Position numbers and translations under genes: made by a program | Assembly (NCBI RefSeq): GCF_014202505.1 | Contig: NZ_JACHGW010000003.1 | Coordinates: 744,001-808,000 of the forward strand | From: Armatimonas rosea | GTDB lineage: Bacteria > Armatimonadota > Armatimonadia > Armatimonadales > Armatimonadaceae | Direction: 5' to 3' | Length of the DNA: 64,000 nucleotides | The notes under the pieces: generated by a model | Databases searched by the model: none | Told to the model about the DNA's origin: nothing | What the model saw: the letters and a program-made list of their open reading frames with translations, nothing else | Part shown: positions 1-64,000 of the stretch, piece after piece | How positions within the stretch are numbered: the stretch's first letter is position 1 | Layout: each line of letters begins with the position of its first letter

Positions 1-258
1 GCCTCTTTCGTCCTTGAGGATCGGGAAGTCGGTCAGGGGACCCCAGGTAACGTTGTCCCACTCAGAGTTCAGGGTCAGGTGCAGGCCGATACAGAGGCCG
101 GGAATCCCGCGCAGGCGCTCCGCGGCATCGTCGAACGCGGGGCCACAGGCCATCACCGACGCATTACGCAGGACGCCAAAGCGCGCTGCCTCTTCGACCC
201 CGCGGTTGGCGGCCACACACGAGCCGGCATCGTCGCCGCGCGTGACTAGCTTAACCAC
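1..258 (-). CDS. ChbG/HpnK (YdjC-like) carbohydrate deacetylase, 5' part only
   Basis: The minus-strand frame opens at a GTG at 258 and runs off the left edge, so only about 86 N-terminal residues are visible. Residues 3-13 read [11 protein letters not shown], matching the N-terminal metal-binding Asp-Asp motif of the YdjC/ChbG/HpnK deacetylases. [11 protein letters not shown] segment near residue 60 matches the family's metal-binding His region. These enzymes remove acetyl groups from N-acetylated sugars in a metal-dependent reaction. The start overlaps the smpB stop codon by 8 bp, and a GAGG lies about 12 nt upstream, so it is probably translationally coupled to smpB. The catalytic remainder is off-window, so substrate cannot be judged. 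Confidence 0.8.
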
Positions 259-733
259 GCCCAAAGACCTCGCGGCGTGCCTCCCGGTCGGCATCGCGCT
301 TGGCGATATCGTCGCGCTTGTCGTAGAGCTTCTTGCCGCGCCCCAGCCCGAGCTCCAGCTTGGCGAAGCCGCGCTCGAAGATAATCGCCAGCGGGATCAG
401 CGCGAGCCCTTTCTGCTGGGTCAGGCCCATGAGCTTGTCGATCTCTTTGCGGGTGAGCAGGAGCTTGCGCACGCGGGTCGGCTCGACATTGCTGGCGTGG
501 CCCTGGGTGAAGTGCGCGATATGCAGGTTGTGGAGCCAGAGCTCGCCCTTCTCGATGCGCGCGTAGCCGTCGGTGAGGTTGGCCTTGCCCGCCCGCAGGG
601 ACTTGACCTCGGTTCCCACGAGCACCATCCCGGCGACATAGGTCTCCTCAATGAAATACTCGTGGCGGGCGCGGCGGTTCACGGCGACGGTGCGTTTCTG
701 GCCGCTTTTCTCTTCCTTCTTGCTGGTGGACAT
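251..733 (-). CDS. smpB: SsrA-binding protein SmpB
   Basis: 160 aa, the usual SmpB length. SmpB binds tmRNA (SsrA) and delivers it to stalled ribosomes for trans-translation. The N-terminus has the conserved core ([14 protein letters not shown], then [14 protein letters not shown]) and the C-terminus the [15 protein letters not shown] stretch followed by the basic tail that enters the decoding centre. The start ATG at 733 is preceded 8 nt upstream by TATAAT with no Shine-Dalgarno site, so the transcript is probably leaderless. A ChbG-like deacetylase starts inside its stop codon. No tmRNA gene is seen in this window. Confidence 0.97.
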
Positions 734-741
734 GGGATTTG

Positions 742-747
742 ATTATA
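742..747 (-). promoter_or_regulatory. -10 hexamer of smpB
   Basis: A perfect TATAAT on the minus strand ends 8 nt before the smpB ATG. This spacing places the expected transcription start at or next to the start codon. No clear -35 was found. Confidence 0.6.
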
Positions 748-768
748 CCGCGCTCGAACCCAACCCAG

Positions 769-789
769 CCCTCCCTGCGGCAGGGAGGG
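769..789. repeat. Short G/C hairpin between smpB and the esterase
   Basis: A perfect 9-bp stem (CCCTCCCTG/CAGGGAGGG) with a CGG loop. No T-tract follows, so it is not a standard terminator. It resembles the C5G/CG5 hairpins elsewhere in the window but differs in sequence. Confidence 0.5.
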
Positions 790-820
790 GGGATGTGAGG
801 AACGAGCAGCCGGGTGGGTT

Positions 821-2044
821 CTATCGGGGGATCGGCTTGCCTTGACGGAGCGCGGGGAGCCAGTCCTGGTAGCAGCGCTTGTCGTAGGGGGCTTGGGAGC
901 CGTTTTCGTTCTGGTGGCCGGAGATCGGGAGGATCACAACTTCTTTGGGGCCGCGCATCTGGTTGGCGGCGGCGAAGATTCCCGCCGGGGGGCAGGTCTC
1001 GTCGATTAGGCCGCAGCCGATCAGCACGGGGCAGGTGATACGCGATGCAAAGTTGGCGACATCGTAGTAGCGGGCGGCCTCACGCACTTTCTTTTCGTCT
1101 TTGCCTTGCGCATTGAAGACCCACATCGGCCAGCCGGGCATGCGGCCGGAGTCGGGGCCGAGCATGTCGCAGCCGGCGGGGACATTGGCGAGCGCGGCGG
1201 TGATCTTGGGGTGGAAGCCCGCGGTCATCAGCGACTGCAAGCCGCCCTGGCTCGTGCCCATGACAACGAGTGTTTTTCCGTCCCAGTCCGGGTGCTCCGT
1301 GAGGTACTGCGCGGCGCGGTAGCAGGACAGATACATCCGCAAGAAGTAGCTCGTCTCCGGGCTGTCGTTGCCGATCGCGGGGTAGTTGTTGAGCGGCCCC
1401 TTGCTCTGCGCCTCATAAAACGCGGGCGGCTGGTCGAAGGGGATATCGTGGGGCATGACATTGAGGGTCAGCCAGCCCTCGGCGGCGCGGTCGGTGGCCC
1501 AGTTTTTGGGGAGCCCGTAGACCCCGGCCCACTGGACAATCAAGAGCGCGGGGAGCTTGGTCTGCCCGGCGGGCTGGGCGAGCTGCGCGCGGATCTTGGT
1601 GCCACGGATATTGTCCATCGTGAGCTTGGAGTAGAGAACCCCCGCCCGCCCCGACGGCTGCCGCTCCAGCTGGGGATTGGCAGGGACGCGCTCCAGCTCT
1701 CGCACCTTTGCGGCCCAGAAGGCATCGAAGTCGGCGGGGCGCTTGGCCGAGAGCGCGATCTTCTCCGGGGCCGCCACTGCGCCCCCTCGGCTTCGGGAGC
1801 CCTGGACCACCAAGAGAAGCGTCCCCGGCTCGTCGAAGCGCGCCTCTACCTGGCCCTTGCCGCCACTCAGCACCATGCTGCCCTTGCTTATCTCGGTGAG
1901 GCCGCCTTTTTTGACGACATAGTCGAGCTTCTCGGGCGGAGTTCCCTCGCCGGCCCAGACAATGCTCCAGCGCACGGTCTCCCCAACCCGGTAGACTCCC
2001 GTGGCATGATCCGCCGTGATCACATAACGCGCCCCTTGCTGCAT
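821..2044 (-). CDS. Acetyl-xylan esterase / cephalosporin-C-deacetylase-like alpha/beta hydrolase
   Basis: 407 aa. A non-catalytic beta-rich N-terminal region (about residues 1-110) precedes an alpha/beta-hydrolase domain of the AXE1 family. The nucleophile elbow GTSQGG is near residue 265; the acid Asp lies in GLIDETCPP and the catalytic His in ISGHQN near the C-terminus, giving a complete Ser-Asp-His set. Such enzymes remove acetyl groups from xylan or other acetylated sugars. The ATG at 2044 is fixed by a strong GGGAGGTAG Shine-Dalgarno just upstream. No signal peptide is evident at this start. The gene begins about 20 nt after the tRNA-Gly terminator hairpin. The substrate is inferred from the family. 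Confidence 0.85.
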   Translation of the reverse strand: MQQGARYVITADHATGVYRVGETVRWSIVWAGEGTPPEKLDYVVKKGGLTEISKGSMVLSGGKGQVEARFDEPGTLLLVVQGSRSRGGAVAAPEKIALSAKRPADFDAFWAAKVRELERVPANPQLERQPSGRAGVLYSKLTMDNIRGTKIRAQLAQPAGQTKLPALLIVQWAGVYGLPKNWATDRAAEGWLTLNVMPHDIPFDQPPAFYEAQSKGPLNNYPAIGNDSPETSYFLRMYLSCYRAAQYLTEHPDWDGKTLVVMGTSQGGLQSLMTAGFHPKITAALANVPAGCDMLGPDSGRMPGWPMWVFNAQGKDEKKVREAARYYDVANFASRITCPVLIGCGLIDETCPPAGIFAAANQMRGPKEVVILPISGHQNENGSQAPYDKRCYQDWLPALRQGKPIPR

Positions 2045-2063
2045 TCCCTACCTCCCAAAAACA

Positions 2064-2092
2064 AAAGCCCTCTGGTTTTAACAGAGGGCTTT
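2064..2092 (-). terminator. Rho-independent terminator of tRNA-Gly
   Basis: An 11-bp perfect stem (AAAGCCCTCTG and its complement) with a 7-nt loop is followed on the minus strand by a run of T broken by one G. It lies 4 nt past the tRNA 3' end. Confidence 0.85.
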
Positions 2093-2096
2093 GAGA

Positions 2097-2167
2097 GCGG
2101 GAGACGAGACTCGAACTCGCGACATTTTGCTTGGGAAGCAAACGCTCTACCACTGAACTACTCCCGC
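2097..2167 (-). tRNA. tRNA-Gly (anticodon CCC)
   Basis: A 71-nt cloverleaf on the minus strand. The 7-bp acceptor stem is GCGGGAG/CTCCCGC; the D arm reads AGTTCAGTGGTAGAGC; the anticodon stem TTTGC/GCAAA encloses loop TTCCCAA (anticodon CCC); the T loop is GTTCGAGTC. CCA is not encoded. The body is typical of bacterial tRNA-Gly. Confidence 0.95.
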
Positions 2168-2223
2168 AGTGAAGTGAATTGTACCGGCTTTTTGCGGGGT
2201 GCGCAAGGTATTCGTTGCCGGAC

Positions 2224-2327
2224 GAACGAGTCTTCTGGCTTAAAAGGGCAACGGCTACCTCCGTAGCCAAACAGACTTGTTGCCTGTGCAGGCAGGCGTG
2301 CGCCCTCTTAAGCCCAGAGACTCGTTC
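2224..2327. repeat. Palindromic mobile-like element A (REPIN-like)
   Basis: Two 26-bp arms in inverted orientation (2224-2249 and 2302-2327; core GAACGAGTCT..GGCTTAA.AGGGC with a few mismatches) enclose two small hairpins: GGCTAC/GTAGCC at 2253-2268 and GCCTG/CAGGC at 2282-2293. The right arm ends directly against the stop codon of the next minus-strand gene. The architecture matches the element at 26960-27079, although the sequence differs. This is the only content of the spacer between the tRNA and that gene. Confidence 0.7.
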
Positions 2328-3053
2328 TCAGGGGTAGACCCGTTTCCCGGTCCAGTCCCGGTTGGGTTCTTCGTCGCCGCTGCCCCACTTCCCCGAAAAC
2401 GACTCGCCATCGTCGCTGAGGACAAACCAGCCCCGGCCACTGGAGCTGTCGTGCTCGGTCCAGGTGAAGGTGAGCCGATCCCCGCTCAAGGTGCCGACAA
2501 GCACGCCCTCGCTCGACGGATAGGTACCGGTGACGCGGTTGCCGTGAATCTCCAGGGTGAGCTCGCCGAAGGTCGCGCTCCACTTTCCGGCGAAGGTGCG
2601 TGTCCCGCGGCGGGTGAGCAGGTAGACCGGCTGGAGCTTGAGGGCATCCTTGACTGCCTGCGCGGGGCCATCGGGGAGCTGTGTGGCGAGGATCTCGGAC
2701 TTACCCTCCTCCACCGCCCCGACCGTCCCGTAGAGTTGCGCCAGGCCCATGGCGTACTTGGCGACCTCATCGCCGGTCCAGCGCTTGCCCCGAGGCGCGG
2801 GCGGGAGCCAGAGCTTGACCCAGCTTGCGCCGCCGGGAATCGCCTGCACGAGCTCCGTCAGCCACGGCTCGATCTGGCTGGCAGCGCTGGCGGTCTGGCG
2901 CGGCGCGACAAGGCGCGCACCGGAGAGCGTGGAGTCGGCGAAGAGGCGGACAGTGGCCTGCTGGCTCACCTCACGAAGGAGCGAGTCCAGCGCGCGGAGG
3001 GTGGCAGGGGCTTGGTCCTGCAAGAGCACAATCGCGGGAATCGGGAGTAGCAT
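2328..3053 (-). CDS. Uncharacterised protein with C-terminal beta-rich domain
   Basis: 241 aa, family not recognised. The first residues (MLLPIPAIVLLQ) are hydrophobic but short, so export is uncertain. Residues about 155-235 alternate short beta-prone segments (GKWSATFGELTLEIHG, GTLSGDRLTFTWTE, SFSGKWGSGDEEP) in the manner of small lipocalin-like beta domains that recur in secreted bacterial proteins. It lies 9 bp downstream of the larger gene ending at 3063, in the same direction, and is probably co-transcribed. Its stop codon touches the right arm of the palindromic element. Confidence 0.7.
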   Translation of the reverse strand: MLLPIPAIVLLQDQAPATLRALDSLLREVSQQATVRLFADSTLSGARLVAPRQTASAASQIEPWLTELVQAIPGGASWVKLWLPPAPRGKRWTGDEVAKYAMGLAQLYGTVGAVEEGKSEILATQLPDGPAQAVKDALKLQPVYLLTRRGTRTFAGKWSATFGELTLEIHGNRVTGTYPSSEGVLVGTLSGDRLTFTWTEHDSSSGRGWFVLSDDGESFSGKWGSGDEEPNRDWTGKRVYP

Positions 3054-3062
3054 GGGCGTACC

Positions 3063-4454
3063 TCACTTGACAATGGTTAGTCCCAAGACGACGGGCGGAA
3101 GGTTCATAGGCAGCGCCCACGAGACCTCTAAAACCTCTCCAAAGTGCGAGTCGGTGATCACGGCGAGCTTTTTCTCTCCCAGGGGCGCTTCCAGCTTGAC
3201 CCGGAGGCCGCTGAGGTTCCAGGTCGAGCCGCCGAGCGCACAGCCGGGCGCGTGCAAGAGAAGGCGGAGCCGCTCACTGCTCCGCTTGGGAAGGGATACT
3301 TGGAGCGCCTCCCCGACAAGCTTGACTTCAGCGCCATTGGTGCCGTGGACAAGGAGCCAGCCCGTGCCACCATCGGGGAGGCGCCAGTGGATCGTCCCCG
3401 GCGCGTGCTGCTCCCAGGCGCGCGTCAGCCCCGTGGTCGCGCCCATCATCCAGGTCTTCTCTAGGACACACTGCACGGGAAAGACCTTCCCGGCGCGGGG
3501 CACCTTGCGCTCCAAGCGACGCGGTTTGTCAAAGGCCTTGAAGTGTGCGAGGGCATCGGGGGGGCAGCGCAGGCCGAGCGCCAGAAACATCGGGACATAG
3601 GCCCACTCAAAGCTCCGGTTGCGCCAGTCCGCCGGCGCGGGCGCGGTTTTCTTGTCCTGGGTGAGGAGCAGGATCGCTACCCCCGTGATGGCGGTGTACT
3701 GCACCATGTCCATGCCGTAGGCGCGGGTAAACGGCCCGCAGAGATTGCGCAAGCCCGCGTGGTAGAGCTGCGCCGTGTCGCGCCAGAACGCCGCCTCCAT
3801 GGCGATTGCCGCTGTGCGGCTCTCTTTGGACGGCGACAGCTCGCGCCAGAGCGCTAGGCCCATGGCATCGACCCCGCCGTAGGTAGGGGAGTTGTCCTCG
3901 GTGAAGGTCTGGAAGCGATTAAACAGCTCGGTGACCTTCTGCGCCTTCTCCCGCCCGAGCCCCGCAAAGTCTGGCCAGTTCAGCTTCGCCCCGACCCACT
4001 CCATCAAGAACGCACTCATCAGGGCAATATTGGTGTACTCCGGCCCGACATTGCGATGGACAGCGCCGTCCGCCGCGATCACCAGGGCTTCGTCGATCTT
4101 CTTGATCAGCGCCGGGGGCAGGAGCTTGCCGTAGCGCTCCCGCGCCACAATCAGCCCCACCCCGATAAACTCGCGCCAGTTGTGGTCCAGCTTGCGGTCT
4201 TTCTGGCTCGTGCTGCCCGGCCAGACTCCGAGCCACTCCCCCGGCTCGCGCTTCTGCAAGCCCACCAGCGCCTCCAGCACCGCCGCCGCCCGCGCCGCAT
4301 CGCTCTGCCGGTTGCGGATCAGCAGTCCCACCGCAAGATAGACCGCTGAGCGGGTGCCCTTTTGGTCCAGAAATGCCTGTGTCTGCGTCGGAGTCCACGC
4401 CGCGCCGGGTGCGGGGAGGAGGAAGTCTAAAAGCTCAGCTTCGAGTGGTGTCAT
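3063..4454 (-). CDS. Uncharacterised (alpha/alpha)-barrel-like protein, possible polysaccharide-lyase fold
   Basis: 463 aa. The N-terminal roughly 300 residues are helical with repeated aromatic/acidic segments (HNWREFIGVGLIV, GPEYTNIALMSAFLMEW, NSPTYGGVDAMGLALW), as in (alpha/alpha)n toroid glycosidases and lyases. The C-terminal third is beta-rich (TGWLLVHG, LRVKLEAPLGEKKLAVIT), resembling the beta-sandwich that follows such toroids. No signal peptide is seen. Catalytic residues cannot be assigned. The neighbouring deacetylases make a role in polysaccharide metabolism plausible, but this is inference. Confidence 0.75.
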   Translation of the reverse strand: MTPLEAELLDFLLPAPGAAWTPTQTQAFLDQKGTRSAVYLAVGLLIRNRQSDAARAAAVLEALVGLQKREPGEWLGVWPGSTSQKDRKLDHNWREFIGVGLIVARERYGKLLPPALIKKIDEALVIAADGAVHRNVGPEYTNIALMSAFLMEWVGAKLNWPDFAGLGREKAQKVTELFNRFQTFTEDNSPTYGGVDAMGLALWRELSPSKESRTAAIAMEAAFWRDTAQLYHAGLRNLCGPFTRAYGMDMVQYTAITGVAILLLTQDKKTAPAPADWRNRSFEWAYVPMFLALGLRCPPDALAHFKAFDKPRRLERKVPRAGKVFPVQCVLEKTWMMGATTGLTRAWEQHAPGTIHWRLPDGGTGWLLVHGTNGAEVKLVGEALQVSLPKRSSERLRLLLHAPGCALGGSTWNLSGLRVKLEAPLGEKKLAVITDSHFGEVLEVSWALPMNLPPVVLGLTIVK

Positions 4455-4489
4455 GGGGTTATTCTTCGTCTTTCTGCTCCACGCTTCGT

Positions 4490-4822
4490 TTACAATTCCG
4501 CTTGGAGAAGTGCTTTGGCTTTTTTACGTGCGCTCTCTGGATCAAAAGGATGCACCCTACCCTCATCAATGGCAAAGTATGCCGCATCTAGAGCTATTGT
4601 GTCTTCTAACGCATCTAGAAGCTCTTCGATGAGGGGATCGTTGAAGTCTGCGGGAACAACAAAAAGGCCCTCTGCCAAGCCGATGGGGCGCTTTGCCGGA
4701 CGGGGAAGAGGTGCCGTTACCTCCTCTTTGAGACTGTTTAGGATCAGTGTTGCAAGCTCCAGCCGCTCCTCAGGGGAGAGCTGTTTAATCTCGTTACCGT
4801 AGCGCTCGACAATATTGACCAT
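4490..4822 (-). CDS. Antitoxin-like protein (DUF2281/VapB-like), no adjacent toxin
   Basis: 110 aa. The N-terminal half has LSPEERLELATLILNSL followed by a GLAEGLFVVPADFNDPLIEE stretch, which is the typical tail of small VapB/DUF2281 antitoxins that normally overlap a PIN-domain toxin gene. Here no PIN ORF follows; the protein instead extends about 40 residues (LDAAYFAIDEGRVHPFDPE). The next genes are the barrel-like protein downstream and an Mrr nuclease upstream. This stretch is more A+T-rich by eye than its surroundings, consistent with transfer. Confidence 0.65.
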   Translation of the reverse strand: MVNIVERYGNEIKQLSPEERLELATLILNSLKEEVTAPLPRPAKRPIGLAEGLFVVPADFNDPLIEELLDALEDTIALDAAYFAIDEGRVHPFDPESARKKAKALLQAEL

Positions 4823-4854
4823 GTTGGAATACTTCCTCTACTTGATCGCTGTGC

Positions 4855-5763
4855 TTACTCGGGTTGCTCGAAGTAGTCTTGGTCGATCCGTTTAACGATG
4901 TAGGTCTCTTGAATGCCCACGCCAAGGTTGTACTCGATCATCAGCGATGCGAGGCGCTTACCATCAATCAAGATGACTTTGTACTGAGGATTCTTCTTCG
5001 CCGCTTTTTGTGCATCCTCGGTGAATGCCGAAGTCGTGAGAAGGACGCCTTTATTTGCTCCGTTGTTGACCAGGCTTCCAATGAATCCTTGAACCGCTGG
5101 ACTTCCGACATTCTCCTTCCAGCGTTTTGCCTGTAGGTAGATAATATCAAGCCCTAGACGATCTTCGTTGATGATTCCGTCTATCCCACCATCGCCGCTT
5201 TTTCCTACCGTTTTTCCTGCATCCTCACGGGAGCCACCGTAACCCATAGCCAGCATCAAATCCACGACAAGGCGCTCAAAAAAGGCAGGAGGCATCTGCT
5301 TCACTTTATCGAGAATATCCGAGGCGAGCTTCTCATTTACCTCCACCCAAATGCGCTGGAGGGTCTCTTCAGGAGTTTCTAGTGGGAGTGTCGGGGCAGC
5401 GGTTGCTGCTGGTGTTTTGGCTTTAGTTTTATTCTTGAAGGCGACAAACTCGGGGAATTGATCTAAAAACTTCCCATCGATCTTGGCAGGTGGATCCGTT
5501 AGAACTTTCTGACCCTGGGCAGTAATTTTCACCATACCTTTACTTGGTGATTCAATCAATCCCGCTTGTTTTAAGTAGGACTTTGCCCACCCTATTCTGC
5601 TGACGTAGGTTGCTATGCCGCTTGGGATTGTCTCTGCTTTATCGGAGGGGGTGAGCTTAAATTCTTGGGCCAGCTCGTCGCAAACTACTTTCAAAGGCTT
5701 TGGAGCAGTAGCGACGCATTTCAGGAGTGGCAGCATGAACGTCTGGTAATCTGGGACAGGCAT
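4855..5763 (-). CDS. mrr: Mrr-type restriction endonuclease
   Basis: 302 aa. The N-terminal roughly 95 residues form an Mrr_N winged-helix-like region (LKVVCDELAQEFKLTPSDK, TYVSRIGWAKSYLKQAGLI). A linker rich in Lys/Ala/Pro/Thr follows, then the PD-(D/E)XK Mrr_cat domain (GDGGIDGIINEDRLGLDIIY, then LQAKRW, with active-site D and QAK). Mrr enzymes are type IV-like nucleases that cut methylated DNA. No cognate methyltransferase is present, which fits a modification-dependent enzyme. The gene is more A+T-rich than the flanking dnaE and hydrolase genes, suggesting horizontal acquisition. Confidence 0.92.
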   Translation of the reverse strand: MPVPDYQTFMLPLLKCVATAPKPLKVVCDELAQEFKLTPSDKAETIPSGIATYVSRIGWAKSYLKQAGLIESPSKGMVKITAQGQKVLTDPPAKIDGKFLDQFPEFVAFKNKTKAKTPAATAAPTLPLETPEETLQRIWVEVNEKLASDILDKVKQMPPAFFERLVVDLMLAMGYGGSREDAGKTVGKSGDGGIDGIINEDRLGLDIIYLQAKRWKENVGSPAVQGFIGSLVNNGANKGVLLTTSAFTEDAQKAAKKNPQYKVILIDGKRLASLMIEYNLGVGIQETYIVKRIDQDYFEQPE

Positions 5764-5771
5764 AGCGTATT

Positions 5772-9326
<3,555 letters not shown>

Positions 9327-9332
9327 GCGGCC

Positions 9333-9338
9333 ATTATA
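9333..9338 (-). promoter_or_regulatory. -10 hexamer of dnaE
   Basis: Perfect TATAAT on the minus strand, preceded by CGG, ending 6 nt before the dnaE ATG at 9326. No Shine-Dalgarno sequence intervenes. Confidence 0.6.
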
Positions 9339-9340
9339 CC

Positions 9341-9392
9341 GGGCGAATCGGCGATTTCCCTGGGCGGTAAGACCGATAAATCGGCCTAGGGA
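9341..9392. repeat. Cluster of nested palindromes upstream of dnaE
   Basis: Contains AATCG-G-CGATT (9346-9356), CCGAT-AA-ATCGG (9373-9384) and an outer imperfect pair TTCCCTGGGC/GCCTAGGGAG. The outer right arm carries the TAG stop (9386-9388) of the hypothetical gene. The cluster may act as that gene's terminator or be another interspersed palindrome. Confidence 0.5.
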
Positions 9393-10165
9393 GACGGAGG
9401 CGATTGAGGATTTGCGAAGCCCGTTAGAGTATCGTTCGGTGTGGTGCTGTCGTGGGAGTAGAAGACGACCTTGACGGGATTTCCGAAGACGGACTCTAGG
9501 ATTTTCTCCTGGTGCAGGCGGCGAGCTAGCTCGATGTAGTGCGTAAAAAGAACTTCGGTGTCGCCCATGAAGCTTAAGAAGGCATCGCGAAAGGGATGTC
9601 CGGGCAGGGTCACGGTGAGGGGAGTAAAGCGCGGGAGAGCACTCGGCTCTGCGTGGCACTCCACGGAGAGGGAGACCTCCTGGTTGTAGGTAAAGGAGAC
9701 GTGTGTGATCGGCCCCTCCCAAGCACGGAGAACCTCCAGCACCGAATCGTAGAGGGTGGGCTCAAAGGAGCTAATCTGGTCGTGGTAGAGCGTGTTGGCG
9801 CGGAGCCAGGTGGCGAAGTCGGCAAAGTCACAGAGGCCCGAGGTAGTGAGCTGGCGGACTCCTGGAAAGCTGGCGGGATCGTCGAGGACGCGGTCGCAGT
9901 CGGGGAGCTGGAGACAGAAGACCTCCTCGTTGTCCTCGCTTCCGGTAAGCGCATCGGCGACAACCGGGAGCCACTCGGGGGGGATGGGGAGCTGCTGGCG
10001 GAAGTAGTTCCAGCGGGCTTCGTCCGACTGGGGACCAAGCCAGCCCCAAAACATCCCGATGTAGGACTCGCCTGGTCCCATGCGCCAGTGAATGTCGTAG
10101 GGTGACGTATCTGGATATGCTTTCCAGGGAGGGATGGGGGGCTGTGAGGGATCAGGCTCTGTCAT
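9386..10165 (-). CDS. Uncharacterised cytosolic protein
   Basis: 259 aa, not recognised. The protein is acidic and Trp/Pro-rich at the N-terminus (PPIPPWKAYPDTSPYDIHW, GMFWGWLGP). No signal peptide, membrane segment or known catalytic motif is visible. The C-terminal part (VEVLFTHYIELARRLHQEK-like region, then VKVVFYSHDSTTPNDTL) looks like a mixed alpha/beta fold. Its stop codon falls in the palindrome cluster upstream of dnaE, and the gene is divergent from the HhH-like gene at 10242. Normal codon usage and a unique long frame support it being real. Confidence 0.75.
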   Translation of the reverse strand: MTEPDPSQPPIPPWKAYPDTSPYDIHWRMGPGESYIGMFWGWLGPQSDEARWNYFRQQLPIPPEWLPVVADALTGSEDNEEVFCLQLPDCDRVLDDPASFPGVRQLTTSGLCDFADFATWLRANTLYHDQISSFEPTLYDSVLEVLRAWEGPITHVSFTYNQEVSLSVECHAEPSALPRFTPLTVTLPGHPFRDAFLSFMGDTEVLFTHYIELARRLHQEKILESVFGNPVKVVFYSHDSTTPNDTLTGFANPQSPPSP

Positions 10166-10229
10166 GTGAATGATAATGAAGTGTACCTAAGAGAGGCATG
10201 GGGCCAAATAAGCGGGTGCACGGATTGGG

Positions 10230-10235
10230 TAAAAT
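10230..10235 (+). promoter_or_regulatory. -10 hexamer of the 10242 gene
   Basis: TAAAAT ends 6 nt before the ATG at 10242, the spacing seen at smpB and dnaE. Confidence 0.45.
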
Positions 10236-10241
10236 CTGGAC

Positions 10242-10601
10242 ATGAAACGCTGGCTGAGCACTCTCTTTAAGCCCGCTCCTTCTGTGCCTGCAGAGCCTCT
10301 CCCGCCGTCTCCTGATCAGCTCCGGGCTTGGGAGCTCTCGGAAGCGGAGTGGGTGCGGGAGAAGCTGATGAAGACACCGCTCAATCGGCTGATAACCATT
10401 CACGGTATCCCGGTCAAGATAAAGATGGAGCTCGCGGCGCAAGGGGTTTCCAACATTCAGGAGCTGGTTCAGAGCTGGGACACGCTTCGTATTTCTCCGC
10501 CCTATCGAGCGATGGTTGGGAGCTGGTTAGAGGAGCTACAGGATGACTTACAGAAGCAGTATGCAGAGTTTACTGCCACAAAGCCGGAACGACTTGCTTA
10601 G
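10242..10601 (+). CDS. Small helix-hairpin-helix-like protein, paralogue 1
   Basis: 119 aa, function unknown. It begins MKRWLSTLFK, continues with a Pro-rich linker (about residues 10-30), then a helical domain with WVREKL, the HhH-like turn IHGIPVKIKMELAAQGV, and a C-terminal helix ending LQKQYAEF. It aligns along its length with the 126-aa protein at 12525 (shared WV.E.L, I.GI, GI..I/LQ..., W...L). The two paralogues flank a HAF-repeat lipoprotein on the same strand. The HhH-like fold suggests nucleic-acid or protein binding, but no catalytic domain is present. Function is not assigned. Confidence 0.75.
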   Translation: MKRWLSTLFKPAPSVPAEPLPPSPDQLRAWELSEAEWVREKLMKTPLNRLITIHGIPVKIKMELAAQGVSNIQELVQSWDTLRISPPYRAMVGSWLEELQDDLQKQYAEFTATKPERLA

Positions 10602-10693
10602 AGCTCAGGCTAGCCCCCCCCCGAACTCCTAGTATCACTAGAGTCTAGAGGCTCTGAGGGAAGCTGGGGGCGAGCGGGAGGATATTTTTTTGG

Positions 10694-10699
10694 TATATT
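10694..10699 (+). promoter_or_regulatory. -10 hexamer of the HAF lipoprotein
   Basis: TATATT ends 5 nt before the ATG at 10705 and supports that start over the upstream in-frame TTG at 10690. Confidence 0.45.
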
Positions 10700-10704
10700 G
10701 CAGT

Positions 10705-12483
10705 ATGTTTCCTCTTAAATTGAAAAGTGTTGCTGTTGTGGGGAGCTTCGTGGCACTCACGCTGGCGGGGTGTAGCGGTGCGGGGCTTTTGTCCCACGGA
10801 AGTGCGGGTTCGTCTTCTCCCACCGTGGCGGCGAGCGGCTCTGCACGCTTTACGATTGTCTGGCCGGAGACAACCGGGCGCTTGATTCCTCTGGGGGCCA
10901 ATAGTATTAAGATTGTCTTGAGCGGCCCGGAGACGGTCACCAAAGTGGTAGCGCGGCCCACCGGTGGGAGCAATACGACCACGATTACGTTCACGGGGCT
11001 GAAGATAGGGAGCTACACCGCCACCACGAGCGCCTATCCTAGCACCGATGGCACAGGGGTGGCGCAGGCGACCGGCGCGGTGAGTGTCGCGATTGCGCGG
11101 GACCAGACCACCACGACCACGCTGACCATGGACTCGACAATCGCCACGGTGGAGATCGGCGGTGCGGGGACAACCGGAATGAATCTTGGAGAGAGCCGCA
11201 CCCTGACGGCAACCGCGAAGAACGCGGCGGGGCAGGTCGTTCTGGTGGCCCCAAGCCTCTGGCAGTGGAGCGGGAACAATGCGGCGAGCTTTACGCTCAC
11301 GCCGGGGGGCGAGAGCGCAACCCTGACCGCCAACGCACCGGGGACAGTCACCCTCTCGCTGAAAGAGACCGAGTCCAACCAAGTGGCAACGCTCACGGTA
11401 AAGGCGTTTCATGTGACCTTTGAAGGGCTCGGCGATCTGCCCGGAGGAGAGTTCCGCAGTGTGGCCCTTGCGGTCTCCGCCGATGGTAGCGTTGTGGTGG
11501 GAAACAGTACGTCCGGGAATGTGACGGGATCCAATGCGGGGGAGGCCTTTCGGTGGACGCGGGCAAGTGGGATGGTCGGGCTAGGGGACCTACCGGGGGG
11601 ATTTTTTCGAAGCTCGGCTACCGCGGTCTCTGCCGATGGGACGGTGGTCGCGGGAATCGGGGACAACGCGGTGTCTGCTGCTCGGGTGTTCCGCTGGACA
11701 CAGGCCGGCGGAATGGTGAACTTGGGAGCACCTGCCAGCTCCGCAATCTGCTGGGCACGGGGCATCTCGGCAGATGGAACCCGGATTGTCGGGACGACGA
11801 CACTGGCAGCGGGAGTGGAGTACGGAGCCTGCTACTGGACAGAGGCGACGGGCTTTGTGGAGCTCAATGACCTGGCGGGCGGGCCCGTTCGGTGCGAGGC
11901 AACGGCGATCTCACAGGATGGGAGAGTGCTGGTGGGCTACGGGACGAGTGATAAAGAGACGTCCTGTTCCTGGAACCTGGCAGGCGAGATCACGGCGCTT
12001 GCTGGAGTGCCCCGCGGGACGGGCTCCGCACTCGGGGCATCGGGAGACGGCACGGTGATTGTGGGCTATGCCGATACGCTCGCGCTCGGTCGGGATGGGC
12101 TGGAGGCCTACCGCTGGAGCGCGAGTGGGGGCACTACGTTCTTAGGGGATTTTCCTGGGGGGGGATTTGCAGGCTACCCCGCAAGCTATGCCCGTGGGGT
12201 CTCCGCCGACGGGAATGTGGTCGTGGGAATGGGAATGTCCACGGAGGGAAGCCGTGTCTTTGTCTGGACGCAGGCGCGTGGCTTGCAAGACTTGGGAGAT
12301 ATCCTTCGGTCTAAGGGAATAGACCTAAGCGCTTGGGCAGGGCTCATCAATGCTACTGATCACGCAGCGGATGTGGTTGCGACGATCTCTGCGGATGGAA
12401 CCACGATTGTGGGGACGGCCTTCCACAACGGCAACCGGGAGGCGTTTCGTGCCTATAAATCCGATGGGTTCTTGAATCCCTAA
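10705..12483 (+). CDS. HAF-repeat lipoprotein
   Basis: 592 aa from ATG 10705. The N-terminus is a lipoprotein signal (KLKSVAVVGSFVALTLAGC, lipobox LAGC), so the protein should be lipid-anchored after export. About residues 50-230 are Thr/Ser-rich with a bacterial Ig-like (BIG2-type) segment. The rest holds about seven repeats of the extracellular HAF type (LGDLPGG.F.S.A.AVSADGSVVVG...EAFRW), expected to form a beta-propeller-like surface structure. An alternative TTG start at 10690 has GGGAGG 8 nt upstream; ATG 10705 has TATATT 5 nt upstream and gives a cleaner signal peptide. It lies between two paralogous HhH-like genes. Confidence 0.88.
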   Translation: MFPLKLKSVAVVGSFVALTLAGCSGAGLLSHGSAGSSSPTVAASGSARFTIVWPETTGRLIPLGANSIKIVLSGPETVTKVVARPTGGSNTTTITFTGLKIGSYTATTSAYPSTDGTGVAQATGAVSVAIARDQTTTTTLTMDSTIATVEIGGAGTTGMNLGESRTLTATAKNAAGQVVLVAPSLWQWSGNNAASFTLTPGGESATLTANAPGTVTLSLKETESNQVATLTVKAFHVTFEGLGDLPGGEFRSVALAVSADGSVVVGNSTSGNVTGSNAGEAFRWTRASGMVGLGDLPGGFFRSSATAVSADGTVVAGIGDNAVSAARVFRWTQAGGMVNLGAPASSAICWARGISADGTRIVGTTTLAAGVEYGACYWTEATGFVELNDLAGGPVRCEATAISQDGRVLVGYGTSDKETSCSWNLAGEITALAGVPRGTGSALGASGDGTVIVGYADTLALGRDGLEAYRWSASGGTTFLGDFPGGGFAGYPASYARGVSADGNVVVGMGMSTEGSRVFVWTQARGLQDLGDILRSKGIDLSAWAGLINATDHAADVVATISADGTTIVGTAFHNGNREAFRAYKSDGFLNP

Positions 12484-12524
12484 AAAATCTATGTTGGAAT
12501 TCCCTATATTCCGATACTGAGAGT

Positions 12525-12905
12525 ATGAAATGGCTCACTAACCTCTTTCGCCGCGCGGAGCCGGCTCCCCTTCCTGCTCCGCAAGCTCCCCCGCAAAAGC
12601 CTGCACCGACCCCGGAGATGCAGCGGACACTTGTCTTGACCCAGCGTGCCTGGGTGGACGAGCAGCTTTCCTTGCGTAGTATCGACGATCTCTTGGCGAT
12701 CAATGGCATCCAAGCGGCCCACCTGCGCTCGCTGCGTAGTGCGGGGATCGAGACCCTGTTACAGGCCAACCAGTGCAAAGACCTCCCGCTCATGGCCGCG
12801 ACGGGGGACTGGGTGCGCGACTGGCTCCGTCGCCAGGTGAGTAGTCTGGAGCGCGACTACCTCAAGTACCGCAAGGAGCTGGAGAGCGAGTCGCTAGTTT
12901 CCTAG
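12525..12905 (+). CDS. Small helix-hairpin-helix-like protein, paralogue 2
   Basis: 126 aa, function unknown, paralogue of the 10242 product. It begins MKWLTNLFRR, followed by a Pro/Ala-rich linker (residues 11-35), then RAWVDEQL, the HhH-like INGIQAAHLRSLRSAGIE, and a charged C-terminal helix (SSLERDYLKYRKELE). The short hydrophobic or amphipathic N-terminus could touch membrane or a partner. TATATT lies 14 nt and GATACT 6 nt upstream. Its 3' end overlaps the convergent porin remnant by 12 bp. Confidence 0.78.
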   Translation: MKWLTNLFRRAEPAPLPAPQAPPQKPAPTPEMQRTLVLTQRAWVDEQLSLRSIDDLLAINGIQAAHLRSLRSAGIETLLQANQCKDLPLMAATGDWVRDWLRRQVSSLERDYLKYRKELESESLVS

Positions 12906-13805
12906 CGCGATAATCCGGTAGAGCTGGACGAGCACAGTGCCGTGCTTGCCCGATGGCGTGACCCAGGTACCAGGGTAGGTGCGGGTGCGGGTCAGGTCGT
13001 TGCGCCGCCAGTTGAGGCTCGCGCTCCACTCTGGAGTGATGGTCCAGCGCGCCCCAAGAGTGACCTGGCCGATACGGGGGGCACTGGGCGAGGGCTTGAG
13101 AGTCTCCGTGCGTGCGGTCACGGTCCAGGCAGGGACTCCGGGGAGGCGGTAGAAGCTATCCAGGTAGGCACCTTCGTAGCGTTTTCCCCCAAGCGTCCCC
13201 TGGATGACCTCGCCCCGGAGCACCAGATAGGGCCGGGCATAGCGCAGGTCTAGCCCACTGAGCTGCACCCAGCGCTCGCCGCCCCCAAACTTCACCTGGC
13301 TCTGAGACAGATGGCTGAGGCCGACAAGCGCATCGGGGGGGAGGAAGAGCTGGACACGCCCTCCGGCTCCTCGCCGTGGCGTGAAGTCGTTCCAGACGGT
13401 CACCCCGTTGCCCGTAAAGCCAACCCCCTCGGCAAGGAGGCGCTTGTGGCGAACGGTCGCACCCACTCCCAAGACCGACTGCTCCACCCCGCTGTCACCG
13501 TAGTCGGTACGGGGCATGGCGTAGTCGATCAGGCCGGAGCGGTAGGTCTCCTGCCAGTCGTAGATGCCAAAGGGGAGCCGCTAGAGCCCCACCCGTAGTG
13601 TCGTTGAAGCACTCACCGGGCGCTCGGCCTGCGCCTCGACAATCCGTGTGGAGAAGTACTTTCGCTGGACCAGTGCGCTGACCTTGGTCTCCTGAGACAG
13701 GGCGGCCTGGAGGCGAAGCTCGGTCGTGTGGAGGCTGTCGTAGCGCTGGTAGGGGAACTGAAAACGGTCACCGACCCCTAGACCTGCACAGACTTCCTCG
13801 ACGAT
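12894..13805 (-). pseudogene. Outer-membrane porin-like beta-barrel, 5'-truncated with in-frame stop
   Basis: The minus-strand frame reads as one beta-barrel protein from about 13805 (FQFPYQRYDSLHTTELRLQ) to 12894, interrupted by a TAG at 13581-13583 just before RLPFGIYDWQETYRSGL. The same family similarity continues on both sides, so a CAG-to-TAG nonsense change is a simple explanation. The downstream piece alone (ATG 13517, 207 aa) shows alternating strands (YLVLRGEVIQGTLGG, WTVTARTETLKP, WSASLNWRRNDL). No signal peptide or N-terminal strands remain: the frame hits a stop at 13806-13808, where it collides with the opposite-strand HD-GYP frame. It is most likely a decayed porin gene. Confidence 0.75.
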
Positions 13806-13913
13806 CTAGGAAAGACCCTCAAAGTAGACTCTGCGGTTCTGCTAGGGCGGCAAGGGCAGGTCAAGGGCGGGGGCGAGCTTCCCACCGAGGAGGCACTCGC
13901 TCATGCGCGGGCG

Positions 13914-15077
13914 ATGACCGGTGAGCACTGGAGTGGGATTATTGTCGCCAACGGACGCCCTCGCCTCCTGGTGATTAGTGCCGTGCACGACCCGCAGAGC
14001 CAGGAGCTCCAAGGGAGCCTCTTGGTCTACCGGAACCTAGATAAGCAGCTCGCCTCAGAGCTTGCGGAGACCCTCCAAGGCAAGATCACGTTCTTACTGG
14101 ATGGCAAGCCTATCGCCAGTGCTGCGGTCGGAGGGGCCCCGCGCGGTGGTGACCCCGAGGTTCGCTCACGGACGCTCCTCCCCGACGATGCCACGGGGGG
14201 ACGGCTGGCGCTGGAGCTGGGGCTCTCACGGGCAGCGCTGTTCACGGACTTTGAGCGGGGACGCTCCGTGGTGGCGGGGGTCTTTCTGATCTCCTGCCTC
14301 CTCGGTGTCCTCCTCACCGTGCGGCTTGCTCGTCGGTTCACCCGGCCTCTGGAGGCGGTGATTGCGGCAGCCCAGCGGGTACGGGCGGGAGACTGGCCCG
14401 AGCCGCTGACGGTCTGTGGGCAGGCGGAGCTCGGGATGCTCCAAGAGGTCTTCAATGAGATGACGGTCTCGCTGCGGATCCACCAGCTGGTGACGGTGCA
14501 GACACTCGCTGCTGCGGGGGATGCACGCGATACCTACACCCGTGGGCACTCGGACCGGGTTGCGGAGTACGCACGCCAGCTTGCGGTGGCGCTGGGCTTT
14601 TCCCAAGAGCAGGTGGAGCGTATCCACACGATCGGCACTCTCCACGATGTCGGCAAGATCGGCATCCCAGACTCGGTCTTGCTCAAGCCCGGGCCGCTGG
14701 ACCCCGACGAGCGCAAGGTCATGGAGTCGCACGCGGTGCGTAGTGAGGAGCTCATCCGCAATGTACCGTCGCTGGTGGCCACGCTCCCGGGGATTCGCCA
14801 CCACCACGAGCGCTGGGACGGCAAGGGCTACCCGGATGGCCTGGCAGGAGAGGAGATTCCCCTCGATGCCCGTGTTCTCGCCCTCGCCGATACCTTCGAT
14901 GCCCTCACCAGCGACCGCCCCTACCGCAAGGGCTGGGACTTTGCCCGTGCTCTGGCAGAGATCGAGCGCTGTGCAGGCACCCAGTTCGATCCCGCGCTCG
15001 TCCCGTATTTCATCGCCCTCTGGCCCGCCGCGACCGAGCCCGCAGCACCACTCCCCGAGCTCCGCAAGGCCGCGTAG
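13914..15077 (+). CDS. HD-GYP cyclic-di-GMP phosphodiesterase, 5'-truncated
   Basis: 387 aa from ATG 13914. The same frame is open back to 13782 (FLDDLGKTLKVDS, LLGRQGQVKGGG) and looks like the rest of a periplasmic sensor domain, so the true N-terminus (first membrane segment and sensor start) is missing. Visible order: sensor remnant to about residue 115, membrane segment (VVAGVFLISCLLGVLLTV), HAMP (RRFTRPLEAV), then HD-GYP with TIGTLHDVGKIG, HHHERWDGKGYPDG and LALADTFDALTSDRPYRKG. The catalytic domain is intact. No convincing RBS precedes 13914. It could be expressed as a fragment or be a pseudogene; an intact version would hydrolyse c-di-GMP in response to a periplasmic signal. Confidence 0.8.
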   Translation: MTGEHWSGIIVANGRPRLLVISAVHDPQSQELQGSLLVYRNLDKQLASELAETLQGKITFLLDGKPIASAAVGGAPRGGDPEVRSRTLLPDDATGGRLALELGLSRAALFTDFERGRSVVAGVFLISCLLGVLLTVRLARRFTRPLEAVIAAAQRVRAGDWPEPLTVCGQAELGMLQEVFNEMTVSLRIHQLVTVQTLAAAGDARDTYTRGHSDRVAEYARQLAVALGFSQEQVERIHTIGTLHDVGKIGIPDSVLLKPGPLDPDERKVMESHAVRSEELIRNVPSLVATLPGIRHHHERWDGKGYPDGLAGEEIPLDARVLALADTFDALTSDRPYRKGWDFARALAEIERCAGTQFDPALVPYFIALWPAATEPAAPLPELRKAA

Positions 15078-15080
15078 CCG

Positions 15081-17114
15081 CTACTCCACCACGAGCCACT
15101 CCATGCCCCCCGCGGGTATCGTCACCTGCACGGTCACGGAGTAGTCGCGCTCCAGCGTGTAGGTCTTCGCCTTCCCCCCTCCAACCGCGAGTTTGGCCGA
15201 TTTCGTGAGCCCCGTGTAGTAGAGCGGCAGGCGTAGCGCACGGGTGATGGGCTGATCGGTGGGGTTGAAGAGCACCGCTAGGGCTTTCTCCTTGAGTGCC
15301 GGGTTCACATGGAGGACACCGTCCCAGTCGCGCCCATCGGCGCGGCGCAGGTGGAGCAGGTCGCTCTCCAGGATCGCCCGGTGCGCCTTGAACCACGCCA
15401 CCCACTTTGTCACGAGCGCCTTTGTCTCCGGCGTGTCGTAGAGGCGGGGACCGCGGTAGCAGGCCTGTGCGCCGTAGCCCAAGTTGTTCTGTAGGTGGCG
15501 CTCGTAGTCCGGGAGGTGGTCCTTGAGCGGCTCGATGGTCGCCGCCGCACCGCCACCCTGGTACTGCACCAGCGGGACGAACATCCAGCCCATGCTCGGG
15601 GTCTTCTCCCAGGTGCCATCAAAGAGGTTCTGCCGTGCGTGGAGCACCTGCTCGGCGCGCGGCAGGCTCCAGTTGCTCTCCCGGTAGCCCATCCCGGTCT
15701 TGTTGGAGCCATTGAGAAAGTAAAAATCCGGGACATTCAGGTAGATATTCTTGCTGCGGCACCAGTGGTAGAACGCGCGAATCTGCATAAACTGGGTCCA
15801 CTGGGAGTCCGCAAGGCCCTGGTGTCCGGGGTGCGTGGTCGAGGCGCAGATATCGCCGGGGTAGCTGCCATCGTGCTCCAGAATGTCAAAGCCCGTCTCG
15901 GTCAGAAAGGTCTTGAGGTGCTCAAAGTAGGCGATTCCCCACTTACTTCCCAGGCACGGGCTGTTGCCAAAGATCGCACCATTAGGGTTCTTGACATCGT
16001 CGCGCTCCGAGATGCTCCGCGAGGCGAGGAGCGAGTAGCCGCCCAGGCGAATCTTCTTGCTGTGGGCGTAGTCGGCGAGGGCCTTGAACTTGGCGATGTT
16101 CTGCGGCGACGTGTCCTCCATGTTCAGGCCGCTGCCAAAGCTTAGGATCACCATCTCAAAGCCCACCTCGGCGCACTGGTCGATCGCGGTCTTGACGGTC
16201 TCCGGGTTGGTGCTGGTGACATGGAGCAGGAGCGGGTTGTCCAGCACCCAGGGGGCCAGCGCGCGGTACATCTTGCGGAGGGCGAGGCCCTTGCGCTCGC
16301 GCTCGGTGGAGTCGTGGAGGAGCACGAAGGTCCAGAAGCTATCGAGGCTCTGGCCGGGCTCCAGGACGATATCGGGGCCGTAGGGAGGGCGAACCTCAAG
16401 CAGGCACGGGGTCTGGCGCTCGTAGTTGACCTGGGTTGCATAGCCGGGGTCGGGGACAAAGTGGACGGTCTTATTGGAGTTGCTCTGGCCCATCCCTCCG
16501 AAGCTGTAGTCCGTGGAGACACTGATGTTGGGCTGCTCCCAGCGCTCGATCTTGTCGACCACGGACTCGGGCTCGACCAGGGCAAGGCGCTCGCTGGTAA
16601 ACGAGCTCACGCGGAAGGGCTTCTCGCCCGAGTTGCTCACGGTCAGCCACTTGGCAAAGACCGGCAGGCCATCGTAGAGCTCGTAGTGGACCGTGACCGC
16701 CAGCCCCGGCGCGGCGAACTTCAGGTCGAGCGAGACCCCTGCCAAGGCCGGTGCCGCAGCAAAGCGAGGCACGGGCTTGCCAACCGAGTAGCCGGTAAAG
16801 TGCAGGGCATCGGGATCGGCCTTGAGCTGGGGGAGCCACTCGGGCTTGAGAAAGGCATGGTTGGGCTGCCCCGTCAGCCCCCCGACCGCGCGCTGTTTGC
16901 CGTCGATGGTGACCACTGCCTCCGGGCCGACCGCACGCAAGAAGGCCTCGCCGGTCACGAGCTGGTCCAGGCCGACTGTCGCGGCATCGGGCGAGAGGCG
17001 AAAGGTGCGACGCACCAAGCCGTTTTGCAGGGTAAGTGTCTTGCCATCGGCGGTCGCGGCCACGCTTGCATGGACAGCAGGGGGCTGGATCAGCCAGTCG
17101 GGAGAGAGGAGCAT
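15081..17114 (-). CDS. GH36/GH-D-clan alpha-galactosidase-like glycosidase
   Basis: 677 aa. An N-terminal beta-supersandwich (about residues 1-290; KTLTLQNGLVRRTFRL, FRVSSFTSERLALVEPES) is followed by a TIM barrel and a C-terminal beta domain. In the barrel, GFDILEHDGSYPGD is the likely nucleophile loop (Asp of EHDG), and later strands carry YLNVPDFYFLNGSNKTGMGY. This layout is that of clan GH-D (GH27/31/36) enzymes; substrate is not certain. No signal peptide is present at the ATG, although the enzyme may act on extracellular sugars imported as oligomers. It is convergent with the HD-GYP gene. Confidence 0.75.
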   Translation of the reverse strand: MLLSPDWLIQPPAVHASVAATADGKTLTLQNGLVRRTFRLSPDAATVGLDQLVTGEAFLRAVGPEAVVTIDGKQRAVGGLTGQPNHAFLKPEWLPQLKADPDALHFTGYSVGKPVPRFAAAPALAGVSLDLKFAAPGLAVTVHYELYDGLPVFAKWLTVSNSGEKPFRVSSFTSERLALVEPESVVDKIERWEQPNISVSTDYSFGGMGQSNSNKTVHFVPDPGYATQVNYERQTPCLLEVRPPYGPDIVLEPGQSLDSFWTFVLLHDSTERERKGLALRKMYRALAPWVLDNPLLLHVTSTNPETVKTAIDQCAEVGFEMVILSFGSGLNMEDTSPQNIAKFKALADYAHSKKIRLGGYSLLASRSISERDDVKNPNGAIFGNSPCLGSKWGIAYFEHLKTFLTETGFDILEHDGSYPGDICASTTHPGHQGLADSQWTQFMQIRAFYHWCRSKNIYLNVPDFYFLNGSNKTGMGYRESNWSLPRAEQVLHARQNLFDGTWEKTPSMGWMFVPLVQYQGGGAAATIEPLKDHLPDYERHLQNNLGYGAQACYRGPRLYDTPETKALVTKWVAWFKAHRAILESDLLHLRRADGRDWDGVLHVNPALKEKALAVLFNPTDQPITRALRLPLYYTGLTKSAKLAVGGGKAKTYTLERDYSVTVQVTIPAGGMEWLVVE

Positions 17115-17193
17115 GGTGCATTATGCCGAAAAAATTGTGCTGGTAGCAAACGGCGACAGCTGGTGATTATTGGCGAGCTTAATCCAGTGTTGC

Positions 17194-17222
17194 TTGACAG
17201 AAATTCAAATAAACGCTAGGCT
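17194..17222 (+). promoter_or_regulatory. Sigma-70 promoter of the BON lipoprotein operon
   Basis: Perfect -35 TTGACA (17194-17199), 17-nt spacer, -10 TAGGCT (17217-17222). AGGAGG at 17232-17237 lies 8 nt before the ATG. This is a conventional leadered promoter, in contrast to the leaderless-type starts nearby. Confidence 0.75.
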
Positions 17223-17245
17223 GTGGTTGGTAGGAGGAATACACC

Positions 17246-17653
17246 ATGTATAGAAAATTTGCTCTGTTTGCAGCCACGCTGTCGGTTTTTTCGTTCGCCT
17301 TGATCGGGTGCCAGAAGGCAGACGACGCCGCAGCCGGTGCAGGTGCGAGTGCGAGTGCCGTTGCCGACGCGGGTAAAGACACGGCGGGTAAAGTCGCGGA
17401 TGCGGGCAAGGACGCCGCAGGCAAGGTAGCGGATGCGGGTAAGGACGCTGTGGCCGCTGTCACCGACCCTGCCAAGCTCCTGGAGGCTCTGAAGGTTGAG
17501 CCCGGTCTGGCCGATGTCAAGATCCAGAAGAACGCCAAGGGCGAGCTCGTGATGACCGGTAAGGTCGCCGATCAGGCGTTGAAGGCTAAGGCCGAGGAGC
17601 TGATCAAGGCTGCGGGCGGCACCGTTAAGAACGCGATCATTGTTGGTAAGTAG
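17246..17653 (+). CDS. BON-domain lipoprotein with LEA-like repeats
   Basis: 135 aa. The N-terminal signal ends in lipobox LIGC (about residue 21), so it is lipid-anchored. Residues about 40-75 are three near-identical 11-residue repeats (DAGKDTAGKVA), Ala/Lys/Asp-rich and amphipathic like LEA group 3 helices. The C-terminal roughly 65 residues form a BON domain (LLEALKVEPGLADVKIQ, GKVADQALKAKAEEL), usually phospholipid-binding and linked to envelope or stress protection. A strong promoter and Shine-Dalgarno precede it. The next gene starts 11 bp after its stop, so they are probably co-transcribed. Confidence 0.88.
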   Translation: MYRKFALFAATLSVFSFALIGCQKADDAAAGAGASASAVADAGKDTAGKVADAGKDAAGKVADAGKDAVAAVTDPAKLLEALKVEPGLADVKIQKNAKGELVMTGKVADQALKAKAEELIKAAGGTVKNAIIVGK

Positions 17654-17664
17654 GAAGTAAGACC

Positions 17665-18000
17665 ATGCCGTACACCATTGAAGGTATTTCAATCGAGGGC
17701 ATCACCGAGCCCATCCTAGGTGAGGGGACGACCTTTGTCCCGCTCGCCAATGTCTCCCAGGCTCTGGGGGGCTACGCCGACTACGACCATGAGACCAAGG
17801 TTGCCCATATCAAGCTGGGCGACTATGATTTTCATGTTCAGGCAGACAACCCCATTATCGAGATCAACGGGTCGCCGATCGAGCTTCAGGCCGCGCCGTT
17901 TATCGACGTGGACTCGATGTTTGTTCCCGTGCGCCTCTTCGAGACCCTAGGCTTCTCGATGAGTGTCGACGGTGACCATATCTCCCTCGCCACGCCGTAG
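17665..18000 (+). CDS. Copper-amine-oxidase-N-like domain protein
   Basis: 111 aa, made almost entirely of the domain named for copper amine oxidase N-termini (TTFVPLANVSQALGGYADYD, VAHIKLGDYDF, FIDVDSMFVPVRLFETLGFS). In bacteria this domain is a common extracellular module unrelated to amine oxidation. No signal peptide is visible, which is unusual for the family. It is second in the operon with the BON lipoprotein and is followed by a terminator. Function unknown. Confidence 0.85.
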   Translation: MPYTIEGISIEGITEPILGEGTTFVPLANVSQALGGYADYDHETKVAHIKLGDYDFHVQADNPIIEINGSPIELQAAPFIDVDSMFVPVRLFETLGFSMSVDGDHISLATP

Positions 18001-18021
18001 GCGCTCGGAGAAAGACGCGAG

Positions 18022-18054
18022 GCGCTGGGGCAGAAAGCTGCCCTGGCGCTTTTT
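18022..18054 (+). terminator. Rho-independent terminator of the BON operon
   Basis: A 12-bp stem (18022-18033 with 18038-18049, including two G-U pairs), AAAG loop, then TTTTT. Confidence 0.85.
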
Positions 18055-18096
18055 GCTTTCTGGGAACCGTGTCGCCCGCCGCGTGTCTCTGGGAGT

Positions 18097-18921
18097 ATGT
18101 CACTAGACCAGGCGCTACGCCAGCTTAAAGATGCCTTTCCGATCACTGGGGAGACCTTGCCTACGCTATTTGTAGGCCACGGGAACCCGATGAACGCTAT
18201 CGAGGACAACCCCTACAGCCGTGCTTGGGAGCAGCTGGGGGCGGCGCTCCCCAACCCCAAGGCGATCCTCTGTGTCTCCGCCCACTGGGAGACCCAGGGA
18301 ACCCAGGTCACGGCGATGGAGCAGCCCCGGACGATCCATGACTTTGGTGGCTTTCCTCCCGAGCTCTTTGCGGTCGAGTACCCCGCGCCCGGCTCTCCCG
18401 AGCTCGCGGAGCTGGCGCGTGAGACGCTCTCCGAGACGACTCCCGTGGGGCTCGATCAGCATTGGGGACTGGACCACGGGGCCTGGTCGGTGCTGTGCCG
18501 GATGTTTCCTGCGGCGCGGGTGCCCGTGGTTCAGCTGAGCCTCGACCGGAGCCAGTCGCCCGCGTTTCACTACGCCCTGGGACGCGAGCTCCGCAGCCTC
18601 CGCGAGCGTGGGGTCTTGGTGGTGAGTAGCGGCAACGTGGTCCATAACCTGCGTCAGGCGCGCTGGGTCGATGTGGCGGCGGACTGGGCGCTGGCCTTCG
18701 ACAGCACCGTCAAGGAGCGCATCTTGACGGGAGACCACGAGGCCTTGGTGGACTACATCAAGCTCGGGCAAGAGGCGCAGCTCTCCATTCCCACCAACGA
18801 GCACTACCTCCCGCTGCTCTATACCCTGGGGATGCAGCACGACGGCGAGGGGGTCTCGTTCTTCTCGGAGCACGTCACCCTCAACTCCATCTCGATGCGG
18901 ACCGTGCTGATCGGCGGGTAA
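18097..18921 (+). CDS. ygiD: 4,5-DOPA extradiol dioxygenase-like protein (YgiD/LigB family)
   Basis: 274 aa. Class III extradiol dioxygenase fold: LPTLFVGHGNPMNA near the N-terminus (metal-binding His), SAHWE (second His), then WGLDHGAWSVLCRMFP and SSGNVVHNLRQ. E. coli YgiD opens the DOPA ring in vitro, and plant homologues make betalamic acid; the native bacterial substrate is unclear. A GGGAG Shine-Dalgarno precedes the ATG. It stands alone between a terminator and a convergent OmpA-like gene whose stop is 3 bp away. Confidence 0.9.
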   Translation: MSLDQALRQLKDAFPITGETLPTLFVGHGNPMNAIEDNPYSRAWEQLGAALPNPKAILCVSAHWETQGTQVTAMEQPRTIHDFGGFPPELFAVEYPAPGSPELAELARETLSETTPVGLDQHWGLDHGAWSVLCRMFPAARVPVVQLSLDRSQSPAFHYALGRELRSLRERGVLVVSSGNVVHNLRQARWVDVAADWALAFDSTVKERILTGDHEALVDYIKLGQEAQLSIPTNEHYLPLLYTLGMQHDGEGVSFFSEHVTLNSISMRTVLIGG

Positions 18922-18924
18922 GGC

Positions 18925-19635
18925 CTACTTCTGGACCACGCGCACCGCGATCCGTCGGTTCTGTGCTCGTCCCGCCTCAGTCGCGTTATCCCCAACGGGG
19001 TTCTCGCCGCCGTAGCCCTCCGCCTCAAGGCGTGCGCTCTCGATCCCGCGCTCCGTGAGGGCCTTCAGGACCGCATGCGCACGCTCGTCGGAGAGCTTTT
19101 TGTTGGCGTCGGCGCTCCCCAGGTTGTCGGTGAAGCCGCCGATCTTGAGGTGAACCTTGGGGAAGGCCTTCAGGATCGCGGCGATATTCTCCAGCTGAGG
19201 GAGCGCCTCGGGCTTGAGAACGGGCTTGCTGGTCTCAAAGCGCAGGCGGTCGAAGGTAAACCAGGTGGTCTGGTCCACGGGCTTTGTCTGGATAAAGGCG
19301 ATCAGCTGGCTCTCGATCCCGCTAGCCGCCCCTTTGAGCACGGCACCTCCCGGAAGCGCGATATCGGTCAGTGCGACCTTGGGCTCGGGGCTTGGAGTGG
19401 GCTCTGGGGTAGGAGTCGCTGGCGCGACCGGGGTCGCCGGGACACTGGTGGCCGGCGGCGGAGGAGGGGGCGTGCTACCCGAGTCGGGGACAGTGCTCGG
19501 GGACGCGGGCGTGCTTGCCTGCTTCTCAGAGGAGCTACCTCGCAGGAGCAAGAACCCGGAGATGAATACCATGAGCGCAAGGACGCTGGGGAGGAGCCAC
19601 TTGGGGCCAAGGGATGAGTCGGTCTCAGCTGCCAT
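18925..19635 (-). CDS. OmpA/MotB C-terminal domain protein
   Basis: 236 aa. A cytosolic stub and one membrane segment (WLLPSVLALMVFISGFLLL) are followed by a Pro/Ser/Thr-rich spacer (residues 38-88) and an OmpA-like peptidoglycan-binding domain at the C-terminus (LKIGGFTDNLGSADANKKLS, LEAEGYGGENPVGDN, RAQNRRI). It probably spans the periplasm from the inner membrane to the wall. A Shine-Dalgarno AAGGA precedes the ATG. It follows the DUF2227 gene on the same strand. Confidence 0.9.
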   Translation of the reverse strand: MAAETDSSLGPKWLLPSVLALMVFISGFLLLRGSSSEKQASTPASPSTVPDSGSTPPPPPPATSVPATPVAPATPTPEPTPSPEPKVALTDIALPGGAVLKGAASGIESQLIAFIQTKPVDQTTWFTFDRLRFETSKPVLKPEALPQLENIAAILKAFPKVHLKIGGFTDNLGSADANKKLSDERAHAVLKALTERGIESARLEAEGYGGENPVGDNATEAGRAQNRRIAVRVVQK

Positions 19636-19656
19636 CGAGGGATTCCTTTTTCGTGT

Positions 19657-20172
19657 CTAGCGGCGGCGTTTCATAAAGCTATAGATCGTATCGGCACCGG
19701 TGTGGAGCGCGGTGCCAAAGATCAGCCCAACCAGGGCCATGATAGTCGCGCGAGGGTTGTGGGCGTAGATGTCCTGACAGAGGTCCCAGGGTGTCCGTTC
19801 GGGGGCGCCCGGCCCAAGTCCCGATGCCTGTCGAATCCCCCATAAGACCGCCCAAGCGAGGAGCCAGACCATGCCCATGAGGTAGCCAACCCGCATCAAG
19901 GGCGAGAGAAGCCAGGAGTGGGAGACCCAGGAGCGGTGTGGGACGAACTTCTGGTAGGGGTACCAGAGAAAGCGCAGTGGCCCCCAGCGCCGGTAGATCG
20001 ACGAGTCCAGGTCCAGGTCGGGCGAGAGCATCCAGCCGGAGAAGAGGGTGGCGACCACGAGGGTCGCGGCGATCTTCCAGTCCTGGGGAGCGGGGGTTAG
20101 GTACCACCACACAGGAACGGCCAAGCCCGCGCCGATGGCGGTGATACGATCGTGGACCTTCCCCGAGGGCAC
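19657..20172 (-). CDS. DUF2227 putative metal-binding membrane protein
   Basis: 171 aa from GTG 20172. It carries the family's conserved polar motifs (GKVHD at the start, SPDLDLDSSIYRRWGPLRF, HRSWVSHS, GTALHTGADT) among hydrophobic segments. The His/Asp spacing suggests metal binding within a membrane hydrolase-like fold. Function is not established. It starts 6 bp after the sigma factor stop codon, so it is probably read from the dnaG-sigma transcript. Confidence 0.85.
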   Translation of the reverse strand: MPSGKVHDRITAIGAGLAVPVWWYLTPAPQDWKIAATLVVATLFSGWMLSPDLDLDSSIYRRWGPLRFLWYPYQKFVPHRSWVSHSWLLSPLMRVGYLMGMVWLLAWAVLWGIRQASGLGPGAPERTPWDLCQDIYAHNPRATIMALVGLIFGTALHTGADTIYSFMKRRR

Positions 20173-20178
20173 GGAGGC

Positions 20179-21069
20179 TTACCCTACAAACTCACGGAGC
20201 AGGTGCAGGCTATCGGGGCTCCGAAGCTTGCCCATAGCCTTGCTCTCGATCTGACGCACGCGCTCACGGGTGACACGCAGGTGCCGCCCGACCTCTTCCA
20301 AGGTCTGCGGGGTACCGTCGCCGTGCAGGCCGTAGCGCAGCGCGACCACGTCCCGCTCGCGCTCGGTGAGCTGCTCCAGAACCCGCTCAAGCTGGTCACG
20401 GAGCACGCGGCGGCTGGCGGCATCGGTGGGGCAGAGTGCATTGGGGTCGGGGATGAAGTCGAGGGGGCAGGTGGTCTCGGACTCCTCGCCGGAGGGGCCA
20501 TCGAGGGAGAGCGGCTCAGGGAGCGCCCGGAGCGCCTCTTGAATCCGCGAGACCGGGAGCTGGAGGCGGAAGGCAAGCTCCTCGGTGGTGGGGTTGCGCC
20601 CGAGCTCCTGGCGGAGAAACTGGCTGGTGCGCAGCAGGCGCTGGATAAAGTCGATCATGTGCACAGGGAGCCGGATGGTGCGGCTCTGCTCCGCGAGGGC
20701 ACGGAGGATCGCCTGACGAATCCACCAGGTCGCACAGGTCGAAAACTTAAAGCCCTTGCGCCAGTCGTACTTCTCCACCGCCCGTAGTAGCCCCACATTG
20801 CCCTCTTGAATGAGATCCGCAAGGGTCAGTCCACGGCCCTGGTAGCGGCGCGCAATCGAGACAACCAGGCGCAGGTTCGCCTCCGCAAGCCGGGCGCGGG
20901 CATCGTCGTCGCCCCGCTCGATCTGCTGTGCCAGGCGGATCTCTTGGTCCAGGGTCAGCAGGCGGCTTCGGCCCGCAACATGGAGCCAGCTGCCCAGGCC
21001 ATCTTCGAGGATGCTATCGGTGGATTCTATCAAAATCGCTGGTTTACTCCCTGAAGGCATAACATGCAT
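20179..21069 (-). CDS. Sigma-70 family RNA polymerase sigma factor (RpoD/SigA-type)
   Basis: 296 aa. Regions 2 to 4 of a group 1/2 sigma factor are present: 2.1-2.4 ([48 protein letters not shown]), region 3, and 4.2 ([20 protein letters not shown]). Region 1.1 is absent, and the protein is short for a primary sigma factor. The ATG abuts the dnaG stop codon (TGAATG), recreating the classical dnaG-rpoD macromolecular-synthesis arrangement and favouring a housekeeping role. A SigB/RpoS-like paralogue cannot be excluded without the rest of the genome. Confidence 0.93.
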
Positions 21070-23082
21070 TCACAGGGTAGACTCGCCTCCCCGCTTCTTG
21101 GCAAGAGTCCAGGCCTGTAGAGCCAGTATTTCGTCATTGGTGAGTCCAATTCCTTCTGTCCGCTTGGCCTGAATCGCACGAATATGCGGAGGCGGGTGGC
21201 GCAGAGCCAGCTCATTGACACAGTCATGAAGCGCTTCCTCCGAGAGAGGGGCATCGGCGTTGGTGGGGACGAGGTAGCGGGTGGCAAAGAACGCGAGTTC
21301 CTGGTCGATGAGCTGGTCCAGTGCGCGCTGGAGCGACATCCGGCCCGCCAGGAGGGGATAGAGCGCCTCGACCAGCTGTCGCCCCTGCGGATGGTTGAAG
21401 AGCCCGCCTGGGGAGCAGGCAAGCGCCTTCGCGGCCCGCTCTAGCTCTCGCAGGGTCACCATCCGCCAGTCGTCGTCGAGCAGGCCCCGCAGGACCGCAC
21501 GCTCGGCTTTCTCTAGCGCGGTGGTGGACGGTCCCGCAGGTGCCTCCGGACGGGGTGGTGGTGGGGGCTGACCGTAGCGGGGGCGTTGCTGCCAGCCTCC
21601 GCCCCCGCCTCCTCCGCTACTCTGGTTGTTGCGCTGCCAGTTGCCGCCGCCATTCCCGCCACCACTGCCTCGTTCGTAGCGGGGCCGGGGCACGGTCGGG
21701 ACAAGGACATCGTCGCTGGGGGCTTGGGGCGTGCCGGGGCGCTGCGTGCGCCAGCGCTGGACCTCGGCGAGGATCGAGGCCTCCGCACGGGTCCCTGAGC
21801 CAAAGGCGGGGTGGTAGGGAGCGAGCCGCCCCACCAAGAGATCGAGCTCCAGCGACGAGCGCACCTCCGCGAGAAGGGGAATCGACTCCCGCAGGTAGCC
21901 CATGCGCCCGCTCTCGTCGGTGAGGTCGAACTGGCGCTTGAGGCCATCGAGGCGAAACTCAGGGACGGAGCGGGCGCTGTCCATGGCCTTGCGAAAGCCC
22001 GCGATATTGCCACGCCGGAGCATGGAGTCGGGGTCGTCGCCCTCGGGCATGGCTAGGATCTTGAGGGCAAACTCTGGGCCATGCGCCGTAAAGAGCTCCG
22101 CCGCCCGGAGCGCCGCGCGAATCCCGGCCTCGTCGGAGTCGAACGAGAGCAGGATATTCTTGGTGTAGCGCCCGAGGATGCGGATGTGCTCATCGGTGAG
22201 CGAGGTCCCGAGGGTGGCGACCACGTTCTCGATCCCCGCCTGGTGCGCCGCGATGACATCCATGTACCCCTCGACCACCAGCACCCGGTCGGCATCGCGG
22301 ATGACATTGCGGGCACGGTTGAGACCGTAGAGAATCCGGCTCTTGGAGAAGACAGGGGTCTCCGGCGAGTTGAGGTACTTCGGCCCGACATTGGTATCGG
22401 GCGGGAGCTCGGGGTTGGGGATGATTCGTCCCCCAAAGGCGACTATTCGCTCCTGGACATCGATGATGGGGAAGATCAGCCGCCCCCGAAACTTATCCGT
22501 GAACTCGCCTTGAACCCGCCGCGACGGAAAGTTTAGCCCGGCTTGCTCCGCGGCGTCCATCGGGACCCCTCGGCTCTGAAGATGGCGGGAGAGGGCGCTC
22601 CACTCATCGGGGGCGTAGCCGATCTGGAAGTTCTCCAGGGTCTCGTGGGCGAGGCCGCGCTCCTTGATGTAGTCCTGTGCGAGCTTGGCCTTGCCCAAAA
22701 AAGCGCGGAAGAAGCGCGATGCCTCAGCGTTGGCGCTGTAGAGGCGCTCTTTCTCATCGCGCTGGCGGGCGGCCTCGGTGCTATCGACTCCAGTGCGTGT
22801 GAGGGTGATTCCCGCAAGCTGCGCCAGACGCTCGGCGGCCTCGGGGAAAGTCAGGTTCTCGGCCTTCATCACAAAGGCGAAGATATCCCCGCCGATCCCG
22901 CACTGGCCGTAGCAGCGCCAGAAGCTCTTGTCGGGATCGACATGAAACGAGGGGGTCCGCTCGTTGTGGAAGGGACAGAGGCCTTTAAACGTCCTCCCCG
23001 AGCGCTTCAGGGCCGTGTAGCGTGAGATAAACTCGACGAGGTCGACGCGTTCGCGGATCGTATCTTTCTCACTGAGTTCCAT
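21070..23082 (-). CDS. dnaG: DNA primase
   Basis: About 670 aa. The N-terminal zinc-binding domain has CPFH and then CYGQCGIGGD, a CX3C spacing instead of the usual CX2C. The TOPRIM/polymerase core follows (RGRLIFPIIDVQERIVAFGG, VEGYMDVIAAHQAG, LLSFDSDEAG). A Gly/Gln/Pro-rich low-complexity linker (about residues 450-500) precedes the helicase-interaction domain. ATG 23082 (MELSEKD) is preferred over 23097 because TATGAT ends 10 nt upstream of it and would overlap the 23097 start. Its stop abuts the sigma-factor start. Confidence 0.96.
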   Translation of the reverse strand: MELSEKDTIRERVDLVEFISRYTALKRSGRTFKGLCPFHNERTPSFHVDPDKSFWRCYGQCGIGGDIFAFVMKAENLTFPEAAERLAQLAGITLTRTGVDSTEAARQRDEKERLYSANAEASRFFRAFLGKAKLAQDYIKERGLAHETLENFQIGYAPDEWSALSRHLQSRGVPMDAAEQAGLNFPSRRVQGEFTDKFRGRLIFPIIDVQERIVAFGGRIIPNPELPPDTNVGPKYLNSPETPVFSKSRILYGLNRARNVIRDADRVLVVEGYMDVIAAHQAGIENVVATLGTSLTDEHIRILGRYTKNILLSFDSDEAGIRAALRAAELFTAHGPEFALKILAMPEGDDPDSMLRRGNIAGFRKAMDSARSVPEFRLDGLKRQFDLTDESGRMGYLRESIPLLAEVRSSLELDLLVGRLAPYHPAFGSGTRAEASILAEVQRWRTQRPGTPQAPSDDVLVPTVPRPRYERGSGGGNGGGNWQRNNQSSGGGGGGGWQQRPRYGQPPPPPRPEAPAGPSTTALEKAERAVLRGLLDDDWRMVTLRELERAAKALACSPGGLFNHPQGRQLVEALYPLLAGRMSLQRALDQLIDQELAFFATRYLVPTNADAPLSEEALHDCVNELALRHPPPHIRAIQAKRTEGIGLTNDEILALQAWTLAKKRGGESTL

Positions 23083-23092
23083 GGGGGACTCT

Positions 23093-23098
23093 ATCATA
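23093..23098 (-). promoter_or_regulatory. -10 hexamer of dnaG-sigma operon
   Basis: TATGAT on the minus strand ends 10 nt before ATG 23082. It lies directly after the upstream gene's terminator T-tract. Confidence 0.4.
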
Positions 23099-23102
23099 CC
23101 CC

Positions 23103-23143
23103 AAAAAAAACAAAACCCCCGGCGCGGAGAGCCGCGCCGGGGG
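23103..23143 (-). terminator. Strong rho-independent terminator after the Gly/Met-rich gene
   Basis: A 12-bp perfect stem (CCCCCGGCGCGG with its complement, 23116-23127 and 23132-23143) with a 4-nt loop, followed on the minus strand by TTTTGTTTTTTTT. It separates the 23157 gene from dnaG. Confidence 0.92.
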
Positions 23144-23156
23144 CAGTGTGAGAGGT

Positions 23157-24239
23157 CTACTCGACCGAGTTGATCTGGATCGCGACAACCTTGTAGATGC
23201 CGTTGTACGGATCGGGGGTGCCGTTGACAAACTTCATGTTCATCAGCTGGAACTCGATGTGCTGCTTGGGGTAGGAGCAGACCAGGAGCTCACCGCTCTT
23301 CATCACGGACTTGGGGGTACCGTAGGTGCGGATCAGGTCCTTGTAGGTCGAGCCCAGGGTGATTCCCTTGGAGCTCTTGTCGCCCTTGGTGCGGGGCACA
23401 TAGCCCGTCACACGGATCTGGGAGACCTTGCCCTCAGGGGAGATCAGGAAGTCGTAGCCAATAGCCTGCTTCTGCTTCTTGGCATCGAGTGCCTTCATGG
23501 AGTAGCTCCAGGTCACTTCCTGCTGAACCGTGGACGAAGACGTGGTCTGGCCAAAGCGTCCCATGCCGCTTCCGCCGCCCATGCCGCCGGGCATCCCGCT
23601 TCCACCACCGGCCATCATGCCATCGAGGTCGCCGCCGCCCATCAGGCCGCCGCCGCCCTTACCTGCACCACCGGGCATTCCCATGGGGCCGCTGCCACCC
23701 ATGCCGGGGCGCTGCATGCCACCGTAGCCACCCATCATGGGGCCGCTGCCGCTCATGCCACCGCCGCCCATCATGGGACCGCTGCCGCTCATGCCGCCGG
23801 GCATTCCACTACCACCGGGCATTCCCGCGGGGGCCATTCCTGCACCAGGCATTCCGCTACCGCCGGGCATTCCCGCAGGGCCGGGGATTCCACCGCCCAT
23901 GCCAAGGCCGCCGCCGCCACGCTTGCCGCCGCCCATCGGGCCACTACCGCCCATCATGCCGCCCATGCCCTCACCATCGAGACCACCGCCCATGCCGCCC
24001 ATCATGCCGCCCTGGCCCGCGCCGCCACCGGCGGTGGGGGGACGAACCGCAACATCGCCGATCTGGATGTCGTTGGGGTTGCCAAAGGCGGTCAGAATCG
24101 ACCGTGCCGACGAATTAATCCGGATTCCTGCAAGCGAGCGCTCAATCCCATCTTTCTGAGCATGTGCCGGGAACACACCCGACACTACCAGCGCCACGCC
24201 GCCGAAACCCACTACCTTTTGCCAGTTCATGAAACTCAT
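23157..24239 (-). CDS. Secreted two-lobe protein split by Gly/Met/Pro low-complexity insert
   Basis: 360 aa, not recognised. A signal peptide (VVGFGGVALVVSGVFPAHAQ) is followed by a short lobe (SLAGIRINSSARSILTAFGN, about residues 34-65). Then come about 165 residues of low complexity dominated by Gly, Met, Pro and Ser (GMPGG, MMGG, GSGPM units). The second lobe starts near residue 240 and includes GITLGSTYKDLIRTYGTPKS, which resembles the first lobe (I-x2-GS/NSS-x3-IL-x2-(F/Y)G-x-P), then VVAIQI at the end. This suggests a duplicated or split domain with an expanded flexible insert. Secretion to periplasm or surface is likely; function unknown. Confidence 0.8.
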   Translation of the reverse strand: MSFMNWQKVVGFGGVALVVSGVFPAHAQKDGIERSLAGIRINSSARSILTAFGNPNDIQIGDVAVRPPTAGGGAGQGGMMGGMGGGLDGEGMGGMMGGSGPMGGGKRGGGGLGMGGGIPGPAGMPGGSGMPGAGMAPAGMPGGSGMPGGMSGSGPMMGGGGMSGSGPMMGGYGGMQRPGMGGSGPMGMPGGAGKGGGGLMGGGDLDGMMAGGGSGMPGGMGGGSGMGRFGQTTSSSTVQQEVTWSYSMKALDAKKQKQAIGYDFLISPEGKVSQIRVTGYVPRTKGDKSSKGITLGSTYKDLIRTYGTPKSVMKSGELLVCSYPKQHIEFQLMNMKFVNGTPDPYNGIYKVVAIQINSVE

Positions 24240-24320
24240 CCTCCCAAAATTCTCCCCGATTGGGGGAGCCTACACTCGGAACTAGATGCCGCGTATTCTA
24301 CCAGATTTTTTACAAAATGG

Positions 24321-24326
24321 TATAAA
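24321..24326 (+). promoter_or_regulatory. -10-like hexamer of glnD
   Basis: TATAAA preceded by GG ends 10 nt before the GTG at 24337. Confidence 0.4.
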
Positions 24327-24336
24327 ACTTCTTATT

Positions 24337-26973
24337 GTGTCCAATTCTCTCCACACCACTGCTCTTGCCTCGCTTCGCGAGGAGCGCTCCCTCACCGACT
24401 ACCTGATCCAGGCGCGGGCGGAGCTGCGTGCCCGCTGGCTCCCCGAGACCGGGGGGCGAGCCTGGGCACAGGCACATAGCGACCTGCTCGATGCGGTGCT
24501 CCGACGCTTGCTAAGCCTTGCGGCGGAGCGCTCGGGGCAGAGCCCCCAGGGGATCGCTCTGCTCGCAACCGGAGGCTACGGACAGAGAGCCCTGGCTCCC
24601 TACTCCGATGTGGACCTGACCTTCTTGGTGGACCGCGACGATGACCCGCCGCTGCTCCGGGAGGCGTTTCGCCTCGTGATGGATGTCCTGATGGCCGGTG
24701 CCCGCATTAAAGTGGGCTACGCCTATCGCCATATCTCAGAGATCGGAGGAGACCGGCTGGATCATCAGACCCAGACCGCACTTCTCTCCGCTCGCCTGAT
24801 CGCGGGCGATGGTGCGCTCTTTGCCCGTTTTGATCGCATCTATGGCCCCGGCCTTCACATTGCGGACTTCCTTTTTCGAAAAATTTCGGAGCGGGAGCGA
24901 ATCCGGCAGAAAATGGGGACATCACCCTACCTGGTGGAGCCTGAGCTCAAAGAAGGCGCAGGAGGGCTACGCGACATTCAAACGGCGCTCTGGATGGCAC
25001 GTGCACGCTTCGATAAGACCGGAGACTCGCTCTGGCGGGAGCTGGTGCGCCGGCATATCCTCACGGCATCGGAGAAGACACGCCTACAAGAGGCACGGGA
25101 GCACCTCTATAAGATTCGAAACCTCCTGCACCTACTCACCGACGAGCGCCGGGACCGGCTGAGCACGTCGCGGCAAGAGGAGATCGCCGCCCGGCTGGGA
25201 ATCACCGACGAGGGAGGCATTCCCGCGGTCGAGGTGTTCATGCAGCGCCACTACCAGCGGACCGGGGATATCTACCACCTCTCGGAGAAGATCATGCAGC
25301 GCTGCCTGGAGGCCCCGCTCGCGCTGGGAACGGACTCGGGGCTGGCGTCGCTGCGCCGCACGGTGATTGTCGCCGAGCCACGCCGGGTCGCGGCCGATCC
25401 CCACTGGCCCCTCGCGGCTCTCGAGTTTTGCCAGCGCTACGAGCTAGAGCTCGCCCCCGCGACCATCGAGGCAATCGAGGAGCTGGTGGACAAAGAGGGG
25501 CTCTCGACCGACTCCGGGACCCGCTTTCTCAACCTGCTGATGCAGCCCGGCGATGTGGAGCAGACCCTGCGGCGGATGCACCGCACGGGTCTTCTTCGAG
25601 CGCTCCTCCCTGAGCTGGACGCCTGTATGGGGCTCGTTCCCTACGACCCCGCGCATGTCTGGACCGTGGGGGAGCACACGCTTCGGGTCCTGCAGAACCT
25701 CACCCGCCTGCGCCCCGACGCCCCCCCCGACTCTGGTGTCCCTGCAAACTACCGCGAGGTGTTCGCATCGCTGGAGTCGCCCGCGACTCTCTACCTGGGA
25801 GCCCTGCTCCACGACCTGGGCAAGCAGTGGCCCACCCTGCTCGACGGCACCCGCGCGCCCCACGAGCTCACCGGTGCCGAGCGGGCGACCGCACTCTGTG
25901 AGCGTCTTGGGGCCTACCCCCAGAGGGCCGAGAGCGCGGTCTTTCTGGTGCGCTGGCACTTGCTCCTGGCCGAGCTCTCCCGCCTGCGCGACCTGACCCG
26001 CCCGGAGACGATCCGTGAGGTGCTGCGGCATGTCCCCGATGCGGATCACCTCAAGATGCTCTACTTGCTGACCTGGGCGGATACCTCGGCGGTGGGCCCC
26101 GGGGTCTGGACCGACATGACCGCCCGCCTCCTGGATGAGCTCTTTGGCCGCACGCTTGGGGCACTGGAGAGCGACCAGCCCGACGAAGACGATCCCGATG
26201 AGGCGGCGCGTCGCCTGGACGGTCTGCGCGGGCGGCTGCGGCGCCGCTTGGCCTCGCACGCGACCGAGGAGGAGAGCGCGGCGATCCAGAGCCACACCAA
26301 CGCCATGCCCGCGGCCTATCTCCTCAACACATCCCTGGAGACCATGACCCTCCACCTGGCGATGATCGGAGCACTGACCAGCGGGGAGGCGGAGCACGGG
26401 GTGGTCGCCGATCTGCGGACGCTTCCCGGCACGGAGCAGACCGAGCTCACGCTGGTGGCCTACGACGACCCCGCGCCGGGGCTCTTGGCCAAGATCACGG
26501 GCGTACTCTACGCCTACGACATCCGCCTCCACGCGGCGCAGGTCTTCACTCGGCCCGCGGAGGGGGAGTCCGGGCGCGCGATTGTCGTGGACACGCTGGT
26601 GATCGACCACCGGGACCAGCCACTGGACCGCAACATGCGTGGGGAGCTCGCTACCGCGCTGGGAAAGGCCTTGGGCGGTGAGGAGCCCATCCCTGAGCTC
26701 CTCGCCCGCCGCCGCCGCCCGGAGCCGTCGCTGGGCACGCTACAGAACCTCCGCCTGGAGCCCACCGATGGTGACCACACGCTGCTGGATGTGATCGTCC
26801 CCCGCGGCCCCGGCGCGATCCACGCTCTCCTCCGCACGGTCACTGCCCAAGGCTGGAACATCCACGCCGCCCGCCTCTCCACCTGGGCCGGACTAATCCG
26901 CTGTGCGCTCTACCTCTCGGAGGCAACCCCGGGCGCGGGTGGGGACTTGAAGGCGGCGCTGTCCGGGGGCTGA
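24337..26973 (+). CDS. glnD: PII uridylyltransferase / uridylyl-removing enzyme
   Basis: About 878 aa from GTG 24337 (895 from ATG 24286). GlnD adds and removes UMP on PII signal proteins in response to glutamine. Domains: nucleotidyltransferase (GGYGQRALAPYSDVDLTFLV), HD hydrolase (HVWTVGEHTLRVLQ, LGALLHDLGKQWP), and two C-terminal ACT domains (LVAYDDPAPGLLAKITGVLY; VPRGPGAIHALLRTVTAQG). The GTG start is preferred because TATAAA lies 10 nt upstream and family similarity begins soon after. The last residues SGG and the TGA stop lie inside the left arm of the large inverted repeat, so the element supplied the gene's 3' end. Confidence 0.95.
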   Translation: MSNSLHTTALASLREERSLTDYLIQARAELRARWLPETGGRAWAQAHSDLLDAVLRRLLSLAAERSGQSPQGIALLATGGYGQRALAPYSDVDLTFLVDRDDDPPLLREAFRLVMDVLMAGARIKVGYAYRHISEIGGDRLDHQTQTALLSARLIAGDGALFARFDRIYGPGLHIADFLFRKISERERIRQKMGTSPYLVEPELKEGAGGLRDIQTALWMARARFDKTGDSLWRELVRRHILTASEKTRLQEAREHLYKIRNLLHLLTDERRDRLSTSRQEEIAARLGITDEGGIPAVEVFMQRHYQRTGDIYHLSEKIMQRCLEAPLALGTDSGLASLRRTVIVAEPRRVAADPHWPLAALEFCQRYELELAPATIEAIEELVDKEGLSTDSGTRFLNLLMQPGDVEQTLRRMHRTGLLRALLPELDACMGLVPYDPAHVWTVGEHTLRVLQNLTRLRPDAPPDSGVPANYREVFASLESPATLYLGALLHDLGKQWPTLLDGTRAPHELTGAERATALCERLGAYPQRAESAVFLVRWHLLLAELSRLRDLTRPETIREVLRHVPDADHLKMLYLLTWADTSAVGPGVWTDMTARLLDELFGRTLGALESDQPDEDDPDEAARRLDGLRGRLRRRLASHATEEESAAIQSHTNAMPAAYLLNTSLETMTLHLAMIGALTSGEAEHGVVADLRTLPGTEQTELTLVAYDDPAPGLLAKITGVLYAYDIRLHAAQVFTRPAEGESGRAIVVDTLVIDHRDQPLDRNMRGELATALGKALGGEEPIPELLARRRRPEPSLGTLQNLRLEPTDGDHTLLDVIVPRGPGAIHALLRTVTAQGWNIHAARLSTWAGLIRCALYLSEATPGAGGDLKAALSGG

Positions 26974-27079
26974 AGTCCCCGGCAGCAGTTGGGGAGCGTC
27001 CCGAGGACGCATAGAGAATATTGTCTTTTGCGCCCACGGGGCGCTCTTGCCTGCTGCCGGGGACTTCAGCCCCCGGACA
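26960..27079. repeat. Palindromic mobile-like element B (REPIN-like, perfect 29-bp arms)
   Basis: Two perfectly complementary 29-nt arms (26960-26988 and 27051-27079; each arm contains an imperfect CCGGGG/TCCCCGG palindrome) enclose two hairpins: GCGTCC/GGACGC near 26996-27010 and GCGCCC/GGGCGC near 27030-27044. The left arm contains the glnD TGA stop; the right arm ends 10 bp from the uvrC stop, so the element fills the convergent spacer. It shares its architecture with element A at 2224-2327. It may also work as a bidirectional terminator. Confidence 0.85.
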
Positions 27080-27088
27080 ATTCCCGCA

Positions 27089-28936
27089 CTACGCCCCCTT
27101 CAGATAGTCAAACACCTCTTGGGCGAGCTTGGCGTTCATTCCGGGGGCCTTGGCGAGCTCGACCGCGCTGGCTTTCTTCATCTTGGCGACACTGCCAAAG
27201 AACTTCAGCAGGTTCTTGCGCCGCAGGGGGCCGATTCCGGGGATCTCGTCGAGGATACTCATGTTGGCGGCGCGGCCACGGACATTTCTATGGTAGGTGA
27301 TCGCCCAGCGGTGGACTTCGTCGCGGACCCGCTGCAAGAGAAACAGAGCGGGGGCGTTGCGTGGGAACTCGATGGGCTCGTGGGCGCCCGGGAGGAAGAC
27401 CTGCTCATATTGTTTGGCGAGGCCGATCATCGGGAAGTCGTAGCCGAACTGCTTCATGGCGTCCTGGGCGGCGGAGAGCTGCCCTTTGCCGCCATCGACC
27501 ACGATCAGGCTGGGCTGCTGGGTGAACTTGGGGTTACCCTCGGCCATCTGCGCGAAGCGGCGCGTGAGCACCTCGAACATCATCGCAAAGTCATTGGGGG
27601 TGTTGTCAGGGAGGCTCTCGATCTTGAAGCGGCGGTACTCGCTCTTCTTGGGCTTGCCCCGCTCGAAGACCACCATCCCGCCGACCGCGTGGCGCCCCTG
27701 GACATTGGAGTTGTCGTAGGCCTCGATCCGGTGGAGGGAGTTCTCCGGCATCCCCAGCGCCGTCGCCAGCTCTAAAAGCGCCCCGTCGATCCGGCTCTGC
27801 TCCGCCGCCGCGACCGCGCGGAGCTGTGTGAGTGCCTGCTCCGCATTCGCCGACGCCAGCTCCATCAGGCGCTTCTTCTCACCGCGCTCGGGGACAGAGA
27901 GGGTGACTTTCGCGCCGCGTTTTTGCCGCAGCCAGCTCTCGATAATCTCGGTCTCCTCCACGTGGGTGGGCAGGAGAATCTCCCCGGGGACAAAGCTGGC
28001 GTCTTGGTAGTAGCGCTTCAGAAACTCCGCGGTCGCCTCGCCCACACCGTCCTCGGCACCGTCGAGCAAGAAATGCTCCTGCCCGATCAGCTTGCCGCCG
28101 CGGATAAAGAACATCTGCACCGCCGCCCCGGTCTCGTCGGCGACCACGGCCATGACGTCCTGGTCGCCGGTCGTGGTGCTGACCACTTTCTGCCGCTCGA
28201 CAATCGTGTTGATGGCTACCAATTGATCCCGTAGCTTGGCCGCGCGCTCGAACTCTAAGTTCTCCGCGGCGGTCTCCATCTTCGCCTGCAGGTTCTTCGC
28301 CAGCGAGTCCTGCCGGCCTTGGAGAAAGACCTCGGTGTCTTTGACCGTCTGGGCATAGCGCTCCTTATCGGCGAGCCCGGCGCAGGGCGCTTCCGGGCAG
28401 CGGCCCATGTGGTGGTACAGACACGGCTTCTGCTCGACCTTGTTGGTCCACTCCTTCTTGCAGGTCACGAGCGGGAAGACACGGTAGATCAGATCGACGG
28501 AGTCCCGCACGGCCGCGCCATTCGTATACGGCCCAAAGTACTTATTCCCATCACCCTGCTTCACTCTCCGGGTAATCAGCACCCGCGGAAACGGCTCGCT
28601 GGTCGTCAGCATCAGATAGGGGTATTGCTTGTCGTCCCTGAGTCGGACGTTGTACTTGGGCTGGTGCTTCTTGATCAGGTTGCACTCTAGGATCAGCGCC
28701 TCCAGCTCGGTATCCGTCAGCACCCAGTCCATATCGACAATATTGGCGACCAGCTTGCGTGTCTTGGGCGTGTGGTTGGCCGACTTTTGAAAGTACGAGC
28801 GCACTCGGTTCCTGAGATTGATCGCCTTACCGACATAGATAATCTGCCCCTCTTTATCTTTGTAGAGGTAGCACCCCGGGTTGGTCGGGAGGTTCTTGAG
28901 CTTTTCTTCAAGCGTCAGCGGCGCAGGCGAGGACAT
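27089..28936 (-). CDS. uvrC: Excinuclease ABC subunit C
   Basis: 615 aa, normal UvrC length. N-terminal GIY-YIG nuclease (NPGCYLYKD, IIYVGKAINLRNRVRSY), a UvrB-interacting UVR region (AKMETAAENLEFERAAKLRD), the RNase H-like C-terminal nuclease (IEAYDNSNVQGRHAVGGMVV, LIVVDGGKGQL), and a terminal (HhH)2 domain (EIPGIGPLRRKNLLKFFGS). It makes the dual incisions in nucleotide-excision repair. TACAAT ends 8 nt before the ATG with no Shine-Dalgarno. Confidence 0.97.
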   Translation of the reverse strand: MSSPAPLTLEEKLKNLPTNPGCYLYKDKEGQIIYVGKAINLRNRVRSYFQKSANHTPKTRKLVANIVDMDWVLTDTELEALILECNLIKKHQPKYNVRLRDDKQYPYLMLTTSEPFPRVLITRRVKQGDGNKYFGPYTNGAAVRDSVDLIYRVFPLVTCKKEWTNKVEQKPCLYHHMGRCPEAPCAGLADKERYAQTVKDTEVFLQGRQDSLAKNLQAKMETAAENLEFERAAKLRDQLVAINTIVERQKVVSTTTGDQDVMAVVADETGAAVQMFFIRGGKLIGQEHFLLDGAEDGVGEATAEFLKRYYQDASFVPGEILLPTHVEETEIIESWLRQKRGAKVTLSVPERGEKKRLMELASANAEQALTQLRAVAAAEQSRIDGALLELATALGMPENSLHRIEAYDNSNVQGRHAVGGMVVFERGKPKKSEYRRFKIESLPDNTPNDFAMMFEVLTRRFAQMAEGNPKFTQQPSLIVVDGGKGQLSAAQDAMKQFGYDFPMIGLAKQYEQVFLPGAHEPIEFPRNAPALFLLQRVRDEVHRWAITYHRNVRGRAANMSILDEIPGIGPLRRKNLLKFFGSVAKMKKASAVELAKAPGMNAKLAQEVFDYLKGA

Positions 28937-28944
28937 GGTGAACT

Positions 28945-28950
28945 ATTGTA
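28945..28950 (-). promoter_or_regulatory. -10 hexamer of uvrC
   Basis: TACAAT preceded by GG, ending 8 nt before the uvrC ATG. Confidence 0.55.
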
Positions 28951-28968
28951 CCGCTTCCGCGCTCAGGG

Positions 28969-29535
28969 CTATTCGGGATCAGGAAACTCCAGGCCATCGT
29001 AGAGGGCGGCGAGGGAGATTTCTATGTCTAGTGGTGGGATATATAGACTCCCAACAAGCGTCTCCCCGTCGTCCACCTGCCAGGCATCGTCTTTGCGACT
29101 CCAGCACTCCACTAAGATGCGGTTTTGTGAGACAAAGACAATAGCTTTCAGACCTGGCAGGCTCCGGTAGCGACGAAATTTTTCTCCCCGGTCAAAGGCC
29201 TCCGTGGACTCGGAGAGTATCTCAAAAACGACAGTCGGGTTGAGGATGGTGTCTCGGCGGGTGTTGTAGAAAAGCGGGGGCGAGCAGAGGATCAGGGCAT
29301 CGGGGTAGAAAAAACTCGCCCCGATCTGGACCTTGAGGCCCTCGGTGCGAACCCGGCACGGAGGCTTTAGTGCCGTCGCACAGGCAGTGACAAGGTTTGT
29401 CGCGAGCTGGTTGTGCTCATCCGACATCCCTGCCATGGCATAGATGCTCCCCGCGACATACTCATAGCGCTCCGGCTGCACCTTCTCCCAGGCTAGAAAC
29501 TCCTCAACGCTCCGTAGCTTTTCCGCCGTCGCCAT
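28969..29535 (-). CDS. Uma2 family (DUF820) putative endonuclease
   Basis: 188 aa from ATG 29535 (MATAEKL). Uma2 proteins have a PD-(D/E)XK-like core: here RYEYVAGSIYAMAG, FFYPDALILCSP (catalytic Asp region), NPTVVFEILSEST (Glu) and KFRRYRSLPGLKAIVFV (Lys/Arg region). The family is common in cyanobacteria and Armatimonadota-like genomes, usually with unknown biological role. TATAAT ends 6 nt before ATG 29535, supporting this start over 29550. Confidence 0.9.
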   Translation of the reverse strand: MATAEKLRSVEEFLAWEKVQPERYEYVAGSIYAMAGMSDEHNQLATNLVTACATALKPPCRVRTEGLKVQIGASFFYPDALILCSPPLFYNTRRDTILNPTVVFEILSESTEAFDRGEKFRRYRSLPGLKAIVFVSQNRILVECWSRKDDAWQVDDGETLVGSLYIPPLDIEISLAALYDGLEFPDPE

Positions 29536-29541
29536 AACGGC

Positions 29542-29547
29542 ATTATA
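29542..29547 (-). promoter_or_regulatory. -10 hexamer of the Uma2 gene
   Basis: Perfect TATAAT ending 6 nt before ATG 29535. Confidence 0.6.
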
Positions 29548-29630
29548 CACCTGTCCTACGACGGGTTCTACGGCAAGGGCTGGCGCTTTTCCGTGAGCGG
29601 ATTCAGCGCCAGCCCGAGCTTCCAGGAAGC

Positions 29631-31190
29631 TTACTGCTGTGAGTACTTGAGTAGGTACTTGCGGTTGGACTCGGCGTTCTTGACGAGCTCTTGACCATTG
29701 GGGATGCGCTTTGCAGCCGCGACCGCGCTATCGAGCCAGCGGAGGGCGTTGCGGGTAGCGACCGGGTTCATGGCGGGCTTGAGCCCTCGGTTCATCCCAA
29801 TCTGACGCACGTAGTAGTAGTGCCGAGCCATCGCGGCGGCGTAGGCGAGGGTGGGAATGGCTTGGGTGATGATCATTCCCTCGGAGGTCGGCTGGTTGTC
29901 GTAGGGAAGCGCTAGGGAGCCAGGAGGAACAGTGACACTGATCCCGTATTTCTTATTGAGAATCGAAATAAGCCGCATCTGTGGGGTCTCCTCCCAGGCG
30001 TCGATCCCAACATAGAGCGGAAGCTGAAGGTTCTGCGCACGCGGGGCATCTGGGGCGAGCGGTTCCAGGGGGACAAGCCAGAGCGTAGCGTAGTCCGCAC
30101 TTCCGCCGACATTGTGTGGGCCGCTGATGGAGAGATAGATCCGCCCTTGGTCGTCGCGGGTGTACTCAGGCTCGTCCTTGTGCAGAGGCTGATCGCGGAG
30201 ATTGACAGAGGCATGGAGGCCCGGCGTGGAGTGATCCGTGAGTGCTGTGTTGCCGAGCCAAGTACTGACTCTGAGCTGGAGATTGCCCTCCGTGTCGTAG
30301 GCGAGGACGGTCGGCTGAAGGACAATACCTTGCTGCGTGGCATCTATCGTAATTTCTCCTGCTTTGGGAAGCGCCTGAGCCCCATCAGGTAGGGCGACAT
30401 TGTAGGTGCAGGTCAGCTCCGCCTCGACAAACGTTTTCTTAATCGGCCCCTCATCGGGCTCCTGCGTTGGCCCATGGTCGTGCTCGTTCTGGGTTACCTG
30501 GTAGCGAATGGGGAGGTTGCTCTTGCGGTCCACCGAGAGCTCGGCGACGCGCTCGATATCGCCCGATACAATGTGGCTAATGAGCATGAGCTGTGGGCTT
30601 TGGGGGTTCCGGTAATCGACGGAGAGGCTGCTGAGATAGTCCCCGCCGATTCCCTCGAAGAAGTGCTCCCCCGGCTGGTTGGGATCGTCGCTGAGGGAGC
30701 TGGAGGGCAGCAGAATCGAGTAGGACTTGGGGCGCATGCGCACTTTGGGGAGCTTGCGGAGCCTGGTCTTTCCATTGTCAATCAAGACACTCTCCCCGAG
30801 CTGCTCGCGGTAGAAAAATGGCGATCGGCGGCCCCAGATCTCCCACTTCACTTTTTTCTCGTTGACGATACGCCAGCCGATAAAGTGCCAGGTGTTGGTA
30901 TGTGAGATCGCCTCCCGGACATCGCTGGCGGCGAAGCTGCGGGGGGTGAGAAAACGTGGCCCCGCCAGGAGGCCAATGCCTAGGGCGGTGGCGACCGTGA
31001 GAGCGCCAATTACAGAACGAGCCATGATGGGTTTCCTTTGAGGGGGGAGCGCGAGTGTGCCTGCCACTCGGTTGATTTGGGCGATATTTCGCTTGTAGGC
31101 ACGGCAGCCGGAGCAGCCCGCCAGGTGGAGCGTGAGTGCGAAAGTGCGCTGCCCTTCGCTCAGGGCAATGCGGGCGTTGTCACAGTGCAT
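29631..31190 (-). CDS. Membrane-anchored anti-sigma factor with large extracytoplasmic domain
   Basis: About 519 aa from ATG 31190. The N-terminus has an anti-sigma zinc-finger-like motif (MHCDNARIALSEG, then HLAGCSGCRAYKRN: Hx3Cx2C). One membrane segment follows (VIGALTVATALGIGLLAG), then a long extracytoplasmic region, beta-rich and not recognised (WGRRSPFFYREQLGESVLID; VLAYDTEGNLQLRVSTWLG). The gene starts inside the ECF sigma gene's 3' end (11-bp overlap) with AAGGA upstream, indicating coupled translation. It probably holds the sigma factor at the membrane. It is slightly more A+T-rich than its neighbours. Confidence 0.82.
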   Translation of the reverse strand: MHCDNARIALSEGQRTFALTLHLAGCSGCRAYKRNIAQINRVAGTLALPPQRKPIMARSVIGALTVATALGIGLLAGPRFLTPRSFAASDVREAISHTNTWHFIGWRIVNEKKVKWEIWGRRSPFFYREQLGESVLIDNGKTRLRKLPKVRMRPKSYSILLPSSSLSDDPNQPGEHFFEGIGGDYLSSLSVDYRNPQSPQLMLISHIVSGDIERVAELSVDRKSNLPIRYQVTQNEHDHGPTQEPDEGPIKKTFVEAELTCTYNVALPDGAQALPKAGEITIDATQQGIVLQPTVLAYDTEGNLQLRVSTWLGNTALTDHSTPGLHASVNLRDQPLHKDEPEYTRDDQGRIYLSISGPHNVGGSADYATLWLVPLEPLAPDAPRAQNLQLPLYVGIDAWEETPQMRLISILNKKYGISVTVPPGSLALPYDNQPTSEGMIITQAIPTLAYAAAMARHYYYVRQIGMNRGLKPAMNPVATRNALRWLDSAVAAAKRIPNGQELVKNAESNRKYLLKYSQQ

Positions 31191-31785
31191 GGGGAGTTCC
31201 TTTCGTGGTCGGACAGCCACCCTCACAGGCGGTTTCGTGGGTGATCAGGGGAGCGAGCTTGGCATAGAGGAGGCGGGTCGCCGTGCCTAGGCGAGACTGC
31301 ACCGTTCCCAGGGGAATCTCCAGCAACTCTGCCACTTCTTTATAGCGAAACCCCTCCACCCGGATGAGCACAAAGACACTGCGATAGTACTCCGGGAGCT
31401 GGGCGATCGCTGCCTCCAGAGCGTCCTGTGCCTCAACCTGAGAGAGCAAGGCGAAGGGATCACTCAAGGGCGCAGCAGGCTCAAAGCTCTCCTCAAGCAG
31501 AGTGGTCGGGAGGTTCTTTTGCTGGCGACGCAGGGTGCCGTACTGCCGGAAGGCGATCCCACAGAGCCAGGTGGAGAACGCTCCCCGACCCTTCCACTGG
31601 TCCAGCTTCTCATAGGCAATGACCACCGTTTCCTGCAAGAGGTCCTCGGTCTCGGTCGCATTGCCCGTGAGCCGCCGTAGCATTCCCTCCACTCGGGGGC
31701 GGTGCCTTGCCAGGAGCACCTCCAACGCCCGCGGATCGCCTTTTCTTGCTTTATGAACCTGCCAGGTATCGGAGTTCCAGATCAT
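31180..31785 (-). CDS. ECF-type RNA polymerase sigma factor
   Basis: 201 aa. Sigma region 2 (LLARHRPRVEGMLRRLTGN, ATETEDLLQETVVIAYEKL, FSTWLCGIAFRQ) and region 4 (LPEYYRSVFVLIRVEGFRYK, VAELLEIPLGTVQSRLG). It is followed by its overlapping anti-sigma gene. An inverted repeat CTGTC-CT-GACAG lies 9 nt upstream of the start and might be part of an autoregulated promoter. Confidence 0.93.
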   Translation of the reverse strand: MIWNSDTWQVHKARKGDPRALEVLLARHRPRVEGMLRRLTGNATETEDLLQETVVIAYEKLDQWKGRGAFSTWLCGIAFRQYGTLRRQQKNLPTTLLEESFEPAAPLSDPFALLSQVEAQDALEAAIAQLPEYYRSVFVLIRVEGFRYKEVAELLEIPLGTVQSRLGTATRLLYAKLAPLITHETACEGGCPTTKGTPHAL

Positions 31786-31793
31786 TGATTTCG

Positions 31794-31805
31794 CTGTCCT
31801 GACAG
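31794..31805. promoter_or_regulatory. Small inverted repeat upstream of the ECF sigma gene
   Basis: CTGTC and GACAG arms with a 2-nt spacer, 9 nt before the sigma gene ATG. The position suits an operator or promoter element; no sigma-70 hexamers are obvious here. Confidence 0.3.
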
Positions 31806-31904
31806 TAAGTAGCAGGCAAGCCCCGTTTGTTCGCAGATCCCAAAAAATAATGTCGCGGAGCGACTTTGTGGCCGCAGGTCAGGAGCGAAGCGCGCCCGCC
31901 TCGT

Positions 31905-34487
31905 TCATGAGGCCTGGGCGATGAGCTTCGCCACTAACGCCGTCCAGCCGGTCTGATGGCTCGCTCCGAGGCCGCGGCCCGTGTCGCCGTGGAAGTACTC
32001 GTGGAAGAGGTAGTGCGGGTGGCTGTCGGGGCGCTGGATCAGCGAGATAAGGCGCTGCGAGAGGTCTGTGGCGACCGCCCAGAGGTCGTTGTCGTTGTAG
32101 AGGAAGCTCTTGCCGTAGGCGTAGTCGAACTTCTGGAGCGACTCGATCAGGAGATAGTTCAGCGGCATCCAGAGCGGCCCGCGCCAGTTGGAGTTGCCGC
32201 CAAACATCCCGCTGGTCGAGTCGCCGGGATCGTAGGCGACCCGGTAGGTCTGGCTTCCGACTGTCAGCCGGAACGGGTGCGAGCGGTGCCACGCCGAGAG
32301 CGAGCGGATGCCATAGGGCGAGAGGAACTCTTCTGGGTCGAGTGCCCGCTTTAGGACTCGGCGCAGGCGCTCCTGCCCGACCAGCGAGAAGATCACCCGC
32401 TCGCTCTGTCCGGGATCGGCGAGGTGGGCCACTTCCTGACACAGCTCCGGCTTGTGCGCCATAAACCACTTGAGCCGCTTCGTAAAGTCAGGGACACGCT
32501 TTAGGGTCTCGCTATCGAAGCTCTCCACCGCAAAGAGGGGAATCAGCCCGACAATCGAGCGCACGGGGAGCCGGTGTGTCGAGCCATCGGGGAGGCGCAG
32601 GGCATCGTAGAACCAGCCATCGTCTTCGTCCCAGAGCACCCCCGAGTGGTTAAATGCATGGGCGATATAGACAAAGTGCTCGGCGAACTTGGTGGCGACA
32701 TCTTCATAGGTCGGATCGGTCTTGCACAGCTCCAGCGCGATCGCCAGCATGTTCAGGCAGAACATCGCCATCCACGCCGTGCCATCGCACTGCTCCAGGG
32801 TTCCTCCGGTCGGGAGCGGCGCGCTCCGGTCGAAGACCCCGATATTGTCCAGCCCTAGAAAGCCGCCTTCAAAGAGGTTGTTGTCCTGGGCGTCCTTGCG
32901 GTTGACCCACCACGTGAAGTTGATCAGTAGCTTGTGGAAGATCCGCTCCAGAAACACCGTGTCGCCGGGCTCATCGCGCCCCTTACCCTGCTTCTTGCGC
33001 TCGATCTTGTAGACACGTAGTGCCGCCCAGGCATGGACCGGCGGGTTCACATCGCCAAAGGCCCACTCGTAGGCGGGGAGCTGGCCGCTCGGATGCATGT
33101 ACCACTCTCGGCAGAGCAGGAGGAGCTGGTGCTTGGCAAACTCGGGGTCGATTAGCGCGAAGGGGATCGTGTGGAAGGCCGTGTCCCACGCGGCAAACCA
33201 GGGGTACTCCCAGCAGTCCGGCATCGAGAGGATATCGGCCGCATTAAATGTCCGCCAAGCACTGTTACGCCCGGATTTTCTCTGCCCGGGCGGCGGCGGC
33301 TGACCGGGGTCACCATCGAGCCACTGGTCCACATCCAGGCGGTAGAACTGCTTGCTCCAGATCAGCCCCGCAAAGGCCTCACGCTGCACCTGCTTCTGCT
33401 CCGCAGTCGCGCTTGCCGGAGCGAGCGTGTCGTAGAATGCGTCCGCTTCTTGCCGACGCTGTGCCAGTACAAGTGCTGTTGCCTCTGGCTCCCAGAGCGG
33501 CGGTGCTTCTTGAAGCGTGTTGGGCTCTGCCTGTCGGCGCAGACGGAGCCAAAGAGACTTACTTGCGTTTGCGGGAACCAGGAGCTGCTCGACCAGGCAG
33601 GCTTTGGTCCCGCGCTCTCGACTCTCACAGGCATTGTCCTGAGCGTGTAGGAGTTGATCCCCGAAGGCGTCTTTCTTGTTCTGGGTGCTCTCTAGTGTTC
33701 CCCAGAGGAGCTGGGTATTGCTCTCATTGTGAGTCAGCCACAGCGCCGATGGATGCGCGGCTTCGAGGGTGTAGGTACCTAGCCTCTGGTGCTGTGCCAG
33801 GAAAATAGAGTCACTGAGGCGCGTGATCTCAGGGCGTGGGGTGTTCTTGCCCCAGCTCCAGCGGTTGCGGAACCAGAGGGTGGGGAGGAGCCAGAGCGGC
33901 GCATCTTCCGGCCCCGCATTAAATGCCGTGATACAGACCACGATATCGTCGATTCCCGCCTTGGCGTACTCCACGGTGATATCGAAGTAGCGCTTCTCGG
34001 CGAAGATGCCTGTGTCTTCTAGCTCGAACTCCGTGGCGTGGGGGTCGTGCTTGCGGCGGGCGTTCTCCTCGATCAGCTGTGCGTAGGGGAAGGCGCGCTG
34101 GGGATAGCGATAGACATACTTCAGGTAGCTATGGCTGGGGGTGGCATCGGCGTACCAGTAGAGCTCCTTGACATCCTCGCCGTGGTTGCCCTCACCATTG
34201 GTGAGCCCAAAGAGGCGCTCCTTGAGGATGGGGTCCTGGCCGTTCCAGAGGGCGAGCGCAAAGCAGAGGCGCTGGCGGATGTCCGAGATGCCCGCGAGAC
34301 CGTCCTCACCCCAGCGGTAGGCGCGGCTCCGGGCATGGTCGTGGGGGAAGTAGTCCCACGCGGAGCCGTCGGGGCTGTAGTCCTCGCGCACCGTGCCCCA
34401 CTGCCGCTCGGCCAGGTAGGGGCCCCAGAGCCGCCAGGTGTCGGCGTCTTGCGCCTGCTCGGCGAGTCGTCTCTCCTCGGTGGTCAT
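31905..34487 (-). CDS. GH63-like glucosidase
   Basis: About 860 aa from ATG 34487. The long (alpha/alpha)6 C-terminal region matches the bacterial GH63-type (mannosyl-oligosaccharide-glucosidase-like) enzymes: opening WRLWGPYLAERQWGTVREDY, then WAFGDVNPPVHAWAAL, FLGLDNIGVFDRSAPLP, DEDDGWFYDAL, and GNSNWRGPLWMPLNYLLIE near the end, with catalytic acids in these loops. No signal peptide is present. TACAAT ends 5 nt before ATG 34487, which favours it over ATG 34508. The substrate is probably an alpha-glucoside or mannosylglycerate-like compound. Confidence 0.85.
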   Translation of the reverse strand: MTTEERRLAEQAQDADTWRLWGPYLAERQWGTVREDYSPDGSAWDYFPHDHARSRAYRWGEDGLAGISDIRQRLCFALALWNGQDPILKERLFGLTNGEGNHGEDVKELYWYADATPSHSYLKYVYRYPQRAFPYAQLIEENARRKHDPHATEFELEDTGIFAEKRYFDITVEYAKAGIDDIVVCITAFNAGPEDAPLWLLPTLWFRNRWSWGKNTPRPEITRLSDSIFLAQHQRLGTYTLEAAHPSALWLTHNESNTQLLWGTLESTQNKKDAFGDQLLHAQDNACESRERGTKACLVEQLLVPANASKSLWLRLRRQAEPNTLQEAPPLWEPEATALVLAQRRQEADAFYDTLAPASATAEQKQVQREAFAGLIWSKQFYRLDVDQWLDGDPGQPPPPGQRKSGRNSAWRTFNAADILSMPDCWEYPWFAAWDTAFHTIPFALIDPEFAKHQLLLLCREWYMHPSGQLPAYEWAFGDVNPPVHAWAALRVYKIERKKQGKGRDEPGDTVFLERIFHKLLINFTWWVNRKDAQDNNLFEGGFLGLDNIGVFDRSAPLPTGGTLEQCDGTAWMAMFCLNMLAIALELCKTDPTYEDVATKFAEHFVYIAHAFNHSGVLWDEDDGWFYDALRLPDGSTHRLPVRSIVGLIPLFAVESFDSETLKRVPDFTKRLKWFMAHKPELCQEVAHLADPGQSERVIFSLVGQERLRRVLKRALDPEEFLSPYGIRSLSAWHRSHPFRLTVGSQTYRVAYDPGDSTSGMFGGNSNWRGPLWMPLNYLLIESLQKFDYAYGKSFLYNDNDLWAVATDLSQRLISLIQRPDSHPHYLFHEYFHGDTGRGLGASHQTGWTALVAKLIAQAS

Positions 34488-34492
34488 GGAAA

Positions 34493-34498
34493 ATTGTA
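34493..34498 (-). promoter_or_regulatory. -10 hexamer of the GH63-like gene
   Basis: TACAAT preceded by GA, ending 5 nt before ATG 34487; it lies inside the longer reading frame and so argues against ATG 34508. Confidence 0.5.
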
Positions 34499-34578
34499 TC
34501 AGCTTCATTAAAAATCCGAGCGCATGTGGAAGAAGTAACTAGCCAAATAATGGATATTTAATGGAGCAGGGGGAAACA

Positions 34579-35472
34579 ATGTTTCACGCAGTCAATCACT
34601 TTGGGATTCGGCTACTCGCCTCGGTCGCAGAACAGCAGAGTGAGGCACGTTTTACGCTTGCCCCGCCCGCACTCTATCTACCGCTCACCATGCTCAAGAG
34701 TGTGGCATCCGGGGCGACACGCCAGGGCTTGAGCCGCGCCTTGGAGACCGATGAGAAGCTCAGCGAGGACGAGCGCGAGCGCCGGATTCGTCTCCTGCGT
34801 AGCCTTGTGAGTACCAGCCCTGTGAACTTTGAGGCCTCACTTCTCAGCCGTGGGCAACGGGCGTTCTCCCCAGGGTTCATGCGACGAGCCCAAGAGACCT
34901 ATGGGGTGCCTGTGGTCACCGACGAAGGCAACCTTCCGCTGCGCTTGCTCTTGCGCCTCAGTGCGACTGTCAACCTGACGGGCGCGGTACACCACCTTCG
35001 CGATGGCAAGGTGCTGGGGTACCGGCTCCCGGCGGAGAACGGGCTGGCACTCACCCTCTTGGTTCCTCCGCGTGCGGCGTTCTGGCAGGCCAGGAACCGG
35101 CCGCTGCTGGAGCTCCTGAAGGGCCTCGACCCCGACACGCTCAACCTCTGGAGGGAGCGGCTCAGTGCCACCGAGGCGAGTACGACTCCCATCCCACCCC
35201 TCCCGGAGATCTCGGAGAATATCGACCTGATGGCGCGGCTGAAGGCACTCGATCTGGGGCCGGCGCTGACACCTGCAGCAGACTTCTCCCTGATGATGGT
35301 TGCCAGTGAGGCACCGCACCTTGCGGGGATGCGGCAGTCGCTCCAGCTCCAGCTAACCGGCGGGAAGGCGCTTCCCACCCGCGCTGCGGACCCGATGGTC
35401 TGGTGGCTAGAGCACGAGCCCAGCGGCGTGATGCTCGCGCTGGGCTATGGTGGTGGTTCGGTGCGGGACTAG
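34579..35472 (+). CDS. Serpin-like protein lacking a recognisable reactive-centre loop
   Basis: 297 aa from ATG 34579, which has GGGGG 7 nt upstream (ATG 34561 adds 6 residues). Serpin landmarks: [14 protein letters not shown] (helix A), [31 protein letters not shown] (helices B-C), [15 protein letters not shown] (strands s2B-s3B), and a C-terminal [19 protein letters not shown] like the canonical end strand. It is about 80 residues shorter than a typical serpin. Where the hinge (E-x-G-T-E-A) and reactive loop should precede the last strands, only a short segment ([16 protein letters not shown]) is found, so trap-type protease inhibition is unlikely. No signal peptide. Its stop overlaps the convergent APC gene by 4 bp. 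Confidence 0.72.
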
Positions 35473-37715
35473 CCGGCCGCGTGGACAATCGGGCGCTTGC
35501 TGGGGTCCGATTGGTTGCGGCGTAGGATCTCGTGGGTGAGTGGCGCGATATCGCCCTCCCCAAAGATCACAAAGCGCAGCAAGAAGAGCATCGGGTTGGA
35601 CTCGATCCAGTTGAAGTAGACATGCGGGCGGCGCTTGTGGCGCTTCTGCACCTCCAGCAAGACTGCGGCGATCGCATTGGGAACCGCGACTCCGTGGCAG
35701 CGCAGCACCCAGAAGCCTCCGACATCCACGCCCTCCACCCGTAGGGTCGAGGAGAACGACGACGAGTCGGGGACATAGACCTCGAGAAATGCCCAGCGCT
35801 CGGCCTCTCCGAAGTGGTGGGTCCAGGCGGCCTCGCGGATCGCGGTCGAGTACTCGGCGGCATCGCGCTCATCGGGGTGGTTGGCGATAAAGCGCACCTC
35901 ACCCTGCTTGGCCATCTCCACCAGCATCCGCTCCGCACTCTCGTCGAACTCGATCTTATCGACACGGAGCTCCGTGGTGCGCCAGACACGGGAGATCAGG
36001 GAGAGGATAATAATCACCCCGATAAAGAAGCTCGCGATCTTGAGACCATCGCTACGCTCGACAATATTGATCACCGTGGTGTAGGCAAAGATCGCCGTGA
36101 TGACCCCAAAGGCGACCTTGAGCCCTTTCTGGCCCGCCCGGTGCGCTGCGATAGTCACCGCGACCGCGGCACTGGTCATCAGCACCAGCACTCCTGTGGC
36201 GTAGGCACCGCCTTGGGCATCGACATCGGCCTGGAAGATCAGGGTCACGACGACCGCCAGGACCATGTAGACCACCACGAGGGGCCGGTTGGCGCGGGTC
36301 CACTCGGGGGCCATGCCGTAGCGGGGGAGATACCGGGGGACGATATTGAGTAGGCCGGCCATGGCGCTGGCCCCGGCAAACCAGAGGATCAGGATGGTCG
36401 AGATGTCGTAGAGGGTCCCAAAGCCGTCCCCGAAGAACTTCTGGGCGAGAAAGGCGAGAGCACGGCCATTGGCACTGCCGCCCTTCTTGAGTGCACTGAT
36501 CTTGACAAAGCCCGGCTTGTCTTTATCGTCTTCAAAGTGCACATGGACCATGTCGGTGTCCATCCCATTGACGGGCACTTGGACATCGATCTCGCTCTCG
36601 CCATTGAGGTACTTCTCGATGGGGACCGCGACTGTCCAGACCGGCTCCTTGACATAGGCGCTGTCGGGGTGGACCGACATCAGGACGGTTCCCGCGGGCT
36701 GGTTCTTCATCCCTGCGAGCTGGCTCTTCTCAACACTCTTCTCCGCGACCAGCTTCGGGTAGAACTCATGGGCGGGGATAAGGAGCGCGGCCACAAAGCT
36801 GGAGGCGATGAGATAGATACTCATGATCGCCGCAGCGGAGAGGAGCAGCTTGCGCGTATTGGCGACCCGTCCCACCGGATTGGCCTCGGTATCGTCCTTG
36901 CCGCCCTCCACCAAGGGCATGACGGCAACCCCTGTCTCAAAGCCCGAGAGCCCCAGGGCGAGCTTGGGAAAGAGGCCGAGCGCAGCGAGCAGGATCAGCC
37001 CGATACTGCCATGCACCGCGAAGGGCTTGCCAAAGAGCGCAGGGGCCGCCGCCATGAGCATGGCCTGGAAGTCGGCCTGGTGCTTGGGGAGGTCGGAGAG
37101 CAGGAGCATGACGCCCTTACCGACCACGATGGCATTGAGAGTGAGGTAGGTCAGGGTCAGCACCACCGCGATTCCCACCGCCTCTTTGAAGCCACGCAGG
37201 AAGACCGCCCCCAGCAGCAGGATCAGTCCCAAGGTGATGCCGACCTGCCAGAGTGTCGGGTTGTGCTCCATGAAGTGCGCGACAAAGTGGTTCTCTCGCA
37301 CGTGGGCGGCGGCATCGGCGGCGGAGAGGGTGATGGTGATGATGAAGTCGGTGGCCACAAACCCCAGCAGGATCAGCACAAAGATCTTGCTGGTCCAGCT
37401 CTTGAGGAGCGCCTCCAGCATCGAGATCGAGCCCTCACCGTGGGGGCTCTCTTGTGCGACACGCCGGTAGATCGGGAAGGCTCCCAGTAGGGTGAGGAGC
37501 ACGAGGACAATGGTGGCGATGGGGGAGATCGCACCTGCCGCGAGGAAGGCGATTCCGGGCTGGTAGCCCAGAGTGGAGAAGTAGTCGACTCCCGTCAGAC
37601 ACATGACCTGCCACCAGGGATGGGGCTTGTGTCCTGGCTCGTGCTCTTCTTCAAAGGCGCCCTCGACATTCGAGACATAGCCCTCTAAAAACCACTTTTT
37701 AAACTTACTGTTCAT
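35469..37715 (-). CDS. APC-superfamily amino-acid permease with C-terminal cytosolic domain
   Basis: 748 aa. The N-terminal part has the APC first helices ([40 protein letters not shown]) and about a dozen membrane segments, with a soluble insert at about residues 305-400 ([20 protein letters not shown]). The last roughly 170 residues are soluble and cytosolic ([38 protein letters not shown]). The substrate is not predictable. It overlaps the upstream btpA-like gene by 4 bp, so they form an operon. Confidence 0.88.
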
Positions 37716-38518
37716 CGCATGATTGCTTTCAACACGCGGACTTTTTCGGGATCGACGGGCGAGTCCACGGCACCCACTTTTAAGCTACTGCCCACGATCG
37801 CCCCTGCCGCACCGGCCTGAAGTAGCGCGGTCGCGGTTGCCTCGCCAAAGCCGCTTCCGACCAAGACGGGGACTCCCGGAACTGCCTGGGCGACCGCCGC
37901 CACATCCGACACGCTGGTTCCGCTGCCGGTTGCACTGCCGCTGACGATCAGCGCATCGGCCATGCCACGAAGCACGGCGTCCTTGGCGGCATCTTGGATG
38001 GTCTGGGTGCCATCGCCGAGCTGCGCGGCGTGCTTGACAAAGACATCGGTGAAGATCTGGATGTGCTCGGCCCCGAGCTGCTTGCGGTAGAGAATCCCCT
38101 CACGGGCCGCGCCCTCGATAATGCCCTGGTCGGTGACCGCCGCGCCCACCCAGACATTGACCCGGACAAACTGCGCCCCGACAATATGAGCGATCGCCAG
38201 TGCGCCTTTAGCATCGTTGCGCAGGCAGTTGATCCCCAGTGGAGTGTTTGGGGCCGCCTCACGGACCACTAGCGCCGCACGGGTGAGCGCGGCGAGGGTG
38301 TGGGGTGGGACGCTATCCTTGGCGAAGGGAGCATCGAAGAAGTTCTCCACCATGATCGCGTCCACGCCACCGGCTACCAGCGCCCGCGCATCGGCGTCCG
38401 CGCGGCTCAGCACGCCCGCGAAGTCGCCGCGATCCCGCGGGCTCCCCGGCAGTGGCCCGAGGTGTACCATTCCAATAAGGCGCTTGGACGCCCAGAAGTC
38501 TTTAAGCACGGAGGACAT
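37712..38518 (-). CDS. BtpA/SgcQ family TIM-barrel protein
   Basis: About 268 aa from ATG 38518 (an in-frame TTG at 38530 adds four residues). Signature stretches: [80 protein letters not shown]. Cyanobacterial BtpA affects photosystem I stability and SgcQ is a sugar-operon protein; the molecular role is unknown, and no photosystem genes are visible here. It is translationally coupled to the downstream permease (4-bp overlap). Confidence 0.9.
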
Positions 38519-38578
38519 TGTAGCGCACAATTCTGGTCATCGGATAAAATAAAGGACCGTTGTCTTGGAGATTAGATC

Positions 38579-38797
38579 ATGACTATCGAAACGGAAGCGG
38601 AACGCGATGCGGCACTTCTTCGAGCGATGCGCCTGAAGGAATACCTTGCCTCTTTACCTCCAACAGAGGATGCTTGGGAGAAACACTGTCGCTGGGCAAC
38701 GCAGGCGACTGTCTTTAATCTTGAAGAAGATATTGAGGAGTTTGAGTACCATGCTCGGCAGAAGCGTGAAAAACTCCCTCTGACTTCTGGTTCGTGA
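38579..38797 (+). CDS. Small hypothetical protein
   Basis: 72 aa, charged and helical (ERDAALLRAMRLKEYLASLP; FNLEEDIEEFEYHARQKREK). GGAG lies 9 nt before the ATG and the region is A+T-richer than its flanks. No toxin neighbour is present. It resembles small antitoxin or regulatory peptides in size and charge only. Confidence 0.55.
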   Translation: MTIETEAERDAALLRAMRLKEYLASLPPTEDAWEKHCRWATQATVFNLEEDIEEFEYHARQKREKLPLTSGS

Positions 38798-38833
38798 GGA
38801 GGACGACTGTGGGGCTGTGACGAACCGTAGGGC

Positions 38834-41668
38834 ATGGACCCGATGACCTCACCTCGTCTCTTGCGCGTCGCCGCGCAGCCTGTGGAAGCCGCAAAGACGC
38901 TCCTACGGCGCATCTCCTGTGAGCTGGACTTCGCTCGTGCCTTTGCCACGCTGACCGGAGACACCCACTGGCCCGCGCTGATTGAGCACGCAACCGCGAT
39001 TGTCGAGGGCTGCACGGGCGAGGTTGCTGAGGCGGTCGCTGAGGCGGAGGCGGTTCTGGCACCGATCGGGGTGGCGGCGAAGGCCTACACGATCCACTGC
39101 GTGGGGCATGGGCATATCGACATGAACTGGATGTGGTCGTGGCAGGAGACCGTGGCGACCACCCACGATACGTTCCAGTCCGTGCTCCAGCTCATGCGCG
39201 AGTACCCGAGCCTGACCTACTCCCAGTCCCAGGCATCGGTCTATGCGCTGATGGAGAAGTACCACCCCGAGCTCTTTGCCGAGATCCAGCAGCGGATCGC
39301 CGAGGGGCGCTGGGAGGTGACCGCGGTGCACTGGGTGGAGGGCGATAAGAACCTGGCGAGTGGCGAGAGCCTCGCGCGGCACCTGCTCTACACACGGCAG
39401 TACACCAAGGAGAAGTTCGGCCTCGACGCCGCAGACCTGCCGCTGGACTGGGAGCCGGACACGTTTGGCCACGCCAACACGATCCCGACCATCCTGGCCC
39501 AAGGCGGGGTGAAGTTCTACTACGCCTGTCGCCTCGGGGGGGGCTTTGACCATGCGGTCACGGGCGAGTTTCCGCGTCCCAAGCTCTTCTGGTGGCAAGG
39601 CCCCGATGGCTCGCGGGTGCTGGTCAATAAAGAGTCCACTTGGTACAACTCCTATGTCAATATCGGGGACAATATCGCCCTGCCCGCCGTGGAGTTCTTC
39701 CGAGACACGCAGCTCACCGACTGGCTCAATGTCTACGGGATCGGCAACCACGGTGGCGGCCCCACCCGTGTCGAGATCGAGTACCTGCAAGAGACCGCTA
39801 CCTGGCCGATCTACCCGAGCGTCACCTTTGGGACGGCCAAGGGCTGGTACGAGAGAGTGGCGGCGGGCGATCTCTCGCACCTCCCCGTGCTGGACCACGA
39901 GCTCAACTACGAGTTCACCGGCTGCTACACGACCCAGACCCTCATCACGCAGGCCAATAGATTTGGGGAGAACTACTGTGTCGAGGCCGAGACCCTCGCC
40001 GCGATCACGGGCCGGGACTCTCGGGGGTCCCTGCGCGAGGCCTGGATCAATATTCTCTTCAATCAGTTTCATGACATCCTGCCCGGCTCGGGTGTCCGCC
40101 AGACCCGTGAGCACGCGATGGCGCTCTTCCAGGAGACCGGGGCGATCACGGGGGCGATCAAGCGCGAGGCGGGGAAGGCACTGGCGAGCGGGCTGAACAC
40201 GGCGATCTTCGCCCCAGGTGCGGCGACGCTCGGGGAGTTTGGTAGCGGTGCGGGCGCGGGGATCGGGGCGATGGAGTCGGGGCTCTCCAAGTCGGCGGGG
40301 GGCGGGAGTGTCCGGCCCTATGTCGTCTACAACCCCTGCGCCTGGCCCCGCACCGAGGCGGTCACCGTGCGCCTCTACGACACGGGCTTTGAGCCGGGGC
40401 GCATTGTCGCGCGGGACGAGCATGCCAACAACCACCCCACGTTTTTTCTGACCCGCGGCGATGACTGGGGGCATAGCTATGTCGATGTGCTCTTCTTCGC
40501 GCAAAATGTCCCCGCCACGGGCTACAAGACCTACGCGCTCTGTGAGGGCAAGGTCACGGTCGAGGTTCCTCAGGTCAAGGCCCTGCCCCGCGATGTCTTT
40601 GAGACGCCCTTTGGGATGCTGCGCTTCGACCGCTACAAAGGCGGGCTGGTCGAGGTGCACCACCAGGAGAGTGGGATCACGTTCTTGGAGGGGGACTTTG
40701 AGAGCCTGGGCGAGTGGGAGCTGACCCGCGAGCAGCCGCGTGGGATGACCGCGTGGGTCCTGGGCGGCTCGGTGGAGTCGCAGGCAGTGACGGTCTCAGG
40801 GCACCATGTCCATGGGGTGACGCGCAACCGGGGGACCAGCTACCCGAGCGGGACGAGCATGGCCTATGTGGTCCACCAGAGCCTCAAGGTGCCAGGGACG
40901 AAGAGCACGATCAAGGTTCAGTATCTGATCCATGGCTTCGCGCCACGCGTCGACGTGACCGCGGAGATTGACTGGCGCGAGATCGGCGACCCGGAGCGGG
41001 GGATTCCCGGCCTGCGGGTCCACTTCCCCTTCGATGGCTACGAGGGGCTGCCGATTCGCTTCGAGACCCCGTTTGGCAGTGTCGTGCGGGAGGACAGCGA
41101 TGGGGAAGAAGTGCCCGGCCTGCGCTATACCCATGTTCCCCTCGATGAGGGCGGCTTCACGCTCCTCAACGACTCTAAGTACGGCTTCATGGTCGAGGGG
41201 GGAAATCTGGCGATGCGCGTCATTCGCTCAAGCTACGACCCCGATCACGCGCCCGAGGTCTGCAAGCACACGATCCGCTACTCGATGGTCTTCCATGACC
41301 GCGCCGTGGACGCGTCGGACCTGACCCGGATGGGCGCGGCGTTCAACCACCCGCTGATCGCGTTTCCGGCGGGCGTTCAGGAGGGGACGGGGCCGCTCTC
41401 GAAGTCTTTTGCGTCGGTGGAGACCCCCAGTGTGGTGCTTACCAGCCTCAAAAAGGCCGAAGACGGCAACGGCGTGATCCTGCGCCTCGTGGAGTACGAT
41501 GGGCAAGACACGGAGGCAGTCGTGACTCTGGCGGAGGGCTTTGGGACACGCGCAACCCTCACCGACCTCATGGAGAGCCCTGTCGGGGGGAGGGTAGATT
41601 TTGACGGAAAGACCCTCCGCGTCCCGATCCGCGCGAGCTCTTTTGTGAGTGTACGGGTGGTACAATAA
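38834..41668 (+). CDS. Alpha-mannosidase (GH38)
   Basis: 944 aa, typical for class II mannosidases. The N-terminal catalytic domain has the metal motif GHGHIDMNWMW and the nucleophile loop LDWEPDTFGHA; GNHGGGPTRVEI follows, then the mid helical bundle (FNQFHDILPGSGVRQT) and C-terminal beta-sandwiches. It removes alpha-mannosyl residues from glycans; no signal peptide is seen. A short spacer separates it from dnaX. Confidence 0.93.
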   Translation: MDPMTSPRLLRVAAQPVEAAKTLLRRISCELDFARAFATLTGDTHWPALIEHATAIVEGCTGEVAEAVAEAEAVLAPIGVAAKAYTIHCVGHGHIDMNWMWSWQETVATTHDTFQSVLQLMREYPSLTYSQSQASVYALMEKYHPELFAEIQQRIAEGRWEVTAVHWVEGDKNLASGESLARHLLYTRQYTKEKFGLDAADLPLDWEPDTFGHANTIPTILAQGGVKFYYACRLGGGFDHAVTGEFPRPKLFWWQGPDGSRVLVNKESTWYNSYVNIGDNIALPAVEFFRDTQLTDWLNVYGIGNHGGGPTRVEIEYLQETATWPIYPSVTFGTAKGWYERVAAGDLSHLPVLDHELNYEFTGCYTTQTLITQANRFGENYCVEAETLAAITGRDSRGSLREAWINILFNQFHDILPGSGVRQTREHAMALFQETGAITGAIKREAGKALASGLNTAIFAPGAATLGEFGSGAGAGIGAMESGLSKSAGGGSVRPYVVYNPCAWPRTEAVTVRLYDTGFEPGRIVARDEHANNHPTFFLTRGDDWGHSYVDVLFFAQNVPATGYKTYALCEGKVTVEVPQVKALPRDVFETPFGMLRFDRYKGGLVEVHHQESGITFLEGDFESLGEWELTREQPRGMTAWVLGGSVESQAVTVSGHHVHGVTRNRGTSYPSGTSMAYVVHQSLKVPGTKSTIKVQYLIHGFAPRVDVTAEIDWREIGDPERGIPGLRVHFPFDGYEGLPIRFETPFGSVVREDSDGEEVPGLRYTHVPLDEGGFTLLNDSKYGFMVEGGNLAMRVIRSSYDPDHAPEVCKHTIRYSMVFHDRAVDASDLTRMGAAFNHPLIAFPAGVQEGTGPLSKSFASVETPSVVLTSLKKAEDGNGVILRLVEYDGQDTEAVVTLAEGFGTRATLTDLMESPVGGRVDFDGKTLRVPIRASSFVSVRVVQ

Positions 41669-41677
41669 ACCCGCTTC

Positions 41678-44248
41678 ATGGCCTATCAATCGCTCTATCG
41701 TAAGTACCGCCCCCAGACCTTCGCCGACGTGGTCGGGCAGGAGCATGTGGTGCGCACCCTCCAGAACGCTATCACGTCGGAGCGGATCGCCCACGGCTAT
41801 CTGTTCACGGGGACACGCGGGACGGCCAAGACCACCATTGCACGCCTGCTCGCCAAGGCGCTCAACTGTCTCTCCGGCGGTAAGGGCCCCGTTGCGGAGC
41901 CCTGCAACGCCTGTGATGCCTGTAAAGAGATCACGGCCGGCAACTGTATCGATGTGATCGAGCTCGATGCCGCCAGCCACCGTGGGGTCGCCGATATCGA
42001 GGAGGTTCGCAAGCAGGTCAGCTACGGCCCGATGGAGTTCCGCTACAAGGTCTTCATTATCGACGAGGCCCACCAGCTCTCCAGCGATGCCAAGGATGCC
42101 TTCCTTAAGACCCTGGAGGAGCCGCCGCCCGGCGTTGTCTTTATCCTCGCCACCACCGAGCCGCAGTCGATTCCCATCACCATTCGCTCCCGCTGCCAGC
42201 AGTTCGACTTCAAGCGCGGCTCGCTTCTAGATATCTCCAAGCGCCTGAAGTATGTCCTCGACTGTGAGGGGGTTGCCTACACCCCCGATGCTATCAATCT
42301 CGTGGCGCGTGGTGCCGAGGGAAGCTACCGTGACTCACTCTCGCTTCTAGAGCAAGTGCTTGCCTTTGCCCCCAAACAGATCACGGCGGCATCGGTGGAG
42401 AGCGTCCTAGGAACCCTCGATACCGAGCAGCTCGCGCGGGTCACCGACTGTGTCGCCCGCCGCGATGCGCCGGGAGTCCTGGCGCTTGCCGGGGAGATCT
42501 TGGACTCGGGGAAGGAGGCGCGGACCCTCCTCAAGACCCTCGCCGGCCACTTCCGCGATCTCTTACTCGTCGCCGTGGGCGGACCCGCCGCCGCTAATGA
42601 GCTCGCCCCAGAGGATGTCGTGCGCCTGCAAGGCCAGGTGAAGCACTTCGCGCCCCAGCAGATTCTCAAGGCGATCGACCTCCTCAACGAGGCGCAGGGA
42701 GAAACCCGCTGGAACAACCAGCACCGCCTGCTCACCGAGCTGACCTTCCTGAAGCTCATGACGATCGGCGAGGCCCCCGACCAGCCCTTTGCCACCGCCC
42801 CGATTGTCTTCGCCCAGCAAGTCGCCGCCGCGCCGCAAGCCACTGCCCCGCCGCCCGCTACCCAAGCACCGACCGCTCCGCCCCCTGTTGTCGTTGCCCC
42901 ACCCGTTGTTGCCCCCGTCGTTGTTGCCCCCGTCGTTGTTGCCCCCGTCGTTGTTGCCCCCGTCGTTGAGCCGGAGCCTGTGCAGGACGATGAGGACGAG
43001 AGTCTTGATCCCGTTCTGGAGGCCGCGCTGGAGCGTAGCGAGGAAGCACCCAGCCTGAGCGCGGGGTACTTCTCCGATGATCTCCCGGCGGGCGACGACG
43101 AAGACGAGTTTGTCCCCGAGCTCGACGACGAAGGCGACGACGAGCCTGCTGTCGTCCCTGCTGCGGTGCCGCCCGCCCCGTCTGGCTTCTCACTCTTCGA
43201 CGACGCCCCGGAGCCGCAGAGGCCCGCTGCGCCACCCGAGCCGGAGAACGATGGCCTGAGCCTCTTTGACCTGGATGCTCCCGCCCCGGCACCTGCACCG
43301 ACTCCAGCACCGGCACCGGTCGCGCCACCCAAACCCGATCCGGTCGCGGAGCCTGCACCTAAGCCAGCGGAGAAAGTCGTACCCGCAGAGAAAGTGGTGC
43401 TCTTCGACGACGACGAGATGCCGCCTCCGCTCGATGATGACTACCCGCCGCTCCCGGACGATGAGTTTGGCACCAGCAGTGGCCGCCTGGCCCCACAATC
43501 CGTCTCTGTCGCACCGCCCGTCCGCGTGCCAGAGCTAGAACCTGAGCCGGAGCCCGTGCGACCCGCGAAACCGGCGCCCGCTCCGGAACCGGAACCCGAG
43601 CTTGAGCTCGCGGACCCGCGCATCACGCTTGCCGCGGTGCAGCGGGCATGGCCGGCGTTTCTTACCCAGGCAGAGAAGATCTCCAAGAAGACCAGCGTGA
43701 TGATGTCGGCGGCGACTCCTGTGGATGTCGAGGGGCGGACGGTGGTACTCTCGTTCACGGCGCGGATGAACTACGACATGATGAACGCGCCCAAGCAGCA
43801 GGAGTTTGTTCGCAAGCTCCTCGCCAAGGTCTTGGCTCCCGACCTGGGGACCGTGCCGGTGCGCTTTACGCTCTCGGAGAATGTCCCGCCGCCGCTACTA
43901 CGCACCGTTGCTCGGCAGACCGTCCGGCGCGACCCCCTCGCACAGATCGAGGCACTCGGCCACGATGAGCTCGAACAGACCCGCACCGATGCCCCGCTCT
44001 GGACCCCCCCGACACCCGCTCCGCGGGTCTCGGAGGCTCCCGCCCCAAAGAGTAGCTGGAATAACACACGCTTTGGAGCAGCCCAAGCGGAACCTGCACC
44101 GCCCCCCGATCTGTCTGAGGAGCTACGTGCCCTCGATCCTGAGGTCGCGGCGGTCGCGAAGCCCGGCTCGTACAAGGCACAGGCCCTCTCCGAGCTGCTG
44201 GTGCAAGAGATTCTCTCCACCTTTGGTGGGGAGATAGTTGAAGGATAA
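41678..44248 (+). CDS. dnaX: DNA polymerase III subunits gamma and tau
   Basis: 856 aa. AAA+ clamp-loader ATPase: YRKYRPQTFADVVGQEHVV, Walker A GTRGTAKTT, four-Cys zinc module (LNCLSGGKGPVAEPCNACDACK), Walker B VFIIDEAHQLS, sensor TTEPQSIPITIRSRCQQF. Domain III follows to about residue 365. Residues about 380-650 are a Pro/Ala/Val and Asp/Glu-rich linker with a 15-bp DNA tandem repeat; the C-terminus is the tau polymerase-binding region. No A-rich slippery heptamer for gamma production was seen. TACAAT lies 11 nt upstream. It heads the dnaX-ybaB-recR operon. Confidence 0.96.
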   Translation: MAYQSLYRKYRPQTFADVVGQEHVVRTLQNAITSERIAHGYLFTGTRGTAKTTIARLLAKALNCLSGGKGPVAEPCNACDACKEITAGNCIDVIELDAASHRGVADIEEVRKQVSYGPMEFRYKVFIIDEAHQLSSDAKDAFLKTLEEPPPGVVFILATTEPQSIPITIRSRCQQFDFKRGSLLDISKRLKYVLDCEGVAYTPDAINLVARGAEGSYRDSLSLLEQVLAFAPKQITAASVESVLGTLDTEQLARVTDCVARRDAPGVLALAGEILDSGKEARTLLKTLAGHFRDLLLVAVGGPAAANELAPEDVVRLQGQVKHFAPQQILKAIDLLNEAQGETRWNNQHRLLTELTFLKLMTIGEAPDQPFATAPIVFAQQVAAAPQATAPPPATQAPTAPPPVVVAPPVVAPVVVAPVVVAPVVVAPVVEPEPVQDDEDESLDPVLEAALERSEEAPSLSAGYFSDDLPAGDDEDEFVPELDDEGDDEPAVVPAAVPPAPSGFSLFDDAPEPQRPAAPPEPENDGLSLFDLDAPAPAPAPTPAPAPVAPPKPDPVAEPAPKPAEKVVPAEKVVLFDDDEMPPPLDDDYPPLPDDEFGTSSGRLAPQSVSVAPPVRVPELEPEPEPVRPAKPAPAPEPEPELELADPRITLAAVQRAWPAFLTQAEKISKKTSVMMSAATPVDVEGRTVVLSFTARMNYDMMNAPKQQEFVRKLLAKVLAPDLGTVPVRFTLSENVPPPLLRTVARQTVRRDPLAQIEALGHDELEQTRTDAPLWTPPTPAPRVSEAPAPKSSWNNTRFGAAQAEPAPPPDLSEELRALDPEVAAVAKPGSYKAQALSELLVQEILSTFGGEIVEG
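42902..42970 (+). repeat. 15-bp tandem repeat inside dnaX linker
   Basis: Three perfect copies of GTCGTTGTTGCCCCC (42917-42961) flanked by partial copies, encoding V-V-V-A-P. The unit is a multiple of 3, so copy-number change would keep the frame. Confidence 0.8.
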
Positions 44249-44255
44249 GAACCCT

Positions 44256-44642
44256 ATGGCAAATATGTTTGGCAAGAAGAAAGAGCAGGGTGGGGGCTTC
44301 CCCGGCCTGGGTGGCGGCGGAAACATGGGCGGGATGGCCGCCATGATCCAGCAGGTCCAGAAGAAGATGTACGAAGATGCCGAGAAGATGGCCGAGCGCC
44401 TCGATGCGGCACGGATCGACGGCTCCGCGGGCGGTGGCTCGGTGAAGTCGGTGGTCGATGGCAATGGCAAGCTCATGAGCATCACGATCGACCCCAGCGT
44501 GCTGGAAGACAAGGACGCCGAGATGCTCCAGGACCTCGTGCTGACCGCAGTCAATGCGGCCCTGGACAAGGCGGCCGAGCAGCGTGAGGCCGAGCAGCAG
44601 AAGCTCATGCCCGCCGGTCTGAATATCCCCGGTCTGTTCTAA
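44256..44642 (+). CDS. ybaB: YbaB/EbfC nucleoid-associated protein
   Basis: 128 aa from ATG 44256, with AAGGA (44241-44245) upstream inside the dnaX end; dnaX stops 7 bp before. A Gly/Lys-rich N-terminus (MFGKKKEQGGGFPGLGGGG) precedes the YbaB fold (MIQQVQKKMYEDAEKMAERL, VDGNGKLMSITIDPSVLEDK, LVLTAVNAALDKA). It binds DNA as a dimer; the gene commonly sits between dnaX and recR. Confidence 0.95.
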   Translation: MANMFGKKKEQGGGFPGLGGGGNMGGMAAMIQQVQKKMYEDAEKMAERLDAARIDGSAGGGSVKSVVDGNGKLMSITIDPSVLEDKDAEMLQDLVLTAVNAALDKAAEQREAEQQKLMPAGLNIPGLF

Positions 44643-44645
44643 ACC

Positions 44646-45245
44646 ATGGCACAGTACGCCAAGCCGCTCGCCCGGCTCGTCGCCGAGTTCGAGCGACTCC
44701 CCGGAATTGGTCCCAAGTCGGCGCAGCGGCTGGCGTTCTATGTCCTGCGCCTCTCCGACGACGAGGCGCGGGCACTTGCCAACGCCATCACGGAGGTCAA
44801 GGCCGCCGTGGGCTACTGCGAGTGCTGCTACAACTTCACCGACCAGAAGCTCTGTGAGATCTGCCGGGATCCCCGCCGCGACGATGCCACGATCTGTGTG
44901 GTCTCGGACCCGCGCGACCTGATGGCGCTGGAGCGCATGAGCGAGTTTCGCGGCAAGTACCATGTCCTCGGTGGTGTCCTCGCGCCTATGGAAGGGATCG
45001 GCCCCGACCAGCTCAAGGTGCGTGAGCTCCTCGCACGCCTCACCGGCGGCACGGTCCGAGAGATCGTGGTCGCCACCAACCCCACGGTCGAGGGCGATGC
45101 CACGGCGATCTACCTCGCCAACCTCCTGCGCCCCCTTGGCCCCAAGATCACCCGAATCGCACACGGCGTTCCCGTCGGCGGCGACCTCGACTACGCCGAT
45201 CAAGCCACCCTCATCCAAGCCTTCGAAGGCCGCCGCGAGCTCTAG
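44646..45245 (+). CDS. recR: Recombination protein RecR
   Basis: 199 aa, standard length. HhH (FERLPGIGPKSAQRLAFYVL), zinc finger (CECCYNFTDQKLCEICRDPR), TOPRIM (TICVVSDPRDLMALERM; EIVVATNPTVEGDATAIYLA), and the C-terminal Walker-like GVPVGGDLDYAD. With RecO and RecF it loads RecA at gaps. It starts 3 bp after ybaB. Confidence 0.97.
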   Translation: MAQYAKPLARLVAEFERLPGIGPKSAQRLAFYVLRLSDDEARALANAITEVKAAVGYCECCYNFTDQKLCEICRDPRRDDATICVVSDPRDLMALERMSEFRGKYHVLGGVLAPMEGIGPDQLKVRELLARLTGGTVREIVVATNPTVEGDATAIYLANLLRPLGPKITRIAHGVPVGGDLDYADQATLIQAFEGRREL

Positions 45246-45281
45246 AGGGTACCCGGCCTTTGTTGCGCCGCGCTCTCTAGC

Positions 45282-45302
45282 CCCCCCGTTCTGATCGGGG
45301 GG
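45282..45302. repeat. C6G/CG6 interspersed hairpin
   Basis: Perfect 7-bp stem CCCCCCG/CGGGGGG with 7-nt loop, preceded by CTAG. Belongs with the hairpins at 48627, 49859 and 58136. No T-tract. Confidence 0.55.
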
Positions 45303-45341
45303 ATTCCTGTAACCTTCCGCAATCGGGTACTCTCTAAGCGG

Positions 45342-48300
45342 ATGACTATGCTCAAGAACACACTTGCCGCCGCGGCGGCCCTCGCCCTGCTCCTGCCGGG
45401 TGCTGTCCTGGCCCAGACCCCGCCCGCTCCCACTCCCCAGGCCGAGGCGCGCTTCACCTACGACAACAACTACCTCTACGCCGCGTTTCAGGTCGATGAT
45501 GCCCAGCTCCTTGGGGTGCACCAGGAGCCCATGGCCAAGGGAATCGAGGACGACGACGGAGTGGGGCTCTACCTGAAGATCGGCAACGAGCCCGTGCGCG
45601 CGATGCTGGTCTCCGTGGCGGGGGGCTTTTCGTTTCTAGAGAACGGGACTCCCAAGCCGCTCTTCACGATCAAGTATGGGGTCACGCGGCAGGGAACCCT
45701 CAACCGCCTCGATGATGTCGATCGGGGCTACACCGTGGAGCTGGCGATCCCTTGGGCCGCGCTCGGAGTCGAGGGCAAGGCTGCCGCAACCACCAAGATC
45801 GCCTACGCCGCGACCGTCCGCAAGAAGGGAGTGGCCGCCGCCGCGCTCTTCCCCGCCGGAGCCGCCCTCGATAAGCCCGAGAGTTTTGGGACACTCGCCC
45901 TTCAGGCATCCGCTACCGCACCCTTTATCGACGGTGAGCAGAAGATCGGGGAGTGGCCTGGGGTGGCGCTGCGCTTTCCCGTCCCCGCAGCTCCGGCCGC
46001 AGGGGGGACCACTCCCCTTGTGCCTGTTCCGGTGGACTCCAGCCCGCTGACCGCGCCGCCGCTGCCCAAAGACGGTGTCCGGGAGAGGCGGCTCTTTGCA
46101 CGTCTCTCGCTGGCCTACCAGGGCGATACCACCAAGATTACGTTTCCTCCTCAGGGGGTGATTGGCTCGACGGGGACCTTCGTCCCGACCGACCAGCCCG
46201 CCAATGGGTTTGGTCCGTGGTACTCCGCCGACCGGGTCGGCTGGGCACGCACCGAGCTGGCGCAGCTCCGCCGGGCTGGGGTGGAGGTCGCGCTCACCCA
46301 GCTCGGGAGCCCCGATGTGGCGACCGGACCGATGGAGGAGAAGGCACTCACCGTGCTCGTTGCGGCCTGCCGTGAGATGCAGCAGGAGCGCCAGGCAACC
46401 CCACTTCTTGGGCTCTGGTTGGACCGCTCCCAGGTGAAGGGGGATCTCTATCTCGCCCTGCGCCGCTGGTTTGCCCTGGTTCCCCCGGAGCTGCGGGCGA
46501 CCGTCCGCGTGGGTGGCGTCAGTGTCTACCCGGTCTTCCTCTCCGACTCCAGTGACCTCACTCCGGAGGTGATCGAGGAGGTGCGCCAGAAGTTCGCGGC
46601 GGAGTTTGGTGGGCTTGCCCAAGGCGTGAGCCTGGGGATCGGGTTCCCCTTCGCCACGGTGACCCCTGGTAGCCAGGAGCCCTTTGTGGCGCGCCGTAGC
46701 GGGGAGACCTACGCGAAGTCGTGGGAGAGCGCTCGCAAGAGCGGCGAGCCCTGGGTGGTTCTGGACTCCTGGAACGACTTCACCCGCGCCACCGAGCTCG
46801 CGCCCTCACGTCAGTACGGGGACTTCTATGTCGAGCTCACCCGCCGCCTCGCCACGGTGCCCGATACCACCAAGCCTGCGCAGCTCCAGTTCGGGGCGCT
46901 CGACCTACCGCGACGGCTCGCCGCAGGAACCCTGACTGCGCTTCCGATCGGCCTGACCAATATTGGGGGGAAGGCGGTCACGCTCGACGATGCCATTCAG
47001 GTGGGCTACCGGTGGTTCCAGGACGGCAAGCCTATTGCGGAGGGGCCGGTGCGCGTGCCGCTGCGGGAGTCTGTTCTTCCGGGCTTTGGTGCGACTGTCA
47101 CCCTGGGAATCGCAACCGTGCTGGCTGATGGAAAGCCCCTGCCCGCGGGGAGCTACGAGCTGCATCTTGAGCTTCTTCTTCCTGGGGAACGGACCGGAAT
47201 CTCGGTCCCGGTGCGTGTGGAGGAGAAGCTAGAGGACACGGTTCAGATCGCCTCCACCACCCTGACACCGCTCCTGCGGATGGGCGGGAAGTTCCCCGCG
47301 ACCGTGCGCCTGCGCTGGCTCGGCAAGGAGGCACTTCCCCCCGGTGAGGCGCAGCTACTCTACCAAATCCTCACTGCTGATGGGAAAGAAGTGCTCTCGT
47401 CGGGGGCGACCCCCGTCGGGGAGTCGCTCAAGCCCGGAACCTGGGCCGATCTCCCCGCCGTGGTGGAGCTGATCGGAAAAGACGGTGTCCCGCTAGAGCC
47501 CGCCTACCCCGAGCGCCGCCTAGAGTCCCCCGATGAGCGCAAGACCGGCTACCGGATTCGCTGGGCACTGGCCCGGACATCGTCCACCACGCCCGTCCAA
47601 GGTGCCTACGAGGAGCGCGTGGCGCTCTATCCCGGCGAGGACGATGCACGAATTAGCCTTGCCCCCGATGCCTCTCTACCGTCGAGTGTGGAGGCGGAGA
47701 AGACCATCTCGGTGCGGGTCACGCTCATCAACCGTGGCCTGAAGCGCTGGAACAAGGGGAAGGTCGCCGTGACTGGGCGCTGGTTCCAAGCCGATGGGCT
47801 CCGGGTGAACCAAGGCCGCGCGATCCTCAATGCCTTTATCGACCGAGAGGTCGCCCCTGGTGAGGCCATCGACGTGACCGCGGAGATCGCCGTTCCCGAG
47901 CGGCCCGGACGGTATGTTCTGGGGCTCTTTGCGCTTCGCCCGCCGGAGGTGATCTTCCCCATGCACCCGATTAGCCGCACGGGGGACATGCTCCAGGTTC
48001 CGGTCATGGTCACAGGGGGACGTCAGGTGCCCCTCGATCTCACCTCTCTCTTCGATACCGATGGGGTTGCCAGTGAGCAGCGCTCGCGCGACGGGGACCT
48101 TGATGGTACGGGCCTGACCCTCCCCGCGGAGTGGTTCCCCTCGGACCACTACGGCCTGAACCAAGGGAACCTGCTCTACCCGTCGGGCTACTCCGCGGAT
48201 ATCTCATCGGTTGCGGCCCGGAGCATTGTCTTCCGCTACGGTGTCACCACCGACGGCGTGAAGAACGTGATTGCATGCAATGGGCAGACCCTCTCGGTGC

Positions 48301-48620
48301 CGAAGGAGAAGTTCTTTGCGATCCACATAGCCGCCACCGCGACCGGAGGGAGCGAGCGCAACCTGAGTGTGGTGCTACGCTACAAAGACGGCACGACCGA
48401 GACCCGAACCCGTGTCCTGCGGGATATCGCCACACCCGCGGGTGCCGACGATGCCGTGGCCTTCTTCACGCCGCGCCAGCGCCACGCGGAGCTGGACCAG
48501 GCGGGGGCGCTGACGGTTCGCCATGTGATCTTCCCGGTTCCGGTCACCAAAGAGCTCGTCTCCGTGACCCTTCCCAGTGATCCCAAGGTCAAGCTCTTTG
48601 CGGTAACATTGGAGAGATAA
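45342..48620 (+). CDS. Large secreted CBM9-like / GH99-like multidomain protein
   Basis: 1,092 aa. A signal peptide (LAAAAALALLLPGAVLAQ) leads into a CBM9-type domain (FTYDNNYLYAAFQVDD, DDDGVGLYLKIG, GYTVELAIPWAALG; about residues 30-190). A TIM-barrel-like part follows (about 250-510; AQLRRAGVEVALTQLGSP, PLLGLWLDRSQ, WVVLDSWNDFTRATELAPS, the last resembling the strand-8 WNEW..GTE.EPS motif of GH99/WbsX-like proteins). Then come Ig-like domains (about 520-860) and a C-terminal beta domain (WFPSDHYGLNQGNLLYPSGY). It may cleave or bind extracellular polysaccharide; no activity is certain. A TACTCT hexamer lies 8 nt upstream. Confidence 0.8.
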   Translation: MTMLKNTLAAAAALALLLPGAVLAQTPPAPTPQAEARFTYDNNYLYAAFQVDDAQLLGVHQEPMAKGIEDDDGVGLYLKIGNEPVRAMLVSVAGGFSFLENGTPKPLFTIKYGVTRQGTLNRLDDVDRGYTVELAIPWAALGVEGKAAATTKIAYAATVRKKGVAAAALFPAGAALDKPESFGTLALQASATAPFIDGEQKIGEWPGVALRFPVPAAPAAGGTTPLVPVPVDSSPLTAPPLPKDGVRERRLFARLSLAYQGDTTKITFPPQGVIGSTGTFVPTDQPANGFGPWYSADRVGWARTELAQLRRAGVEVALTQLGSPDVATGPMEEKALTVLVAACREMQQERQATPLLGLWLDRSQVKGDLYLALRRWFALVPPELRATVRVGGVSVYPVFLSDSSDLTPEVIEEVRQKFAAEFGGLAQGVSLGIGFPFATVTPGSQEPFVARRSGETYAKSWESARKSGEPWVVLDSWNDFTRATELAPSRQYGDFYVELTRRLATVPDTTKPAQLQFGALDLPRRLAAGTLTALPIGLTNIGGKAVTLDDAIQVGYRWFQDGKPIAEGPVRVPLRESVLPGFGATVTLGIATVLADGKPLPAGSYELHLELLLPGERTGISVPVRVEEKLEDTVQIASTTLTPLLRMGGKFPATVRLRWLGKEALPPGEAQLLYQILTADGKEVLSSGATPVGESLKPGTWADLPAVVELIGKDGVPLEPAYPERRLESPDERKTGYRIRWALARTSSTTPVQGAYEERVALYPGEDDARISLAPDASLPSSVEAEKTISVRVTLINRGLKRWNKGKVAVTGRWFQADGLRVNQGRAILNAFIDREVAPGEAIDVTAEIAVPERPGRYVLGLFALRPPEVIFPMHPISRTGDMLQVPVMVTGGRQVPLDLTSLFDTDGVASEQRSRDGDLDGTGLTLPAEWFPSDHYGLNQGNLLYPSGYSADISSVAARSIVFRYGVTTDGVKNVIACNGQTLSVPKEKFFAIHIAATATGGSERNLSVVLRYKDGTTETRTRVLRDIATPAGADDAVAFFTPRQRHAELDQAGALTVRHVIFPVPVTKELVSVTLPSDPKVKLFAVTLER

Positions 48621-48626
48621 CCCTAG

Positions 48627-48643
48627 CCCCCGTCCCACGGGGG
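48627..48643. repeat. C5G/CG5 interspersed hairpin
   Basis: CCCCCG-TCCCA-CGGGGG preceded by CTAG and followed by AACAAAG. It lies between the CBM9 gene and the reductase gene. Confidence 0.6.
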
Positions 48644-48658
48644 AACAAAGCTGAATTT

Positions 48659-49843
48659 ATGACTTACGATGTGATTGTTGTGGGAGCCGGGCCGGGCGGG
48701 GCGACCTGTGCCTGGAAGTGCGCCGCGCTGGGCCTAAAGGTCCTAATTGTAGACCGTGCCCCCAGCCTGCCGCGCTACAAGCCCTGTGGCGGGGGGATTC
48801 CTTCGTCGCTGGTGCGCCATGTGGAGGGGCTAGAGCCCGAGAAGTTCGCCGACCTGACGGTCACCAAGCTACGCCACACCTGGCGCGGAAAGTCTCCCGT
48901 GCTTGCGGAGATGACCTGTAGCAACGGCGAGCCCGCACAGGTCTGGATGGTGCAGCGCCCACGTTTTGATACCTACCTGGTCGAGAAAGCGCAAGCCGCC
49001 GGCGCGGAGCTAAAACTGGGCGTCAAGGTCAGCGATGTCACGGTCGCGGCTGACTCGGTGACGGTCACGGCAGGCGACGAGAGCTGGACAGCGCGCTACG
49101 TGGTCGGGGCCGATGGTGCTAAGGGGATCGTGGGCGCACGGGTCGGGCTCCGGCTGGGCAAGCGCTGGGGAATTGCCCGCGAGGTGGAGATCCCCTATGC
49201 CCCCCCCGCCTCCGCAAGCGGGGGAGCGGAGATCTTGATGGATGCCTGCTACCTCGACTACGGCTCCGTGAAGAACGGCTACGCCTGGATCTTTCCCAAG
49301 GCGGGCTACCTCTCGGTGGGAGCGGGGATGCTGGTGCCGCGCCAGCCAAAGGCCGAGCAGAATGTCGGCAAGATCCTCATGGACGCGATCCACACGATGC
49401 TGGGCTCGGTTGGGATGACCTACCCCGAGGGGGCGGAGGCTCCCAAGCTCTGGGCGCACCCGATCCCGTTCTGGACCGGCATGGAGCCCCTCGCCACCAA
49501 AGACGGCCGCGTCTTGCTGGTCGGGGATGCGGCGGGAGTCGTCCAGCCGCTCTTTGGCGAGGGAATCCAGTACGCCGTCCGCACGGGCAATATCGCCGCC
49601 CAGCACCTGGCGAGCAATACCACGCAGAGCTACACCGCGGCCGTCCGCGAGGAGCTTGCCGGCGAGTTCGATGCCGCACTCCGGGTCGGGAAGGTGTTTC
49701 ATAAGACGCCCTATCTCTCCTACCGCCTTGGTGTCAAGAACCCCGCGGGCACCAAGCTGGTCGGGCGGCTCATGTCCGGCGAGGTCTCGCTGGAGCACCT
49801 AGAGCAGCGTATCTACGACAAGCTCAAGAACCCATTTAAATGA
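48659..49843 (+). CDS. Geranylgeranyl reductase family FAD-dependent oxidoreductase
   Basis: 394 aa. FAD-binding Rossmann start (VIVVGAGPGGATCAWKCA), RYKPCGGGIP (family signature), the YVVGADGAKGIVG motif, and the second FAD motif GRVLLVGDAAGVVQPLFGEG with QYAVRTGNIAAQ. Homologues saturate geranylgeranyl chains of chlorophyll, archaeal lipids or quinones. With no chlorophyll genes seen, an isoprenoid quinone or lipid substrate is more likely. No clear Shine-Dalgarno lies between the hairpin and the ATG. Confidence 0.9.
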   Translation: MTYDVIVVGAGPGGATCAWKCAALGLKVLIVDRAPSLPRYKPCGGGIPSSLVRHVEGLEPEKFADLTVTKLRHTWRGKSPVLAEMTCSNGEPAQVWMVQRPRFDTYLVEKAQAAGAELKLGVKVSDVTVAADSVTVTAGDESWTARYVVGADGAKGIVGARVGLRLGKRWGIAREVEIPYAPPASASGGAEILMDACYLDYGSVKNGYAWIFPKAGYLSVGAGMLVPRQPKAEQNVGKILMDAIHTMLGSVGMTYPEGAEAPKLWAHPIPFWTGMEPLATKDGRVLLVGDAAGVVQPLFGEGIQYAVRTGNIAAQHLASNTTQSYTAAVREELAGEFDAALRVGKVFHKTPYLSYRLGVKNPAGTKLVGRLMSGEVSLEHLEQRIYDKLKNPFK

Positions 49844-49858
49844 CAATTCCTCGTATCC

Positions 49859-49875
49859 CCCCCGCTGGACGGGGG
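49859..49875. repeat. C5G/CG5 interspersed hairpin
   Basis: CCCCCG-CTGGA-CGGGGG within a G/C run, in the spacer before the NUDIX gene and ending 15 nt before its ATG. It could mask that gene's translation start. Confidence 0.55.
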
Positions 49876-49890
49876 CTGGGGGGGCGCTAA

Positions 49891-50382
49891 ATGCCCTACA
49901 CACCGATTCTGGCCACGCTTGGCTATGTGCTCTCGCCCGACCGCCAGCAAGTGCTGCTGATCCACCGCAACGCCCGACCCGAAGACCCGGCATTGGGTAA
50001 GTACAACGGGCTGGGAGGGAAGCTCGAACCCACCGAGGATGTCGCGGCGGGGATGAAGCGTGAGCTCCTTGAGGAAGCGGGGATTGAGGCGACCGAGCTG
50101 GTTCTGCGGGGGACGATCTCCTGGCCGGGATTTGGTAAGAACGGCGAGGACTGGTTTGGGTTTATCTTTATCATCACCGCGTTCACCGGCGATATTGGTG
50201 CGGGCAACGACGAAGGCTCGCTGAGCTGGCAGCCACTCGCAAGCCTGCTAAATGGGGAGCTCCCACTCTGGCCGGGCGACAGGCACTTTCTGCCGCTGGT
50301 CTTTGATAGCGACCCGCGCCCGTTTCATGGGGTCATGCCCTACGAGGGCGGACAGGCCCTCTCCTGGAGTTTTACACGATGA
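49891..50382 (+). CDS. NUDIX hydrolase (MutT-like)
   Basis: 163 aa. The Nudix box is complete (GGKLEPTEDVAAGMKRELLE followed by EAG; pattern Gx5Ex7REUxEExGU). Upstream is VLLIHRNARPEDPALGKYNG, typical of 8-oxo-dGTP diphosphatases. Its stop overlaps the next start by 4 bp (ATGA), opening a four-gene overlapping run. Confidence 0.92.
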   Translation: MPYTPILATLGYVLSPDRQQVLLIHRNARPEDPALGKYNGLGGKLEPTEDVAAGMKRELLEEAGIEATELVLRGTISWPGFGKNGEDWFGFIFIITAFTGDIGAGNDEGSLSWQPLASLLNGELPLWPGDRHFLPLVFDSDPRPFHGVMPYEGGQALSWSFTR

Positions 50383-51242
50383 GCCCGATTATCTGCCGCT
50401 GGCAGGCGCTTCCCTGGCTGGTTGCCTTTGACCAAGGTGTCACCGAGCTGGAGACGACCCTGGATCTCAATAAATCCCACTGCACGGTGGCACTAAGCGA
50501 GGCGGGGGTGCAGCTCCCCGACGGTCCGCGGGTGGCCTGGGACGCGGTGAAAGAAGTGGCGGACCACGACACGGGCTGCTTCACGGTCACCGACGACGGT
50601 AAGCTGGAGCGGGCGTATATTTTTTCTCCCACGACGCGGCGTGCGGTCTCGCTCTGGGGGCAGCCCGACGGTGCCCCGACCGTGCTGGTGGCGGGCTTTC
50701 CGATGCACCGCACCAAGCATGTCGACCCCTGGGAAGACACGCAGAAAAAGCTCGCCGCGTGCCAGCCGATCACGGGGCGCGTGCTGGACACCTGTATGGG
50801 CCTCGGCTACACCGCGATCGGAGCCGCCCAGACCGCCGCCCATGTCACGGTGATCGAGCTGGACCCCGGTGTGGAGGCGATGGCGGCGAAGAACCCCTGG
50901 TCGGAGCCACTGTTTACCAAGTCCAATATCACGCGAAAGAGTGGCGATGCATTTACCGTCCTCAAGGAGCTCTCCGACGCGGCCTTCGATCTGATTGTCC
51001 ACGACCCTCCGACCATGCAGCTCGCCGGCGATCTCTACTCTGGCGCGTTCTACCGAGAGGCATTTCGGGTGCTCTCCAGGCGTGGGCGGCTCTTTCACTA
51101 CATCGGGGACCCCAACTCCAAGCACGGCGCGACGGTCACCCGTGGCGTGGTCAAGCGCCTGCATGAGGCGGGCTTTGCGGCGGTGACCAGCGCGGCGGAT
51201 GCCTACGCGGTGGTTGCCTGGAAGGAAAAGCCCCGGCGGTGA
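50379..51242 (+). CDS. Predicted SAM-dependent methyltransferase (COG2521-like)
   Basis: 287 aa. The N-terminal roughly 110 residues are an uncharacterised beta-rich region (LDLNKSHCTVALSEAGVQLP; GCFTVTDDGKLERAYIFSPT). A Rossmann methyltransferase core follows: motif I GRVLDTCMGLGYTAIGAAQT, acidic VTVIELDPGVE, motif IV FDLIVHDPPTMQLAGDLYSG, preceded by RTKHVDPWEDTQKK. The family was described mostly from archaea as predicted methyltransferases; substrate unknown. It overlaps its neighbours at both ends by 4 bp. Confidence 0.85.
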   Translation: MSPIICRWQALPWLVAFDQGVTELETTLDLNKSHCTVALSEAGVQLPDGPRVAWDAVKEVADHDTGCFTVTDDGKLERAYIFSPTTRRAVSLWGQPDGAPTVLVAGFPMHRTKHVDPWEDTQKKLAACQPITGRVLDTCMGLGYTAIGAAQTAAHVTVIELDPGVEAMAAKNPWSEPLFTKSNITRKSGDAFTVLKELSDAAFDLIVHDPPTMQLAGDLYSGAFYREAFRVLSRRGRLFHYIGDPNSKHGATVTRGVVKRLHEAGFAAVTSAADAYAVVAWKEKPRR

Positions 51243-51694
51243 GCGCGAGCGAGCTAGAGGCCTATCTCCACGAGCATATCCCCCTGACCGCCGCGATGGC
51301 GCTCCGCGTGCTCCAGTGCGATGAGACAGGGATAGTGCTGGCCGCGCCGCTTCCGCCCAACTCCAACCACCGGGGGACGGTCTTTGGGGGGAGCCTGGCG
51401 TCGCTGGCGACCCTGGCGGCGTGGGCGGTGGTGCACACGGGGCTGCGCCGAGCCGACATCACGGCGCGGGTCGTGGTGCAGTCTAGCCAGATCGAGTATC
51501 TCTTGCCCGCAACGGGAGAGTTTGTCGCCACCTGCGCTGCCCCCAGCGAGGCCGAGTGGAGGCGTTTCTTGGCGATGGTGACACGCAAGGGCCGCGGACG
51601 GCTGACCCTGGCGGTCGAGGTGGTGAGCGAGGGCGTCGTCGCGGCGCGGCTCACCGGAAGTTTTGTAGGAGCACACTACGATGGCAGTCTCTAA
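51239..51694 (+). CDS. YiiD C-terminal-like putative thioesterase
   Basis: 151 aa from GTG 51239 (GTGA overlap). Hotdog-fold signature: MALRVLQCDETGIVLAAPLP, NHRGTVFGGSLASLATLAAW, VVVQSSQIEYLLPATGEF. YiiD_C proteins are thioesterase-like; substrate unknown. It is the third gene in the overlapping NUDIX operon. Confidence 0.88.
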   Translation: MSASELEAYLHEHIPLTAAMALRVLQCDETGIVLAAPLPPNSNHRGTVFGGSLASLATLAAWAVVHTGLRRADITARVVVQSSQIEYLLPATGEFVATCAAPSEAEWRRFLAMVTRKGRGRLTLAVEVVSEGVVAARLTGSFVGAHYDGSL

Positions 51695-52019
51695 GCGGGG
51701 AATGCGCACGCTCAGAGTGGACGGAGTGGACTATCTCTGGAAGATAAAGCGTGATGAAGATCACCTCGATGAAAACCTGAACGTTGTTGTCATTCCCGAG
51801 AGCGGGGGAGCGATCCTCACGATTGATCTTGGTGCGCCTCGGCCAAATCGTGCGACCTCGGTTGTGGCTCTTCCCGATGGCTCAAGCTACACGAAGACCG
51901 TTCCCCACGCCATTGCCACACCAGGGCGGGTTGCGGAGGCGATCCAAAAGGCACGAGTGGCCGGGTGGTTGCCCGAACAGGGCGGTGGACCGTTTACCGT
52001 GGTGCTAGAGCAGGACTAA
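51681..52019 (+). CDS. Conserved hypothetical protein
   Basis: 112 aa. It overlaps the thioesterase by 14 bp and is the last gene of the operon. It begins MAVSKRGMRTLRVDGVDYLW, a pattern seen in small uncharacterised proteins, then beta-rich segments (LNVVVIPESGGAILTIDL) and a C-terminal helix (TPGRVAEAIQKARVAGWLP). It ends convergently on proB with a 15-bp overlap. Confidence 0.75.
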   Translation: MAVSKRGMRTLRVDGVDYLWKIKRDEDHLDENLNVVVIPESGGAILTIDLGAPRPNRATSVVALPDGSSYTKTVPHAIATPGRVAEAIQKARVAGWLPEQGGGPFTVVLEQD

Positions 52020-53105
52020 GTTGTCGCGGTGGACCGCTTCATCGCCGAAGGTATAGCCCAGCACGTGGGCGATCTGGCGCGAGGAGCGTCCCTTGAGCTG
52101 GCGAAGCTCATCGGCGCTGTAGGCCGCCAGCCCCACCGCCAGTGCAGAGCCATTGGGGGCTAGGAGCTTTATGGCGTCCCCGCGGTCAAAGCTCCCCTCA
52201 ATCTCGGTGATGCCCACAGGAAGCAGGCTAGCCCCGCCTTGTCGGAGCCGGCGAACCGCACCCGAGTCGACGTGCAGGACACCTTGGGGGCGCTCTGCCA
52301 GGAGCCAGCGCTCGCGGCTCTCTCGGCGCGTAGCGAGGGGCAGGATCGTGGTGCCAAGCGGCTCTCCCGCGACAATCCGACACAGGATATTAGGAGTCGT
52401 GCCTGGTGCGATCACGGTAGTCGTCCCGCTCTGCCCGGCGAGCTGCGCGGCCTGGAGCTTGGTGGTCATCCCCCCCGTTCCCAGAGCGCTCCCGCTCCCC
52501 CCCGCCATCGCAAAGTGGCTCTCGTCGAGGTGCTCGATCACCGCGAGAAACTGCGCCTCGGGATTGCTGCGCGGGTCGGCGGTGTAGAGCCCAGAGATAT
52601 CGGAGAGAATAATCAAGAGATCCGCATCCGTGAGGTTCGCGACCAGCGCCGAGAGGTTGTCGTTGTCCCCGACCCGGATCTCGTCGGTGGCGACCGTGTC
52701 GTTCTCATTGACAATGGGCACCACTCCCGCAGCGAGCAGGGCATCGAGGGCATCGCGGGCATTGAGATAGCCACTGCGCCGCGCCAGGTCGCCGCGGGTG
52801 AGCAGGACCTGTCCCACGGTGTGCTCGTAGATGGCAAAGAGCTCGGCCCAGAACTGCATCAGCCGGGTCTGCCCGATCGCGGAGAGCATCTGCTTCCCCG
52901 CGATATGGGGGGGGAGCTTGGTAAAGCCCAGCGCCTCCCGTCCCGCCGCCATCGCCCCCGACGACACCAGGGTGATCTCGTGTCCCGCCTCCAAAAGCTC
53001 CGCTGTCTGCGCGGCAATGCTCAGCATCGCCCGCCGCGAGAGCCGAGTTCCCCCTCCCGTGAGAGTTGAGGTCCCTAGCTTGATGACAATTCGTTTTCCG
53101 CTCAC
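52005..53105 (-). CDS. proB: Glutamate 5-kinase
   Basis: 366 aa from GTG 53105. First step of proline synthesis: ATP-dependent phosphorylation of glutamate. Kinase domain (IVIKLGTSTLTGGG, VSSGAMAAGREALGF, PIVNENDTVATDEI, GNDNLSALVANL-like GDNDNLSALV, LIILSDISGLYTADPRSNP, GTGGMTTKLQAAQLA) and a C-terminal PUA domain (DSGAVRRLRQGGASLLPVG). proA is not adjacent. The GTG start overlaps the SPL gene stop by 4 bp. Confidence 0.97.
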   Translation of the reverse strand: MSGKRIVIKLGTSTLTGGGTRLSRRAMLSIAAQTAELLEAGHEITLVSSGAMAAGREALGFTKLPPHIAGKQMLSAIGQTRLMQFWAELFAIYEHTVGQVLLTRGDLARRSGYLNARDALDALLAAGVVPIVNENDTVATDEIRVGDNDNLSALVANLTDADLLIILSDISGLYTADPRSNPEAQFLAVIEHLDESHFAMAGGSGSALGTGGMTTKLQAAQLAGQSGTTTVIAPGTTPNILCRIVAGEPLGTTILPLATRRESRERWLLAERPQGVLHVDSGAVRRLRQGGASLLPVGITEIEGSFDRGDAIKLLAPNGSALAVGLAAYSADELRQLKGRSSRQIAHVLGYTFGDEAVHRDNLVLL

Positions 53106-53890
53106 CGTGCGGCTATCGTACCACGTGGCGGGGAGGGGAGCAGGCCTGCCTCCCAGAGTGCTGTTTCTACCTCAAGGCGGTGGGCGTGGGTGAGAAAGTG
53201 CTCCCAGCCGCGCTCGGTGTAGAGCTGGCGGAGCTCGGTCTCCTTGAGGTGGAAGTTCATTCCTCCCACCCAGGCCTCGGGGAAGACGGGAGCGAGCAGG
53301 CGGGCGAGGCGCTTGGGAGTGCAGGGCAGGAGCGGAGCAACCGAGGCACTGACCGCAATTCCCGCTTCGTGTAGCTCCTTCGCGGCCTTGAGACGGCGGG
53401 AGATCGACGGTGCCCGGGGCTCGAAGACCTTGCGGACGATGTCGCTGTCGGTGGGGATCGAGAAGCCGACAGTCAGGCTCTCCCCAAAGCGCTGGAGGAG
53501 CTCGATATCGCGGGTGATGTGGGGCGAGCGGGTCTGGATATGCAGGTGGGCGGGCGCGGCCATGAGCAAGACCTCCAGGCAGGCACGGGTCAGGCCCAGG
53601 CGCCGCTCCAGAGGCTGGTAAGGGTCGGTCGCCGATGAAAAAAAGACGCGCTGGCCGGTGACCTTGCGGCTCTCTTTTTGGAGGGCATCGACCGCGTTTT
53701 TCTTCACCTCCACCCACTGCCCCCACGCCGCGCGTTTCTGTGGGTCTTCGTAGACAAACTCGCTGGCGTAGCAGTACGCGCAGCCAAACAGACAGCCGCG
53801 GTAGGGATTGATGGTGATATCAAAGGGAATCCGCCCCGGGTTTTTCTGGCGCGTGACCACGGAGCGGACCTCGATCTCGGTGATGAGCAC
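53102..53890 (-). CDS. SPL-family (Rv2578c-like) radical SAM protein
   Basis: 262 aa from GTG 53890. The radical SAM motif is GCLFGCAYCYA (CX3CX2C), followed by QRVFFSSATDPYQPLERR, HIQTRSPHITRD and LTVGFSIPTDSD, matching the spore-photoproduct-lyase-related family common outside spore formers. Substrate unknown, although the family is often near DNA-repair genes. TATACT ends 6 nt before the GTG. It is coupled to proB. Confidence 0.9.
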   Translation of the reverse strand: MLITEIEVRSVVTRQKNPGRIPFDITINPYRGCLFGCAYCYASEFVYEDPQKRAAWGQWVEVKKNAVDALQKESRKVTGQRVFFSSATDPYQPLERRLGLTRACLEVLLMAAPAHLHIQTRSPHITRDIELLQRFGESLTVGFSIPTDSDIVRKVFEPRAPSISRRLKAAKELHEAGIAVSASVAPLLPCTPKRLARLLAPVFPEAWVGGMNFHLKETELRQLYTERGWEHFLTHAHRLEVETALWEAGLLPSPPRGTIAAR

Positions 53891-53896
53891 GCCGCT

Positions 53897-53902
53897 AGTA
53901 TA
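53897..53902 (-). promoter_or_regulatory. -10 hexamer of the SPL-proB operon
   Basis: TATACT ending 6 nt before the GTG start at 53890. Confidence 0.5.
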
Positions 53903-54343
53903 TCAAACGGGCGTTTGTTTTGCTGGGAAAAAATACGCGCGTGCCTCGGGCAGGAGAAGTGTCCCCGCTACCAGGAGTCCAAAGACCGCCCCGATACACT
54001 GGTTGGTCGCGTAGAGGCCGTAGGGAATCATAAGCTTGGCCGGGGGATGGGGGAGCACCCAGATAAGGCGAAGGGCGTAGTAGAACCCACCCACGACGCC
54101 CACGAAATACGACCATTTCTTCCTCTCATAGAGCCGCCCCGAGAGCAAGACGGGGTAGAGAAAGGCAGTCAAGCCTGTCAGGAGAATCAGCCAGAACTTG
54201 GTCAGGATCGCGGTGATCACGACCAGGAGAAAGCTGAGACAGGCATAGAGAAAGAGGAGTGTTGCGGCGTTCTTGACCGGCTGTGGGGCGCTCTCCATGA
54301 GGGCGCGAATCTCTTCTGGGCTTTTGGTGGGGGGAGTGGGCAT
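53903..54343 (-). CDS. Small polytopic membrane protein
   Basis: 146 aa, not recognised. A Pro-rich cytosolic start (MPTPPTKSPEEI) is followed by four hydrophobic segments (TLLFLYACLSFLLVVITAIL; FWLILLTGLTAFLYPVLLSG; FVGVVGGFYYALRLIWVL; CIGAVFGLLVAGTLLL). No transport or enzymatic motif is visible. Confidence 0.75.
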   Translation of the reverse strand: MPTPPTKSPEEIRALMESAPQPVKNAATLLFLYACLSFLLVVITAILTKFWLILLTGLTAFLYPVLLSGRLYERKKWSYFVGVVGGFYYALRLIWVLPHPPAKLMIPYGLYATNQCIGAVFGLLVAGTLLLPEARAYFFPAKQTPV

Positions 54344-54361
54344 GGACAGGCTCGTTTTTGT

Positions 54362-55606
54362 CTATTTTACAGCAGGAATGACATAGGGGCCTTTGGGAAT
54401 CACCGCCAGGGTCGCCGTCTTTGGGAGCCGGGCAAGTGCTTCGTCCATGCTCCCCACGGCATCGATATGGCAGCCACGGAGCTCAGTGGCGCGGGCGGGC
54501 TCGGTGACCACGATCACCTTGTGCTGGCGGCACGCACGGGCGAGCATCTCCACCTGCCACTGGTCGGGGAGGGGTGTCCAGCCGGGCGCACTCATTCGTG
54601 CTACCAGGACGTCTAGGTCGGGGTTGGTCTCCAGGGTCTCCCGGAAGTGGGCGCTCCCGATTCCCTCTTGCATCTCGGCGGCGATAATCACGGTGCCACC
54701 AGGGCGGACAATGGGGTAGGCCCCCACAATCCCCTTGACCACTTGGTAGAACGTCGCATCGAGCGGGTAGCCGCCGCCGCTGGTGACACAGGCATCCACA
54801 AAATCCGGGATCAGAGGGCGTGCTTGCTGGGCCACAAACTCCGTCCCGCGCCGCCAGTCGTCGATCCAGTGCCCACAGAAAACCCCTGTGACCCGCCGCT
54901 GCTCATCCAGGGTGACATCACAGATCAGATCCGCGGGGGCCAGGGCGGCGATCGCGGTGTTCTCCTCATGGACGGGGTTGTTGTCTAGCATCCCATTGCG
55001 GGCGTTCTCGTGCTCCAGGAACTGCGGCGAGTGCCAGGCCTGGATGGTCGCGCGCCCCGCCACCCCCGGCATCACGAGCTTTCGTCCCCCGGAGTACCCC
55101 GCCATAAAGTGCGGCTCGATCAGCCCGACGGTGATCTTAAGCTCCGCATCGAGCCAGTGTGTGTCCAGAAAGACCTCCAGGCCCTGCGGGCTCGTGCCCA
55201 CAAAACGGTTGGTCATGGGATCGTCGCAGTCATGGTCCACCACCCGAATCCCGCTGTGCAGGAGCTTCTCCCCGAGCAGATCAAGGTGCTCTTGGGGCGT
55301 GCTGGCGCGGTGGGTTCCTGTGGCGATCAAGACCGTGATCTGGGGTAGGGGAATGCCAAGGAGCGGAATTATTTGGCTTAAAATTAGCGTATTGGGAACA
55401 GGACGGGTAAAGTCGCAGATCACAATACAGGCGGAGTTTTTCCCACGCGCCTTCTCGGGGAGCTGGGCGGCGAGCAGTGCCTCCCGGACAGCCTGCGCGG
55501 GGTTTTCGAGAGGGGGAGCCGGCGAGAGCCCGAGCTGGTGCTGTACCCTGTGGTGTGTGAAATCGACAGGAAGTCCCGCTCTGCCGTAGTCCAGACGGAT
55601 GGTCAT
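54362..55606 (-). CDS. larA: LarA-like nickel-pincer racemase/epimerase
   Basis: 414 aa from ATG 55606, typical for LarA. Motifs: VICDFTRPVPN, VLIATGTHRASTPQEHLDLL, HDCDDP, GLIEPHFMAGYSGGRKLVMP, GVAGRATIQAWHS, DVTLDEQRRVTGVFCGHW. LarA-type enzymes invert 2-hydroxy acids with a nickel pincer cofactor made by LarB, LarC and LarE, none of which is in this window. The frame extends upstream to 55792, but TACAAT ending 7 nt before 55606 and family alignment fix the start. Confidence 0.9.
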   Translation of the reverse strand: MTIRLDYGRAGLPVDFTHHRVQHQLGLSPAPPLENPAQAVREALLAAQLPEKARGKNSACIVICDFTRPVPNTLILSQIIPLLGIPLPQITVLIATGTHRASTPQEHLDLLGEKLLHSGIRVVDHDCDDPMTNRFVGTSPQGLEVFLDTHWLDAELKITVGLIEPHFMAGYSGGRKLVMPGVAGRATIQAWHSPQFLEHENARNGMLDNNPVHEENTAIAALAPADLICDVTLDEQRRVTGVFCGHWIDDWRRGTEFVAQQARPLIPDFVDACVTSGGGYPLDATFYQVVKGIVGAYPIVRPGGTVIIAAEMQEGIGSAHFRETLETNPDLDVLVARMSAPGWTPLPDQWQVEMLARACRQHKVIVVTEPARATELRGCHIDAVGSMDEALARLPKTATLAVIPKGPYVIPAVK

Positions 55607-55613
55607 AGGGCCT

Positions 55614-55619
55614 ATTGTA
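55614..55619 (-). promoter_or_regulatory. -10 hexamer of larA
   Basis: TACAAT ending 7 nt before ATG 55606; no Shine-Dalgarno present. Confidence 0.55.
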
Positions 55620-55724
55620 GGGTGGCCCGGCCCATCCGACCAGAAGTTTGGGTGAAAATTTAAGGCGTGACTGCCAATAATACGAGGGAGCCCGCATGTC
55701 GGGGCACAAGGTAGGTTTGGAGTA

Positions 55725-58127
55725 ATGCGAATTCCTGGTTTGCGTGGGCGCCGGTTGGAGAGCGCCGAGAAAGCAAAAAAAGAGCTGGGCATCCCCCTGC
55801 TGGGGGAGCTTCCGCAACCAAGTGCGGGGGCCCAGAGGCTTGAGATCGCCTACACCCACTTGATGGAGAGTATCCTCTTGAAAGCGGGGCAAGGCGAGGC
55901 GTCTCGGGTGTCGATCGCGGTAACATCGACCCGCGAGGGTGAGGGGCGCTCGTCGGTGGCGGCGAACCTGGCGATCGCGGCCACGCGGCTGGGGCGGAGC
56001 GTCCTGCTGGTGGATACGGAGTCGAGCAACCCGCGTCAGCACCGCATCTTTGGGGGGGAGTTTGCGTCGCAGGAGCCCGGTCTACTGGACCTGCTCGCCA
56101 TGGCGGTGACCTCCCCCTCGGAGGTGTTGCAAGAGACAACGATTCCTCGCCTGCGGCTCCTGCCCGTGGGCGATACCCTGACCCACGATGCCAGTGTTCT
56201 CTTCAGCCCCACCGGCTCGCACCAGCGGCTGGAGCGCTTTATCCGCTCCATCGCGCCGCGTCTTGCCGATGTGGTGATCTTCGACACACCCTATGTCCTG
56301 AGCCACGAGCCCGGCCGACATGTCCTCTCCCACACCGATGGGGTGGTCTTTGTGGTGGGGCTGGGTGAGACCGAGGCCAGCGCGGCGCGCAAGGCACTTG
56401 GGATTCTGGAGAGCCGTGAGGCATCGCTTCTGGGAGCGGTCTGCTTGACACTGGGGGATTTCTCCCGGTCCATGGCCGTGCCTCTGCCAGAAGTTACCCT
56501 CCAGAAGCCGGAGAAAGAAACCGAAATCCTTGGTAACAATGTTCTTACCGTAGAGGTTCCGTCCCCTAGGGTGAGCGAAACTAGTCCAATAGTCCCGCCT
56601 TCTGTTCCGATTGACAATGCGAAGGTGGAAGTAAACGATTCAGATGGGAAGTCCATGAGTGTAGCAGCACAAAAACAAGACGATGACCAGAGCACCGCGC
56701 CTGCGGGTGGCTTTGGTGTGGAAGACCTCGAGGCCGTTCTTCAGGGATGGCGACGGCGAGACACAACTCCTAGCCCCGAGCCTGAGCGCAAAGAAGAGCC
56801 CATGGGGATCGGGATCCCGCTGCCTCCGTCCTTTAATGTCGCGTCGGACGAAGGCGAGACGGTGAGCGAGGGTGCTGCTCCTGTGGGTGTTGCCTTTCCG
56901 ATGGGGAACTTCGGGGGTGGGGGCGAAGGGGTGCCCATACCGATTCCCTTTTTAAGTGTCGCCACGAACCAGGAGCCCTCGGTGGAAGAGACCGCAGAGG
57001 CACCAAAGCCGATCCTGACGATTGTCGAAGGCCCAAGCGAGGCAGAGACCGAAGTGGCCAAGACAGAGCCTGAGGTCGAGGTGGTTGCCGTGCCTGAGCT
57101 CGTTGTGCCGCATATCGAGCCTGTCGAAGCGGTTGTGGTGGCTGAAGAAGAGATCATGATTCCTGTGCCCGTTGCTCCGGTGGTAGCGGTCGCTGAGCTG
57201 GAGGAAGCCGTGCCTGTTGTTGAGAGAGAGTCCGTTTCAATTCCGGTGGTGCCGGTCTTCCCCGTCCCGGTGATGGCTGCCGAAGCCCCCGTAGCGCCCG
57301 CCCCGGCTCCCGAGCCCGTTGTGGTGGTTGCACCCGAGCCTGTGATGGTGGCACCGGTCTGGCCGACGGTCGCTCCCACACCCGTTGCGGTGGTGCCCCA
57401 GCCCGAGCCGGTGGTCGCTGCTCCTGCCCCGGTTGCGCCTGTCGAGGTGCCTCCGCCTGCTCCTGCGGCTCCGGTCTATGTCCAGCCTGCCCCCGCTCCT
57501 GTGGCTGCGGCCCCCGCCTACACCCCGGCTCCGGCCCCGGCCTTTGCGCCACCGCCCGTGCTGGCACCTCCCGTCGTTGCGGCTGCTCCGCTTGCAGCCA
57601 GTGTCGCGCCTCAGGCGAACCGGTCGGCTCTTGATATGCAAATTGATATGTTCCAGACAGGTCCTGGCGAGATGACCATGCGCGCCGCGACCAGTAACGC
57701 TCCTGCGGTGGGGGTTCCCCCTGTCTCTCTAGAGCTGGCCATGGCGATGAACGCGATGCGTGGGATGCGTGCCATCACGCCCTCCTCAACCGGTGGAGCC
57801 GATCAGCCCCGAATCGCCCTTGAGGCGGTCTCCACGGATGCCCCTGAGGCCACTCGGATGCGTCTTGTGGTGGGCAGCACCCACGAGCCGGCGCTGGAGG
57901 TGGTGGTCCACAATGGCGCGGGCATCAGTGTCCGCACCGGCAGTGGCATGGAGCAGCCGTCGGTCAAGCTGGACTCCCAGAACCTCCCCGATGGGGGGAC
58001 CGTCACCCGTGCCACCCTTCACACCGCCCGTGGCGGCCAGGAGCTGGTGCTGGAGCTGCGCCGCGAGGCCGTCAATGATGGCTTCACCGACGCCCGCTGG
58101 AAAAACCGCCTCTCGCTGTTTGCGTAA
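55725..58127 (+). CDS. CpsD/BY-kinase-like protein with altered Walker A and long Pro/Val-rich tail
   Basis: 800 aa. Residues about 5-260 match the cytosolic ATPase domain of capsular-polysaccharide BY-kinases (RLEIAYTHLMESIL; Walker A' SVLLVDTESSNP; Walker B-like DVVIFDTPYVLSHEPG). Walker A reads TREGEGRSSVAANLA, so the invariant Lys of GKS/T is Arg. No C-terminal Tyr cluster exists. Residues about 360-645 are disordered Pro/Val/Ala/Glu-rich sequence, and the last roughly 150 residues form a beta-rich unrecognised domain (VVHNGAGISVRTGSGMEQPS). GGAG precedes the ATG. No Wzz or Wzx partner lies nearby; rmlD is convergent downstream. Confidence 0.75.
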   Translation: MRIPGLRGRRLESAEKAKKELGIPLLGELPQPSAGAQRLEIAYTHLMESILLKAGQGEASRVSIAVTSTREGEGRSSVAANLAIAATRLGRSVLLVDTESSNPRQHRIFGGEFASQEPGLLDLLAMAVTSPSEVLQETTIPRLRLLPVGDTLTHDASVLFSPTGSHQRLERFIRSIAPRLADVVIFDTPYVLSHEPGRHVLSHTDGVVFVVGLGETEASAARKALGILESREASLLGAVCLTLGDFSRSMAVPLPEVTLQKPEKETEILGNNVLTVEVPSPRVSETSPIVPPSVPIDNAKVEVNDSDGKSMSVAAQKQDDDQSTAPAGGFGVEDLEAVLQGWRRRDTTPSPEPERKEEPMGIGIPLPPSFNVASDEGETVSEGAAPVGVAFPMGNFGGGGEGVPIPIPFLSVATNQEPSVEETAEAPKPILTIVEGPSEAETEVAKTEPEVEVVAVPELVVPHIEPVEAVVVAEEEIMIPVPVAPVVAVAELEEAVPVVERESVSIPVVPVFPVPVMAAEAPVAPAPAPEPVVVVAPEPVMVAPVWPTVAPTPVAVVPQPEPVVAAPAPVAPVEVPPPAPAAPVYVQPAPAPVAAAPAYTPAPAPAFAPPPVLAPPVVAAAPLAASVAPQANRSALDMQIDMFQTGPGEMTMRAATSNAPAVGVPPVSLELAMAMNAMRGMRAITPSSTGGADQPRIALEAVSTDAPEATRMRLVVGSTHEPALEVVVHNGAGISVRTGSGMEQPSVKLDSQNLPDGGTVTRATLHTARGGQELVLELRREAVNDGFTDARWKNRLSLFA

Positions 58128-58135
58128 CCCCCTAA

Positions 58136-58152
58136 CCCCCGCCGAGCGGGGG
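58136..58152. repeat. C5G/CG5 interspersed hairpin
   Basis: CCCCCG-CCGAG-CGGGGG preceded by CTAA and followed by AATAAAG, close in flanks to the copy at 48627. Confidence 0.6.
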
Positions 58153-58162
58153 AATAAAGTGG

Positions 58163-58202
58163 AAAAGCCCTCTCTGACCTTGGTGGTCGGAGGGGGCTTT
58201 TT
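58163..58202 (+). terminator. Terminator after the BY-kinase-like gene
   Basis: A 17-bp stem (AAAAGCCCTCTCTGACC with its near complement, two G-U pairs) with a short loop and terminal TTTTT. The A-tract on the other side could let it also serve the convergent rmlD gene. Confidence 0.85.
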
Positions 58203-58222
58203 GTTACGTGCCGGGAGATTGC

Positions 58223-59077
58223 CTAGCTCTTTAGGTAGGTGCGGATCGCATCCTGCCAGCTTGGGAAGGTGTCCATGCCGCGCAGAGCGAGCATCTTGCG
58301 CTCCAGCGGCGAGACACGGGGGCGCTTGGCAGCGGGCTTGGCGCTGGCGACATACTCCGCGAAGGTGGTGGGGTTGACCGGGGTGGCGAGGCCCGCCTCG
58401 GCGACGATAAACCGAGCGAACTCTAGGAGCGAGCACTGGCCGGCGTTGGTGGTGTGGTAGGTGCCTGCGAGGGGAGTCTCGGCGAGGTCGAGGAGCGTGG
58501 TTGCCAAGTCGACCGTGGACGTGGGACTGATAATCTGGTCCTCCACAAAGGTCAGGCTGGGGCGGGACTGGGCGGCGCGTACAATGGTATCGACAAGGTT
58601 CTTGCCGCTCTTGCCGTAGAGAAACGAGGTTCTTGCGATCATGTGGCGGTCGGGGAGGGCGGTGCGGACAAGACGCTCACCGGCCTCTTTGCTCGCGCCG
58701 TAGACACTCTGGGGGTTCACGGGGTCGAACTCGTGGTAGGCGCTGCCCTTCTCGCCATCGAAGACAAAGTCGGTGGAGACTTGAACGAGCCAGCTCTGGG
58801 TCTGGGCGCAGGCGGTGGCGAGGTGCGCCGCGCCAAGAGCATTGAGCTTCCAGGCCGCGTCGGCCTCGGCCTCGGCACCGTCCACATTGGTCCACGCGGA
58901 GCAGTTCACTACGGCATCGGGCTGGTGCGTCGTGACACAGGCGCGGACTGCGGCGAGGTCGGTGATATCGAGCGCGGCGCGGCCTGCTAACGCAACAATG
59001 TCGTGGCCTCGGCGCTGTGCCTCGGCCACGACATCGCTTCCTAGCATCCCGCCTGCACCGGTGATGAGCAGGCGCAT
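58223..59077 (-). CDS. rmlD: dTDP-4-dehydrorhamnose reductase
   Basis: 284 aa from ATG 59077, 4 bp after the citrate synthase stop. Extended SDR: nucleotide motif LLITGAGGMLGSDVV, substrate region VVNCSAWTNVDGAE, VSTDFVFDGEKGSAY, and catalytic YGASKEAGE (YxxxK). The last step of dTDP-L-rhamnose synthesis, feeding cell-surface polysaccharide. rmlA/B/C are not in the window. An ATG at 59107 is in frame but lies within the citrate synthase gene. Confidence 0.93.
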   Translation of the reverse strand: MRLLITGAGGMLGSDVVAEAQRRGHDIVALAGRAALDITDLAAVRACVTTHQPDAVVNCSAWTNVDGAEAEADAAWKLNALGAAHLATACAQTQSWLVQVSTDFVFDGEKGSAYHEFDPVNPQSVYGASKEAGERLVRTALPDRHMIARTSFLYGKSGKNLVDTIVRAAQSRPSLTFVEDQIISPTSTVDLATTLLDLAETPLAGTYHTTNAGQCSLLEFARFIVAEAGLATPVNPTTFAEYVASAKPAAKRPRVSPLERKMLALRGMDTFPSWQDAIRTYLKS

Positions 59078-59081
59078 GGGG

Positions 59082-60269
59082 CTACGCGCGCTCGTCCATC
59101 GGGACAAACGTCAGCCCACGCGGACCACCGTAGACCGACTCGGGGCGGATGATCAGGCTCTTGGGCATCTGCTCCAGGATATGGGCGGTCCAGCCACTCG
59201 TGCGCCCAATCGCAAAGACCGGTGTGAAGATCTCGGAGGGGATTCCCACGGCGTGGAGGATTAGTGCGGCGTAGAGCTCGACATTGGCGCGGAGCTTGTT
59301 GCCCGGCTTGCGCTTCTCCAGCTCGTCGATCGTAGTCTGCTCGACAACCTTAATCAGGTCAAGCAGGTGGTGGTCGCCGGTCTCATCGGCCATCTTATCG
59401 GCGGCATCGGAGAGCAGGGCGGCACGGGGATCGCGGACCTGGTAGACACGGTGCCCGAAGCCCATGATGCGCTCCTTGCGGTCCAGCGCGGCACTGATCC
59501 AGGGCTGTGCGTTCTCCGCGGTGCCGATCTCGTCGAGCATGTCCAGAACGGGGCCGGGGACACCGCCATGGAGCCAGCCCTTGAGGGCACCAATCGCGCC
59601 GGTGAGCGCCGAGACCATGTCCGAGTTGGTGGACTGGATCACGCGACCGGCAAAGGTCGAGGCGTTGAAGCCATGCTCTGCCACCGCGACCAGGTAGGCA
59701 TTGAGGCCCGCGACACGAGCCGCGCTGGGAACCTCACCCTCCAGCATGTAGAGAAAGCCCTCCGCGAGGCTGTGCTCAGGCTTGGGGGCGACAATCTCCT
59801 TGCCGTTGCCCAGCCGGTAGCCGTGTGCCACGATCGCGGCCATCTGGGCTTGCAGGCGTGCGGCACGGCGCAGGGCGCTCTCGACATCGGCAGGGGCGTT
59901 GATGGGCCACGCGGACTCGGGGTCCCCAATGGTCAGGGTCGAGGCACCGATACGCAGGATATCCATGCCCTCGGCGTGTGGGGCGCAGGCACGTAGCGTC
60001 GCCAGAGTTGCCTCCGGGAGCTCGCGTGCGGCGGACATCTCTGCCAGGAGCGCATCGTACTCCGCCCGGTTGGGAAGCTTGCCATGCCAGAGAAGATAAC
60101 AAACCTCCTCGAACGTGACCGTGCCAGAGAGTTCGCTGATATCGTAGCCACGGAGCGTCAGCTTCCCATTTTTTCCATCGACTTCCGCGATCTGGGTCTT
60201 GGCTGCAACAACGCCTTTAAGCCCGTCGTAGATCGTGGGTTCTGGGGTCTGGGTTTCGGGGGAACTCAT
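59082..60269 (-). CDS. gltA: Citrate synthase
   Basis: 395 aa, short prokaryotic type. Conserved: GKLTLRGYDISEL, AEHGFNASTFAGR, LKGWLHGGVPGPVLDML (first catalytic His), IMGFGHRVYQVRDPR (second His), IFTPVFAIGRTSGWTAH. Where the catalytic Asp is often found (NVDFY), this protein has NVELY; Glu occurs at this place in some actinobacterial-type relatives, so activity is not excluded. 2-methylcitrate synthase is an alternative. It is followed 4 bp later by rmlD. Confidence 0.92.
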   Translation of the reverse strand: MSSPETQTPEPTIYDGLKGVVAAKTQIAEVDGKNGKLTLRGYDISELSGTVTFEEVCYLLWHGKLPNRAEYDALLAEMSAARELPEATLATLRACAPHAEGMDILRIGASTLTIGDPESAWPINAPADVESALRRAARLQAQMAAIVAHGYRLGNGKEIVAPKPEHSLAEGFLYMLEGEVPSAARVAGLNAYLVAVAEHGFNASTFAGRVIQSTNSDMVSALTGAIGALKGWLHGGVPGPVLDMLDEIGTAENAQPWISAALDRKERIMGFGHRVYQVRDPRAALLSDAADKMADETGDHHLLDLIKVVEQTTIDELEKRKPGNKLRANVELYAALILHAVGIPSEIFTPVFAIGRTSGWTAHILEQMPKSLIIRPESVYGGPRGLTFVPMDERA

Positions 60270-60384
60270 GTTTTGTTAAACAATCCTTTGAATGAAGATA
60301 ACCGAGAGATAGTACCCTTCTCTCGTCGTTCTTGTCAACGTCGTAAACCTGCCAGGAGTTCGCGAAAACTCCTGGCTGGAGCAA

Positions 60385-61587
60385 CTACTTTGCCTTGGCC
60401 GGGGACCAGACCAGCGAGCCCGCCTTCCCCACGCCCTTGGTGAGGTTGGTCGGGGTCTCGGCTCCCCCGGTCGGGATCACCAGTAGCTCACCGCCCGAGA
60501 CATAGGCCAGCGAGCCGCTATCGGGGGACCAGCCCACCGACGTGACCGGGGTCTCGGTGAGGCGCTGGGGCTGCTCTTGCTGGCTGAGGCTCCCGACAAA
60601 GAGCCCGGTGGGGGTTCCTGCAGGGCCATCTGCCACCGCGATCGCCACGAGCTGATTGTTTGGCGCGACCGAGAAGCTTGTCGGGGCAAAGGGGAGCGGC
60701 ACGACCCCGGAGGGCTTGAAGCCGGAGTCGAAGTGCACGAGGAAGGACTGGCCCTCCATCGCCTCGCTCTGGTCCGCCAGCATCTTGAAGAGCCCGCCAA
60801 GGGCACCGCGGGCCTCGTCTTTTTTGTCCTCGGCAGGGGGTTGGAGCTGGATCGCCTCTTTGAGCGGGGAGCCGCCGTTGAAGAGCACCACAAAGCTCCC
60901 ATCGCTGAGTGCCTGGAACTTGAGCTCATGAGCCGAGCCTAGGAGGGCGAGGGTCTTGTCTTGCTTCAGGTAGACCGCCAGGATCTGGGTGCGCTCCTGT
61001 TTGACCGCCGCGAGGATGATCTCACCGTCCTTCGACGTGGCAAACTGGCTGATCCCGCCCTCGGCAAAGAGCATCTCCAGGTTGAGGTCATCGCGCTTGC
61101 CCTCGACCGTCGGGAAGATCGCATCGGTATCGGAGGCATCTTTTGCCGTGCTTCCCACCTTGCCGCTATCGAGAAAGAAGATCTTGCCCTCCCCTCGAAA
61201 CTGCGGAAACTCCTTGGTGGACTGGGTCGTGGTCAGGGCGATGAGCTTTCGTCCGGGGGCCGCCTCGGTCAGGCAGACCTGTCGGACACTGCTCTCGCCG
61301 CGCTCTGCCGTGAAGGTGAGGTGCTGGCCGTCTTGGGAGAAGTCCAGCTCCGCCTCGCGGGCCTTGTCGTTGCTCAGGCGCTCCGTGGCACCGGTCTTGG
61401 GGTCGGCGAGGTAGATATCGGTCTGGCCGTCTTTTTCCCAGGTAAAGGCCAGCTTGCCTGCGGTGCTAGGAACCGCCGCAAAGGGGAGGGGAAAGCCCTT
61501 AGAGCCCCAGTAGGCCAGCCCCCCGAAGGTGCCCACGGCCATGAGGGCAAGGAGAAAATTGCGAAACGTGAAGATCTTTGGACGCAT
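60385..61587 (-). CDS. Membrane-anchored TolB-like beta-propeller protein
   Basis: 400 aa. One N-terminal membrane segment (NFLLALMAVGTFGGLAYWG) is followed by WD40/TolB-like blades (KLAFTWEKDGQTDIYLADPK; ELDFSQDGQHLTFTAE; TSVGWSPDSGSLAYVSGGEL). It probably faces the periplasm. The 115-bp spacer upstream of its 3' neighbour gltA holds nothing recognisable beyond the gltA promoter region. It follows the DUF2231-like gene by 5 bp. Confidence 0.82.
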   Translation of the reverse strand: MRPKIFTFRNFLLALMAVGTFGGLAYWGSKGFPLPFAAVPSTAGKLAFTWEKDGQTDIYLADPKTGATERLSNDKAREAELDFSQDGQHLTFTAERGESSVRQVCLTEAAPGRKLIALTTTQSTKEFPQFRGEGKIFFLDSGKVGSTAKDASDTDAIFPTVEGKRDDLNLEMLFAEGGISQFATSKDGEIILAAVKQERTQILAVYLKQDKTLALLGSAHELKFQALSDGSFVVLFNGGSPLKEAIQLQPPAEDKKDEARGALGGLFKMLADQSEAMEGQSFLVHFDSGFKPSGVVPLPFAPTSFSVAPNNQLVAIAVADGPAGTPTGLFVGSLSQQEQPQRLTETPVTSVGWSPDSGSLAYVSGGELLVIPTGGAETPTNLTKGVGKAGSLVWSPAKAK

Positions 61588-61592
61588 AAAAT

Positions 61593-62054
61593 TTAATATC
61601 CTCGGGCGACATAGCCACCCAGAAACCCGGTGTAGCCCATCGTGGCTGCCGCCAGGACAACTAGAAAGAGATAGATTAGGTAGTGCCCCTGGCCCTTACG
61701 ATCCTGCATGCTCCGCGAGCTCCCAAAGTCGGAGGTCAGCACGCGCCAGATCAGGAGCGCGAGCAGAAGGCTGGAGCCTGCTAAGGCGACATTGCGGTGG
61801 GAGAGCAGGTGCTCGGCCTCCCACTTATCGGCCTTGAACCAGCCTAGCTGGCCCCAGAGGCCCGAGAGAACGGCAGGGACGGAGAGGGCGACAGCCACTA
61901 CCAGCGACCAGAAGCCGACCGTGCGCCACTCCTTTTTTCCAAAGAGCTTGCTACCCAGATCAAAGGCAGCGGAGACAAGAGCAAGAGCGAGGGCAAAATG
62001 AATGGTGGCACCATGGAGGTGCTGCCAGAGTTTAATGGGGTCTTCCTGAGGCAT
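61593..62054 (-). CDS. DUF2231-like membrane protein
   Basis: 153 aa from ATG 62054 (MPQEDP). Four membrane segments; the first region (LHGATIHFALALALVSAAFD) and WSLVVAVALSVPAVLSGLWG follow the DUF2231 pattern (His-containing helix, then small-residue helices). It possibly binds heme or metal; function unknown. TATCAT ends 9 nt upstream and overlaps the opposite-strand prfB -10. Confidence 0.8.
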   Translation of the reverse strand: MPQEDPIKLWQHLHGATIHFALALALVSAAFDLGSKLFGKKEWRTVGFWSLVVAVALSVPAVLSGLWGQLGWFKADKWEAEHLLSHRNVALAGSSLLLALLIWRVLTSDFGSSRSMQDRKGQGHYLIYLFLVVLAAATMGYTGFLGGYVARGY

Positions 62055-62063
62055 AACCCTTAC

Positions 62064-62073
62064 ATGATACAAT
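62064..62073. promoter_or_regulatory. Overlapping divergent -10 boxes (DUF2231-like gene and prfB)
   Basis: TATCAT on the minus strand (62064-62069) and TACAAT on the plus strand (62068-62073) overlap by 2 bp, so the two transcription units probably compete for polymerase. Confidence 0.45.
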
Positions 62074-62081
62074 AAGCGCAG

Positions 62082-62109
62082 ACGGGTCGCCGCAATCTCG
62101 GCGACCCGT
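62082..62109 (+). promoter_or_regulatory. prfB leader hairpin
   Basis: Perfect 10-bp stem ACGGGTCGCC/GGCGACCCGT with an 8-nt loop, between the prfB promoter and ATG 62134. No T-tract follows, so a leader structure or stabiliser is more likely than a terminator. Confidence 0.55.
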
Positions 62110-62133
62110 ACTTTCGTCTAATGGTGAAACTAT

Positions 62134-63277
62134 ATGCTGGCGGATGTATCCAAAGATTTAAGCCTGCTTGCGGAGCGCCTCGACGATATCGGGAGGCATC
62201 TTTGACCTTCCGCGTCGAAACAAAGAAATAGCACAGCTGGAGGCTCTCGCTGGAGAGCCGACACTCTGGGACGATGTGGCGCGCGCCCAGAAGACCATGC
62301 AGGCCCTCGCAAAAGCAAAAGAGGAGGTACTGCCGTACTTAGAGCTAAGGCGCAAGCTGGACGATGCGCTGGTTCTGATCGAGATGGCGGAGTCCGACGA
62401 CGACCCTGAGGCCTATGAGCCCGAGGTGCGCGCGGAGGTACTGTCGATCGGGGCGGGGATGGAGAAGGTGGAGAACGCTACCTTGCTCGCCGGTCCCTAC
62501 GATGCCCACGATGCCATCCTGGAGATCAAGCCCGGAGCGGGCGGCACCGAGGCCTGTGACTGGGCCGCGATGCTCCTGCGAATGTACCTGCGCTGGGCGG
62601 AGGCCAATGGCTTCCAGGCGGAGGTCAATGAGGAGCTTCCGGGAGAGGTCGCGGGGATCTCGTCGGCGACCGTGTTCATCACGGGGCGCAATGCCTACGG
62701 GATGCTACGCTCCGAGCACGGGGTCCATCGCTTGGTTCGTATCTCGCCCTTCAATGCCAATGGCAAGCGCCAGACGAGCTTCGCAGCGGTCGAGGTGCTC
62801 CCGGCAATCGAGGACGATAGCGAGCTGGTGATCGACGACAAAGAGCTTCGGATCGATACCTACCGCTCCAGTGGAGCAGGGGGCCAGCACGTCAATAAGA
62901 CCAGTAGCGCGATTCGGATCACGCACCTGCCGACCAATATTGTGGTGACCTGCCAAGACCAGCGCAGCCAGCTACAAAACAAAGAGGTGGCGATGCGTGT
63001 CCTAAGAGCAAAGCTTGCAGAGCTAGAGGCGCGCAAGTTCGACCAGAAGATGGCGGACCTGCGCGGCGACCAGCAGCGAATCGAGTGGGGAAGCCAGATC
63101 CGTAGCTATGTCTTTCAGCCCTACACGCAGGTCACCGATCTTCGGAGCCGCGTCAAGGTGAGCGATGTCAACGGGATCATGGACGGTAACCTGGAGCCGC
63201 TACAGCTAGGCTACTTGCGCTGGTTTGCAGGAAAAGGTGCGGCAGGAGAAGCAACCGATGGAGACGACGAGATTTAG
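62134..63277 (+). CDS. prfB: Peptide chain release factor 2 (programmed +1 frameshift)
   Basis: The coding sequence is 62134..62202 joined to 62204..63277 (about 380 aa). The first frame (MLADVSKDLSLLAERLDDIG) ends at TGA 62203-62205 within CTT-TGA-C. A +1 slip continues into DLPRRNKEIAQLEAL. RF2 recognises UGA/UAA; the SPF-containing loop (RISPFNANGKRQTSFA) and peptidyl-hydrolysis GGQ (SSGAGGQHVNKTSSAIRI) are present. GGGAGG sits three nt before the shift codon, as in classical RF2 autoregulation. A lipid- or signal-bearing downstream gene overlaps its last 20 bp. Confidence 0.96.
62191..62206 (+). promoter_or_regulatory. RF2 autoregulatory frameshift site
   Basis: GGGAGG-CAT-CTT-TGA-C: internal Shine-Dalgarno-like sequence, 3-nt spacer, Leu CTT slip codon and UGA stop followed by C, matching the canonical prfB element. 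Confidence 0.95.
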
Positions 63278-63881
63278 ATTTCTAGTACTTGCAGCCCTCG
63301 CACTGGGAGGCCTTGGCCTCCCCGTGCAGGCACAGCCGTCGGAGAAGACCGCCATTCGCCTCGGGGAGGCGGAGGCCGGTAACCTAGTCGCCGATGCCGT
63401 TCGTCAGAGTGTTGGGGCCGAGATTGCATTGGTGCCCGCCGCTGCCTTCAAGGGGAGCAAGGCGCTCTCCCCCGAGGCCGCCACGGCGCTACTAGACCCC
63501 GCTACGGATGAGATTGTGGTGCTGAGCATCCGGGGAAGCCAGCTCAAAGACGCTCTGGAGCGCTCGGTGTCGTTTGCGGGCACCCCCTTCGCGGGCTTTC
63601 TGCAAGTGTCGGGCCTGACGTTCCAGTACAATGGCAGCTTCGATGTGGGGGAGCGCGTGGTGAAGATCACGGTGGGGGGAGCCCCGCTCGATCCGAAAAA
63701 GACCTACAAGCTCGCCACCACCAAGCCCCTCGCCGACGGCCAGCAGGGCTACTTCCAGATCTGGAAAAAAGACCAGATTGTGGCTGGCGGCAAGACCGTC
63801 ACCCTCGCCGAAGCGATGCGCGCACTCCCCGCAGGCACGAGCGCCAAGGTCGAAGGGCGCATCGTCCGCGTAGACAAGTAG
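63258..63881 (+). CDS. Secreted 5'-nucleotidase C-terminal-domain-like protein
   Basis: 207 aa from ATG 63258, with AGGAG upstream (63242 region) and a 20-bp overlap with prfB. A signal peptide (FLVLAALALGGLGLPVQA) leads into a domain like the 5'-nucleotidase C-terminal module (EAEAGNLVADAVRQSVGAEI, VVLSIRGSQLKDALERSV, FLQVSGLTFQYNG, KTYKLATTKPLADGQQGYF). The metallophosphatase catalytic N-domain is missing, so it is probably a binding-only or repurposed protein. Confidence 0.82.
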   Translation: METTRFRFLVLAALALGGLGLPVQAQPSEKTAIRLGEAEAGNLVADAVRQSVGAEIALVPAAAFKGSKALSPEAATALLDPATDEIVVLSIRGSQLKDALERSVSFAGTPFAGFLQVSGLTFQYNGSFDVGERVVKITVGGAPLDPKKTYKLATTKPLADGQQGYFQIWKKDQIVAGGKTVTLAEAMRALPAGTSAKVEGRIVRVDK

Positions 63882-63884
63882 CGC

Positions 63885-64000
63885 CTAGCCGAGAGTCTTG
63901 TTGAGGTTGTCCAGCACGCGCCTAAGATAGCCGCGTGTGGACGCCACTTCCTGCATGCCATCGAGAGCGGTCTGTACATCGCCGGCATCGTAGGCCAAAA
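63885..64000 (-). CDS. C-terminus of an uncharacterised protein (partial)
   Basis: The minus-strand frame enters at the right edge and ends at TAG 63885-63887. The 37 visible residues are helical (AYDAGDVQTALDGMQEVAS, YLRRVLDNLNKTLG). It is too little to identify. Convergent with the preceding gene (3-bp gap). Confidence 0.5.
   Translation of the reverse strand, partial: LAYDAGDVQTALDGMQEVASTRGYLRRVLDNLNKTLG

Follow-up and report, generated by a model that had tools for sequence, protein, structure and literature searches.

A dispersed palindromic element at gene 3' ends in Armatimonas rosea shares its arms with a Y1 transposase that carries the signature of TnpA_Y1 subclass 1.2

The palindromic element between the convergent genes glnD and uvrC of Armatimonas rosea is very probably a REPIN- or MITE-like non-autonomous mobile repeat of a previously unpaired transposase class. 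The observations show an element that is palindromic, non-autonomous and scattered through the genome, and that lands at gene 3' ends. Its family, here called family I, comprises about 90 copies in this Armatimonadota genome, as judged from matches to a family model and counts of an inner-hairpin core. The window analysed is a stretch of 64,000 nucleotides (contig NZ_JACHGW010000003.1, positions 744,001 to 808,000, forward strand), and the features of the junction are listed in its coordinates.

26960..27079, no strand: whole element, a family I copy with the hairpin plan A-B-loop-B'-A' (perfect arms, fold, model match)
26960..26988, plus strand: left perfect arm TGTCCGGGGGCTGAAGTCCCCGGCAGCAG, exact reverse complement of 27051-27079
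26963..26982, plus strand: left A hairpin CCGGGGGCTGAAGTCCCCGG, helix 1 of the family alignment, 89% of cells paired
26996..27010, plus strand: left B hairpin GCGTCCCGAGGACGC, GCGTCC-CGA-GGACGC, helix 2, 99.6% of cells paired, T-A/C-G co-change
27011..27029, no strand: central loop, 19 nt, variable
27030..27044, minus strand: right B' hairpin GCGCCCACGGGGCGC, GCGCCC-ACG-GGGCGC, helix 3, 99.2% of cells paired
27057..27076, minus strand: right A' hairpin CCGGGGACTTCAGCCCCCGG, helix 4, 91.9% of cells paired
27051..27079, minus strand: right perfect arm, exact reverse complement of the left arm
24286..26973, plus strand: glnD, 895 aa, stop codon from the element
27089..28936, minus strand: uvrC, 615 aa, convergent with glnD, its end 9 bp from the element

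An earlier note on this DNA had described two exactly complementary 29-nt arms, two further hairpins between them, and a glnD reading frame that closes with Ser-Gly-Gly-stop inside the left arm, and all three are present. It had placed the right arm 10 bp from uvrC; the actual gap to the uvrC stop is 9 bp. The glnD stop codon, a TGA at 26971-26973, is the loop of the left A hairpin, and the protein ends in ...ALSGG*, compared with ...ALSSPAG* in a same-genus relative. The uvrC orthologue in the same-genus genome G001 is 93% identical. The fold energy of a 131-nt stretch is -106.9 kcal/mol, against -54.1 +/- 4.1 kcal/mol for shuffled sequences (z -12.9, 0/200). An Rfam search of the window returned tRNA only.

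The earlier note had asked for a genome-wide search for the arm, and this revealed a dispersed family rather than a structure confined to glnD. With 161 nt around the element as the query, 58 genome matches were obtained at E<=1e-3, and the 17-base core of the inner hairpin (B) occurs 183 times in the genome, compared with once for the reversed control pattern; the structure at glnD is thus not a product of chance. A family model, built from an alignment of 41 copies that all come from this genome, gives at least 150 scored matches on both strands at about 80 sites (weakest E 4e-18). Its match at the glnD copy (G000:C3:770962-771077) scores 113 bits, with that copy included in the model. The B core has 0 occurrences in three relatives, the same-genus genome among them, which together with the core counts makes about 90 copies a fair estimate.

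The copies (75 were available with flanking sequence) share a common plan of a hairpin A like CCGGGGATTGAAATCCCCGG, a short spacer, a hairpin B with the consensus GCG[T/C]CC-CGN-GG[A/G]CGC, a loop, and then B' and A'. Loop length is 13-21 nt, mostly 18-21 nt, in 43 copies. Identity among copies has a median of 74% and reaches 92% in the best pair; there are no near-identical copies, and therefore no sign of a very recent burst. Next to one arm or to both, many copies have an additional half-hairpin A (GCCGGGGATTG) on the outer side (for example L012:3460-3500, L023 and L052); these pieces are sometimes tandemly repeated, and they blur the exact ends of the copies and any target duplication. 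They may be the mark of cutting in the A loop, or may reflect nested insertions. Two copies, at G000:C1:1694328-1694462 and C2:1537747-1537882, are found near where two large contigs end, and the repeat may have broken the assembly there.

In view of the perfect arms at glnD, it might be expected that a long fold-back is the structure under selection. The pair counts rule this out. In the four local hairpins 94.0% of alignment cells are paired, against 87.6% after shuffling, with a covariation score of 0.173 versus 0.069 that was reached in 0 of 500 shuffles. For the long fold-back the pairing is 85.8% against 85.6%, and the score was reached in 97/500 shuffles. Relatedness of the rows can inflate a shuffle test of this kind, but the same rows were used to score the local and the fold-back structures. 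Co-change is best seen at the fourth base pair of hairpin B: within an arm, T-A is exchanged for C-G as a unit, while the left arm and the right arm change independently of each other. The two arms of a copy resemble each other to the same degree as random arms do (medians 0.755 and 0.755). As the pair changes follow the four local hairpins and not the fold-back, the perfect arms are peculiar to the glnD copy. Identical arms, which the earlier note had named, if found in multiple copies, as support for mobility, are therefore not a family trait. The local covariation would also fit hairpins that act as RNA.

Placement relative to genes was assessed with a simple codon-usage gene caller, which gives approximate calls and is not a published annotation. 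By these calls, 25 of the 73 intergenic copies lie between convergent genes, 34 between tandem and 14 between divergent genes, and one further copy is inside a gene. The distance to a flanking 3' end has a median of 3.5 nt, with 76/84 within 20 nt, compared with a median of 50 nt and 12/62 within 20 nt for flanking 5' ends. For 21 of the 84 gene ends the stop codon lies inside the outer hairpin of the element, and 20 of these stops are TGA or TAA. Placement at 3' ends and the supply of stop codons are known for GTAG and CGTC REPs (PMC3733652). A preference for TAG stops as targets was considered and set aside, the difference (43/63 adjacent stops versus 58/114 elsewhere) being too weak.

Evidence for mobility comes from the same-genus genome, a draft MAG in which seven orthologous places could be aligned; family I was found at 0/7 of them. 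Two are clean empty sites: 141 nt at L023 (site GTGTAGCCGGGTACAAT) correspond to 0 nt in G001, and 168 nt at L072 correspond to 23 nt. At L026 and L030 the counterpart of the element in G001 is an ordinary intrinsic terminator, and at L074 the difference between the genomes exceeds the element alone. The orthologue of L067 (L283 around 10282-10348) has a single A-like hairpin in place of the full element, which could be a solo remnant or a precursor. At one empty site a GGG is possibly shared by both junctions; few sites are clean enough for a target-site duplication to be read. The earlier proposal of a non-autonomous palindromic element that lands at 3' gene ends is well borne out by the copy number, the empty sites and the distances to gene ends. 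Its expectation of empty orthologous sites holds for L023 and L072, but not for the glnD-uvrC junction itself, which in G001 is occupied by a hairpin element of about 147 nt from a different family. The element is thus not conserved at this junction across the clade.

The G001 junction element is itself multicopy. Used as a query, it identified dozens of places in both genomes (40 candidates were scored in each), so that the glnD-uvrC junction holds different families in two sister species. In the present genome this second family brackets a Y1 gene of its own (C3:381942-382286), with matches at C3:381800-381869 and C3:382348-382410. The unit as a whole (G000:C3:381800-382410; L086:2794-3417) has 68-nt inverted arms that are 87% complementary. 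A lone hairpin of the same family, CCCCCCGTTCTGATCGGGGGG, stands right after a stop codon at 45280-45302 of the window. Yet another arm sequence is found at L046, where a further Y1 gene lies between near-perfect inverted arms of about 45 bp. The genome seems to host several transposase-arm families.

The autonomous counterpart of family I would be the unit in which the same arms bracket a single-gene HUH/Y1 transposase, outside the window at G000:C1:1548167-1548595. Two family I copies flank this gene and a third copy follows 1.2 kb further on; the outermost arms of the bracketing pair agree without a mismatch over at least 45 nt. A Pfam search gives seven Y1_Tnp matches in the genome, and the other Y1 genes, 44-49% identical to the bracketed one, are associated with inverted repeats or hairpins of their own sequence. 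The bracketed transposase has 143 aa, with Pfam Y1_Tnp (85 bits) as the sole domain found, and among NCBIfam models it scores 74.3 bits for IS200 (cut-off 55) and 25.2 for REP_Tyr_transpos (cut-off 80). It aligns with the IS200/IS605 TnpA structures PDB 2ec2, 2f4f, 2xm3 and 2a6m, and its YVERQ falls opposite YIESQ of 2xm3. The motifs MPDHVHLVV, RWQDGY and YVERQKEHH provide the DHVH, WQ and Y---Q--HH elements of the signature DH[IV]H, WQ, Y---Q--HH published for TnpA_Y1 subclass 1.2 (Quentin et al. 2018, Table 1, PMC6006769). The protein therefore matches subclass 1.2 by its signature motifs. The 2018 description of this subclass is of low-copy genes that lack a recognisable substrate; its members were reported as 'REP: no', generally without terminal structures, and mostly from Cyanobacteria and Bacteroidetes (PMC6006769).

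The closest homologues of the transposase are found in other genera and families of Armatimonadota, and the nearest of these, from Abditibacteriaceae and other Armatimonadota, are enclosed or adjoined by inverted arms of several hairpins. In L091/L120 (Abditibacteriaceae) and L117 the element model itself has matches to either side of the homologue gene, and in L092/L121 to one side. The gene of L117 is framed by 65-nt arms and takes the place that the loop has in the short element. Among 61 genomes, model matches occur in all three that have the closest enzymes (G000, G006 and G022) and in 4/58 others. In one genome (G051, 69% complete), matches on contigs C16, C34, C223 and C261 occur without a close transposase homologue.

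An arm survey of 80 loci from a named collection, with 76 testable genes of the subclass 1.2 type, extends the association. Inverted hairpin arms flank 28/76 genes, compared with 0/442 random placements and 1/186 neighbouring genes. They are present at 4/5 Armatimonadota and 9/9 Planctomycetota loci, in a number of Bacteroidota and in few Flavobacterium; most Flavobacterium subclass 1.2 genes are without flanking arms. The outer hairpins of the surveyed loci look alike (CCACGGGTTTCAACCCGTGG, AGCCCACGGTTTCAACCGTGGGCT) and recur in some of the surveyed genomes, with zero counts for reversed-pattern controls. Such arms depart from the published account of the subclass as free of REPs and terminal hairpins, which is a description by its authors rather than a requirement of the signature. 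No earlier report of repeats of subclass 1.2 or of REPs in Armatimonadota was found in the open-access literature.

A host function between convergent genes, either in terminating transcription from both directions or in stabilising mRNA 3' ends, with no mobility, would account for the position of the copies at 3' ends, a third of them (25/73) between convergent genes, and for the ordinary terminators that G001 has at two element loci. This is nevertheless unlikely. The family is sequence-specific, with some 90 copies, and its core is missing from the same-genus genome, which has clean empty sites. No intrinsic terminator was called in the element, a T run of at least 4 follows the B hairpin in only 20/148 arms, the long fold-back is not what is maintained, and 14 copies lie between divergent genes. 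The simple conserved terminator that the earlier note had named as a refuting outcome finds no support at the junction, given the other family there in G001. A terminator role could coexist with mobility, by exaptation.

Two further readings, which concern the enzyme, both appear very improbable. The first takes family I for a classical REPIN with a RAYT (TnpA_REP, class 2) as its mover, for which inverted hairpin pairs, intergenic location, 3'-end bias, stops supplied by the element and a flanked transposase would all be typical (PMC3733652, PMC6006769). The GTAG REP class is excluded by the absence of its foot (GT[AG]G in 9/148 arms versus 5/148 in a control window), and the CGTC class by the occurrence of CGTC only within the paired B stem. 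The enzyme is below the cut-off for REP_Tyr_transpos and above that for IS200, it has Y---Q--HH and not Y---NP, and the arms at the remaining Y1_Tnp genes do not belong to family I. The RAYT that the earlier note had suggested looking for is thus replaced by an IS200-like Y1 transposase that is bracketed by copies; the likeness to REPINs holds for the inverted hairpin pairs and the many intergenic copies, but not for a strict REPIN/RAYT pair. The other reading, equally improbable, is that the short copies are internal deletion products of an ordinary IS200/IS605 insertion sequence, as the matches to IS200 models and to IS200/IS605 crystal structures might suggest. No tnpB-like product was seen among the flanking open reading frames, read by eye; the other Y1 genes are too divergent (44-49%) to be IS copies, and the arms are symmetrical and inverted instead of forming distinct left and right ends.

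For the preferred reading, a non-autonomous mobile repeat of a subclass 1.2 enzyme, a route of transposition can be outlined. It is from the linkage that we infer mobilisation by this enzyme. Each arm would fold into its local hairpins while the locus is single-stranded, as on the lagging-strand template. With the two arms in inverted order, each strand shows one arm in each sense, a situation, shared with REPINs, that a strand-specific enzyme would have to handle. The transposase would bind the hairpins on both arms, its tyrosine would cut at the hairpin feet, and the element would be excised and rejoined elsewhere. Such single-strand action on folded arms is proposed by analogy with IS608/ISDra2 and TnpA_REP (PMC6006769, PMC8266576). 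Surviving insertions would be those just past stop codons, where they are tolerated and may double as 3'-end hairpins, with a putative role as RNA. A TGA or TAA in the loop of the A hairpin can close an invaded reading frame, as in glnD.

More generally, it is rather probable that subclass 1.2 as a whole consists of enzymes dedicated to a third REP-like system. This system would carry neither GTAG nor CGTC tags, would be defined by inverted hairpin arms (the outer hairpin often resembling CCxGGG.TTTCAA.CCCxGG), would extend over at least Armatimonadota, Planctomycetota and Bacteroidota, and could expand at the 3' ends of genes to families of about a hundred copies. The arms offer a concrete, testable substrate for subclass 1.2 in three phyla. 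The differences in hairpin sequence between genomes, with the fold kept, amount to a natural experiment. At least two families occupy gene ends in one genome, and a convergent junction differs between sister species.

Compared with known systems, family I resembles REPINs and REPtrons (PMC3116915, PMC6006769), with which it shares short hairpins in inverted pairs that recur between genes tens to hundreds of times, a Y1 gene of its own flanked by copies, one repeat family per enzyme with several families per genome, and the 3'-end bias with supplied stop codons. It differs in its arms of two (elsewhere three) tandem hairpins, the missing GTAG foot and an enzyme outside class 2. With TnpA_Y1 subclass 1.2 (PMC6006769) the transposase shares motifs, length (about 143-152 aa), low copy number and low within-genome identity; the hairpin arms and large repeat family in Armatimonadota, and the arms in Planctomycetota and Bacteroidota, are different. 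TIRtrons (Di Nocera et al. 2013, PMC3733652) also have a Y1 gene set within long inverted repeats that are partly self-complementary, together with copies dispersed elsewhere, but TIRYTs belong mainly to subclass 2.1, with another Y motif and a C-terminal HTH, whereas the present 143-aa protein has only Y1_Tnp and Y---Q--HH. From IS200/IS605 elements (IS608, ISDra2), with which it has in common the transposase family, the HUH motif and a catalytic Tyr with Gln four residues on, the system is set apart by the lack of a visible tnpB and of near-identical copies, and by the inverted multi-hairpin arms. The short element itself has the attributes of a MITE: inverted terminal arms, no gene, and the same arms on a gene-bearing unit.
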